Shown in pieces: positions 1 through 49,415 of a stretch of 49,415 nt of DNA. The stretch is from Planctomycetia bacterium (GTDB lineage Bacteria; Planctomycetota; Planctomycetia; Gemmatales; Gemmataceae), in assembly GCA_005772955.1 (NCBI GenBank), contig SXID01000010.1, positions 1 to 49,415 of the forward strand, read 5' to 3'. Both the position numbers and the translations under genes were made by a program. Below the pieces are notes generated by a model, which was not told the origin of the DNA, did no database searches, and was given only the letters and a program-made list of their open reading frames with translations. Each line of letters opens with the position of its first letter. Position 1 is the first letter of the stretch.

Positions 1-430
1 CCCGTCGTTGTTGAGACCCTTGCTGAACCCGAGGTGCAGTTCTTCGATGGGCAGGTTCGCCAGCGCGGCGAACCCGGTGCCGGTGACCTTCATCGCCGCT
101 GAACTCCACCCGCTTGAGGCTCGGGAACTGCGCGAGTTCCTTCAGGTCGTCGTCGGTGACTTCCTGGCTGAACAGCCGCACTTCGGTGACCGGATTATCG
201 GGCAGTGCCTTGTCGCGCTTGACCTTGCCGTTGAGCTTCTTCACAGCGACTTCCGCGGGGTCTTCCTTCGGGTTGCGGTTGTTGTCGGGGTTCCCCGCGC
301 CAAACGCATTCGGCCCGGCGGGTTGGTTCTCCTGGTTCGGCGTGTTGGGTGCTGGCCCCGCGTTGAACTTGACGTCGCACCCCACAAGAGCGACGAGTGC
401 GACGCACAGCGCCAAGGATGAGCGAAACAT
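1..430 (-). pseudogene. LRR lipoprotein, 3' end off window, frameshifted
   Basis: The gene starts at ATG 430 and runs off the left edge. The N-terminus is a lipoprotein signal: a hydrophobic stretch ending in LVALVGC, so Cys18 would be lipidated. An Asn/Pro-rich linker follows, then a leucine-rich-repeat segment (TDDDLKELAQFPSLKRVEF). Near 91-100 the frame breaks. In the original frame the downstream protein is an Arg/His-rich sequence unlike LRR, while shifting by one base restores LRR text (VTGTGFAALANLPIEELHLG). Either one base was inserted, making a pseudogene, or this is a sequencing error. LRR lipoproteins of this type are common in planctomycetes and have no assigned function. The lipoprotein and LRR calls are secure. 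The state of the gene is not. Confidence 0.7.
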
Positions 431-475
431 GGGAACCTCTTCAGGAGAGGAAAAGAAGGATGGCTTGGGTTCAAT

Positions 476-550
476 GTTTAGCGTCGGCCCCAGCGGGGCT
501 GACTTTGCCTCACAGAATCGAGTTCGGCCCCGCTGGGGCCGACGCTAAAC
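476..550. repeat. Inverted repeat, family A (GTTTAGCG...)
   Basis: Perfect 24-bp arms at 476-499 and 527-550 separated by 27 bp. The ends read GTTTAGCG and CGCTAAAC. It lies between the 3' end of the AAA+ ATPase gene and the 5' end of the LRR lipoprotein gene, both on the minus strand. Related full copies occur at 21274-21350 and inside 27851-27921. Half copies lie near 3551 and 14891. There is no T-tract, so it is not a classical terminator, although the transcript would fold into a strong stem. Confidence 0.9.
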
Positions 551-586
551 GGCGCTCGGTTGCTCTCGACGGCGCGGCGATCGCTC

Positions 587-1627
587 TTACGCGTCGCCCA
601 GATACTCCGGCACCTTCGTTCGCAGGTGTTCGATTTCCTGGTGCGTTTCGCCCAGGTAGGCGAGCAACCGCAAGTCGTCCTTCGTCACGGCGCCACCGCT
701 GAACAGCCATGAGCGAACGCGGAACAGTTTGTAGAGTTTCACCAGTTTGCGGTCGCTGATGAAGATCTTGTCCTCGCGCACCAGTACCTTCACGAGCCGC
801 TGGAACTCCTTGAACACGTCCGCCGGGAAGAACCGCTTCCGGTCGTTCTCCTCTTCCCCGCGACCATCCCCGGTCTTGCGTGAGAACAGGTGCGTCATGT
901 ACCGGTTCGCCTTCAGGAAATCGTCGAGGTTCGCGTGCCCCTCCACCCACGGCTTCTGGTTCAAGCCCTTGTTCGCCTCACCCTGTAACCCGGCGTCGAT
1001 CAGTTCGGAGAAGTACTCCTCCTGCACGCTGCGGCTCTGCACCTTCAGCACGAACCGGTCCTTGAGAGCGGCGAGTTCGCCTTGCTCCGGGATTTCGTTC
1101 GTCGCGGCGAACATGATCCGCAACGGCACCGGTTCGGGCTTGCCCTCCTGGTAGAACTTCTTCTCGTTGATGATCGTGAGGAGGATGTTCAGAATCGCGG
1201 AGTTCGACTTGAAGATTTCGTCGAGGAACACGAGCTTCGCGGTGGGTAGTTTGCCCTCTTTGCGACGGATGTACTTACCGTCGCGAAGTTCCTTGATGTC
1301 GATGGCGCCGATGATTTCGCTCGGCTCGGTGAAGCGCGTCAGCATGTACTCGAAGTAGTCGCCCTGCTCGATGCCGAGCGCGTCCTTGAACTTCACGACG
1401 ATGTCGGACTTCGCGGTTCCGGGCGGGCCGATGAGCAACAGCGGTTCCTGCGCGATGGCCGCGACGCACATCAGGTCGATGATCTCTTGCTTGTTCACGA
1501 AGAACCGGCCGAGCGACTCGCGAAACCGGTTAACCCGCTTGCGGATTGTTTCGGCTTCCGATTGCAGGTCCGCGAGCGACAATTCTTCGGGGTTCACGGC
1601 AGGTTGCGCTTTGGCGGCAGGCGGCAT
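587..1627 (-). CDS. MoxR/RavA-type AAA+ ATPase
   Basis: A 346-residue AAA+ ATPase of the MoxR superfamily, closest in motif layout to RavA. Walker A is GPPGTAKS at residues 67-74, Walker B is LVFLDEIFK at about 132-140, and sensor I lies in FAATNEIP at about 173-180. The segment FEYMLTRFTEPSEIIG is typical of RavA. The start was placed at ATG 1627 because the upstream extension of the frame has no conserved look and an AGGA lies 11 nt ahead. Family members act as chaperone-like ATPases with a VWA-domain partner to mature or insert cofactors into target complexes. No VWA gene is visible here, so the partner would be elsewhere. It lies downstream of tsaE on the same strand with a 141-bp gap. 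Confidence 0.88.
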   Translation of the reverse strand: MPPAAKAQPAVNPEELSLADLQSEAETIRKRVNRFRESLGRFFVNKQEIIDLMCVAAIAQEPLLLIGPPGTAKSDIVVKFKDALGIEQGDYFEYMLTRFTEPSEIIGAIDIKELRDGKYIRRKEGKLPTAKLVFLDEIFKSNSAILNILLTIINEKKFYQEGKPEPVPLRIMFAATNEIPEQGELAALKDRFVLKVQSRSVQEEYFSELIDAGLQGEANKGLNQKPWVEGHANLDDFLKANRYMTHLFSRKTGDGRGEEENDRKRFFPADVFKEFQRLVKVLVREDKIFISDRKLVKLYKLFRVRSWLFSGGAVTKDDLRLLAYLGETHQEIEHLRTKVPEYLGDA

Positions 1628-1768
1628 GTCGTTCAGTTTCCTGAAGAGTGGTAGAGGAATTAACAGTGCGCCTGCGCGTCCGTGTGGTTCGCGGCGTTTT
1701 GGTGCTGCAGGAGAATGATAAGGGGTTTGGCTCACGGTGGGAATGTCGGCGGCGCGTCGAGATGGCAG

Positions 1769-2239
1769 TCACGCACGCTCCGCAAGATTTCTGAGTATCT
1801 CCTCGTGCGCCGCGCCTGTAGCGAAGAGGTGAAACACTCGCTGATGTTCGCTCACGACCTCGATCTCGATGCGCAGGTGATTTGCTGGTAGCGTGGCTTC
1901 TACCTTGTCGGCCCATTCGACGACACACACGCCGTCGCCGCGGAAGTACTCGTCCGCGCCGAGTTCCGCGAACTCCCGCGGCCCGCTGAGGCGGTAGGCG
2001 TCGAAGTGGTAGATGGGCAGTCGAGCGGCGTATTCCTGAATGAGGACGAACGTGGGGCTGTTCACCACGGCCGAGTTCTTCACCTGAAGCCCTTCAGCGA
2101 TGGCACGCGTGAGGTGCGTCTTGCCCGCGCCAAGTTGCCCCACGAGCGCGACGACCGCACCGGGGAACAGCAACGCGCCGAGTCTTCGGCCGAACGCTTC
2201 GGTCGCCGCAAGATCGGGGATGGGGAGGGTGTGTGTCAT
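1769..2239 (-). CDS. tsaE: tRNA threonylcarbamoyladenosine biosynthesis ATPase TsaE
   Basis: A 156-residue P-loop ATPase of the TsaE (YjeE) family, which works with TsaB and TsaD in forming t6A at position 37 of ANN-decoding tRNAs. Walker A is GQLGAGKT at residues 34-41. NSPTFVLIQEY, HFDAYRL and VVEWADKV are the conserved family blocks. Length matches the family. The start at ATG 2239 is fixed by the conserved N-terminus. The leader is odd: directly upstream, from 2241, lies a long palindrome leaving no Shine-Dalgarno sequence. It follows prfB on the same strand, so it is probably co-transcribed and translated from a structured or SD-less leader. Confidence 0.93.
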   Translation of the reverse strand: MTHTLPIPDLAATEAFGRRLGALLFPGAVVALVGQLGAGKTHLTRAIAEGLQVKNSAVVNSPTFVLIQEYAARLPIYHFDAYRLSGPREFAELGADEYFRGDGVCVVEWADKVEATLPANHLRIEIEVVSEHQRVFHLFATGAAHEEILRNLAERA

Positions 2240-2240
2240 G

Positions 2241-2328
2241 GCGAACGGCCGGTGTAAGCCGGCCGGTGAGAGCGTCGCGGTTCGGGTCACGAATTGGTCT
2301 TACCGGCCGGCTTACACCGGCCGTTCGC
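2241..2328. repeat. Inverted repeat, family B (GTAAGCC/GGCTTAC)
   Basis: Perfect 27-bp arms at 2241-2267 and 2302-2328. It fills almost the whole gap between the prfB stop (2335) and the tsaE start (2239). The core GTGTAAGCC/GGCTTACAC is shared with the repeats at 12076-12164 and 26427-26495, while the flanking arm sequence differs. Confidence 0.9.
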
Positions 2329-2334
2329 CCGGCA

Positions 2335-3460
2335 TTACTTCTTCTGCTTGTTCGCCTTCGCAGTCTTGTGGCGCAAGAAGGCGTGCATGAATTGGTCGAA
2401 GTCGCCATCGAGCACGTCGTTGATGGCCGGCGTTTTGATGTCGATGCCGTCTCGCTCCTCGCGAACCAGCGTGTACGGCTGCATCACGTAACTGCGGATC
2501 TGCGAACCGAACGCGATTTCGCCCTTGGCGTCATAAGCCTTCACCGTATCGCCGATGCGCTTCTGTTCCTCGATCGCGTACAACCGCGCCTTCAACAACT
2601 TGAGGGCGTTGTCCTTGTTCTTGTGCTGACTCTTGTCGGTCCGGCTCTCGGCCCTGATGCCGGTCGGGCGGTGGATGCAGCGCGCCCCGGACTGCGTCTT
2701 GTTCTGGTGCTGCCCGCCGGGGCCACCGGTGCTGAAGTGCTGCCATTCGAGGTCGGCGTCTTTGATGATGATCTCGATGTCGTCCGGCAGTTCCGGCAGC
2801 ACATCCACCGCGGCGAATGAGGTCTGGCGCGTGTCGCCGCTTCCGAACGGACTCATACGCACGAGCCGGTGAACGCCGATCTCCGACTGCATGTACCCGT
2901 AGGCGTATGGCCCGACGACCTTGAACGACACGCTCTGAACGCCAGCTTCGAGGTTCGGCTCGATGTCGATCTCGTCCTTCGGAATGTCGAATCCGTGGTT
3001 CGCGGCCCACCGCTGATAGGCGCGAAAGAGGATGTTCGCCCAATCGCACGCGTCTGTACCACCAGCACCGGGTTTGATCGACACAGTCGCGGAGCAACTG
3101 TCGTGCTTGCCGCTCATCATCGCCTGAAGTTCGAACGCCTCGTACTTCTGTTCGGCAGCAACGAGTGCGGGTTCTAACTCCACCTCGAACGCCGCGTCTT
3201 CGTCCGCGAGTTCGGCCATCGCGGTGATGTCCGCGGCCGCGGCCGTGAGTTCCGCGTAAGGCTTCAACAGCGCGTTGAGCACTTTAAGCTGACTGATAAC
3301 GCCTTTCGCTTTCTCCTGGTTGGTCCAGAAGTCGGGTTCAGTCTGCTTGGCTTCGAGTTGGTCGCGTGCGACGGTTTTGCCACGGACGTCAAAGAGAGTC
3401 CCGTAGCTGGGTGAGCCGGGTGCAGAGTTCGTCGGTGCGTCGGCGGAGGTCCGGGTTCAT
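2335..3460 (-). CDS. prfB: Peptide chain release factor 2, with programmed +1 frameshift
   Basis: Release factor 2, which ends translation at UGA and UAA. It carries the RF2 anticodon-like tripeptide SPF (RMSPFGSG) and the catalytic GGQ (GGPGGQHQNKT). The main frame lacks a normal N-terminus. A short frame starts at ATG 3460 behind AGGAG (6 nt spacing), encodes 23 residues (MNPDLRRRTDEL...) and stops at TGA 3391-3389. The sequence there is CTT TGA C (3394-3388), the classic RF2 +1 slippage site. After the shift DVRGK continues the protein to a total of 374 residues, normal for RF2. This is autoregulation: low RF2 promotes the shift. The upstream SD-like stimulator is weak (CGGGAC instead of AGGGGG) but in the right place. 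Confidence 0.95.
3388..3405 (-). promoter_or_regulatory. prfB +1 recoding site
   Basis: On the minus strand CGGGAC lies just upstream of TCT CTT TGA C. CTT is in frame with ATG 3460 (66 nt away), and the frame after GAC stays open to 2335. The arrangement matches the known RF2 frameshift element apart from the degenerate SD-like block. Confidence 0.88.
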
Positions 3461-3512
3461 CGCATGCTCCTTCTGGTTACAGGGCGAGCGGCCACCCCAA
3501 TCATTAGACGCT

Positions 3513-3540
3513 AGCATAGCGAACTGGGTTCACCCACCAA
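3513..3540 (-). promoter_or_regulatory. Possible sigma-70-type promoter for prfB
   Basis: On the minus strand TTGGTG (3540-3535), a 16-nt spacer and TATGCT (3518-3513) lie about 55 nt upstream of the prfB start. The match is partial and the call rests on pattern only. Confidence 0.3.
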
Positions 3541-3550
3541 ACCCCAAGCT

Positions 3551-3570
3551 GGTTTAGCGTCGGCCGGTAA
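3551..3570. repeat. Half copy of family A repeat
   Basis: GGTTTAGCGTCGGCCGG matches one end of the family A palindrome at 476-550. No matching right arm is seen. It lies between prfB and the transposase remnant and may be what is left after a rearrangement. Confidence 0.5.
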
Positions 3571-3625
3571 GGGTCCTGTTGCCAAACGCACGTGCGGAAT
3601 TCCACTGATGCCGATTCTGTGACGG

Positions 3626-4160
3626 TCATGCGGCGGGTGCGAGCGTGGTAAGCAAGAACCCACGCATGGGCTGGGGGAATTTTTCAAGACCCGTGGTTTG
3701 ACTGGCTCTGGCAAAAGGGACTCGGCCCACAGCCACCGACGCACTGCCAACGCATCCGAGAACGTTGTCACGGTCTTGCCTGGCCATTCCACCGCCCCGC
3801 TCTGCTCCAACGCCGGCAATGCTCGGTGCTGGATCGCCACCAGATCGCGACCGGCTTTGTACCCGTGCCCGTGAGCGTACCGACCTGCAGGTGGTCGCTG
3901 CCGTACCGGCCAACCTTCAACGGGGTCAACATCGTGGCCGCATCGACCGCCTGACGCGGCTTCGGGCACACGTGTTCCCTTGACACGAGGTCGGCCCTTG
4001 CCGGTGTATGGTGGGGGCGGATCGAACACGTTGGCGTCGGGGTGCAACTTGCTGACCAGCGTGAGCCGGTCACGGTCACGCGGGCAGAACCGCGTGACCT
4101 CATGCGTGCCGTACCCGGAATCGCCGGCAAATACGTTTTTCGTTCTCTCATCGCAATCTA
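3626..4160 (-). pseudogene. DDE transposase remnant (C-terminal part, frameshifted)
   Basis: Pieces in three minus-strand frames add up to the C-terminal half of an IS701/IS4-like DDE transposase. First is FAGDSGYGTHEV with the middle Asp, followed by VSKLHPDANVFDPPPPYTGK and GRPRVKG (about 4140-3975). Then come QVGTLTGTG and KPVAIWW in another frame. Finally TVTTFSDALAVRRWLWAESL and GLEKFPQP occur near the C-terminus, ending at 3626. The N-terminal half and the segment around the catalytic Glu are missing. No terminal inverted repeats or target duplication could be assigned. This is a dead element. Confidence 0.75.
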
Positions 4161-4392
4161 ACGGTGCATTGGCGGGGTAACAGGGATAAACTGGGGTTAG
4201 ATTAAAAGTCTCCTTGAATTGGTAGTTTTTCGTTGCTCGCCCCGACAACGGACGATATCAGCCTCATCACGTGTGTGAACACTCTCGTCGGTTCGGCGGG
4301 ATGTCCGTTGGGGAACGGGCAACCCGCGAACGCCGCGCGAACGCGGCGGGAACCCGGTCCGACGAGGGCTTCGCAGTTCTCTGGGGGAAGTT
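4161..4392. other. Leader region of the secretin gene
   Basis: About 230 bp between the transposase remnant and the secretin. It holds an AT-rich patch (4195-4235) that could contain the promoter and a small GC hairpin (GCCGCG CGAA CGCGGC) in the 4330-4350 area. No convincing -35/-10 pair was found. Confidence 0.3.
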
Positions 4393-10994
<6,602 letters not shown>

Positions 10995-11016
<22 letters not shown>

Positions 11017-12065
11017 GTGTACTTGCGGTCGGTCTGCTGGCCCTCGGTAACGGGTGCCTGTTCGCCGACAAGAAATCGGAGTCGAAGAAGCCCGACGTGA
11101 CGCAGTTGGGCGTCCTGCCGCCGCCACAGGCGATGGCCCGCCCGGTGTCCGGCGACGATCGCGTCGGGCCGGTGGTTCAAGCGTCTGGGATAGCGCCGGT
11201 CGAAGGGCCGGCGCGGCCGGTGGTCGCCACGTCGGCGACCAGGGGGACCGGGCCGTCGTTCGCGAAGTTGACCGCGAAGATGGAGAGGAAGGTCGTCGCC
11301 ACCGAGATGGCGGTCGGCTGGCAGAACCGCATCGCATACCTTCCCGACCCGGTGAAGAACGGGCGCATGAGTCCGGGGGTTGTGGGGCAGATGTTCCTGT
11401 TCGGCGGGGAGAAGCTCGAATTCGCGCAGGCCGACGGAACGCTCACCGTGGACCTGATCGACGACAGCCCACGCCCACCCGGTCAGCCAGCGGCCACCCC
11501 GGAACGGTGGCAGTTCGACAAGAACACGCTGCGGAACCTACAGACCCGCGACGAGACGTTCGGAAAGAGCTACGTGTTGTTCCTGCCGTGGCCAACGTAC
11601 AAGTCCGACATCACGCGGGTGATGATCTCGGCACGGTATGACCCGGACAACGGCCACACGCTCTTCGCGAAGCCAACCGTTATCACGCTCGACACCACGT
11701 CCGCGTTCGGCGCCCCGGTGTTCTCGCCCCTGCCAGGTGGGACGGGAAGCGGCCCGGTGGGCAACCGCCCGCCGGTCGGCCCGAGTTCGATGACCGGGAT
11801 GGGCGGCTTCCCGGCGCCCGGAGCGATGATGCAACCGCCACCCGGCACGCTGGCACCGGGGCCACTGCCCAACTCGATGCTGCCGCTCCCGAGCAGCGTG
11901 GCGCCGATGATGCCACTCCCGAACGGCGTGGCGCCGATGATGCCACTTCAACCGGGTGCGCCGAACTTCCCGCTTGCGGGCGGGATGTCCGGCCTGGCGC
12001 CGAACCCGGCGGTGCCGGAAGGGTTCCAACCGCTGACGATCACGCTTCCGGGACGTCAGCCGTAA
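10995..12065 (+). CDS. Probable lipoprotein coupled to the secretin
   Basis: A 356-residue protein of unrecognised family. The N-terminus is hydrophobic and ends in ALGNGC, a weak lipobox with Cys21. The middle (about 85-235) looks like a compact beta-rich domain (GQMFLFGGEKLEF, YVLFLPWPTYKSD), and the last 110 residues are Pro/Gly/Met-rich with two near-identical VAPMMPLPNG units. It starts at ATG 10995 inside the end of the secretin gene (22-bp overlap) with GGAGGG ahead, so translation is coupled. Context suggests a secretin accessory or pilotin-like role, but no pilotin motif is visible, so this is inference. Confidence 0.75.
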
Positions 12066-12075
12066 GTTGGGTCTG

Positions 12076-12164
12076 AAGGCGAGCGGGGTGTAAGCTCCCT
12101 GTTAAACGCAGAGCGCACTCAATGGCTTTGCGTTTCACAGGGGGCTTACGCCCCGCTCGCCTTT
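12076..12164. repeat. Inverted repeat, family B-like
   Basis: Imperfect arms of about 35 bp (12076-12110 and 12129-12164). The outer 14 bp, AAGGCGAGCGGGGT, are nearly perfect, and GTAAGC/GCTTAC lie inside. It sits between the secretin-lipoprotein pair and the ABC ATPase gene, all on the plus strand. Confidence 0.85.
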
Positions 12165-12190
12165 GGCGCGTCGCGCACAACAATAGCCGC

Positions 12191-13069
12191 ATGACCGAAC
12201 CGATACTGGTGACTGAGAACCTGACGAAGGACTACGGTTCGTTCCGCGCGCTGAGCACCCTCACGCTGTCCGTCTCGCCCGGCGAGGTGGTCGGGTTGCT
12301 CGGACCCAACGGGTCGGGCAAATCCACCGCGCTGCGAATTATGCTCGGCTTCCTGAAACCAACCGCCGGCCACGCGAGCGTTGGCGGGTTCGATTGCTGG
12401 TTTGACAGCGTCGAAACGCGAAAACGCGTCGCGTACCTGCCCGGCGAGCTGCGGCTCTACGACACCATGACCGGGCGTCGGCTCGTCACGTTCCTCGCGC
12501 AACTCCGTGGCGACACGCCCGGCGCCGAAGTGGACAACCTCGCGCAGAAGCTGGATATCGACATCGACCGGCCGCTCACGCAGATGTCCAGCGGCATGAA
12601 GCGTAAGGTCGCGCTACTCGCGGTGCTGGTGCCGAAGGTGCCGCTCATCATTCTCGACGAACCGACGAACACACTCGACCCGACAATGCGCGACGAGTTG
12701 CTCGACCAACTGAAGGCCGCCCGCGACCGCGGTCAGGCGGTGCTGTTCTCGTCGCACGTCCTGCACGAAGTCGAAGCGGTATGTGACCGCGTCGCGGTGC
12801 TGCGCCGCGGCGAGTTGGTTCACGTGCAAGAAATGAGCGAGTTGCGCGAGGGTCGCGTCGTGAGCGCGCGGCTCACGGGCCAGGCGCCCCTGACCGGCCC
12901 CGGCGGCGCGGAGTTAGGCGTGAACACCGTCACGACCGACGGGCGATTGCAGTTGACGTTTCGCGGCCCGTTGCCGGTGCTGCTCGACTGGCTCGCAAAG
13001 CAACCCCTCGCGGACCTGGTCATCGAACCGCAGGGACTCGGCCCAATCTACAAGAAATACCATGGGTAG
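12191..13069 (+). CDS. ABC transporter ATP-binding protein
   Basis: A 292-residue ATPase subunit of an ABC-2 type exporter. Walker A is GPNGSGKST (about residues 38-46), the signature is MSSGMKRKVALL, Walker B is LIILDEPTNTLDP, and the H-loop is SSHVLHEVE. ATG 12191 begins the conserved MTEPILVTENLTKDYG. The frame is open further upstream but runs through the palindrome. It overlaps the following permease gene by 8 bp, which implies a two-subunit transporter translated together. The substrate cannot be told from sequence. Confidence 0.93.
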   Translation: MTEPILVTENLTKDYGSFRALSTLTLSVSPGEVVGLLGPNGSGKSTALRIMLGFLKPTAGHASVGGFDCWFDSVETRKRVAYLPGELRLYDTMTGRRLVTFLAQLRGDTPGAEVDNLAQKLDIDIDRPLTQMSSGMKRKVALLAVLVPKVPLIILDEPTNTLDPTMRDELLDQLKAARDRGQAVLFSSHVLHEVEAVCDRVAVLRRGELVHVQEMSELREGRVVSARLTGQAPLTGPGGAELGVNTVTTDGRLQLTFRGPLPVLLDWLAKQPLADLVIEPQGLGPIYKKYHG

Positions 13070-14072
13070 GGCGCACGTGACCTTCGTTCTCGTTCGCAAA
13101 CTGCTCCGTGACTCGCGACCGGCGTTCATCGCGGTGGCGATCGTCCTGTTCCTCTTCGCGGCGTTTTGGGTAAAGATCACGCAACGCGTGACAACTCAAA
13201 TCGTGCCGATGTCGCGACTCATCTCCCAGCCGTTCGGTAACGCCAAGACGCTGGAGAAGGTGTTCGTTCGCGGACCGAGCAAGGTGTCGCAGGCAGCGCT
13301 CGGGTGGGGCGAGATCAACTTTGACGATCCCACCGACTTCCTCGCGATCGGTCTGCTTCACCCGGTGGTGCTGGTGATCTGTATGGTGTGGGGCGTCGGT
13401 CGCTCGGCCGGGGCGGTGGCCGGAGAACTGGACCGCGGCACCATGGAACTACTCATGTCGCAACCGGTCCCGCGGTCGCGGCTCTTGCTCGCGCACCTGT
13501 GCGTCGATTGCATCGTGCTACCGGCGCTGTGTCTGAGCTTCTTCGCGGGCACGCAGTTCGGGCTGTGGGCGGTGGGCGATTTCGTGCCCGACTACGCGAT
13601 GCTCGACGACGCGGCGAAGGAGTCACCGCTGGTGGCGGGGTTGGTCAAGCAAGTCCCGCGCGACCCGACCCCGCTTCAGGTGAACGGCCGGAGCGAACTC
13701 GTGGGGCTGGTAAGCACGCTCGCGTTCATGTTCGCCATCAGCGGGGTGGCGCTGGCGCTGTCCGCGTTCGGGCGGAGCCGGTGGAAGGTGATCGGGTACT
13801 CGGTGCTGGTGCTGGTGGTGATGTTCGTGGCGAACACGATCGGCCAGTTGTGGGAGCCAGCCGGGTTCGTGCGCCCGTTCACGTTCTTCTACTATTATCA
13901 GCCGCAGCGCATGATGATCGACGGCACGTGGACGGTCGATGTGGGCCAGACGTGGAACCTCGGGCGATCGGTGCCGGTGCCGGCGGTGGGCGTGCTGTTC
14001 GCGGTCGGCGCCGCGGGCTACGCACTGGCGCTCCGCTTCTTCACGCGCCGTGACCTTCCCGCCCCGCTGTGA
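13062..14072 (+). CDS. ABC-2 type transporter permease
   Basis: A 336-residue membrane subunit. A first membrane span lies near residues 20-38, then a periplasmic stretch, then further spans (VVLVICMVWGVG, IVLPALCLSFFA, LAFMFAISGVALALSAFG, GYSVLVLVVMFVAN and AVGVLFAVGAAGYALAL). The block GAVAGELDRGTMELLMSQPV after the second span is typical of ABC-2 permeases. ATG 13062 overlaps the ATPase stop. A GTG at 13076 is an alternative start. It works with the ATPase upstream. Confidence 0.88.
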   Translation: MGRAHVTFVLVRKLLRDSRPAFIAVAIVLFLFAAFWVKITQRVTTQIVPMSRLISQPFGNAKTLEKVFVRGPSKVSQAALGWGEINFDDPTDFLAIGLLHPVVLVICMVWGVGRSAGAVAGELDRGTMELLMSQPVPRSRLLLAHLCVDCIVLPALCLSFFAGTQFGLWAVGDFVPDYAMLDDAAKESPLVAGLVKQVPRDPTPLQVNGRSELVGLVSTLAFMFAISGVALALSAFGRSRWKVIGYSVLVLVVMFVANTIGQLWEPAGFVRPFTFFYYYQPQRMMIDGTWTVDVGQTWNLGRSVPVPAVGVLFAVGAAGYALALRFFTRRDLPAPL

Positions 14073-14079
14073 GCGCCCA

Positions 14080-14694
14080 ATGGCGAAGTGTCCCGCGTGC
14101 CACGCGAAGGTGACGTTCCCCGAAGGCGAGGAGCGGACCGTCTGCCCGGAGTGCGGCAAGAGGTTGCGCTTACCCCCGCCGAAGACCGACGCGCCCGAAG
14201 GCGAAGCGGAAGTCTGGGCGCCGGCCCCGGTCATCCCGGTCGAACCGCCACCTGGGCCACCGCCACCGGAACCGCGCCCACCGCGTTCCGTCCCGACAAC
14301 GCTGATCGCGCTGACGCACTTCGTGTTCGCGCCGGTGCCCGCCGTGATTGGCATCGTGCTTCTGGTTATGGGCGAGAAACAGCCCGACGTGCCGCGCGAG
14401 GTCGAGAAAGAGATGTTCCAGTTCATGATGGGCGCAATCGCGCTGATCGTACTCGCGGTGATCACGGCTGGAGCGGGCGCGGCCACCTGGTCGCGGGAGC
14501 AGTCGGGTTACTTCCTCACGCTGTTGTTGGCAGTCGCGACCGGTGCCGCTGCGGGCGCGTCGTTCGAGTTCGATCACCCGACGCTGGCCGCGATGAGTTG
14601 GTCGCTGCGACTGGGTGTGCCCTATGCCGTGATCCTCATCGTGCTACTGGTTCTGGCTGAAACGCGCCGCGACTTCTGGCCACGCACGCGGTAG
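14080..14694 (+). CDS. Zinc-ribbon membrane protein
   Basis: A 204-residue protein starting 7 bp after the ABC permease stop. The N-terminus is a zinc ribbon with CPAC at residues 4-7 and CPEC near 24-27, the MJ0042-like type frequent in planctomycete proteins. A Pro-rich linker (about 45-70) leads to four predicted membrane spans in the C-terminal half. Tight spacing makes it the third gene of the ABC operon, perhaps an accessory or sensor subunit. No specific function can be assigned. Confidence 0.8.
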   Translation: MAKCPACHAKVTFPEGEERTVCPECGKRLRLPPPKTDAPEGEAEVWAPAPVIPVEPPPGPPPPEPRPPRSVPTTLIALTHFVFAPVPAVIGIVLLVMGEKQPDVPREVEKEMFQFMMGAIALIVLAVITAGAGAATWSREQSGYFLTLLLAVATGAAAGASFEFDHPTLAAMSWSLRLGVPYAVILIVLLVLAETRRDFWPRTR

Positions 14695-14774
14695 GCGAAA
14701 TTCCTCCAGTTGGTGTTGACAAGATTCGCGCGCCCGATCAACATACCCCAAGTTCTGCCTCTTCTCTGTTCCGG

Positions 14775-14818
14775 CCCCACCGTGTTAAGGCGCAAGCCGA
14801 GATACGGTGGGGTTTTCT
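14775..14818 (+). terminator. Rho-independent terminator after the ABC operon
   Basis: Stem CCCCACCGT (14775-14783) pairs with ACGGTGGGG (14804-14812), loop 20 nt, followed by TTTTCT. It lies 80 bp past the zinc-ribbon gene and before ppk1. It is the only hairpin in the window with a clear T-run. Confidence 0.8.
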
Positions 14819-14890
14819 CATTACCATTCTCGGTCTGCGGCGTTTCGGTTCTTCCGTGCGCCCGCATATACTGATGTGCGTTCGGAAACG

Positions 14891-14923
14891 GTTTAGCGTC
14901 AGCCCGGAGGGGGCAGCGCCCGC
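14891..14923. repeat. Half copy of family A repeat
   Basis: GTTTAGCGTCAGCCCGGAGG resembles the left arm of family A repeats at 476 and 21274, followed by a GC-rich stretch. It lies just upstream of the ppk1 start, and no right arm is present. Confidence 0.5.
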
Positions 14924-14942
14924 CCCGCCCCTGGAGTGCGTC

Positions 14943-17180
14943 GTGTCCGCGAACCCCGCCAATCTCGACGACCCGAGCCTCTACACCAACCGCGACCTGA
15001 GTTGGCTGGAGTTTAACCGGCGCGTGCTGGAAGAGGCACAAGACGCGACCGTGCCGATGCTGGAGCGGCTGAAGTTCCTCGCGATCTTCAGCTCGAACCT
15101 GGACGAGTTCTACATGGTTCGGGTCGGCGGCATTCAACAGAAGGTGCACGCGAACATCCCGATCGGGTCCGGGGCCGATCAGTTGTCTCCGAAGACGCAA
15201 CTGGAGCAGGTGCGCGCCGTCACCCGGGAACTGGTCACCGAGCAGTATCGGGTTCTGCGCGAGGAAGTTCTGCCCGCGCTGGCCGCGCGCGGGGTGGTGC
15301 TGCGCACCGCCGAGCAACTCTCCGACGCGGACCGTGCGCACGTCCATGACCAGTTCAAGCGGGAAATCTTCCCGGTTCTCACGCCGCTCTCGACCGACCC
15401 GGCGCACCCGTTCCCGCACCTCCAGAACAAGTCGCTCAACCTCGCCGTCCTCCTGCACCGACCCAACGACGCGGACCCGGTCTATGCCGTTGTCCAGGTG
15501 CCCAGCGTGCTGCCGCGGTTCCTCCCACTACCAGGAGTCAGGGAACAGGGAACAGGGGTCAGCAAGAAGACAGAAACGGCAGCCGACAGCGCCGCGCGAG
15601 CGTCCGCAAACGACACGGGTTCGCAGACTCCTGACCCCCGGCTCCTGACTCCTGTTCATGCGTTCCTACCACTGGAAGACGCGATCCGGTTGCACCTCGT
15701 CGAACTGTTCCCTGGCCTGGCGATCGGCCGCGCCGCCGCGTTTCGCGTGACGCGTGACAGCGAGTACGAACTCGACGACGAGGTGGACGACCTGCTTGAA
15801 GAGATCGAGGCGCACGTCCGGGCGCGGCGCCGCGGGCACCCGGTGCGCCTGGAGATCGACTCCGACGCGCCCGCCGACCTGCAACAGTTCCTCACCAACG
15901 GGCTGAAACTGAACGCGGCCGACGTCTGCGCGTCGCCCGGCCCGCTTGACCTGACCGGGCTGTTCCAGATTCTCGCCGTGCCCGGCTTCGCGGACCTGCG
16001 CGACCCACCGTTCACGCCCGCTCTCGTGACCGCGTTCGCGCAGGCGAGCAACCCGTGGTCGGTCATCCGCGGACGCGACGTGCTCGTGTTCCACCCGTTC
16101 GAGTCGTTCGCGCCCGTCGTCGAGTTCATCGAAGCCGCGGCGTCGGATGATCGCGTCCTCGCCATCAAGCAGACGCTCTACCGGACCAGCAGCGATTCAC
16201 CCATCGTGCGTGCGCTTCAGCGCGCCGCCGATCGCGGCAAGCAGGTGACAGCCGTTGTGGAACTGAAGGCCCGCATGGACGAGGAGCGGAACATTCTCTG
16301 GGCGCGCGAACTGGAGAAGGCCGGGGTTCACGTCGTTTTTGGATTCGTCGGACTGAAGACGCACTGCAAGGTGTCGCTGGTGGTGCGGCGCGACGAGGAC
16401 CATACCATCCGGCGCTACGTTCACCTGGGCAGCGGCAACTACAACCCGCAGACGGCGCGTGTGTACACGGACCTTGGGCTGTTCACGTGCAATCCCGACT
16501 TCGCGGAGGACGCGACGCTCCTGTTCAACCACCTCACGGCGAGCACGACGCTCCCGCCGATGCGGAAGTTGCTCGTCGCCCCGGTGCGTCTCCAGATTCA
16601 GATGATCGAGAAGATCGACCGCGAGGCCGCAAACCAGAAAGCCGGAAAGCCCGCACGGTTGCTCGTGAAAGTGAACGGCATTCTCGAACCGGCGGTGGTG
16701 AAGGCGCTGTACCGCGCGAGTCAGGCCGGAGTGAAGATCGACATCGCGTGCCGCGGCATCTGTTCGCTAAGACCCGGCGTGCCGGGCGTGAGCGAGAACA
16801 TCCGCGTCACCTCGGTGGTGGACCGATTCCTGGAACACAGCCGCATCTTCTACTTCGAGAACGGTGGCGCGCCAGAAGTGTACGTCGGCAGCGCCGACTG
16901 GATGGACCGCAACCTGAGTCGGAGGGTGGAAGTGGTGTTCCCGATCGAACAGTTGGACCTGAAGCAGCGCGTGATCGACGTGTTGCGGACCACGCTCGCG
17001 GACACGGCGAAGGCGCGTGAACTGATGCCGAACGGCCGCTACCGGCGTGTTGCTCCGGCGGACGGCCAAACGCCGCTCCGCAGCCAGTTACAGTTTCTGG
17101 AGCAGGCGAACGAGTCGCCGCCCCCGCCGCCAACCACGGCTGTCGCGCCCAAGCCGGTCCGCCGGACAAAACGCCGGTAG
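14943..17180 (+). CDS. ppk1: Polyphosphate kinase 1
   Basis: A 745-residue PPK1, which reversibly makes polyphosphate from ATP. The N domain starts NRDLSWLEFNRRVLEEA, and SSNLDEFYMVRVGG is diagnostic. The autophosphorylated His is H474 in LKTHCKVSLVVRRD, followed by HLGSGNYNP. The second conserved His is H632 in DRFLEHSRIFYFENGG. GTG 14943 is chosen because TGGAG lies 7 nt ahead and the conserved N-terminus begins soon after. The frame upstream crosses a repeat. Oddity: residues about 197-240, between VLPRFLPLPG and HAFLPLED, are an in-frame insertion encoded by an inverted repeat (15532-15654), where other PPKs have a short loop. The C-terminal tail is Pro/Lys/Arg-rich. Confidence 0.95.
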   Translation: MSANPANLDDPSLYTNRDLSWLEFNRRVLEEAQDATVPMLERLKFLAIFSSNLDEFYMVRVGGIQQKVHANIPIGSGADQLSPKTQLEQVRAVTRELVTEQYRVLREEVLPALAARGVVLRTAEQLSDADRAHVHDQFKREIFPVLTPLSTDPAHPFPHLQNKSLNLAVLLHRPNDADPVYAVVQVPSVLPRFLPLPGVREQGTGVSKKTETAADSAARASANDTGSQTPDPRLLTPVHAFLPLEDAIRLHLVELFPGLAIGRAAAFRVTRDSEYELDDEVDDLLEEIEAHVRARRRGHPVRLEIDSDAPADLQQFLTNGLKLNAADVCASPGPLDLTGLFQILAVPGFADLRDPPFTPALVTAFAQASNPWSVIRGRDVLVFHPFESFAPVVEFIEAAASDDRVLAIKQTLYRTSSDSPIVRALQRAADRGKQVTAVVELKARMDEERNILWARELEKAGVHVVFGFVGLKTHCKVSLVVRRDEDHTIRRYVHLGSGNYNPQTARVYTDLGLFTCNPDFAEDATLLFNHLTASTTLPPMRKLLVAPVRLQIQMIEKIDREAANQKAGKPARLLVKVNGILEPAVVKALYRASQAGVKIDIACRGICSLRPGVPGVSENIRVTSVVDRFLEHSRIFYFENGGAPEVYVGSADWMDRNLSRRVEVVFPIEQLDLKQRVIDVLRTTLADTAKARELMPNGRYRRVAPADGQTPLRSQLQFLEQANESPPPPPTTAVAPKPVRRTKRR
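15532..15654. repeat. Inverted repeat inside ppk1
   Basis: CAGGAGTCAGGG at 15532 is mirrored by CTCCTGACTCCTG ending at 15654. Internal copies of GGGGTCAG and CTGACCCC make about 30-bp imperfect arms around a 60-bp centre. The element is in frame and adds a Thr/Ala/Ser-rich segment to the protein. Confidence 0.8.
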
Positions 17181-17192
17181 AACGGTCTTCGA

Positions 17193-17298
17193 GTAGTCAT
17201 CACGCTCCGCGTGATGTCCGCGCTGCGACAAGCGATAACGGTTTGCTTGAAGCGCACTTTCACCGCGAAGGCATCATCACGTTCCGCGTGATGACTAC
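17193..17298. repeat. Inverted repeat between ppk1 and small lipoprotein gene
   Basis: Ends read GTAGTCATCACG (17193) and CGTGATGACTAC (to 17298). Each arm is itself a palindrome (CATCACG-CGTGATG), so the element can form either one large or two small stems. It lies between convergent genes and may serve as a bidirectional transcription stop. Confidence 0.85.
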
Positions 17299-17305
17299 GC
17301 ACCAA

Positions 17306-17494
17306 TCACTTGTTGTCGGTTTTCGGCTTCTCGATTGGTTTCACAACCGGGGTTGCCGGGTGCGGGTTCGTCGGGCCGGTGATGGGGTAGTCGCTGGGGT
17401 TGTACCCGCAGTCGCACTTGCCGCCGATGTGTTGGCAGCCGAGCGAGACCACCAACGCGGCGAGAACTGACATCAACGCGATGTATCGGCGCAT
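17306..17494 (-). CDS. Small lipoprotein
   Basis: A 62-residue protein. A basic start and a hydrophobic core end in VVSLGC, so Cys20 is the probable lipid site. The mature part is short and Pro/Lys-rich with a CDCGYNP motif, giving three Cys in 17 residues. It is a typical small envelope lipoprotein of unknown role. The Shine-Dalgarno is weak (GGACGG). It converges with ppk1 across a palindrome. Confidence 0.65.
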   Translation of the reverse strand: MRRYIALMSVLAALVVSLGCQHIGGKCDCGYNPSDYPITGPTNPHPATPVVKPIEKPKTDNK

Positions 17495-17829
17495 GACTGT
17501 AACCGTCCGTGGCTTGGTAAATCAAAAAAGGGATCGGTCACTGCTCACGGCCGCCGCCGGAGAGGACACCGGGAATCGGTGGCCAACCCCGACGGCAGCA
17601 CGGGAGGGTGAACGCACCAATGGCCCGCTTCCGTGCGCGAACCACCAGCGGCCGGGGGGGGTGTTGGGCTCCGCCGCTACCGCACCCGACGCCGGTTATA
17701 TCGACGACCACCATTGACCGGGTTCACTCGTTTTCGCCAAACCACGCGGTTTCTCACAATCGCCTTTCTAAACTGATTGTGAAGTGCGCAGCGGTTCGCC
17801 GCGTCACCCGATCCCAACGGTTCCCACGC
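17495..17829. other. Divergent intergenic region
   Basis: About 335 bp between the small lipoprotein and the nucleotidyltransferase genes. It contains a run of nine G (near 17652-17660) and a dyad TCACAATC (17754-17761) / GATTGTGA (17775-17782) with 13-nt spacing, which could be a regulator site for the downstream gene. No clear promoter was found. Confidence 0.35.
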
Positions 17830-18516
17830 ATGGACGCTATCATCCTCGCGGCCGGCAAAGGCACCCGGCTTCGCCCGCACACCGAGACCGTTCCGAAGCC
17901 CCTGCTCGACGTGCAAGGCCGGCCAATCCTCGACTGGATCATCGGCGCGCTGCCACCAGTCGAGCGCCTTGTGGTCGTGGTCAACTACCTCGCCGAACAG
18001 ATTGAGAACTACCTCGCGAAGCAGACGCACATCAAGAACTGGGTCACTGTGCGGCAGGCCGAACCGCGCGGCACCGGTGACGCGCTCATGAGTTGCCGGG
18101 CGGCGATTGCGTCCTCACGCGTGATGGTGCTCAATGGCGACGACCTGATCGGCCGCGCCGACCTCGCGAACCTCGCGACGGTGCCTATGGGTATCCTCGC
18201 GCACCCCGTCGATAAGCCCGAGGACTATGGCGTTATCTTTCGGAACCCCGATGGCACACTGAAGCGAATCGTCGAGAAGGAGAAGGGACTGATGCCGCCG
18301 CAGTTGGCGAACATCGGTGGTTACGTGTTCCCTCGCGAAGTGTTCAACCTGACACTACCGCTATCGCCGCGCAACGAGTACGAGATCACGGACGCGGTCA
18401 GCCAACTTGCTGCGGCAGGCGCGTTTCACGTCGTCGCCGCGAACTACTGGCTCCCAATCGGCACCATCGAACAGTGGAACGCCGCGCAGAATGCCGACGT
18501 GATCGCCGCGAAGTGA
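17830..18516 (+). CDS. Sugar nucleotidyltransferase
   Basis: A 228-residue NTP transferase of the GlmU N-domain/RmlA-like fold. The nucleotide-binding motif LAAGKGTRLRPHTETVPKPLL is at residues 5-25, the metal-binding NGDD follows near residue 103, and the EKEKG and NIGGYVFPRE blocks come later. It couples NTP with a sugar-1-phosphate. The sugar cannot be fixed from sequence. ATG 17830 is set by the conserved start. No GlmU-type acetyltransferase domain follows, so it is a stand-alone enzyme. No neighbour points to a pathway. Confidence 0.88.
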   Translation: MDAIILAAGKGTRLRPHTETVPKPLLDVQGRPILDWIIGALPPVERLVVVVNYLAEQIENYLAKQTHIKNWVTVRQAEPRGTGDALMSCRAAIASSRVMVLNGDDLIGRADLANLATVPMGILAHPVDKPEDYGVIFRNPDGTLKRIVEKEKGLMPPQLANIGGYVFPREVFNLTLPLSPRNEYEITDAVSQLAAAGAFHVVAANYWLPIGTIEQWNAAQNADVIAAK

Positions 18517-18529
18517 ACGGGAGTCTTTG

Positions 18530-18658
18530 CCCTCTCCCCTTGCGGAAGAGGGTGGCGAGTCTTCGAGACGGGTGAGGGGGTGGTGTCTTCTGTTGGCTAA
18601 CGTTTCACCCCTCACCCGTTGGCGAAGCGCCGACACCCTCTCCCGCACGGGGAGAGGG
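18530..18658. repeat. Inverted repeat, CCCTCTCCC type
   Basis: Imperfect arms of about 50 bp (18530-18579 and 18608-18658) with ends CCCTCTCCC and GGGAGAGGG and the inner block GGGTGAGGGG/CCCCTCACCC. Elements with these ends are widespread between genes in many bacteria. It fills most of the gap between the nucleotidyltransferase and WD40 genes. Confidence 0.85.
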
Positions 18659-18713
18659 AAAGAACCGACCTGGCGCTGTGGCGATTATTCGTTGCTCTGC
18701 CGCGGAGAACCAC

Positions 18714-19535
18714 ATGCACCGCTTTCTCGCCCTCTCGCTTGCGCTGGGCTGCGTCACACCGGCGCTCGCGGCCGAACCGGTCGTCATCACCGGCCACACG
18801 GACGCCATCACCGGGGTCGCGTTCGCGCCCGACGGCAAGACCGTTGCCACCGTCAGCGCGGACAAGACACTGCGGGTGTGGGACGCGAAGACCGGGAAGC
18901 AGCTCGCTTCCGTGGACGCGCACACAGGCACCGCGACCGGCGTCGCGTTCAGCGCCAGCGGCAAGGGGATCATCACCGGCGGGTATGGCCCGAAGCCAGA
19001 AGGCAAGAAGCCGCAGGAAGGCGAAGTAAAGGTGTGGTCGCCCGACCTGAAGAGCTATCCGAGTTCTGAACTCGCGCGCTACGCAGTTGAAGCGGTAACG
19101 TTCGATCCGAACAACCGGCGGGTTCTGGCCGGGAGCGGCAAGTTTGCGTACGCGTGGGACGGGACCGGCGACGACGAGCGCCAGGTGACGTTCGCGGTTA
19201 CGCCGAACGGGACGCGAGCCGTCAGCGGCGGACAGGATCATTCGGTGCGTGTTTGGAACATCGAAACGGGCAAGGAGGAGCGGAAGATCACGAGCCACCT
19301 CGGCCCGGTTATGAGTGTCGCAATGGCCACGGACGGCAAGACCGTCGCGACCGCGAGCGGGCTGGACGGCACCGTTCGCATCTGGGAAGTGGAGAGCGGA
19401 AAAGAAGTGCGTGTGCTCCGACTGCCGAAGACCGCGAAGGGGCCGTGTCGCGTGGCTTACGCGCCCGACGGCAAGCGGCTCGCGGTCGCGTCCTTCGACA
19501 ACAGCGTTCGGGTGTACGACCTCACTGCGGAGTGA
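18714..19535 (+). CDS. Secreted WD40 beta-propeller protein
   Basis: A 273-residue protein with a signal peptide cleaved after ALA (about residue 19). Six or so WD40 repeats follow with the recognisable GHTDAITGVAFAPDGKTVAT and LRVWDAKTGK patterns. It acts as a protein-binding scaffold outside the cytoplasm. GGAG lies 7 nt before ATG 18714. It converges with the caspase-fold gene across a hairpin. In planctomycetes WD40 and caspase-like domains often occur together, so a functional link is possible but unproven. Confidence 0.88.
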   Translation: MHRFLALSLALGCVTPALAAEPVVITGHTDAITGVAFAPDGKTVATVSADKTLRVWDAKTGKQLASVDAHTGTATGVAFSASGKGIITGGYGPKPEGKKPQEGEVKVWSPDLKSYPSSELARYAVEAVTFDPNNRRVLAGSGKFAYAWDGTGDDERQVTFAVTPNGTRAVSGGQDHSVRVWNIETGKEERKITSHLGPVMSVAMATDGKTVATASGLDGTVRIWEVESGKEVRVLRLPKTAKGPCRVAYAPDGKRLAVASFDNSVRVYDLTAE

Positions 19536-19545
19536 GCCTTGTAGG

Positions 19546-19583
19546 GTGGGCCTTCGATTCGCACAGGCGTATCGAAGGCCCAC
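19546..19583. terminator. Hairpin between convergent genes
   Basis: GTGGGCCTTCGAT (19546-19558) pairs perfectly with ATCGAAGGCCCAC (19571-19583), loop 12 nt. It lies between the WD40 gene and the caspase-fold gene. There is no T-run, so it is a possible bidirectional stop or a small repeat. Confidence 0.6.
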
Positions 19584-19623
19584 CACTCACGTCAACAATC
19601 GTTCCTATTGCCCTCTCTCCACG

Positions 19624-21234
19624 TCACTTCGGCGGAACGACCGCCTCCCAGCGGAGACCGGGCACGAACGCCTGCGACCGCTTCGCGAGCACCTCCCACG
19701 GCGTCCCCTTGTGGTCCGCCGCCACCTTCGCGAAGCCCTCCTGTGCCGCGGCCAACACTTCTTTCACGTCGCGGCGCGACTGCAAACCGGCGGCCGGGAT
19801 CAGCCGCCAGCCCGTTGCGTCGGCGGGCAGTTCGGGAAGCGTCTCGGTGCGTACGCGCGCGAGAAGCAGGTTGTACTCGTTGAGCACCACCAGCCGCAGT
19901 CGCACCTCGGCCACCGCGTAGTCGTAGTGAGCCTGCCACCGTTTCGTCTCCCTCGCCCGCTGATCGACCACAGCCGACAGTGCCTCCAGTTCAATCTCCA
20001 GTTTCACGAGGGCCAGCGCGAGCGGCTGTTGCGCGTCGCTGATCGTCTTCTTGAGCCGCTCCGTTACCGGGGCAGACAGCAACATCGCGCCCTTTCCGTC
20101 CTTCAAGGCCGACGGCCACACGTCGCGCACCGCCTGGAGCGTGCGAAGCGTCGCGACCCGCAGCGGATACTTCTCCATGTTCTTGAGAATCTCGTCGGGC
20201 GAAACGTCGGTCGCGTAGCCCTTCAGCGCCTCCTCGGTGAACGGCAGTCTCGCGACGAGTCCGGTGTCGTCGTCGAGTACCGGCGGCAGCGCGAGTTCGT
20301 CGAGAACGGACTTCACGTCCGCGCTTTTCGGCGGCGCGGGCCACTCGAACCGCTGCGCGGGCGCGGCTTTCGGGTCGTACTCAGCGGCCACCTTCGGCGC
20401 GGTGCCCGCGAGCGCCGGCGTTTGCTTCGCGTTCACCGCACCCGCCACGACCGCTACGGACTTGCTCGCGACCTTGTGGAGTTCCGCAACCGGGATGGCG
20501 TCGCCGGGCGCGGTCTTCGGGCCGTCGGCCGCGGCGAGGCGCAGCGCATCGAGGTAAGCACTGCCCGCGAACATCCCGGCTGGGCCGCGTGGTGTGAAGT
20601 ATTCCTGTGCGCGCTCGCCGGGCGAACAACTCACCAACACTTGCACGCCTTCGGGCGGTGTGGTGAGCGCAGTGAAGAGCGAGTCCGTCATCGGTCCCGG
20701 ATCGCGGCGCGTGCGGAACCGCTCCGGGTTGTACCGGCCTACATCCCAGATCACCACTTTCTGCGATGCCTTCAGTTCCTTCAAGCGAGCGTAAACGTCA
20801 GCGACCGCGAGCAGCGTGTCGGCTGCGTCCGGGTCGCCGTCGATTGGAACGAGGTACGCTTTGCCGTTCTTCTCGACCGCGTGCATTCCGAAGTACAGCA
20901 CGACGCGGTCCTGCTCGCGCGTCGTGGCGCAGAAGCCGTCGATGGTCTTCGCGAGCGTGTTTTTCGTGGGCAGGCGAGCGTCGGCTGTGAGTGAGTCAGC
21001 GAGTACGAAGAGTTGGTCGTTGTCCTTCACGGTCGGAACGCGGAAGCCGGCCGCGAGCCGGTCGGCCACGCTGCGCACGCGGTCTGTGCCGCCGGGCACC
21101 GCGTGCGTGAGCGGGTTCAGGTACAGGTAGTTGCCAACGTGGACGAACAGCACCCGCCGCGGGGCTTTCGTATCCTGGGCGGAAACGAGTGGCGAGAAGA
21201 CGAGGGCCACAACGACGGCGAGAGTGAATCGCAT
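19624..21234 (-). CDS. Secreted caspase-fold protein lacking the catalytic Cys
   Basis: A 536-residue protein with a signal peptide (cleavage after VSA, residue 19). Residues about 25-250 follow the peptidase C14 caspase plan: a first strand RRVLFVHVGNYLYL, a His strand VVLYFGMHAV (His118), and the strand that normally ends DxC. Here that strand reads VVIWDVGRYN (Asp164, Gly166), so the nucleophile Cys is absent and the His motif GHG is GMHA. It is probably a pseudo-protease used for binding. The rest (250-536) is helical without a known domain. GAGG lies 6 nt before ATG 21234. Between this gene and the TPR gene upstream lies a family A palindrome. Confidence 0.75.
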   Translation of the reverse strand: MRFTLAVVVALVFSPLVSAQDTKAPRRVLFVHVGNYLYLNPLTHAVPGGTDRVRSVADRLAAGFRVPTVKDNDQLFVLADSLTADARLPTKNTLAKTIDGFCATTREQDRVVLYFGMHAVEKNGKAYLVPIDGDPDAADTLLAVADVYARLKELKASQKVVIWDVGRYNPERFRTRRDPGPMTDSLFTALTTPPEGVQVLVSCSPGERAQEYFTPRGPAGMFAGSAYLDALRLAAADGPKTAPGDAIPVAELHKVASKSVAVVAGAVNAKQTPALAGTAPKVAAEYDPKAAPAQRFEWPAPPKSADVKSVLDELALPPVLDDDTGLVARLPFTEEALKGYATDVSPDEILKNMEKYPLRVATLRTLQAVRDVWPSALKDGKGAMLLSAPVTERLKKTISDAQQPLALALVKLEIELEALSAVVDQRARETKRWQAHYDYAVAEVRLRLVVLNEYNLLLARVRTETLPELPADATGWRLIPAAGLQSRRDVKEVLAAAQEGFAKVAADHKGTPWEVLAKRSQAFVPGLRWEAVVPPK

Positions 21235-21273
21235 GCGAACCTCGGTGGAACGTGCTGTGGGCGGAGGACCGAA

Positions 21274-21350
21274 GTTTAGCGTTCGACCCGGAGGGGCGAA
21301 GTGTTTGTGATGGAAACGACTCATTCGTCCCTACGGGCCGAACGCTAAAC
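21274..21350. repeat. Inverted repeat, family A
   Basis: Arms 21274-21300 and 21324-21350 with ends GTTTAGCGTTCG and CGAACGCTAAAC (12 bp perfect) and a looser inner part. It sits between the TPR gene 3' end and the caspase-fold gene 5' end. Confidence 0.85.
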
Positions 21351-21396
21351 GGGCTTGGGTTCTTCTCGTCTGGTCTGCTCTGCTCTGTCCTCTGCC

Positions 21397-22413
21397 TCAC
21401 GCCTTCGTCGTGGCGCGCGCGTACAGATCCTCCACGGCCAGTGTGAGGACGCTGTCAAGTTGCGCCGCCTCGTTTGCGCTTGGCTCACGCCGGAGGTGCG
21501 GGACGAGGTGAATCAGCCCGTCTGGCTCGAACCCGATCTCAAGATTAGCGAGGAGGTCGCCCGGCATCCGGCGAACCGTGTACGACCAGACCGCGCGCCG
21601 CACAGCGGTCTTTCGCACGGTTGCGTCGGCGTTCGCGCCCTGTCGGGTTTCGTGGTGCGCGACGGCGGCCAGCGCGTCACACGTGACCGCGTGACCGTCG
21701 CCGTACTTCTTGTCGGCGAACGTGAGCAGGTCCGCGAGTACCGCCCGAACGTGGACCGGGTTCCCGGTCGGCGCGCGCGCAATGACTCCCGCAACCGCCT
21801 CGTTCACCATTTCGTCCGGCAGATCGGCGAGGTCAGTGAATGGGTTGTCCGACTTCTTGGCGGCCTTGAGCGCCTCGGCCCGCACCGGGATCGCGTGCGT
21901 GATGAGCGCGTCGCCGAGTCGCCAGAGCGTGTCGTAAGTCTCCTGGGCAACCTGGATCGCGTCGGCCGGTTTGCCGGCTTTCAAGAACATATCGGCGAGC
22001 GGGATGTTCGCGGCGGTGGCCAGCGCCGAGGTCGGTCCGTGCAGACTCTTGGCGAACGTCACGCACTGCCGCAGCACCTTCTCCGCTTCCTCGAACTTGG
22101 TCAAGCCGACGAGCGCCTCCGCAAAGCCGTACATGAAGCTGAGCCGGTCGCGCCGGGCCGGCTCGTCGGGTGGTACTGGACCCTGGCTCGCGTGCTTGAA
22201 CTCGACCGCGGCCTTCTGGAATTCGCCCATCTGCAGGTGCAATCGAGCAATGTCGGCATACGCCGCGGCCAGGGGATGTGACCCGGACCCGTGCTGCGCC
22301 TTCGCCGCCATCGCGGCCTTCTTGACGACCGTTTCGGCCTCGCCCGATTTCCCCTGCGCGAGCAACTGGAGCGCCTCTTTCAACGCGGTCGACGGCTGTT
22401 CCGCGAGTACCAT
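21397..22413 (-). CDS. TPR repeat protein
   Basis: A 338-residue soluble protein. Its N-terminal 170 residues form tetratricopeptide-like helical pairs (ALQLLAQGKSGEAETVV, AAAYADIARLHLQMGEFQKA, AEALVGLTKFEEAEKVLRQC, LADMFLKAGKPADAIQVA). The C-terminal part is helical without a recognisable domain and contains a His-rich spot (VAHHETRQG). No signal peptide was found. The start ATG 22413 is preceded by GGGGAAGCC, the same leader as the gene at 22641. The function is unknown, presumably protein-protein interaction. Confidence 0.8.
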   Translation of the reverse strand: MVLAEQPSTALKEALQLLAQGKSGEAETVVKKAAMAAKAQHGSGSHPLAAAYADIARLHLQMGEFQKAAVEFKHASQGPVPPDEPARRDRLSFMYGFAEALVGLTKFEEAEKVLRQCVTFAKSLHGPTSALATAANIPLADMFLKAGKPADAIQVAQETYDTLWRLGDALITHAIPVRAEALKAAKKSDNPFTDLADLPDEMVNEAVAGVIARAPTGNPVHVRAVLADLLTFADKKYGDGHAVTCDALAAVAHHETRQGANADATVRKTAVRRAVWSYTVRRMPGDLLANLEIGFEPDGLIHLVPHLRREPSANEAAQLDSVLTLAVEDLYARATTKA

Positions 22414-22421
22414 GGCTTCCC

Positions 22422-22520
22422 CAGAAGCAGTGTGAGTGTGAGTGCGTGAAAACCGAGGCAGTAGCAACCCCCAGTCTTCTGTATTCACTCGTGCTCGCAC
22501 TCGCCACTCGCACTTCCCGG
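22422..22520. repeat. Imperfect inverted repeat, GAGTGTGAGTG type
   Basis: GTGTGAGTGTGAGTGCGTG (about 22432) is loosely mirrored by CACTCGTGCTCGCACTCGCC (about 22487-22506). It lies in the divergent gap between the TPR gene and the gene at 22641. The arms are degenerate. Confidence 0.5.
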
Positions 22521-22640
22521 CTGGCCTTTACACATCCGATTTCGGTTGGCATAAGCGCGACACATTCAGTGCGAATTCTGTCGGCATTTGGTGTGCGTCC
22601 TGGGGAACGGGCGCGACCGTGGCGGCATACGGGGGAAGCC

Positions 22641-23201
22641 ATGAGCCGATTTCGGGCCTGGGGGGTTGCCGCCGCGCTGGCGGTTGGCGTGGGAGCACCG
22701 GTCGTTGCGGCCTCGCCTACCGCGACCGACGCGCGGCCGTGGTACAAGAAGATGTTCAGCGCGCCGAAACCGGCCGTCGGGCCGGTCGTCCGCAATGGCC
22801 CAGTGGTCGGCACACCGCGAACGCCGACCGCACCGCTCCCGCCGGACGTGGTCCAGGCGGCCGTGAAGGCCGAGGTCGACGCGCTGCACCGGCGGATGAC
22901 CGTTTGCACCGAACTTCGCCAGATCGCGTTCGACAAGAACGACGATGCGTTGATGCGACAGGTAGACGAACTGGAGCGGCAAGCGAAGGCGGTCTACGAG
23001 GCGCGGGTCGCGGCACTGGGCGTGTCGAAGACCGCGAAGGCCCCGCTGCCCACGGGGTCCAACACCGGGTTCGCGGCGTCGTTCGACCTCGCGCCAGAGA
23101 AGCCGCTCGACCCGAAGGTCGCTGCCGCGAGGCTGGTCGCCCCGGCCGCGCCGGTCCCAGTGTCGGGCACGGCGGAAGTGGTACGGGAGGTGAAGCCGTG
23201 A
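22641..23201 (+). CDS. Small exported protein, unknown
   Basis: A 186-residue protein with a signal peptide (cleavage near VVAAS, residue 24). A short aromatic-basic stretch follows (RPWYKKMFSAPKP), then a helical, charged middle (about 75-135, VVQAAVKAEVDALHRRM, DDALMRQVDELERQAKAVYEA) that could form a coiled coil, and an Ala/Pro-rich tail. No known domain was found. The stop overlaps the next start by 4 bp (GTGA), so the two are a translationally coupled envelope pair. Confidence 0.75.
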   Translation: MSRFRAWGVAAALAVGVGAPVVAASPTATDARPWYKKMFSAPKPAVGPVVRNGPVVGTPRTPTAPLPPDVVQAAVKAEVDALHRRMTVCTELRQIAFDKNDDALMRQVDELERQAKAVYEARVAALGVSKTAKAPLPTGSNTGFAASFDLAPEKPLDPKVAAARLVAPAAPVPVSGTAEVVREVKP

Positions 23202-23509
23202 AAACGTTCCTCTTCGCGTTGGGTGCAATCTCGCTGGTCGGCTGCAACACAACGTTCCGGCCGATCGGTCCGTTCGCCAAGGAAGTGCCGCTCATTCATC
23301 AGGGCAAGCCGATCTCACCTGGAGACGCGAGTCCACCGCCGCAGATCCGCCCCACGCCGCCGACGATGTACGTCGTGCCCGGTGACGCGAGCGCCAACCC
23401 CTACGACGCCGTGAACAAGCTCGCGAGCGAGGTGGGAATCGACAGCAAGCCGACACCGAACGTGCCGGTCACGGTGGAAACGTCGCGGATCAAGAGCGGG
23501 GTGAAATAG
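23198..23509 (+). CDS. Small lipoprotein, unknown
   Basis: A 103-residue protein. GTG 23198 overlaps the previous stop and has GGGAGG 7 nt ahead. The signal ends in ISLVGC, so Cys16 is lipidated. The mature chain is Pro-rich and low in structure (SPPPQIRPTPPTMYVVPGD) with a short C-terminal segment. It is probably periplasmic-face or outer-membrane anchored and a partner of the preceding exported protein. Its stop codon touches a 46-bp perfect palindrome. Confidence 0.78.
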   Translation: MKTFLFALGAISLVGCNTTFRPIGPFAKEVPLIHQGKPISPGDASPPPQIRPTPPTMYVVPGDASANPYDAVNKLASEVGIDSKPTPNVPVTVETSRIKSGVK

Positions 23510-23606
23510 CAGAAGGGGAGAGTGGGAGACACGAGAGAGGGAGAGAAGAGGGCCGGTCGAGGCCCTCTTCTCTCCCTCTCTCGTGTCTCCCACTCTCCCC
23601 TTCTGC
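23509..23606. repeat. 46-bp perfect inverted repeat, purine/pyrimidine arms
   Basis: Arms 23509-23554 and 23561-23606 are perfectly complementary with a 6-nt loop (GGTCGA). The left arm is almost only purines (GAGAGAGGGAGAGAAGAGGG inside). It begins on the last base of one stop codon and ends one base before the stop of the convergent sigma factor gene. It would form a very strong hairpin in either transcript. Confidence 0.95.
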
Positions 23607-23607
23607 T

Positions 23608-25173
23608 TTATTCGTTCTCGTCCGCAAACTCTTCGAGCCGGCACGAGCGGGTCGGCTGGCGCAACTTCAGTAACCCGCGTGCCTCGATCTGCCGGATCCG
23701 CTCGCGGGTGATGCCGTACTGCTTCGCGACCTCGTCGAGTGTTCGCGGCGTGCCGTCCTTCAGGCCGAAGCGGAGTTCGATCACCTCGCGTTCCCGCGGG
23801 GCCAGACTCTTCAGGACTTCGCCGATACGCTCCTTCAGGAGGTTCGCGTCAACGTGTTCGCCGGGGTTTGCGATAGGCGTGTCGCTCAGGAAGTCTTCCA
23901 GAGCGCGCTCGCCTTCACCGCCGACCGAGTCGTTCAGGCTGATGGGGTGCCGGCCGACGATTCGCAGGCTGCGGGCGTCCTCGGGCTTCACGCCCAGCGC
24001 CGCGGCCAGTTCGTCGGAGGTCGGTTCGCGCCCGGTCGCGGCCGTCAGTTCGCCCCGCATTTTCTCCATGCGCGAGAGCAAACTGATCTGGTGGCACGGC
24101 ACGCGCACCGTGCGCGCGTTGTCGTGCAGCGATCGCGTGATGCCCTGCCGCACCCACCATGTCGCGTAGGTGCCGAACTTGAACTCGAGACGCCACTCAT
24201 ACTTGTCCACCGCTCGCATCAACCCGCGGTTGCCCTCTTGAATGAGATCGCCGAACGGCAGTCCGCGGTTGCGGTAGTTCTTGGCGATCGACACGACGAG
24301 CCGGAGATTCGCTTCGGCGAGTTCCTTCCGCACGGCCTGGTACGCGAGCCGACGGCGGCGCAGTACCCGGACCAGCGCGGCCAATTCGTCGGCCGTCATC
24401 GAGGCGTGGCACTCGGCATCGCGAAGCAACTTCGCCTGCCGGATGCGGTCGGCCGGGCTGACGGCTTCGCTATGCGCGATCGCAAGGTGTTTGAGTTCGT
24501 CCGCGATGTCGTTCAGTTCGTCCGTCCAACGCTCCAGAATTTCGGTCCGGGGCGACAGTTCGTTGACGAGTCGGCGGCATTTGGCGAGCCGGGAGAACCG
24601 GTCACGCCTCCACACGATGCGTCCACCGCGGAACTCATCCCGCACGCCGGTCGCGAACACTGCGGTGTCCTGGCTCAGCAAGGCGCGGAGCGTTGGCAGG
24701 TCCGTGCTCAGACGCGACAGGATCTGCGCCCGCGTGAGTCGGAGATCAACCGAGGAATACGCGTCAATGTTCGGGTCGATGGGCGTCTGACCAGCGGCGA
24801 TCTGCTCGAACTTTTCCAGGACGCGGGTGAGTAGACGCGGGCACAGCAGCGCGGCGCTGCGGAACCGGTTGCGGTGGAATTCAAGGCGCTTCGCGAGCGC
24901 GAGTTCTTTCTCGCGGTTGAGCAGCGGGATGGAACCCATCTGACGGAGATACAGCCCGAGCGCGTCGTCCGCGCCACCGGTGTACTCGTCCTCGCTCGCC
25001 GGCGCCTCGTCACTGGCTCGCGCGCCTTCGGGTTCGAGCGCGGTGTCGTCCTCGTCCTCGTCGGTCAGGTCGTCGTCCAACTCCTCGTTCTCGTCCCGCC
25101 TTGCGACCTCGTCGTGGGGCAGTTCGTTCACGGGGTGGCCAGTCGTTCCGTCGTTGTGCATCATCCGGTTCAT
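23608..25173 (-). CDS. Sigma-70 family RNA polymerase sigma factor (RpoD/SigA-like)
   Basis: A 521-residue sigma factor. An acidic N-terminus (about 15-60) comes first, then region 1.2 ([25 protein letters not shown]), a long non-conserved insert, and region 2 ([58 protein letters not shown]). Region 3 follows, then region 4 with [14 protein letters not shown] and the helix-turn-helix [20 protein letters not shown]. It is a group 1 or group 2 factor. Whether it is the housekeeping one cannot be told from this window. The start is uncertain between ATG 25173, 25164 and 25161. The nearest SD-like AGGAT sits too close to the first. Confidence 0.92.
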
Positions 25174-25595
25174 ATCCTGTGTGCCCTGAGCGGGCGTTCG
25201 CCGGTGGGCAAATCCAAGTCGTGCGCGCCGCATTTCGATACGGGTTCGTCGGGGCGTGATCGCTCCGAATCCCGTGCCGGGTTTGTCGGGTGGGGTCTCG
25301 CGTGGCAGCGGTTCCGGGCGCTGTCCGCAAGCGGAAGCACGACTTACGTCGCAATCGTGAGCGGGACAACCCGCCTGGAGATTCGACGCCCCCGAACACC
25401 CAAAGGTTCGCAGGCCGTACGAAATCCCCTCAATCCCCCTGCATTATACCCGCACTTCCAAGTCGGGGCGCAGAATCGGACGGTAAACTTTCGCTCCCTT
25501 CACCAGTTCCACTCCCGCGCAAACCGCGTGCCCAAATCCACCGGAGTGTTCGCGAAGACCGGAGTCGGCCCCCGCTCACCTTCTAAAACGTCCCT
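25174..25595. other. Divergent intergenic region, sigma factor and esterase
   Basis: About 420 bp with no credible gene on either strand. It holds a perfect TATAAT on the minus strand (25448-25443), some 270 nt upstream of the sigma factor gene. Otherwise it is GC-rich with no long repeat, which is unusual for this window. Confidence 0.4.
25443..25448 (-). promoter_or_regulatory. Possible -10 box for the sigma factor gene
   Basis: TATAAT on the minus strand, preceded by GAAGTGCGGG. No good -35 is found at 16-18 nt. It would give a leader of about 260 nt. Confidence 0.3.
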
Positions 25596-26444
25596 GTGAA
25601 GCGAATTGGGGCAGAAATTGGCGGCTTTCGTCGGGAATGGCTCCTGTCCCCGGCGAGCCCTGACGCGCCGCTTGTGATCTTCCTCACCGGCACCGGCGGA
25701 ACTGCGGAATGGGCGGATTGCGAAACCGGCTGGTCAGAACTTGCTCGGCGCGAAGACTTTGCGCTCGCCGTACCCGAATCGCTCCCGCCCGACCTGAGCA
25801 AGCCGCCCTCGTTCCTCGCCAACCCGCCGCGCTGGAATGACGGTGCGCGGCCCCTGTTCACGCCGCCCGTTCACGATGACGTTGCCTTCCTCGTGACGGT
25901 GATCGACGACGCGGTTCATCGGTTGAGTATCGACCCGCGCCGGGTGTTCGTGACGGGTTTCTCGAACGGAGCCGGGATGACGTTTCGCTTCGCGGCGGAA
26001 GCAGCGGACCGCGTCGCGGCCATCGCGCCCGTCGCGGGACACTGCTGGGTGAGCGATCCGCACCCGTCGCGCCCGGTCCCTACCTTGTATACGGTGGGAA
26101 CGCGTGATCTCTTGCTCCCGCTTCGCGGCGGTGACGTGCGCCTTCCCTGGCGCAACCGGCTCGTGCGCCGCCCGCCCATAACCGAAACACTCGAACGCTG
26201 GGCAACCGCGCTCGGCTGCGGCGTGGTGCCGGTGCTTCAGAGCGATAACCAGACAGTTAGGGTCGAACGCTACCCCGGTCCGGTGGTGTTCGACGCGGTG
26301 ACGATCGAAGACCTCGGCCACCACTGGCCCGGCGGTGAGGCGCAACTGAACGCGCGAATCGCCGGCCCGCCGTCGGACGCCGTGAACGCCACCGAGATGA
26401 TTTGGACGTTCTTCAAGCAGTTCCCTGTCGAACCGCCGGCGTAA
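25596..26444 (+). CDS. Alpha/beta hydrolase, PHB depolymerase/esterase type
   Basis: A 282-residue hydrolase of the LpqC/polyhydroxybutyrate depolymerase-like group. The nucleophile elbow is GFSNGAG (Ser near 125), the acid is Asp in VGTRDLLLPL, and the His lies in LGHHWPGGEAQ. PLVIFLTGTGGTAEW forms the first strand and oxyanion loop. No signal peptide is seen, so it is probably cytoplasmic. The GTG 25596 start is the only in-frame candidate before the conserved part and lacks a clear SD. Its last five residues and stop are encoded by the left arm of a palindrome (26427-26455), so the original C-terminus may have been altered. Confidence 0.85.
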   Translation: MKRIGAEIGGFRREWLLSPASPDAPLVIFLTGTGGTAEWADCETGWSELARREDFALAVPESLPPDLSKPPSFLANPPRWNDGARPLFTPPVHDDVAFLVTVIDDAVHRLSIDPRRVFVTGFSNGAGMTFRFAAEAADRVAAIAPVAGHCWVSDPHPSRPVPTLYTVGTRDLLLPLRGGDVRLPWRNRLVRRPPITETLERWATALGCGVVPVLQSDNQTVRVERYPGPVVFDAVTIEDLGHHWPGGEAQLNARIAGPPSDAVNATEMIWTFFKQFPVEPPA

Positions 26445-26495
26445 GCCGGCTGGGTTGAGTCAGGTTACCCAGCCGGCTTACGCCGGCGGTTCGAC
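26427..26495. repeat. Inverted repeat, family B, overlapping a gene end
   Basis: Perfect 29-bp arms at 26427-26455 and 26467-26495, loop 11 nt. The core GCGTAAGCCGGC is as in 2241-2328. The left arm contains the TAA stop (26442-26444) of the esterase gene. Confidence 0.92.
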
Positions 26496-26509
26496 AAAGA
26501 ACACAACCA

Positions 26510-27817
26510 ATGAGCTTCCCCATGCGCCACCTTCTTGCCCTCTTGCTCTTCGCCCTCACTTCTCCCGCGTTCGCGCTGGAACCGAAGGACGTTTGGATCG
26601 TCGTCAACAAGAACGTGCCGGAGTCGCAACAGGTCGCGGAACACTACATCGCGAAGCGCGGCGTCCCCAAGGAGAACGTCGTCCAACTTGACCTGCCGAA
26701 GGTCGAAGACATTTCTCGCCTGGACTACGACACAAAACTCGCCGGTCCACTCCGCGACGCGATCAAAGACCACAAGGAGAAGGTGAAGGTTCTCGTCACG
26801 ACTTACGGCGTGCCACTGCGGGTCGGCCACCAGTTGCCCAACGCTGACGAGAAGAAAGAGTTAGACACGCTCCGACCTAAACTCACGGAGTTGCGGAAAC
26901 TGGTCGCGGACCTGGAGAAGACCAAGATCGCCGACCTGATGGAACTCGCCACCGCGAAGCAGAAGTTGAACAGCCTGCAAGCACGCGAACGCGTTCTCAC
27001 GCACGCGGAGAGCCACGCTTGTGTGGACAGCGAACTCATGCTGCTGTGGTGGGAGAAATACGGGCGGGTGCGGTGGATCAACAACCCGATGTACTTCCAG
27101 GCGTCGGAGTTGTACCGCAAGTCGTTCCCGGCCGTGGTGCTCGTGTCGCGGCTCGATGGCCCTACAGCGGAGATCGCCAAGCGGTTGGTCGATGACGCCG
27201 TCGCGGTCGAGAAGAAGGGCTTGAGCGGGAAGGTGGTGATCGACGCCCGCGGGATCAAGTTTGACCCGAAAGGCAGCGACTCAACGGGTCACGGCTACGG
27301 CGGCTACGACGAATCGATGCGCGAAACGGCTTCTCTGCTCGAAAAGGCCGGGCTAACGGTGGAACTCGACAACAAGAACGAGGTATTGAAGCCCAACAGC
27401 GCGAAAGGTGTCGCTCTCTACTGTGGGTGGTATTCGCACGCGAACTTCGTGGACTGCTGTGAGTACGAACAAGGGGCCGTGGCGTGGCACCTGGCGAGTT
27501 CGGAGGCGGTCACACTGCGGCGCGACGACAGCAAAGTGTGGTGCCCAAACTTGCTGAAGAAGGGCGTGTGCGCGACGCTCGGGCCGGTCGCGGAGCCGTA
27601 CACGGTGGGGTTCCCGAAGCCGGCGGAGTTTTTCGGCCTGCTCGCGACCGGCGAATACACGCTGGTGGAGTGTTACGGCCGCACGATGTTGTTCTGTAGT
27701 TGGATGACGGTGCTCGTGGGCGACCCGCTGTACAACCCCTACAAGAACGCCGCGAACAAGGTGAAGCCCGCCGACGTGCTACCCAGCCCACTCAACGGCA
27801 AGAAGATCAGCCCGTAG
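26510..27817 (+). CDS. Secreted TIGR03790-type protein
   Basis: A 435-residue protein with a signal peptide (cleavage after FALE-like residues 20-23, starting from ATG 26510; ATG 26522 is an alternative). WIVVNKNVPESQQVAEHYIAKRGVP and VLVTTYGVPLRV match the family TIGR03790, found mainly in planctomycetes and related bacteria and of unknown function. A C-terminal region with GWYSH, GAVAWHLASSEA and WMTVLVGDPLYNPYKN is typical. A helical insertion lies at about 120-165. Comparison with neighbours gives no functional hint. Confidence 0.82.
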   Translation: MSFPMRHLLALLLFALTSPAFALEPKDVWIVVNKNVPESQQVAEHYIAKRGVPKENVVQLDLPKVEDISRLDYDTKLAGPLRDAIKDHKEKVKVLVTTYGVPLRVGHQLPNADEKKELDTLRPKLTELRKLVADLEKTKIADLMELATAKQKLNSLQARERVLTHAESHACVDSELMLLWWEKYGRVRWINNPMYFQASELYRKSFPAVVLVSRLDGPTAEIAKRLVDDAVAVEKKGLSGKVVIDARGIKFDPKGSDSTGHGYGGYDESMRETASLLEKAGLTVELDNKNEVLKPNSAKGVALYCGWYSHANFVDCCEYEQGAVAWHLASSEAVTLRRDDSKVWCPNLLKKGVCATLGPVAEPYTVGFPKPAEFFGLLATGEYTLVECYGRTMLFCSWMTVLVGDPLYNPYKNAANKVKPADVLPSPLNGKKISP

Positions 27818-27818
27818 G

Positions 27819-27973
27819 GCAGAGGACAGAGGACAGTCAGGGACCAAGCTGAGCGTTCGCCCCGCTGGGGTCGAACTGCTTTGAACAAGCAACATTCGCC
27901 CCTGCGGGTCGAACGCGAAACGACCTTCATGTGGTCTCTGTTCTGTTCTTTGTTCTCTGTCTTCTGTCCTCTC
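27819..27973. repeat. Nested inverted repeats between convergent genes
   Basis: Outer arms GCAGAGGACAGAGGACAG (27819) and TCTGTCTTCTGTCCTCT (to 27973) enclose an inner family A copy (GAGCGTTCGCCCC at 27851; GGGTCGAACGCGAAAC at 27906-27921). The element starts 2 bp after one stop codon and reaches into the stop of the convergent kinase gene. Confidence 0.85.
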
Positions 27974-30098
27974 ACTTTCCATCAACCAGTTTCAGGATCG
28001 CGTCGGCGAATGCGGTCGCGTCGGGCGGGCCGCTCGCGGTCACGATCTTGCCGTCCACCACCACGCCCGGTTGCTTGTCCCACGTGATGCCGCTCTTCTC
28101 GCCCCCGAGGAACGGGTGCTTCTTGAAAAAATGCTCGCTCGGCGCAGCCTTCTTGCCCCTCAATACGTCGTGCGCGACCAGAACGCCCTGGCCCACACAG
28201 ATCGCGGCCACCGGCTTGCCGGCGGTTTGCATCCGTTGAATCACCTTCGCGGTCGCGAACGACCCGCGGCCCATAAACATGTACTCGCTGACGTTTTCAC
28301 CACAGAACACCACCGCGGCATAGTCCGACAGATCCATGTCTGCCCTGAACCACACGTCGATGGGCACGTCTGGACCGGAACGCCCACCGGGCAACCTTGA
28401 CGAAGCCCGGTCGCCTTCAAAAGCCGCGGTCACGACCTTCGCCCCCTTCACCAGGAAGTGGTCGCGCACCGGCGCGAAGTCGTCCCACCAGACACCGTTG
28501 CTCGGTACCACGTACAGAATCTGCACACCCTTCGACGGTGGCGCAATGACGGTCGGCGCGACCGGTCCACCCTTGTCGCCCTTGTTCCCCTTCTCGCCTT
28601 TGTCGCTCTTGTCGGTCTTCCCCTGCGCTGGATTGTTCTGCGGGTTCGCCTTCGCGATGTTCGGTGGGTTGGTTGACTTCTTTCCGCGAGTTGCGAGGAC
28701 GCCCGCGACAAACAGGAACAGCGCCGCGAGCACGCCGCCGATCACGGCTCCCTTCCGCCGCTTCCACCACGATGCTTTCCTGGATTTCCTCACTCGCCTG
28801 GGCCGCGGTGCCTCCACGAGCGTCGGCCCGCCCGGAACCGGTTCGGTGTCGCCGCGAGCGCCCGACAGCGTCGCGGGAGTGTGAACGGGCGAAGCGAGCC
28901 GCGGAGCTGGCGTGGTGATCACCGCGTCCACGATCTCGAAGACCGGCTCTTTCGCGGAATCGGATCGCGTGAACGGGTGTAGCGCGCTCGCGACCTCCGC
29001 CGCAGTCTGGTAGCGGTCCTCGGGCTTCTTCGCCATCATCTTCGCGAGCACATCGGCCAGACCCGCGGGCACCTCCGCTCGCGCATCGCAAACCGCGGGC
29101 GGTTCGTCGTTCGTGTGCGCGAGCAGTTTGTCGATCAGCGTGGATGCACCAAAGAACGGTGCCTTGCCGGTGAGCAGGAAGTACAGCGTGCAGCCGAGCG
29201 AATAGATATCGCTGCGGTGGTCCACGTCGTGCGAGTTCTTGGCCTGTTCCGGCGAGAGGTAATCCGGCGTGCCCATCAGCACGTTCGGGTTCGTCACGCA
29301 CGTCTGGGCCGACGCTCTCCCCGCGCCGAACGGTAACTTCGTGGTCGGGAAGGTGTCCGCATCGTCTTCGTCCGTGCGCGCGAACCGGGCGAGGCCGAAG
29401 TCGAGGATCTTGACCTGACCCTTGCGGGTCACCATCAGGTTCTGCGGCTTGATGTCGCGGTGAACCATGCCCTTGTCGGCCGCGTGCTGAAGCCCGAGCG
29501 CCGCGTGCCGGGTGAACGCGCTGGCCATCGGCACCGGGAGCGGTCCCTTTTTCGTGACGAGCCGGTCAAGGCTCACGCCCTCGATGAACTCCATCACGAG
29601 AAAGTGTGAGCCGCCGGCCTCACCGGTGTCGTGCGCGGTGATCACGCCGGGGTGGTTCAGTTGAGCCGCGGCTCGGATCTCCTTGCGGAACCGCTCGACG
29701 GCGCTGGCCTTCGCGGTCAGGTGCGGCGATACGACCTTGATTGCGATCACGCGACCCATGAGCAGGTCTTCGGCCTTGTACACGATGCCCATGCCGCCAG
29801 CGCCGATCTCGCTGAGGATGCGGTAGCGTGGATGGTCGGCGAACCCTGCCGGCACGCGGTCCGAAGGCGCGACGCCCGCGACCAGCAAAGGTTTCGCGAG
29901 CGCCATCACGGTAACCGGCGAAGCGGCAGCGACGCGGGCCAGGCCCGCGAGCGAGTCTTCCGGCACGAACTTCAGCGCGTCGCCGCACGCAGCGCACCCG
30001 CCGATGTGTTCCGCCACCCCCGCGAGTTCGGTCGAGGACAAATCGCCGCGAGCGAACGCGGCCAGGGTTTCCGCACTGGGACAAACGGCAACGGGCAT
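27972..30098 (-). CDS. Membrane Ser/Thr kinase fused to a DJ-1/PfpI domain
   Basis: A 708-residue protein. The N-terminus has a zf-HC2-like Cys set (CPSAETLAAFARGDLS, HIGGCAACG; residues 6-38). The kinase domain is at about 92-375, with glycine loop GAGGMG (99-104), Lys121, HRD with Asp215, DFG 233-235, and an APE-equivalent SPEQ, so all catalytic residues are present. A basic stretch leads to one membrane span (451-470), then a Lys/Asp/Gly-rich linker, then a DJ-1/PfpI-type domain (about 524-708) with Cys634 in AAICVGQGVL at the nucleophile elbow. The usual following His is Val. The last domain would sit outside the cytoplasm and may be a sensor or enzyme feeding the kinase. GGAGG precedes ATG 30098. 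Confidence 0.88.
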   Translation of the reverse strand: MPVAVCPSAETLAAFARGDLSSTELAGVAEHIGGCAACGDALKFVPEDSLAGLARVAAASPVTVMALAKPLLVAGVAPSDRVPAGFADHPRYRILSEIGAGGMGIVYKAEDLLMGRVIAIKVVSPHLTAKASAVERFRKEIRAAAQLNHPGVITAHDTGEAGGSHFLVMEFIEGVSLDRLVTKKGPLPVPMASAFTRHAALGLQHAADKGMVHRDIKPQNLMVTRKGQVKILDFGLARFARTDEDDADTFPTTKLPFGAGRASAQTCVTNPNVLMGTPDYLSPEQAKNSHDVDHRSDIYSLGCTLYFLLTGKAPFFGASTLIDKLLAHTNDEPPAVCDARAEVPAGLADVLAKMMAKKPEDRYQTAAEVASALHPFTRSDSAKEPVFEIVDAVITTPAPRLASPVHTPATLSGARGDTEPVPGGPTLVEAPRPRRVRKSRKASWWKRRKGAVIGGVLAALFLFVAGVLATRGKKSTNPPNIAKANPQNNPAQGKTDKSDKGEKGNKGDKGGPVAPTVIAPPSKGVQILYVVPSNGVWWDDFAPVRDHFLVKGAKVVTAAFEGDRASSRLPGGRSGPDVPIDVWFRADMDLSDYAAVVFCGENVSEYMFMGRGSFATAKVIQRMQTAGKPVAAICVGQGVLVAHDVLRGKKAAPSEHFFKKHPFLGGEKSGITWDKQPGVVVDGKIVTASGPPDATAFADAILKLVDGK

Positions 30099-30273
30099 CG
30101 AACTCAGCCTCCGCGGGGCGACCTGATTTTCACAACGGAAAGATGGCACAAAAACGGTTGGGTCTGTCAGCGTTTTGATTTGAATGTCGCAGACGGGACT
30201 CGCTCTTTCGCGTCTCGCGCGAATGTTCTGCCACCTGCTTTCCGACTCGGGGTGTAAGCCCCAGACGTTCGGA

Positions 30274-31236
30274 TCACACCTTCTTCAGGAATGATGTGCC
30301 GGTGTCCACGTGTTGGAGCGTTGCGGAGCAGCACAGGCCGACCAGCATGGGGTTGTCGGCCGGGGCGTGGAACTCGCAGATGCCGAAGAACTGGTCCTGT
30401 AAGAATCGCAGGATTTGGGAGATCAGGAGTTTCGCGAGTCCCGCGCGGCGCAGATCCTGACGTACCTGTACGTCGAGAATCCCGGCCGACGGGAACCCCC
30501 AGCGCCAGCCGTAGCCCTCCAGTTCCCACACGATCGCACGGGCCGCGATGAAGTTGCTCGCGAGCTTGTCTACCACGCGAAACTCGACCGGGTCCAGCGT
30601 GCCCCACACGCACTCGTGCCACCAACTCGGCACGCCCGCGGCTCGCATCACCTGCGTCTCGTACCGCTTCCGCAACATGCTGAACCGTGCGTCCGGGATC
30701 GAGAGCGGCGCGTCGAGCTTCTTCTGAAAAACGAGGGTCTGCGCGCCCGGTTCGTAGCCCAGTGAGCGGAAGAACGGGTCCGCGGCGGGGTCCGACTCGA
30801 GGAACCCCGGACAGTTCGTACCGCCATACAGACCGAACCCGAAAGGGCAGTACGGCCACACGGGGCCAGCTCGCAGCGTGGTCGCGCCTCGCCGGATCAG
30901 ATACTCCTCGCACTTTTTCACGAGGTCCGCGCCGAGGTGCTTCCGCCCGGTACTCGGGCGCACCGCGACCGAACAGATGACGCCGTGCGTGTGGTCGAGT
31001 GCAGTAAAGGTTTCGTTCGGTCCGAACCCGGCCAGCGCGTAGCCAACGATGCGGTTGTCCTCATCGTCGTACGCGACGATGAGGCCGTCGTGGTCGAAGT
31101 ACGGTTTGGAGAACACCCAGCGTTCGAGCAGCGCGGGCGTGCGCAGCGGGAAACTCCCGCGGGCCGTGTGCGACTCGTTCCACACGTCGGCGAGCGCAGG
31201 CGGGTCGGTGTTACGGAAGCGACGGAAGGCGATCAC
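30274..31236 (-). CDS. Tandem GNAT acetyltransferase
   Basis: A 320-residue protein with two GNAT folds. The first (about 1-130) has VICSVAVRPSTGRKHLGADLV, which matches the acetyl-CoA loop (RxxGxG-like). The second (about 215-320) has VQVRQDLRRAGLAKLLISQIL. Such double domains resemble mycothiol synthase-like or regulatory GNAT proteins, but the substrate is unknown. GTG 31236 is the likely start because the protein then begins IAFRRFRNTDP, a typical GNAT first strand. The upstream frame is low-complexity. The SD is weak. Confidence 0.8.
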   Translation of the reverse strand: MIAFRRFRNTDPPALADVWNESHTARGSFPLRTPALLERWVFSKPYFDHDGLIVAYDDEDNRIVGYALAGFGPNETFTALDHTHGVICSVAVRPSTGRKHLGADLVKKCEEYLIRRGATTLRAGPVWPYCPFGFGLYGGTNCPGFLESDPAADPFFRSLGYEPGAQTLVFQKKLDAPLSIPDARFSMLRKRYETQVMRAAGVPSWWHECVWGTLDPVEFRVVDKLASNFIAARAIVWELEGYGWRWGFPSAGILDVQVRQDLRRAGLAKLLISQILRFLQDQFFGICEFHAPADNPMLVGLCCSATLQHVDTGTSFLKKV

Positions 31237-31697
31237 GGCCGGCTCTCGCGGTCCGCCGGGGTGAGGAACGGCGGCAGTGGACAGATTAGGCAATACTACA
31301 GGGGGAACGTCGCACTCGCAAGATTGGCCAAATACCCGGTAGGTTCTTGAACAGCGGAAGCAAACATCGCGTTGCGAACGCGAGCCATCAGTTGGCTCGC
31401 GTTCGCGGACACTTCGCGAGAACTTCGTTTCTTGCGTTCTTCGTTCGCTCGTTGGGCGCGTTTCGCTACCCTTTCGCACCATCTCCGCAGTGTGGCGCGA
31501 CTAGCGCCCGGATTGCCAACCGGATGTGTTCGGGGACGTGCGGCCACGATTGAAGAAGGGCATTCGGGATGCCGTCCAGGTCCAATCTGCTCGCATCCGA
31601 ACCGTTCTTTTGAGGTTCGTTCCGGTGGCTTCTGTTCCCTCTTGACCGGATTCGTCATCGCTTTGGTTTTGCGGCGATTCGCTTGAAATCCCCGGAG
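31237..31697. other. Long intergenic region with an orphan hairpin
   Basis: About 460 bp between the GNAT start and the 3' end of the tRNA. It contains the 14-bp perfect hairpin at 31374-31406 and a pyrimidine-rich patch (31625-31680). Short frames here lack a start signal and protein-like composition, so no gene is called. Confidence 0.4.
31374..31406. repeat. Perfect 14-bp hairpin
   Basis: GCGAACGCGAGCCA (31374-31387) and TGGCTCGCGTTCGC (31393-31406), loop TCAGT. There is no T-run. It lies far from gene ends. It could be a small RNA structure or a minimal repeat. Confidence 0.6.
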
Positions 31698-31781
31698 CGG
31701 AAGGAGCGGGAGTTGAACCCGCAAGGCTCGTCGCTCGCCTGTTTTCGAGACAGGTGCCGTCGCCAATCGGCTAGCCCTTCC
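31698..31781 (-). tRNA. tRNA-Ser (anticodon CGA)
   Basis: Read on the minus strand: acceptor GGAAGGG pairs with TCCTTCC, discriminator G. The anticodon arm is CCTGT CTCGAAA ACAGG, so bases 34-36 are CGA. A long variable arm follows, as expected for Ser, then the T arm GCGGG TTCAACT CCCGC. CCA is not encoded. The length is 84 nt. It lies 46 bp after the haem protein gene on the same strand. Confidence 0.93.
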
Positions 31782-31827
31782 GCCAGAAGAGACAGTGGCG
31801 AGGGCACAAGGTTCGCGCGATCGAACG

Positions 31828-33531
31828 TCACTTCGGGGCGGGCGCGTCGAGCGGCTTCAGGTATTGCTCCAACCCCTTGTAGGTGTCGAGCGGGTAGTCT
31901 TCTTGCTTGTTGCCGGCGCTGTGGCACGTCGCGCAGCGGTTGTCGATCAGCGACTTGATCCGCACCTTGCCGTCCTTCACGAAGTCCGACGTGATCGTCT
32001 TGTCGCTCAGGCCGGGTAGGTCGAACTTGTCGGCCGCGTAAGTGGACTTGCGCACGGCCTCCGGCGAACGCACCCACGCGAGCAGCGTGTCAAGGTCGCC
32101 TTGCCGGTGCGCCTTCAATTGGTCTTTCTCCGCTTGGGGCTTATCACTTTCCAGGAACTTCTTGTAGTTCTTGTCTTTTTCGAAGAACGCGGGGATCATG
32201 CTACCGTCGCGGCTGAACGGGAAGGTCTTCACGTCTTCGGGCAAGGGGATTGGTTTCCCGTCGTCATCGACTGGTGGCCAGATGAGCAAGCGGTCGAGTT
32301 CGTTCATCGGCTTCCGCAGTACCACCGGGGCGCCTTGCACCTTCGTCATCGCGTCGGTGATCGCGCCGCCCGCCGCCGCGACGCCGTCGGCCATGGATTT
32401 GCCATTCCCGTTCCGGTTGCCGTTCACCGGGGGCTTGGGATCATCTGGCTTCTGCTCGACGTTCGGTTTCGGCAACGCGGGGATCAGCAGTTTCACCACG
32501 AACCCGCCGCCCGCGAGCGCGCCGAGCAGGAACAACACCGCGATCACCACCTTGCCCTTCGGGCCGTACATGTTGAACAGGCTGAGTGTGATCTGCGCGC
32601 CCAGGCACGAACCCGCGACCGCACCGGTGGCCATGACGCCCATCGAGAAGTACGGCCCCCACTGGTCGCACAGCCTCGCCAGCCACCACAGCGATACGTC
32701 CGCGAACACCGCGATTACCACCGACGGCCCGAGGATCACGCGCATCCACGTCGGCCAACTGCTGAACGCGAAGATCACGCCCGTGAGCGAGAACAGCATT
32801 GCGAAACTGAGCAAGTGCGCGTGCGTTGATTGCGTCAATTTGCTGATGCTGATTGGCTCTTCGACCTTCACCCATGTGGCACCCGCAGGCGCTGCTTCCG
32901 GGGCTGTCATGAACCGCGACAGGAATTCGTAGTTGTCCAGTGGGATGTCTTCCTTGTCGCCGCCCTTCGAGTGGCACGTGACGCAGCGGGCGTCGATGAG
33001 TGTCTTGATCTTCACCGCGTTGCCGTCGGCGAGGAGCGGCGTGAACGCTTTCGGCATGGTTCCCGCGGACGGCGTGAATTTGTCCGCATCGTAAGTGGCT
33101 TTGCGCTCCGCGTCCGGTGTGTTGATCCACAGCGCGAACACGGTCTGTTCGCCTTTGCGTTCGGCCTTCACCTGTGCGACCACTTCGGCGAGTTGCCCGC
33201 GAACCGCGGGGCCGAACTTCAGCGGTCCCTTCGAGCGGTCCTCCGTGGTGAACGCGGCTGTCATCGAACTGCCGGAGATGGGTGCTGTTTCACCCGTGAT
33301 GAGTGCTTCCAGGCGCGACATCGGGCGCGGCGGTGGCGCGTTCGGGTCCGCTTTCTTCTTGCCGGTGAACTTCAGGATCACGTCGTCGGGCGTCGGCATC
33401 GGCTTGCCGGACTTCGCGTCCTGCATGTGCAGTTGCAGCAGCGCCGAGGTGTACCCGGCGCCGACCGCGAGCAGGAACACCGTGGCCACCACCTTCACCG
33501 GCAGCGGCAGATCGCGAAGGGTGTACGACAT
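31828..33531 (-). CDS. Membrane c-type haem protein with internal duplication
   Basis: A 567-residue protein. One membrane span lies near the N-terminus (about 12-32). A periplasmic domain follows with CVTCH at 183-187, then four or five membrane spans (about 238-350), a Pro/Asn-rich linker, and a second periplasmic domain with CATCH at 533-537. The two haem-binding segments are alike: TYDADKF/TYAADKF, KIKTLIDARC/RIKSLIDNRC, EDIPLDNYEFL/EDYPLDTYKGL. It is thus a duplicated domain around a membrane core. The block THAHLLSFAMLFSLTGVIF resembles membrane haem or quinol segments. It is likely an electron carrier or redox sensor with no named family. ATG 33531 is set by the first membrane span. 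Confidence 0.82.
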   Translation of the reverse strand: MSYTLRDLPLPVKVVATVFLLAVGAGYTSALLQLHMQDAKSGKPMPTPDDVILKFTGKKKADPNAPPPRPMSRLEALITGETAPISGSSMTAAFTTEDRSKGPLKFGPAVRGQLAEVVAQVKAERKGEQTVFALWINTPDAERKATYDADKFTPSAGTMPKAFTPLLADGNAVKIKTLIDARCVTCHSKGGDKEDIPLDNYEFLSRFMTAPEAAPAGATWVKVEEPISISKLTQSTHAHLLSFAMLFSLTGVIFAFSSWPTWMRVILGPSVVIAVFADVSLWWLARLCDQWGPYFSMGVMATGAVAGSCLGAQITLSLFNMYGPKGKVVIAVLFLLGALAGGGFVVKLLIPALPKPNVEQKPDDPKPPVNGNRNGNGKSMADGVAAAGGAITDAMTKVQGAPVVLRKPMNELDRLLIWPPVDDDGKPIPLPEDVKTFPFSRDGSMIPAFFEKDKNYKKFLESDKPQAEKDQLKAHRQGDLDTLLAWVRSPEAVRKSTYAADKFDLPGLSDKTITSDFVKDGKVRIKSLIDNRCATCHSAGNKQEDYPLDTYKGLEQYLKPLDAPAPK

Positions 33532-33559
33532 TGGGATACATCCAAAACAGAAGCAGTTC

Positions 33560-33684
33560 ACCACAAAGGCACGAAGGACACAAAGAAGACCGAAGGCAGA
33601 GAACTGAGTCGGAAGACAGTGCATTTCGTGCTGGCTTGAAAGCTCTGTCCTCGGTCTTCTTTGTGTCCTTCGTGCCTTTGTGGT
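33560..33684. repeat. Inverted repeat, CCACAAAGGCACGAAGG type
   Basis: Perfect 34-bp arms at 33560-33593 and 33651-33684, spacer 57 bp. Elements with the CACAAAGGCACGAAGG core recur between genes in planctomycetes. It lies between NrnA-like gene 3' end and haem protein 5' end. Confidence 0.92.
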
Positions 33685-33701
33685 AAATCGGTTTTTGTCT
33701 T

Positions 33702-34679
33702 CTACGCCGTTGCAAGGAGCAGTTCGGCCGCGGCCAGCACTTCTTCGCGCGCCTCGGCCAGCGGTTTGTTCACGCGGGCGCCGCTCGCGAGTTTGTGTCC
33801 GCCGCCGCCGAACTGCTCGGCCAACTTCGACACGTCCGCCGCGCGCGACCGGAAGCTCACCTTCGTCCCGCCACCGGGCTGCTCGATGAACACAAGCGCG
33901 AGGTCCACGCCTTCGACGCCACGCGGGTAGTTGATCAGGTCTTCCGTGTCGCCCGGTACGCCGCCGGTTTTCTCGTAGTCGGAAAGCGCGATCTCGGTGT
34001 ACGCGATCTTCCCGTTCGCCCGCACCGCGAGCCGTTCGAGCGCGACCGCCGTGAGCTTGAACCGGGCCAGCGTTGCGGCTTCGTACAACTGCTCGTACAG
34101 AACCGTGGGGTTCGCGCCAGCCGCAACCAACTCACCACAGAGCGCAAACGTTTCCGCGGTCGCGTTCGGGTGCCGGAACCAGCCCGTGTCCGTCGCGATC
34201 GCCATGAACATGTGGTGCGCCGCGCTCTTCGAGATCGGTGCGCCCATTGCGCGGATGATCTCATATGCCAGCCGCCCAGTCGCCTCCGCGGTGATGTCCA
34301 CTAACTGCAATCCGCCGAGGTCATCCTGGGTCCGGTGGTGATCGACCACGGCTCGCGGGAGTGGTGACTTCTTCAACCAGTCGCCGAAGTCACCCAGTTG
34401 GTTCCACGTCCCGGTGTCGAGCACGAGCACGCAATCGCGATCGGTGAAGTTGGCAGGGCGGAAGTCCTCAATCACGATCCTCTTCGGGTCCAGGAACGCG
34501 TAGCGTGGGAGCAGTTTACTCGCGATCGCCACACGCGGTTTCAGCCCAATCGCGGTGAGCGCGTCGTGGAGCGCGAGTTGCGCGCCCATGCCGTCCGCGT
34601 CCGGGCGAATGTGGGTCATCAAGAGAGGGCGTTCGTGATGGCGAAGGAGATCAACCAGCGGGGACCAGTCAAGCGGCAT
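33702..34679 (-). CDS. DHH phosphoesterase (NrnA-like oligoribonuclease / pAp phosphatase)
   Basis: A 325-residue DHH/DHHA1 protein. Metal-binding motifs are THIRPDADGMGA (about 21-32), VLDTGTW and the signature VVDHHRTQDD. The C-terminal DHHA1 part has EQFGGGGHKLASGA. The family degrades short RNAs (nanoRNase) and 3'-phosphoadenosine 5'-phosphate. Length matches NrnA. ATG 34679 precedes the conserved start. The upstream frame is unrelated. It diverges from the efflux operon. Confidence 0.9.
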   Translation of the reverse strand: MPLDWSPLVDLLRHHERPLLMTHIRPDADGMGAQLALHDALTAIGLKPRVAIASKLLPRYAFLDPKRIVIEDFRPANFTDRDCVLVLDTGTWNQLGDFGDWLKKSPLPRAVVDHHRTQDDLGGLQLVDITAEATGRLAYEIIRAMGAPISKSAAHHMFMAIATDTGWFRHPNATAETFALCGELVAAGANPTVLYEQLYEAATLARFKLTAVALERLAVRANGKIAYTEIALSDYEKTGGVPGDTEDLINYPRGVEGVDLALVFIEQPGGGTKVSFRSRAADVSKLAEQFGGGGHKLASGARVNKPLAEAREEVLAAAELLLATA

Positions 34680-34835
34680 GAGAAAGCGTTCCGTTCGGCA
34701 GGGTGAGGGAATTGTAACCCGGTCACTCTGCAAGGAAACCGAAATTCGCGGATTGCACGCCCCCACACAGCGCAGAGCGAGAGCGACAGCGAGTAGACGC
34801 CAAAATTTTCGCCTCGGACAGTCGGTGGAGGTGGA

Positions 34836-34863
34836 TAGAATGCCCTTGTTGCAGCTGTTACAA
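34836..34863 (+). promoter_or_regulatory. Promoter -10 with a TetR-type operator-like palindrome
   Basis: TAGAAT (34836-34841) is a good -10. Five bases later lies TTGTTGCAGCTGTTACAA (34846-34863), an 18-bp near-palindrome with TTGT/ACAA flanks and a CAGCTG centre, covering the expected transcription start. It precedes the tetR remnant and the efflux genes, the usual place for a TetR operator. The -35 is poor (CGGACA, 15-nt spacer). Confidence 0.5.
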
Positions 34864-34879
34864 AGTGTGATCGTAGCGG

Positions 34880-35135
34880 ATGAATCGATCCGATCCATCG
34901 TTTTCGCGCCGGCGTCGCTCGTGGAGCGATTACCTCGACATCACCCGCCGCAAGCCGGGCCGACCCAAAGACCCTTTCTTGAAGACGTGCCGTCGGGAGC
35001 AAATTCTCGATGCCGTCGTACAGCACCCTCCTCCCGAATCTGTTGACCAGTCGCCCGAACGATCTCGACGCGCGGGCCGACGACGTGCTCGATGTAGTGC
35101 TTCACGGATTGCTCGCGAAAGGGGAAGTACGATGA
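34880..35135 (+). pseudogene. Decayed TetR-family regulator
   Basis: Two fragments in different frames. From ATG 34880 the first frame encodes RRKPGRPKDP and RREQILDAVVQH, the start of a TetR DNA-binding domain. From about 35010 a second frame encodes DLDARADDVLDVVLHGLLA, like the last helix of a TetR protein, and ends at TGA 35135. It overlaps the efflux adaptor start (ATGA). The roughly 130 middle residues are missing, so the regulator has lost its ligand domain and half its helix-turn-helix. The deletion puts the N-terminal fragment in frame with the adaptor. TetR genes usually precede RND pumps, which supports the reading. Confidence 0.6.
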
Positions 35136-36517
35136 CGCGCGACGAACTTACCCACCCGGCCCCCCTCCCTGACGGGAAGGGGGAGAAGAGCGAAGGAGCG
35201 TGGTCGGGGAACCGCGAGCGTAAGCGAGCGGCCGTCTTCCTCCCCCTTCCCGTCAGGGAGGGGGGTTGGGGGTTTAGGTCTGCCTTTCTCCTCTTCGCGC
35301 TTCTGATCCCCGCGTGTGCGCCCAAGCGGCCCGCGTCCACCGGGCCAGATGAGGCGAAGCCGGTGCCGGTCACGGTGGCCGACGCGAAGCCGATGGTGCT
35401 GCGCCGCACCGTGGCCGTTGTCGGCACGTTGAACCCTTACGAGGACGTGACGCTCGCCCCAAAGGTGAGTGGGAAGGTACTCCGCGTGTTCAAGGATCTG
35501 GGCGACCGCGTCGGCCCAGGCGAACCGCTTCTCGAACTTGACGCGCACGAATACCGGCTCGCGGTCGATCAGGCGAGGCCCGCGTTCGAGGCCGAACTCC
35601 GCAAGTTGAAACTGACCGTGCTACCCGCGACCGACGCCGCGTTTGAACAACACATCCCGAAAGTGGATTCGGTCGCCGAGGCCAGGGCCAACGCGGAACT
35701 CGCGGACTCGGAACTGAAGCGCGCCGAGAAAGAAACCGCAAGCGGCGTCGGGACGCGGCAGGCGCTCGATTCCGCGATTAACCGGTTAACGGTCGCGAAG
35801 ACTCGCGTGCAGGTCGCGGAGACCGATGCGCGTGTGACGCTCGCGAACGCGCGTCGGCTCAAAGCCGCGCTCGACGACGCCGAACGCAAACTGGCCGACA
35901 CCAAACTGAACGCACCCACGCCGGAGGAATGGCCGGGCTGGTTGAATCAACTCGGTAAGACCAAGACGCCGCTCAAGTACGCGGTGGCGCGGAAGATGGT
36001 GTCCGTGGGCGAGATGGTGCAATCGATGCCGGTGACCAACTGCTACCGGTTGGTGATCGACCACGTGCTGAAGTTGGGCGTCACGATCCCGGAGAAGCAC
36101 GCGCCGGAAATCCAGGAGGGCCAAGCCGTGGAGTTACGCGTCGAGGCGTTCTCGAACCGCGTGTTCAAGGGGATCGTCGCGCGGATCAGCCCGACGACGG
36201 ACGCGGCGAACCGCACGTTTGGCGTGGTGATTAGCGTGCGCAACGGCGACGGCGAACTGAAAGCCGGCGGGTTCGTGACGGCCGAGATCGTGATCCGTTC
36301 CGACACCGTCGTGACGGTGCCGTTGGAGGCGATCGTCTCGTTCGCCGGTGTGAACAAGGTGTTCGTCGTGGACGGCGACCGGGCGAAGGCCATCGAAGTC
36401 GGGATTGGCACACGCGATAAGGAGTGGCTCGAAGTGACCGGCCTGCCCGCGGGCGCGAAGGTCATCACGAGCGGGCAATCGCAGTTGGTGGACGGCTCCC
36501 TACTTCGGATTCGATGA
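35132..36517 (+). CDS. RND efflux periplasmic adaptor (MFP lipoprotein)
   Basis: A 461-residue membrane fusion protein of an RND pump. The lipoprotein signal is unusual: hydrophobic FRSAFLLFALLIPAC (Cys near 64) is preceded by about 48 residues, of which residues 9-45 come from an inverted repeat inside the frame. Then come the barrel-sandwich part (VGTLNPYEDVTLAPKVSGKV and LGDRVGPGEPLLELD), a coiled-coil hairpin (about 140-250, rich in Ala/Glu/Lys), and the beta-barrel and membrane-proximal domains (VGEMVQ, VELRVEAFSNRVFKGIVARI, VTVPLEAIVSFAG). ATG 35132 has GGGGAAG ahead and overlaps the tetR remnant. An in-frame GTG nearer the signal would exclude the repeat and cannot be ruled out. It is followed by its permease. 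Confidence 0.85.
   Translation: MTRDELTHPAPLPDGKGEKSEGAWSGNRERKRAAVFLPLPVREGGWGFRSAFLLFALLIPACAPKRPASTGPDEAKPVPVTVADAKPMVLRRTVAVVGTLNPYEDVTLAPKVSGKVLRVFKDLGDRVGPGEPLLELDAHEYRLAVDQARPAFEAELRKLKLTVLPATDAAFEQHIPKVDSVAEARANAELADSELKRAEKETASGVGTRQALDSAINRLTVAKTRVQVAETDARVTLANARRLKAALDDAERKLADTKLNAPTPEEWPGWLNQLGKTKTPLKYAVARKMVSVGEMVQSMPVTNCYRLVIDHVLKLGVTIPEKHAPEIQEGQAVELRVEAFSNRVFKGIVARISPTTDAANRTFGVVISVRNGDGELKAGGFVTAEIVIRSDTVVTVPLEAIVSFAGVNKVFVVDGDRAKAIEVGIGTRDKEWLEVTGLPAGAKVITSGQSQLVDGSLLRIR
35159..35264. repeat. Inverted repeat inside the efflux adaptor reading frame
   Basis: Perfect 25-bp arms at 35161-35185 and 35240-35264 (CCCCCTCCCTGACGGGAAGG at the left), plus flanking partial matches. 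The centre carries CGCGAGCGTAAGCGAGCGG, itself a small palindrome. It lies between ATG 35132 and the hydrophobic signal and is in frame. Confidence 0.9.
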
Positions 36518-36625
36518 GGAAGAACTAACCGCAGAGGCACAGGCAGAGAGAAAACCGAAGGCAGAGTTTTTCAAAACAACGCTCTCTCCTGTCTTCTCTG
36601 TGCGTCTGGGGTTAGTTCCTCTTCT
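36516..36625. repeat. Inverted repeat between adaptor and permease genes
   Basis: Ends GAGGAAGAACTAACC and GGTTAGTTCCTC with imperfect inner arms (GCAGAGGCACAG / CTCTGTGCGTCTGG). The adaptor TGA (36515-36517) is at its left edge, and the permease start is 20 bp past the right arm. It may set the ratio between adaptor and permease. Confidence 0.8.
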
Positions 36626-36645
36626 GTTCTCGTTCGGAATGCACA

Positions 36646-39600
36646 ATGGCGATTTGGGACGTCTGCATTCGCCGGCCGGTGTTCACCACAATGCTCGTTC
36701 TTGGGCCGGTGGTGCTCGGCATCGCGTCGTACTCGCGGCTCGGCGTTGAACTGTTTCCCAACGTGGACGTGCCCGTTGTCGTCGTCACGACCACGCTGCG
36801 CGGCGCGGGCGTCGAGGAGATGGAATCGAGCGTCACGCGCCCGGTCGAAGAAGCGGTCAACACCGTCTCCGGCATCGACGAGCTTCGCAGTACCACGCGC
36901 GAAGGTGTGTCGAGCGTCGTCATCGGCTTCAAACTCGAACGCAACGGCGACATCGCAGCGCAGGACGTGCGTGACAAGGTGTCCACGCTTCTTCCGCGAC
37001 TCCCGTACGGCACCGATCCGCCCATCGTCGAGAAGTTCAATCTGGATGCGGCGCCCGTGGTCACGGTAGTCGTGTCCGGGGGGCCAGGGCGGAAACTGCG
37101 CGAAGTCACCGAGATCGCGAAGAAGCAGATCAAGGAAGACCTGGAGGCGGTAACGGGCGTGGGCGCGGTGGTGCTGATCGGCGGCGAGCAGCGCGCGGTG
37201 AACATTACGCTCAAGCCCGACCGACTCCGCGCGCACACCCTGTCTGCCGAAGACGTACGGCGGGCGCTCGCAGCCCAGAACCTCGAGCTGCCCGGCGGGA
37301 AGGTGGACAGCGGCGCGACTGAGTTCGGGCTGCGCACCGTTGGCCGCATCCAGACGCCCGCGGACTTCGAGAACGTCATCATCAACACGCGCACCGGCAA
37401 CGATGGCGTAAAGTATTCGGTCCGCGTAAAAGACGTGGCGACCGTCACCGATGGTGTGGAAGAACCGCGTGGCAAGTCACGACTGGACGGCAACGTCGCG
37501 GTCAGCCTCATCATCCAGAAACAGTCCGGCGGGAACACGGTGGCCGTGGCCGACGCGGTCAAGAAGCGTCTCGCGGAGATTCGGCCGACGCTCCCGGCCG
37601 ACATCAAGACCGAAGTCATTCGTGATCAGTCGAAGTTCATCAAGGGGTCGATCGAGGAGGTGAAGTTCCACCTTGTACTCGCGTCGTTCCTCGTCATCGT
37701 GACGATCTTTATCTTCCTGCGAGACTGGCGAGCAACGCTCATCGCCGCGACCGCGGTGCCGACCAGTATCATCGGCACGTTCGCGTTCATGGACGTGATG
37801 GGTTTCTCGCTCAACAACATGACGCTGCTCGGTCTCATCCTCGCGGTCGGCGTGGTGATCGACGACGCGGTGGTGGTGCTGGAGAACGTGTTCCGGTACA
37901 TGGAAATCGAGGGCTTGAGCGGGTGGGGCGCCGCGAGCAAGGCCACGAAAGAAATCGCGCTGGCGGTGCTGGCGACGACGCTTTCGCTGGTGGTAATTTT
38001 CGCGCCGATCGCGTTCATGTCCGGTCAGGTCGGTCGGTTCTTCAACAGTTTCGGGTTCGTGGTCGCGTTCGCGATTCTGATGAGCATGGGGGTCAGCTTC
38101 ACGCTCACGCCGATGCTGTGCGCCTGGGTGCTGAAGGGGAAGCCGCTTGCGGCTTCGCCCGGTACGCACGAGGGGCCACTCGCGAAACCGCAAGCGGCTT
38201 CCCACGCCTCCGGGTGGCTCACGCGGCGCTACGTCGGCATCCTCGCGTGGTCGCTACGACACCGGTGGGTGATCGTACTCACCACCATCGCCACGTTCCT
38301 CAGCACGCCGTTCCTGTTCATGATCGTCGGCACCGACTTCGTTCCGAAAGACGACCAGAGCGAGTTTGAAGTCACCGTCACGCTGAAGGAAGGGACCACG
38401 CTCAAGACGGGCGAAGCGCAGGTCGCGGATATTGAGAAGCGGCTCAAGACGGTGCGCGGGGTGACGAACGTGTTCGCCACCATCGGCCCGACCGACGGCC
38501 GCGCGCCCAAGGGCCAGGGCGACGTGACGCAGGTGAACATCTACTGCCGCATGACCGATCTGCGGACACGCGAGTTCAGTCAGCGCGACGCGATGGCCGA
38601 TGCCCGTGTTCTCATGGCCGACTACCCGGACCTGCGAACTTCGGTGCAAGACGTGAAGCTCATCAGCTCGAGCGCGTTCAAGAACGCGCAACTCGACTTA
38701 AGCATTCGCGGTTCAGACAACGCGAAGCTGGAAGAGTACACCGCGAAGATCGTGAAGAAGATGAAGGCGAACCCGAAGTTCACGGACGTGGACACGAACG
38801 CCGCGGGCCGCAATCCGGAACTTCAGGTGCGCATCGACCGGCAGCGCGCTGCGGACCAGAAAGTGAACGTACAAGGTGTGGCCACCGCTCTCGGTCTGTT
38901 GGTCGGCGGCGAACCGGTAACGAAGTACAAGGAGGGCGCGGACCAGTATGACGTGTGGCTCCGCGCCGCGCTGCCCAACCGCGACCGTGTGTCCGCGATC
39001 GACGCGCTCACCGTGCCCGACGCGAGGGGGCAGTTGGTCGAACTTCGCACACTCGCGAAACTGACCGACGCGCGTGGCCCGGCGACCATCGAGCGGTACA
39101 ACCGGCAGCGGCAGATTGGCGTGCAGTGCAACTTCGCGCCCGGAGTGGCGCTCGGTGACGCACTCCCGGAGGTGCAAGCCTACGTGAAGGAACTCGACCT
39201 GCCGCCAGAGTACCGCTACGAGTTCCTCGGCGAAGCGAAACTGATGGCCGACTCGAACTCGAACTTCCTGATGGCGTTCATCCTCGCGTTCATCTTCATG
39301 TACATGATCCTCGCGGCGCAGTTCGAGAGCCTGGTTCATCCGATCACGATCCTCATGGCGGTTCCGCTCACGCTGCCGTTCGCGCTGATCTCGCTCATGA
39401 TCCTGCAAACCCCGCTCGACATCTACGCGATGATCGGGCTGTTCATGCTGTTCGGCATCGTGAAGAAGAACGGCATCTTGCAGGTGGACTACACGAACGT
39501 GCTGATCGCGAAGGGTTTGCCGCGTGACGAAGCCATCTTGAAGGCAAACGAGGCGCGGTTCCGGCCGATCTTGATGACGACCGTGATGCTTGTGGCCGCG

Positions 39601-39912
39601 ATGATTCCTATCGCAACCGGTCGCGGCCCCGGCGCGGGCGCGCGGGCGAGCATGGCGAAAGTGATTCTCGGCGGGCAACTGCTCTCGCTGTTGCTATCGC
39701 TGCTGGTGACGCCGGTTGCGTACTCGTTGTGGGACGACGCGCTGAAGCGCGGGAAGCGGATCGCGGCGTTGATGCGGAAGCCGTTGCCGTCGAAGTCGCG
39801 CCCGGTGGTGCTGCCACCGGAACCAGACTCCGACGAGGTGAAGAGAACCATGCGCGACGTGCCGCGCCCGGTGAGCGTCGCGGAACCCGACGCGACCCCG
39901 ACCGGTTCGTGA
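36646..39912 (+). CDS. RND efflux permease (AcrB/HAE1 type)
   Basis: A 1088-residue inner-membrane proton antiporter. Twelve membrane spans are expected, with spans 1 (TTMLVLGPVVLGIASY), 2-6 (FHLVLASFLVIVTIFIF onward) and 7-12 recognisable. The proton relay residues are at standard places: Asp406 and Asp407 in VVIDDAVVVLENVF, and Lys940/941 in GIVKKNGILQVDYTN. Porter domains lie between spans 1-2 and 7-8. A palindrome (38137-38203) adds about 22 residues in the cytoplasmic loop between spans 6 and 7 (residues about 497-520). Paired with the adaptor upstream. An outer-membrane TolC-type gene is not present in the window. Confidence 0.95.
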   Translation: MAIWDVCIRRPVFTTMLVLGPVVLGIASYSRLGVELFPNVDVPVVVVTTTLRGAGVEEMESSVTRPVEEAVNTVSGIDELRSTTREGVSSVVIGFKLERNGDIAAQDVRDKVSTLLPRLPYGTDPPIVEKFNLDAAPVVTVVVSGGPGRKLREVTEIAKKQIKEDLEAVTGVGAVVLIGGEQRAVNITLKPDRLRAHTLSAEDVRRALAAQNLELPGGKVDSGATEFGLRTVGRIQTPADFENVIINTRTGNDGVKYSVRVKDVATVTDGVEEPRGKSRLDGNVAVSLIIQKQSGGNTVAVADAVKKRLAEIRPTLPADIKTEVIRDQSKFIKGSIEEVKFHLVLASFLVIVTIFIFLRDWRATLIAATAVPTSIIGTFAFMDVMGFSLNNMTLLGLILAVGVVIDDAVVVLENVFRYMEIEGLSGWGAASKATKEIALAVLATTLSLVVIFAPIAFMSGQVGRFFNSFGFVVAFAILMSMGVSFTLTPMLCAWVLKGKPLAASPGTHEGPLAKPQAASHASGWLTRRYVGILAWSLRHRWVIVLTTIATFLSTPFLFMIVGTDFVPKDDQSEFEVTVTLKEGTTLKTGEAQVADIEKRLKTVRGVTNVFATIGPTDGRAPKGQGDVTQVNIYCRMTDLRTREFSQRDAMADARVLMADYPDLRTSVQDVKLISSSAFKNAQLDLSIRGSDNAKLEEYTAKIVKKMKANPKFTDVDTNAAGRNPELQVRIDRQRAADQKVNVQGVATALGLLVGGEPVTKYKEGADQYDVWLRAALPNRDRVSAIDALTVPDARGQLVELRTLAKLTDARGPATIERYNRQRQIGVQCNFAPGVALGDALPEVQAYVKELDLPPEYRYEFLGEAKLMADSNSNFLMAFILAFIFMYMILAAQFESLVHPITILMAVPLTLPFALISLMILQTPLDIYAMIGLFMLFGIVKKNGILQVDYTNVLIAKGLPRDEAILKANEARFRPILMTTVMLVAAMIPIATGRGPGAGARASMAKVILGGQLLSLLLSLLVTPVAYSLWDDALKRGKRIAALMRKPLPSKSRPVVLPPEPDSDEVKRTMRDVPRPVSVAEPDATPTGS
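38137..38203. repeat. Inverted repeat inside the RND permease gene
   Basis: Perfect 16-bp arms at 38137-38152 and 38188-38203 (GGGAAGCCGCTTGCGG and its complement), spacer 35 bp. It is in frame and encodes PLAASPGTHEG...KPQAAS in the central cytoplasmic loop. Confidence 0.88.
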
Positions 39913-39971
39913 CGGTTCCGATTGTGCCGGTTGCAATCAAGTTGACGGCGATGGTTGTCCGATACACCGAC

Positions 39972-41015
39972 ATGCGCCTTTCCGTCTCACGGGTCGCGGT
40001 CGCGCTGCTCCGGCGCCATTCGCACGAATCGCCAAGCCGCACGTCGCGCCGATTCACCGCGCGGTCGCGTGCGCGGCTCACGCTGGCGCTGCTCCCGCCT
40101 GTGTTCGTGCTGGTGTTCTTGGCGGTCTGGGCTGGCGCCGAAGCCGCCGTTCCCGAAATCACGGACCCCGATTACCACGCCCGGTTGCAACTCGTTCGCG
40201 CCGCCGTCGCCGAACACCCGAATCGACCGCTCGGGGTTGTGCTGGGGAGTTCGCGCACCGTCTGGAGTTTCCACCCGGAGCAACTGACGGAACCAAACGG
40301 CGTCTACTGGGTGAACGGCTCGCACGTCGGCGCGGGACCGACGCTGAACCGGGTGCTCTTGCACCGATTCCTGCGCGATGGGGTGAAGCCCGCAGTGGTG
40401 GTGATCGAAGTGATGCCGTCGTTCTTCGTGAAGGAGAACCAGCGGTTCGTGAATGGGCATTTTGCTGTCTCGGAAGTGTCGCTAGCACGCCGGTACTCGG
40501 ACAAGCCGTTCGACTCGGACTACCACTTTCTGCGCCACCGGTTGATCCGCGCGACCGACCTCGCGCGTGTCGCCGACCCGCTCGCGGGTTATCAGGTCCA
40601 CCACTCGCGGGGTGGGCACAAGGTCGCGGAGATCGAGGTGAGTCCTGCCGAGCGCACGAGGCGAACCGCGTCCGAGCACAGGAACTACGGCAAGTACCTG
40701 CGGCACATGACCGTGCGTCCGACCGCGGACCTGGCGTTTCGCGACACTCTGAAGCAAGCCACCGACCACAGCATCCGCGTCGTGCTGTTGCGCTCGCCAG
40801 AAGGACCGACGTTCCGCAGTTGGTACGACCCAGAGGGGCTAAAGCGGTTTGACGGGTACATCGCGAGCGTCGCGAGTGAATTCGGCGCGCTGGTCATCGA
40901 CGCGCGGTTGTGGCTGGACGAAGAGGACTTTTTCGATTCGCATCACGTCTTGAAGCGCGGCGCGGACAAGTTCACCGCGCGGTTCGCGCGCGAGGTCGTG
41001 CCTCTCGTCCGCTGA
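39972..41015 (+). CDS. Membrane-anchored SGNH-like protein
   Basis: About 347 residues with a basic N-terminus and one membrane span (LTLALLPPVFVLVFLAVWAG). The extracytoplasmic part has GVVLGSSRTVWSF, where the Ser would be the SGNH nucleophile, VVVIEVMPSFF, and a C-terminal DSHHVLKRGADKFT that fits the DxxH catalytic pair. Such proteins act as O-acetyl transferases or esterases on cell-surface polymers, for example AlgX/AlgJ-like. The start is unsure: GTG 39909 would overlap the permease stop as GTGA, while ATG 39951 and 39972 are downstream. I chose 39972 for the N-terminal charge pattern. Its link to the pump is only proximity. Confidence 0.72.
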   Translation: MRLSVSRVAVALLRRHSHESPSRTSRRFTARSRARLTLALLPPVFVLVFLAVWAGAEAAVPEITDPDYHARLQLVRAAVAEHPNRPLGVVLGSSRTVWSFHPEQLTEPNGVYWVNGSHVGAGPTLNRVLLHRFLRDGVKPAVVVIEVMPSFFVKENQRFVNGHFAVSEVSLARRYSDKPFDSDYHFLRHRLIRATDLARVADPLAGYQVHHSRGGHKVAEIEVSPAERTRRTASEHRNYGKYLRHMTVRPTADLAFRDTLKQATDHSIRVVLLRSPEGPTFRSWYDPEGLKRFDGYIASVASEFGALVIDARLWLDEEDFFDSHHVLKRGADKFTARFAREVVPLVR

Positions 41016-41100
41016 CTCGCTTTACCAATTCACGGGCAGTTCTTCCTTCCCGGCGACCGGAGCGAGCGCGCCGAACACCTCGGCCCGCCAAGAACACGGG

Positions 41101-42288
41101 TCACTTCCGGCTTTTCGGGTGGCGGAACGCGATCCACCCGCCGTTCGCCTTGCTGCTCTCCACGCACTTCGTGATGAACAGCATCCCCTCCACACCGTCG
41201 TAGATGTTCGGGTACACCGTGTTCACGGTCTCGAACTTCTCGCCGTTCGCGCGCTTCACGATCGCGTCGTACGCGGTGTTGTAGACGTTCGCGAACGCCT
41301 CGAAGAACGCTTCCGGGTGGCCCGACGGCAGGCGGACGCTCGCACCCTGCGCGGCGCCCAGGTACGGCCCGCCGTTGCGCGTGTAGAGCTTGTGGGGTTC
41401 GCCGTTCTTCCGCACGAGCAACTTGTTCGGTTCTTCCTGGTGCCACTCAATCGCACCCTTCGTGCCGTCCACTTCGATGAACAGGTCGTTCTCGCGGCCG
41501 TGCGAAATCTGCGACGCGGTCACGGTCGCAAGCGCGCCGTTGTCGAACCGCACCAGCGCCACGCCGTAATCATCGAGCGCGCGGCCTTCTTCAAACACCT
41601 TCAGCGAGCAGGAGATTTCCTTCGGCAAGAGGCCGGTGATGTAGCGGCCGAGGTTGTACGCGTGCGTGCCGATGTCGCCGAAGCAGCCAGCTATCCCGCT
41701 CTTGCTGGGGTCGGTGCGCCACTTCGCTTGCTTCTGGTCGCTCGATTCGAGTCGCGTGCGGAGCCAGCCCTGGATGTAGTTGGAGCGGATCGCGTTGATC
41801 TCGCCGAGGTCGCCGTTCAGCACCATCTCGCGCGCCTGCCGCACGAGCGGATACCCGGTGTAGTTGTGCGTGACGGCGAACACCACGCCCGACTTCTCGA
41901 CCACCTTGAGCAGCTCTTCCGCTTGGGCGAGGTCGAAGGTGAGCGGCTTGTCGCAGATCACGTTGTAGCCGGCTTCCGCGAATGTCTTCGCGATCTCGAA
42001 GTGCGTGTGATTGGGCGTCGCGACCGAGACGAAGTCCACCTTGTCGGCGCGCTTGGCTTCGGTTTCGGCCATCTCCTTGTAGGAACCGTAGGCGCGTTCC
42101 GCGGGGATGTCGTAATCCGCGGCGGACGCCTTCGACTTCGCGGCGTCGCTAGAGAGCGCACCCGCGACGAGGCTCGCGCGGTTATCGAGTACCGCGGCTG
42201 TGGCGTGAACGCGCCCGATGAAGGCGCCTTGCCCGCCCCCGATGAGGCCCATGCGAAGTTTGCGGTTGAGCGGCGCGTTGGTCGGCAT
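41101..42288 (-). CDS. Gfo/Idh/MocA-family oxidoreductase
   Basis: A 395-residue NAD(P)-dependent sugar or cyclitol oxidoreductase. The Rossmann start is MGLIGGGQGAFIG, then SVATPNHTH, the catalytic Lys in CDKPLT (usual EKP), and the second block GCFGDIGTHAYNLGRYI with Asp and His. The rest is the alpha/beta dimer domain. Planctomycetes have many copies, and the substrate is not predictable. Of the possible starts ATG 42288 is best because GGAG lies 8 nt ahead. GTG 42297 overlaps that SD. It follows the small gene at 42396 on the same strand at a distance of about 108 bp. Confidence 0.92.
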   Translation of the reverse strand: MPTNAPLNRKLRMGLIGGGQGAFIGRVHATAAVLDNRASLVAGALSSDAAKSKASAADYDIPAERAYGSYKEMAETEAKRADKVDFVSVATPNHTHFEIAKTFAEAGYNVICDKPLTFDLAQAEELLKVVEKSGVVFAVTHNYTGYPLVRQAREMVLNGDLGEINAIRSNYIQGWLRTRLESSDQKQAKWRTDPSKSGIAGCFGDIGTHAYNLGRYITGLLPKEISCSLKVFEEGRALDDYGVALVRFDNGALATVTASQISHGRENDLFIEVDGTKGAIEWHQEEPNKLLVRKNGEPHKLYTRNGGPYLGAAQGASVRLPSGHPEAFFEAFANVYNTAYDAIVKRANGEKFETVNTVYPNIYDGVEGMLFITKCVESSKANGGWIAFRHPKSRK

Positions 42289-42395
42289 GCGAGGCACTCC
42301 AGGAAGAGGTCGAAGGGGAAGCGTGCCTGAGATTGTAAGAACGGCGTGCGCGCCGTCAGCCCCTTCCAGGAAACGAAGCCACCGCGCCCGCGTCG

Positions 42396-42743
42396 CTACC
42401 GAAATGTTCCCTCGCTGCGCACGTCACCGAGGAATTGGAGTTGGCAGAGGGCTTCAATTGGCGCGATTTCGATGAGCGGGAGCCGATCGGGGTCGAAGGT
42501 GATGTTCACCCAGAGGCACGGAAATACGCCTCCCGTTATCGCGGTGACTTCGGTGGGACGAAGGCACTCCTCTTCCATATCCGCGGGAGAGAACAACACC
42601 CGAGCGAAGAACGTAGCGCGGCTTTCCGGCTCGCCGGCATTGAGGTCGTCGACGGTGCTCGCGAATGCTTCCATGGCCTGCCGACAGCCGACCAAATCTC
42701 CGAGGCCGCGTGTCGAAACGTACTCTCTGGCTGCAATTGGCAC
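42396..42743 (-). CDS. Small protein of unknown function
   Basis: A 115-residue soluble protein from GTG 42743. A perfect GGAGG sits 7 nt ahead, which strongly supports a real gene despite the unusual start. It is mixed alpha/beta (MEAFASTVDDLNAG, GVFPCLWVNITFDPDRLPLIEI) with a length typical of immunity- or adaptor-like small proteins, but no family is recognised. It begins 24 bp after the CoA-transferase stop and is probably co-transcribed with it. Confidence 0.7.
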   Translation of the reverse strand: MPIAAREYVSTRGLGDLVGCRQAMEAFASTVDDLNAGEPESRATFFARVLFSPADMEEECLRPTEVTAITGGVFPCLWVNITFDPDRLPLIEIAPIEALCQLQFLGDVRSEGTFR

Positions 42744-42767
42744 TACTCAACCTCCGAGAATCGATTC

Positions 42768-43988
42768 TCACACCACGCCCTTTGCCTTCAGTGCCCCCAC
42801 TTCTTCCGCGTCCAGGCCCAGCAACTCGCCTAACACGCTCGCGGTCTGCTCGCCGAGGCGCGGCGGCATCGTCGGTTCGGCGCCGGGCGCGCCGTGCAGG
42901 TGAACTGGGTTGCCGATCAGGTCCACCGGGTTGCCCGCCGGGTCGCGCACGGTCACCTTCATGCCGCGCGCGAGCGTCTGCGCGTCAGCGAACGTGTCCG
43001 CGTAAGTGCGCACGACCGCGTGCGGCACGTTCGCGTCCGCGAGCCGCGTCTCCCACTCCGCGGTGGGCAATTGCTTCATTAGAGCTTCTACCTTCGGCAC
43101 CAGTTCGGCGCGAAATTCGACGCGCTGACGGTTGGTCGCGAATCGCGCGTCGGTGCCGAGTTCGGTTGCGCCCGCCGCGGTGCAGAACGCGCGCCACTGA
43201 CCGTCGTTTCCGACGTTCAGCACGAGCCAGCCGTCGAGCGTCGCGAAGAGTTGATACGGCACAATCTGGAGGTGCGCGTTGCCTTGTCGTTGCGGAACCT
43301 TACCGCTTGTGAGGTACGCTTGCGCGACGTTCACCTGGGCCGCGAGCGCGCAGTCGGTGAGCGCGAGGTCGATCGCGTAGCCGTGACCGGTGCGCGACCG
43401 CGCGTGAAGTGCCGCGAGGATCGCGTTCGACGCGTAGAGGCCCGTGAGGATGTCCGCGAGCGCCACGCCCACCTTGTACGGCGGGCCGTCCGGCGGCCCA
43501 GTGATGTTCATCAAGCCACTCAGCGCCTGAATCGCGAAGTCGTAACCAGGCGAGTCACGCATCGGTCCAGTGCGCCCGAAGCCGGAGATGGAGCACGCGA
43601 TTAACTTGGGATGGCGCGCAAGCAGCGCGTCTGGCGCGAGGCCGAGTTTCTCCGCGCTGTCGGTGCGGAAGTTTTCGATCAGCACATCGCACTTCGCGAG
43701 CAACCGATGGAAGATGTCCGAGCCATCGGGACTGCCGATGTCGAGCGTGAGCGATCTTTTCCCGCGATTACACGAAAGGAAGTACGCGGAGAGGTCATTG
43801 AACCCTGGAACGTAGGGCGGCCCCCAACCACGGGTGTCGTCGCCGGCGCCGGGGCGTTCGAGCTTGATGACATCGGCGCCGAGGTCCGCGAGCAACTGCC
43901 CGCAGAACGGCCCGGCCAGCACGCGCGCGGCATCAAGCACACGAACCCCGTTTAGCGGCGGAACAGCATCAATCGGGAACGGCAGCAT
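42768..43988 (-). CDS. CaiB/BaiF family CoA-transferase
   Basis: A 406-residue family III CoA-transferase. LDAARVLAGPFCGQLLADLGADVIKLE starts the fold, the catalytic Asp is in SPGYDFAIQALSG, then PPYKVGVALADILTGLYA and PHAVVRT are conserved. It moves CoA between organic acids without a ping-pong acyl intermediate. The substrate is unknown because no acyl-CoA genes are near. GGAGG stands 7 nt before ATG 43988. It diverges from the PQQ-like gene. Confidence 0.93.
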   Translation of the reverse strand: MLPFPIDAVPPLNGVRVLDAARVLAGPFCGQLLADLGADVIKLERPGAGDDTRGWGPPYVPGFNDLSAYFLSCNRGKRSLTLDIGSPDGSDIFHRLLAKCDVLIENFRTDSAEKLGLAPDALLARHPKLIACSISGFGRTGPMRDSPGYDFAIQALSGLMNITGPPDGPPYKVGVALADILTGLYASNAILAALHARSRTGHGYAIDLALTDCALAAQVNVAQAYLTSGKVPQRQGNAHLQIVPYQLFATLDGWLVLNVGNDGQWRAFCTAAGATELGTDARFATNRQRVEFRAELVPKVEALMKQLPTAEWETRLADANVPHAVVRTYADTFADAQTLARGMKVTVRDPAGNPVDLIGNPVHLHGAPGAEPTMPPRLGEQTASVLGELLGLDAEEVGALKAKGVV

Positions 43989-44066
43989 GGCAAACCTCCT
44001 TGCCCAATTCTATGCCGGCGCGCCATAATGCCGCTTCCCGCCTCGTTCCCTCTCCCGGAGTTTTCC

Positions 44067-45323
44067 ATGCCACTCGTTCGCATCGCTGCCGCGTGTTTCC
44101 TCGCTGCAGTCACGTTCTCGCTGACCACAACCGCGCGCGCCGACAACTGGCCCGCGTGGCGCGGCCCCACCGGGCAAGGCGTCTCCACCGAGAAGAACCT
44201 GCCGACGAAATGGTCCGCGACCGAGAACGTGAAGTGGAAAATCGCGCTGCCGGACGCGGGCAACTCCACGCCGATCGTCTGGGGCGACAAGATCTTCCTC
44301 ACGCAGGCGACCGACAAAGGCAAGAAGCGGTCGTTGTACTGTCTCGACCGCAAGGACGGCTCGAAGCTGTGGGAGAAGACGGTCGAGTTCGACGGCAAGG
44401 AGGTGATTCACGGCACGAACACGTACTGCGCCGCGTCGCCGGTCACGGACGGCGAGCGCGTCGTCGTGTTCCACGGTTCGGCCGGCATGTACTGCTACGA
44501 CTTCACCGGCAAGGAACTCTGGAACAAGAAGTTCGGGGCGTGCGATCACATCTGGGGCAGCGCCGCGTCGCCGATCATCTACAAGGATCTGGTCATCCAC
44601 AACTTCGGCCCGCACGCGACGGTGTTCCTGATCGCGCTGGACAAGAAGACCGGCAAGGAAGTGTGGAAGAACGACGAGCAGAAGGCGGCCGACTACATCG
44701 GGTCGTGGAGCACGCCGGTGATCGCGAAGACCGGCGACCGTACCGAGTTGGTTGTTAGCTGGCCGGCACAAGTGAAGAGCTACGAACCGGACACCGGCAA
44801 GCCGATCTGGAACTGCAAAGGGTTGGAGAAGGAAGGCGGACAAGATCGCCTGACGTACACGTCGGCACTGGTGAGCGACAAGTACGTGTTCTCGGCGGCC
44901 GGATACGGCGGGGCCGCGATCGGCGTGAAGACCGGCGGCTCGGGTGATGTGACCGACACGCACCGGCTGTTCCGCACGGCCCGGAACCCGCAGCGCATTG
45001 GCTCCGGGGTCATCATCGGCGATCACGCGTTCGTCGTGAACGAACCGAGCATCATCTGTATCGACCTCAAGACCGGCAAGCAGGCGTGGGACAAGCCCGT
45101 CGCGGGCGGGTCGTGGAGCAGCATCGTTCAGGCCGACGGAAAGCTCTACCTCACGTCGCAGCGCGGCGAAACACTCGTCTTCGCGGCTAACCCGAAGGAG
45201 TACGACGAGGTCGCGGCGAACAAGCTCGACGGCGCGACCACGCGCGCGTCAATCGCCGCGTCCGACGGCGAACTCTTCATCCGCACCTACAAGCACCTGT
45301 GGTGCATCGCGGCGAAGAAGTAG
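44067..45323 (+). CDS. Secreted PQQ-type beta-propeller protein
   Basis: A 418-residue protein. The signal peptide ends near ARA (residue 25), followed by NWPAWRGPTGQGVS, the hallmark of a large planctomycete family. Propeller blades repeat the pattern LYCLDRKDGSKLWEKTV and CIDLKTGKQAWDKPV (tryptophan-docking motif). No PQQ ligand residues can be assigned, so it probably binds no cofactor. It may be a scaffold or a sugar/redox sensor in the envelope. GGAG is 6 nt before ATG 44067. Confidence 0.88.
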   Translation: MPLVRIAAACFLAAVTFSLTTTARADNWPAWRGPTGQGVSTEKNLPTKWSATENVKWKIALPDAGNSTPIVWGDKIFLTQATDKGKKRSLYCLDRKDGSKLWEKTVEFDGKEVIHGTNTYCAASPVTDGERVVVFHGSAGMYCYDFTGKELWNKKFGACDHIWGSAASPIIYKDLVIHNFGPHATVFLIALDKKTGKEVWKNDEQKAADYIGSWSTPVIAKTGDRTELVVSWPAQVKSYEPDTGKPIWNCKGLEKEGGQDRLTYTSALVSDKYVFSAAGYGGAAIGVKTGGSGDVTDTHRLFRTARNPQRIGSGVIIGDHAFVVNEPSIICIDLKTGKQAWDKPVAGGSWSSIVQADGKLYLTSQRGETLVFAANPKEYDEVAANKLDGATTRASIAASDGELFIRTYKHLWCIAAKK

Positions 45324-45537
45324 CTCTCGGCGAACCCGCACCCGCGACGAGCGTGCGAGCGGCGCCGCTCCCGCGGTCCCGCTTACGCGAGCCGAAGCCA
45401 CCGCACTGCGTTCACCCGCCCCCTCAGATCCAACGTTCTGCGGAATTCGGGTCGCGTACCGCACCGCCGCGCGGTATATTCTTTCACTGCTCTCCCACCA
45501 CACTCCCGCCTTCTCACTCCGCAACGGAGTCTGCTCG

Positions 45538-46863
45538 ATGCTCACCGTTTACGGTAACCAGGCACGCTACTGCGACGGCCTTTCGCGCCGGTCGTTCCTC
45601 AAGGTCGGTGCGCTTGGCGTTGGTGGCCTCACGCTACCGCAACTCATGCGCGCCGAGGCCGCGAGCGGGAAGAAATCGCACAAGTCGGTCATCATGGTGT
45701 ACCTGTCGGGCGGGATGGCGCACCAGGACACGTTCGACCTGAAGCCGAACGGCCCGGCGGAACTCAAGGGCGAGTTCAAGCCGATCGCGACGAACGTCAC
45801 CGGCATTCAGTTCGGCGAACACGTGCCGAAGCTCGCGAAGTGCGCCGATAAGCTCGCGGTGATCCGCTCGCTGGTTGGGCAACGCGACGAACACAGTTCG
45901 TGGCAGAGCATGACGGCGACGACAATGGACGCGGCCAAGCGCGAGAACAAGCCGCACTTCGGGAGCGTGGTTGCACGCATGCAGGGTCAGACCGACCCCA
46001 CCGTGCCCGCGTTCGTGGACCTGTCGCCCACGATGCAACACAAGCCGTACAACTCGCCCGGCCCCGCGAACCTCGGCCGCAGTGCCGCGCCCGCGAAGGT
46101 CGATGGCGACGAACTCGCGGTGATGAAGAACCTCGCGGTCACGCCCGACGAACTCAAGGATCGCCGCGCGCTCCTCGAAAAGATGGACGCGTTCCGCAAG
46201 TCCGCGGGCCAAACGAACGCGATCAGCGCCGACACGTTCCACGACCGCGCGTTCGACGTGCTCACCTCAAGCAAGTTGGTGGAAGCGCTCGACGTAACAA
46301 AGGAACCCGACCGCACCCGCCAGCGGTATGGCAAGGGTTCGCCACGACACCTCGGGGACGGCGCTCCGCAGTGGAACGACCAACTGCTGATGGCCCGCCG
46401 ACTGGTCGAAGCCGGGTGCCGCGTCGTCACGGTCGCGTACGGTTTCTGGGACACGCACGGCGGCAACTTCAAGTACCTGAAAGACCACCTGCCGCTGTTC
46501 GACACCGGCGTGTCCGCGCTGGTCGAAGACATCTACGCGCGAGGGCTGGACAAGGACGTGACGGTGTGCGTGTGGGGCGAGTTTGGCCGCACGCCGAAGA
46601 TCAACAAGGACGCGGGCCGCGACCACTGGGCGCGCGTGAACTTCGCGCTGCTCAGCGGCGGCGGGATGAAGACCGGTCAGGTGATCGGCAGCACCGACAG
46701 CGCCGCGGGCGAAGCAAAGGACGAACCGGTTCCGTACGCGAACGTGCTCGCGACCGTGTACAAGAACCTGGGTTTGGACCCGCACGCGATGGTGTACGAC
46801 GTGTCGAACCGCCCCAGTCCGATCCTCCCCGGCGGCGTGCTGCCGATCGACAAGCTGTATTGA
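45538..46863 (+). CDS. DUF1501 protein with Tat signal
   Basis: A 441-residue protein of the sulfatase-like DUF1501 family, abundant in planctomycetes. Twin-arginine signal SRRSFLKVGALG starts near residue 17, so it is exported folded. SVIMVYLSGGMAHQDTFDLKP and VWGEFGRTPKINKDAGRDHW are family blocks with putative metal ligands, as in alkaline phosphatase-like folds. Partner DUF1549/DUF1553 cytochrome genes that often sit next to it are absent. ATG 45538 has GGAG 8 nt ahead. Confidence 0.92.
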   Translation: MLTVYGNQARYCDGLSRRSFLKVGALGVGGLTLPQLMRAEAASGKKSHKSVIMVYLSGGMAHQDTFDLKPNGPAELKGEFKPIATNVTGIQFGEHVPKLAKCADKLAVIRSLVGQRDEHSSWQSMTATTMDAAKRENKPHFGSVVARMQGQTDPTVPAFVDLSPTMQHKPYNSPGPANLGRSAAPAKVDGDELAVMKNLAVTPDELKDRRALLEKMDAFRKSAGQTNAISADTFHDRAFDVLTSSKLVEALDVTKEPDRTRQRYGKGSPRHLGDGAPQWNDQLLMARRLVEAGCRVVTVAYGFWDTHGGNFKYLKDHLPLFDTGVSALVEDIYARGLDKDVTVCVWGEFGRTPKINKDAGRDHWARVNFALLSGGGMKTGQVIGSTDSAAGEAKDEPVPYANVLATVYKNLGLDPHAMVYDVSNRPSPILPGGVLPIDKLY

Positions 46864-46876
46864 GTCGAGGATTCGC

Positions 46877-47599
46877 ATGACCCGCCCCGCGCTGTTCGCA
46901 TTGCTCGCCGGCGCGGCTGCGGGCGCATTCGCCGCGCCGGTGCCGAAGGACACGCAAACCGAAGAACGCCTGTTAAAGCTCTACGGCACCCGCGCTGACG
47001 AGAAGAAACGCGGCACGTTCTCCCTCGGCGGCGACCGCCTCACTATCGCGCTCGCCGCGCACGTGGACGAACCGTTCGACCCACGGAAACCGCCCTCACA
47101 AAAACCGACGCCTCTGGACGCGACTCGCATCACGCGCGAGATTAGCGGCGACTTCGTCGCGTGCGTCGGGATCACGTGCCCAAGGCCACCGACCCCGCCG
47201 GACCTCGTTCCCGCGCAAATGGGCGGCGGGATCGGCGTCGTGCTGGGCGAAGGGCACTACTTCACCGCCGAGCGGCACCACGTCCTCCGGTACGACTTCA
47301 ACGCGAAACTGGTCTGGGACGGATCGTTCGACTCCACCGTGCGTCGGCTCAACCCCGCCGCGAGCCGGAGTTGCTACTCCAGTCACCGCGGGTCGATTGG
47401 ACCGTTGCAGGTGCGGCTCACGCGACGCGGCGACAAGTTTACCGCGGAAGCGAGCGCGGACGGGAAGAAGTGGGAAGAGTTGCAATCGGTCGCAGTGAAC
47501 GCACCGGAGAAGCTCCGGGTCGGCCTCTTTGCCCACCACAACACGAAGGAAGCGGCGGACATCGTGTTCGTCGGCTACACTGTTACCAGACCAGAGTAG
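46877..47599 (+). CDS. Secreted APVP protein, paralogue 1
   Basis: A 240-residue exported protein. The signal peptide is cleaved before APVPKD (about residue 20). The mature chain is beta-rich with REISGDFVACVGITC and a C-terminal KLRVGLFAHHNTKEAADIVFVGYTV, a pattern fitting a DUF1349-like concanavalin-type jelly roll that could bind carbohydrate. It starts 13 bp after the DUF1501 stop, so it is in that operon. It is the most divergent of three tandem copies: a longer ConA-like segment and no EKERLAKLWGKT motif (it has EERLLKLYGTR). Confidence 0.8.
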   Translation: MTRPALFALLAGAAAGAFAAPVPKDTQTEERLLKLYGTRADEKKRGTFSLGGDRLTIALAAHVDEPFDPRKPPSQKPTPLDATRITREISGDFVACVGITCPRPPTPPDLVPAQMGGGIGVVLGEGHYFTAERHHVLRYDFNAKLVWDGSFDSTVRRLNPAASRSCYSSHRGSIGPLQVRLTRRGDKFTAEASADGKKWEELQSVAVNAPEKLRVGLFAHHNTKEAADIVFVGYTVTRPE

Positions 47600-47641
47600 C
47601 GGCTCGCCATCCTGTGTACTGATTCCCTTGAGATTTACCTC

Positions 47642-48358
47642 ATGCTCCGCAGTGCCGCCATCGTCGCGTTCGTTTCCGCTGTCGCCGTGACCGGTGTGGT
47701 GGTCGCGGCGCCGGTGCCGCCGCCGTCCGAAAAGGAACGGCTTGCGAAACTCTGGGGTAAGACCGAGGGTCAGGGCGAGTTCGAGTTGGCCGGCAAGCAA
47801 CTCACGGTGCGCTCGACAATCGGTCGGCCGAACCGCGACTTCGCGTGGGGCCAGCGCCCGTCGGCGCCGCGCACCAAGCACGTCGTCAGCGGCGACTTCG
47901 AGATCACGGTCTGCGTGCTCGAAGCGACTGCACCGAACAAGGACGCGAAGAACGATACCGGGGCCGCCGAGACGACCGCCGGGTTGTACATTCAGGGCGA
48001 AGCGTCCATCTTCCGATACTCCCTGGGCCAGTCCTACCAGCAGTTCCCCGGTGCGGTGAACCAGAACCTTCAACGCAGTTTGCGGATTGAAGCGTCGTAT
48101 CCGCGAGGCGGCGCGGGCGGGTCGTCAGGGGTGCCCGAGAACGGCAAGTCCACATACGTGCGGCTCACGCGCAAGGGCAAAGAAATCCTGATGTCGCACA
48201 GTTCCGACGGGACGAAGTGGTCGGTCCCGAACAACCCGTTCAAGAACATCGACATGGGCTTTCCCGACGAGGTCACGGTCGGCGTATTCTTCGCGCACTC
48301 CACCTACCAGTTTGCGCACGCCACGTTCGACGGGTTCACAATCACCAAGCCGAAGTGA
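47642..48358 (+). CDS. Secreted APVP protein, paralogue 2
   Basis: A 238-residue exported protein. Signal peptide, then APVPPPSEKERLAKLWGKT, a segment ending VVSGDFEITVCV, and the C-terminal half with TYVRLTRKGKEI, SHSSDGTKWSVP and FPDEVTVGVFFAHSTYQF. Nearly the whole chain aligns with paralogue 3. It appears to be a jelly-roll domain made for the periplasm or cell surface. It starts 42 bp after paralogue 1. Confidence 0.8.
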   Translation: MLRSAAIVAFVSAVAVTGVVVAAPVPPPSEKERLAKLWGKTEGQGEFELAGKQLTVRSTIGRPNRDFAWGQRPSAPRTKHVVSGDFEITVCVLEATAPNKDAKNDTGAAETTAGLYIQGEASIFRYSLGQSYQQFPGAVNQNLQRSLRIEASYPRGGAGGSSGVPENGKSTYVRLTRKGKEILMSHSSDGTKWSVPNNPFKNIDMGFPDEVTVGVFFAHSTYQFAHATFDGFTITKPK

Positions 48359-48396
48359 CCCGCCCCTCGTGTACCGACGTTCTTGAGGCTCGCTCC

Positions 48397-49104
48397 ATGC
48401 TCCGCGTTGTCGTTCTCGTCGCGCTCGTTTTCGTTGCTGGTGTGGGCGCGGCGCCGGTGCCGCCGCCGTCCGAGAAGGAACGGCTCGCGAAACTCTGGGG
48501 CAAGACCGACGGCGTCGGCGAGTTTGAACTGAACGGCAAGCAACTCACGCTCCGCACGATCGGCCAACCGGCTCGCGGGTACATCCACGGCAAGGGCATG
48601 AACATGCCCCGCGCGACACGCACCGTGTCCGGCGACTTTGAAGTAACTGTGAAGGTGGCCGACGCGACCCCGCCTAACCCGATGAACAAGCACGAGGACG
48701 CCTGGCCAGGCACGCGGACCGGGTTGCTCATCACTGGCGGCGGCTACAGTATTGAGTTGCACCTGTACCAGTACCACACGAAGCTCAACGGTGTCGTGCA
48801 GGACGAACTGAGGCGTGTGGTGTGGATCGACACGTGGTTCCCCGGCGGCGGGTCGGGCAGTACGCGGGCGCAGGTTCCCGCGGGCAAGTCCACGTACCTG
48901 CGGATCGCACGCAAGGACAAGGTCGTCACGGTATCGCACAGTTTCGACGGGAAAGAGTGGTCGGTGCCATTCACCCCGCGGCAGGGTCTGGACTTCCCCG
49001 ACGAAGTGACCGTCGGTGTGTTCTTCGCGCACTCGACGCACCAGATCGCCGCCGCGACGTTCGATGGGTTCACCATCGAGAAGCTCCAAGTACAGCCGAA
49101 GTGA
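48397..49104 (+). CDS. Secreted APVP protein, paralogue 3
   Basis: A 235-residue exported protein. It shares APVPPPSEKERLAKLWGKT, TVSGDFEVTVKV, STYLRIARKDKVV, SHSFDGKEWSVPF and FPDEVTVGVFFAHSTHQ with paralogue 2, so the pair arose by recent tandem duplication. The middle (about 95-150) differs, which may change ligand choice. ATG 48397 has GAGG 8 nt ahead and is 38 bp after paralogue 2. Confidence 0.8.
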   Translation: MLRVVVLVALVFVAGVGAAPVPPPSEKERLAKLWGKTDGVGEFELNGKQLTLRTIGQPARGYIHGKGMNMPRATRTVSGDFEVTVKVADATPPNPMNKHEDAWPGTRTGLLITGGGYSIELHLYQYHTKLNGVVQDELRRVVWIDTWFPGGGSGSTRAQVPAGKSTYLRIARKDKVVTVSHSFDGKEWSVPFTPRQGLDFPDEVTVGVFFAHSTHQIAAATFDGFTIEKLQVQPK

Positions 49105-49110
49105 CTTCGC

Positions 49111-49415
49111 TCACACGTCGAGATCCCACACGACCACGCGCCCGGTGTTACCGGCGACTGCGGCGCGCGCGCCATCCGGTGCAACCGCCACCGCGCGGAG
49201 CGGACCCACGTCCCACGCGAACGTCCGCTCGCACGTCCACGTCGTGGTGTCCCATACGCGAGCCGCGCCTTCCTTGCTCGCGGTGACCAGTCGGCGCCCG
49301 TCCGGGGTGAAGGCCGCGTCCATGAGGTATTCCGATTCCAGGTGCAACCGGGTCACCTCGCGGGCGGCGACCGTGTCCCACACGAACAGCGAATCGCCCG
49401 CGGAGTAGACCAGCG
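49111..49415 (-). CDS. WD40 repeat protein, 5' part off window
   Basis: The C-terminal 101 or so residues of a WD40 protein reading in from the right edge. Three blades are visible (SLFVWDTVAARE, MDAAFTPDGRRLVTASKEG, VAVAPDGARAAVAGNTG followed by VVVWDLDV). The stop is at 49111, only 6 bp from the end of paralogue 3 on the other strand, so the two genes converge with no terminator space. The N-terminus is unknown, and planctomycete WD40 proteins often carry a kinase there. Confidence 0.85.
   Translation of the reverse strand, partial: LVYSAGDSLFVWDTVAAREVTRLHLESEYLMDAAFTPDGRRLVTASKEGAARVWDTTTWTCERTFAWDVGPLRAVAVAPDGARAAVAGNTGRVVVWDLDV

Follow-up and report, generated by a model that had tools for sequence, protein, structure and literature searches.

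A DJ-1/PfpI-fold domain on a planctomycete membrane kinase with an anti-sigma-type zinc domain: a candidate outside-to-sigma receptor

Among the closest described counterparts of the locus reported here are the ECF sigma factor groups ECF43, 59, 61, 62, 217 and 283, whose genes, according to excerpts of a 2022 review (PMC8999054), lie beside a Ser/Thr kinase (STPK) gene and several of which have planctomycete representatives. In the same excerpts, ECF43 sigma factors are described as being devoid of the charge in region 2.2 and as being switched on by phosphorylation there, with the charge being retained in one ECF43 member according to a passage of PMC13147305. Outside ECF43, according to those parts of the 2022 review (PMC8999054), the STPK-linked groups have retained the acidic motif and may act by a different mechanism that was still uncharacterised. 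A separate route recounted there is the phosphorylation by PknB of separate zinc anti-sigma factors, which releases their sigma factor. Hanks-type kinases bearing a C-terminal accessory domain were described for the Gemmata group in passages of a study of planctomycete multidomain Ser/Thr kinases (PMC11032199), the partners named there being WD40 and TPR, and its main text makes no mention of DJ-1, PfpI, ThiJ or zinc. Kinase-linked planctomycete ECF sigma factors and kinases with varied C-termini are both already known.

The DJ-1 fold is best known from Parkinson's disease. Among the open-licence papers none was found to join DJ-1/PfpI with Pkinase, and no title among the matches listed describes such a fusion. 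Likewise, a DJ-1 sensor on a kinase of this kind, the loss of its Cys and an anti-sigma domain on the kinase itself were not found in the partial texts of the open-licence literature, and no claim of priority is made.

Domain order, topology and distribution of the kinase

The window, namely the whole 49,415-nucleotide stretch that was analysed (Planctomycetia bacterium, Gemmataceae; assembly GCA_005772955.1, contig SXID01000010.1), carries a kinase gene whose features are collected in Table 1. The initiating ATG occupies positions 30096-30098 and the stop codon 27972-27974; the mechanically called open reading frame begins 17 codons before the ATG with a GTG at 30149 (725 residues), and the ATG at 30098 was taken as the start because it is common to most orthologues in the alignment.

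Table 1. Positions of the kinase gene, its parts and neighbouring genes in the window
Feature	Position	Strand	Basis or remark
Whole gene, 708 aa	27972..30098	minus	Order: anti-sigma-like zinc domain, Ser/Thr kinase, transmembrane helix, DJ-1/PfpI domain
Class I anti-sigma-like zinc motif, N-terminal, residues 6-38 (C6 ... H31-x3-C35-x2-C38)	29985..30083	minus	zf-HC2
Hanks-type Ser/Thr kinase domain	29004..29825	minus	IAIK, HRDIKPQN, DFG; Pkinase 156.1 bits
Transmembrane helix, residues 451-469	28692..28748	minus	Lys/Arg: 8 among the 15 preceding residues, 4 among the 15 that follow
DJ-1/PfpI-fold domain, predicted extracytoplasmic	27975..28535	minus	Pfam and structure model
Elbow Cys634 codon, not conserved across the family	28197..28199	minus	Alignment and tree
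Asp540 codon, at or near the DJ-1 Glu18 position (placement disputed)	28479..28481	minus	Acid in 37/37 family domains
Acetyltransferase-like protein	30277-31482	minus	Acetyltransf_1 and weak FR47; occupies the place of the sigma gene in many relatives
Protein with two CxxCH haem motifs	31831-33624	minus	Weak cytochrome c matches

By sequence and prediction, the 708-residue protein follows the domain order given in Table 1. A first-pass annotation, made from the sequence alone, had described an active-looking kinase, a membrane span and an extracytoplasmic DJ-1/PfpI domain, and all three descriptions are supported, the outer location as a prediction. The kinase domain (Pkinase, E 1.5e-45) has the Hanks-type catalytic Lys, in IAIK, and the HRDxKxxN and DFG motifs, and the DJ-1_PfpI model matched with 61.7 bits (E 1e-16, cut-off 26.6). 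The protein falls outside the PASTA kinases (PknB/Stk1), scoring 311.8 bits with NF033483, whose cut-off is 450, and having no PASTA among its Pfam matches. One hydrophobic span lies between the kinase and DJ-1 domains of the window protein, and a span in this place was present in 36/36 kinases of the family, with a peak 19-residue hydropathy of 1.72 to 2.89, and in 33 of these the 15 residues before the span hold more Lys/Arg than the 15 after it (two ties, one reversed). The span and this bias place the DJ-1 domain, on prediction, outside the cytoplasmic membrane.

With the DJ-1 domain as the query, a long kinase frame ending in this domain was found in all 19 genomes of the genus and in 27 of the 95 genomes of the family, eight of them outside the genus; one of the 27 fusions (L055) is truncated within the kinase by a contig end. 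When the class was sampled in the same way (397 genomes, matches at E 1e-24 or better), 37 genomes gave a match, 35 of which are kinase fusions, eight outside the family. The other two are a protein of G104 that has several DJ-1 repeats and is not a kinase, and a match cut by a contig end (G217), and a second fusion in G026 brings the kinases analysed to 36. Limitation of the architecture to one class was considered and ruled out by L221 (G474): this kinase, from a different class of the phylum, likewise has a hydrophobic span and a DJ-1 end. Its N-terminus differs, and inspection by eye showed no zinc motif there. The kinase-span-DJ-1 architecture is a conserved planctomycete family. A scan of genome contigs with the single sequence returned no relatives of the DJ-1 kinase; querying them with an alignment returned eight loci, one of them a free-standing myxobacterial DJ-1-like gene.

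A number of long non-kinase planctomycete proteins (L096 of G104, L106-L109 and L111) also bear one or more DJ-1 domains, are apparently exported and in some cases contain repeats. They are a possible source of the sensor of the kinase.

The DJ-1/PfpI fold, its conserved acid and its dispensable cysteine

The fold was predicted with AF2 from the C-terminal 187 residues together with eight sequences, of which seven were from orthologues and the eighth was a myxobacterial DJ-1-like protein, giving a mean pLDDT of 93.2 and a pTM of 0.91. The best PDB match by Foldseek was 8r3n, the PfpI of Pseudomonas (E 3.8e-14), and VIA-align Z scores were 24.7 for 4hcj, 24.1 for 8r3n, 22.9 for Arabidopsis DJ-1d (4ofw) and 22.8 for human DJ-1. 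The DJ-1/PfpI fold that the annotation had proposed, with a different fold after residue 520 named as the outcome that would overturn it, is accordingly the one that the model returned. The domain shares with the DJ-1/PfpI superfamily (PF01965) the fold, the best rows having a Z of 22 to 25, and the elbow position of Cys634, and differs from it in having Asp and not Glu at or near the Glu18 position, in having no His after the Cys, in being attached to a membrane kinase and, taken across the family, in the dispensability of the Cys itself. In the model, strand 109-112 (domain numbering) is directly followed by a helix that opens with Cys113, which is Cys634; the residue number that the annotation gave is right for the 708-residue protein (651 in the 725-residue frame), and the residue does sit at the strand-helix elbow.

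The same annotation had asked whether an acid partner accompanies this elbow, a point which is only partly settled, Asp540 being the candidate. As residue 19 of the domain, Asp540 opens the helix 17-29, which is the helix that carries Glu18 in DJ-1, and its alignment column holds Asp or Glu in 37/37 family domains, a conservation with no real control since most control sequences are unaligned there. In two PfpI-like controls (L128 and L133), the profile column of Asp540 is occupied by their Glu. An ungapped hand count along the helix against DJ-1 and PH1704 sequences would put it at Glu18 itself, whereas in the gapped HMMER alignment to Arabidopsis DJ-1d its counterpart is an Asp that precedes the Glu by two residues. 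We treat Asp540 as a conserved acid and putative acid partner at or near the DJ-1 Glu18 position, its exact placement being disputed.

DJ-1-family proteins are dimers or higher oligomers, and the domain could conceivably serve as a dimer module only, setting the pairing of the kinases free of any ligand. According to a passage of PMC13147305, the parts of bacterial Ser/Thr kinases that lie outside typically serve to bind ligands and to favour dimerisation of the kinase. An acid near the pocket in every family domain would be unexpected for a pure dimer module, however, and we regard this explanation as decidedly unlikely.

The elbow was aligned in 37 family domains (the 36 kinases and the contig-end-cut domain of G217) and in 29 control loci, comprising 20 hand-picked short-frame DJ-1 genes and nine other non-kinase matches from the same searches; these control loci gave 34 stretches, of which four fragments without the elbow were dropped. 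Cys occupies the elbow in 26/37 family domains and 25/36 kinases, against all 30 control elbows, albeit a narrow sample in that 19 of the 30 come from one CHGPW subfamily (Fisher p 0.0006 for kinases against controls, the rows being related). The 11 Cys-less kinases have Gly (seven), Ala (two), Ser (one) or Asp (one) instead. His follows the elbow residue directly in 0/37 family domains and in 27/30 control elbows.

These counts bear on the suggestion that the DJ-1 domain is mainly a tethered outer enzyme, be it a deglycase, glyoxalase or hydrolase, whose substrate is reported by the kinase. The DJ-1 fold and the elbow are what such an enzyme would have; the absence of the His throughout the family, the absence of the nucleophile from 11/36 kinases and a score of 61.2 bits with the PfpI model TIGR01382, well under its cut-off of 139.05, all weigh against it, and it is the explanation to which we give the least credence. 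By the last of these measures, and by the replacement of CH with CV at the elbow, the protein also lies outside the PfpI/YhbO deglycase-protease subfamily.

The history of the elbow residue was followed on a maximum-likelihood tree made without the elbow columns. The presence or absence of the Cys changes at least 10 times on this tree, five of these changes being forced by well-supported (starred) branches, and its clustering is no greater than with shuffled labels. The sister of the pair formed by the window and L033, L037, has Gly at the elbow, with a moderate, unstarred branch support of 87/63, and the same-genus kinases without the Cys further include L041, L042, L047 and L110. Within the window's own clade, 12 of 15 rows keep the Cys.

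The role that the annotation had assigned to Cys634, that of a sensor of oxidants or electrophiles outside the membrane which drives the kinase, was weighed against these data. It is in keeping with a Cys at the elbow, an acid close to, if not at, the Glu18 position, the retention of the Cys in most of the window's clade and the existence in the PDB of a DJ-1 E18D variant with an oxidised C106 (3f71). Nevertheless, with 11/36 kinases devoid of the Cys, members of the same genus among them, with every control elbow possessing it and with the repeated changes on the tree, the proposal fails as a mechanism of the family, and we consider it unlikely overall. Sensing by Cys634 confined to the window's lineage is kept as a minority reading on account of those 12 rows. 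Another candidate, a disulfide joining Cys634 to Cys599 (residue 78 of the domain), was rejected: both residues occur in 12/36 kinases, Cys78 alone in four, the elbow Cys alone in 13 and neither in seven.

Substitution rates complicate the picture. For the DJ-1 domain, five of six Cys-Cys pairs gave dN/dS of 0.06 to 0.22, i.e. purifying selection, and the sixth (L038/L045) gave 0.86; in this pair the kinases are 91% identical and the DJ-1 ends only about 44%, which looks like a DJ-1 sensor replaced or fast-evolving between near relatives. Six pairs each including a Cys-less row gave higher values, 0.37 to 0.79. Where the elbow Cys is gone, there may be relaxed constraint and not re-use, and this counts against a receptor reading. 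As a whole, the DJ-1 domain has the look of a ligand sensor for which the chemistry of the Cys is optional.

The zinc domain and its linkage to an ECF sigma factor

Residues 6-38 have the pattern C-x24-H-x3-C-x2-C, the latter part of which is shared with the class I anti-sigma factors ChrR, RslA and RsiW (Hx3Cx2C); the differences are that a kinase domain comes after the motif here and that sigma binding is putative. The zf-HC2 score was 19.4 in the whole protein, just below the cut-off of 22.2, and 23.2 with the domain alone, with which 8/8 aligned close relatives also matched. Hx3Cx2C with an upstream Cys or His was found in 31/35 testable DJ-1 kinases (a pattern search gave 30, and L050 was recognised by eye), being missing in L052, L057, L058 and L110, with L055 outside the count; 16 of the 31 have Cys as the first ligand and 15 have His. 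The window's genome has 65 Pkinase matches, some split; of the 26 kinases examined there, two carry the motif, the window kinase and a kinase on contig C22, and these are also the two that the zinc-domain profile recovered at E below 0.01.

Searching PDB sequences with the zinc domain gave no significant match, the anti-sigma factor 8rlz (E 0.077) appearing among unrelated proteins. The structure model of this domain is weak, with a pLDDT of 61 and three blocks near 80. Foldseek returned 15 matches to it, none of them significant (E 3.0 to 7.8) and all of them ECF anti-sigma factors: nearly all are RslA, ChrR or RsiW, the other being the SigK partner.

At 20/35 loci with upstream sequence, tblastn showed an ECF sigma gene immediately upstream of the kinase and in the same orientation; one of the 20 belongs to a different family within the order, and four belong to other families within the class. 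The linked sigma factor scores 40.6 bits with Sigma70_r2 and 59.5 bits with TIGR02937. Zinc-bearing DJ-1 kinases have the adjacent sigma gene in 20/31 cases, against 0/4 of those lacking the motif (Fisher p 0.026, the rows being related). The resemblance of the N-terminal Cys cluster to anti-sigma zinc domains, which the annotation had pointed out, is borne out by the motif counts and the zf-HC2 score, while the further idea of a second switch, taken as a redox switch, gives way to another: given a first ligand that may be Cys or His, and given the sigma gene upstream at 20/35 loci, the cluster is better read as a putative sigma-binding anti-sigma domain.

The window itself is among the 15 loci without the adjacent sigma gene, its upstream neighbour being the acetyltransferase-like gene of Table 1. 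Its genome does hold the sigma gene elsewhere, at C190:14136-14720 (L178), with 89% identity to the sigma factor of Gemmata sp. IIL30, no kinase behind it and a next gene that is apparently on the opposite strand. Orthologues at 73% identity or more occur in 18/19 genus genomes (G014 is without one), and three further genomes have the sigma factor at 56 to 67%, all within the 27 with a DJ-1 kinase; the orthologue line of about 55% was drawn post hoc, the best sigma factor in a genome without a DJ-1 kinase being 54% identical (G050). In G013, G015, G018, G022, G087 and G034, too, the stretch examined has a sigma orthologue and no kinase.

The generality of the linkage was assessed at 34 listed sigma places outside the DJ-1 kinase loci and C190, together with C22 of the window's genome (n=35). 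A kinase on the same strand lies downstream at 15 of these, 13 within about 100 bases or overlapping and two at 1.6 to 1.7 kb; the remaining 20 have no kinase in the stretch examined, in some cases owing to a contig end. The zinc motif is present in all 15 of these kinases, against 2 of the 26 examined in the window's genome, and matches to the DJ-1 profile number 0/15; the C22 kinase of the window's genome adjoins its sigma gene. The kinases with the zinc motif and no DJ-1 domain are L185-L187, L191-L194, L196, L198-L200, L203, L210, L211 and L179, and their C-termini are probably other sensors or none.

In region 2.2, the acidic motif DxxD is kept in 21/21 sigma sequences inspected, which sets the family apart from ECF43, a group marked by the loss of this motif. 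From the STPK-linked ECF groups in general, as described in the excerpts of PMC8999054, the system differs by description in that the kinase bears its own anti-sigma-type zinc domain.

A candidate route from the outer domain to the sigma factor

We consider it somewhat probable that the protein is an outside-to-sigma receptor in which a DJ-1 sensor, a kinase and an anti-sigma domain are united in one chain. It would be a single-span receptor kinase whose outer DJ-1/PfpI-fold domain serves as the sensor, most likely through a pocket, close to the conserved acid and the elbow glycine, that takes up a small molecule or peptide, with the old nucleophile Cys retained in some lineages, the window's included, and dispensable in others. 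On the inner side, the Hanks kinase is joined to the N-terminal class I anti-sigma-type zinc domain, and the cognate output would be the ECF sigma factor that has the acidic motif in region 2.2; many relatives encode it immediately upstream of the kinase, and in the window's genome its gene is presumably the unlinked one on C190. Occupancy of the sensor may alter the pairing or the activity of the kinase, after which the sigma factor may be released or engaged through phosphorylation, either of itself or of the zinc domain; ligand binding, sigma binding, the direction of control and the phosphorylation target are the steps that we infer. Since the sigma factor keeps DxxD, unlike ECF43, an anti-sigma clamp under the attached kinase is the more economical idea.

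More tentatively, and with doubt outweighing confidence, we suggest that one polypeptide performs all the steps from the outside to the gene: the DJ-1 domain would be a pseudo-enzyme receptor, the kinase would free the sigma factor by phosphorylating its own clamp, and the DJ-1 domain would be exchangeable among several sensors on a planctomycete anti-sigma-kinase chassis.

If such self-phosphorylation of the clamp is true, it would answer how STPK-linked ECF sigma factors that have kept the acidic motif are controlled, a kinase with its own anti-sigma domain providing a concrete route for the uncharacterised STPK-linked ECF groups. The DJ-1 fold, as a receptor module with a losable Cys, would in turn constitute a natural experiment on the function of its pocket once the nucleophile is gone.
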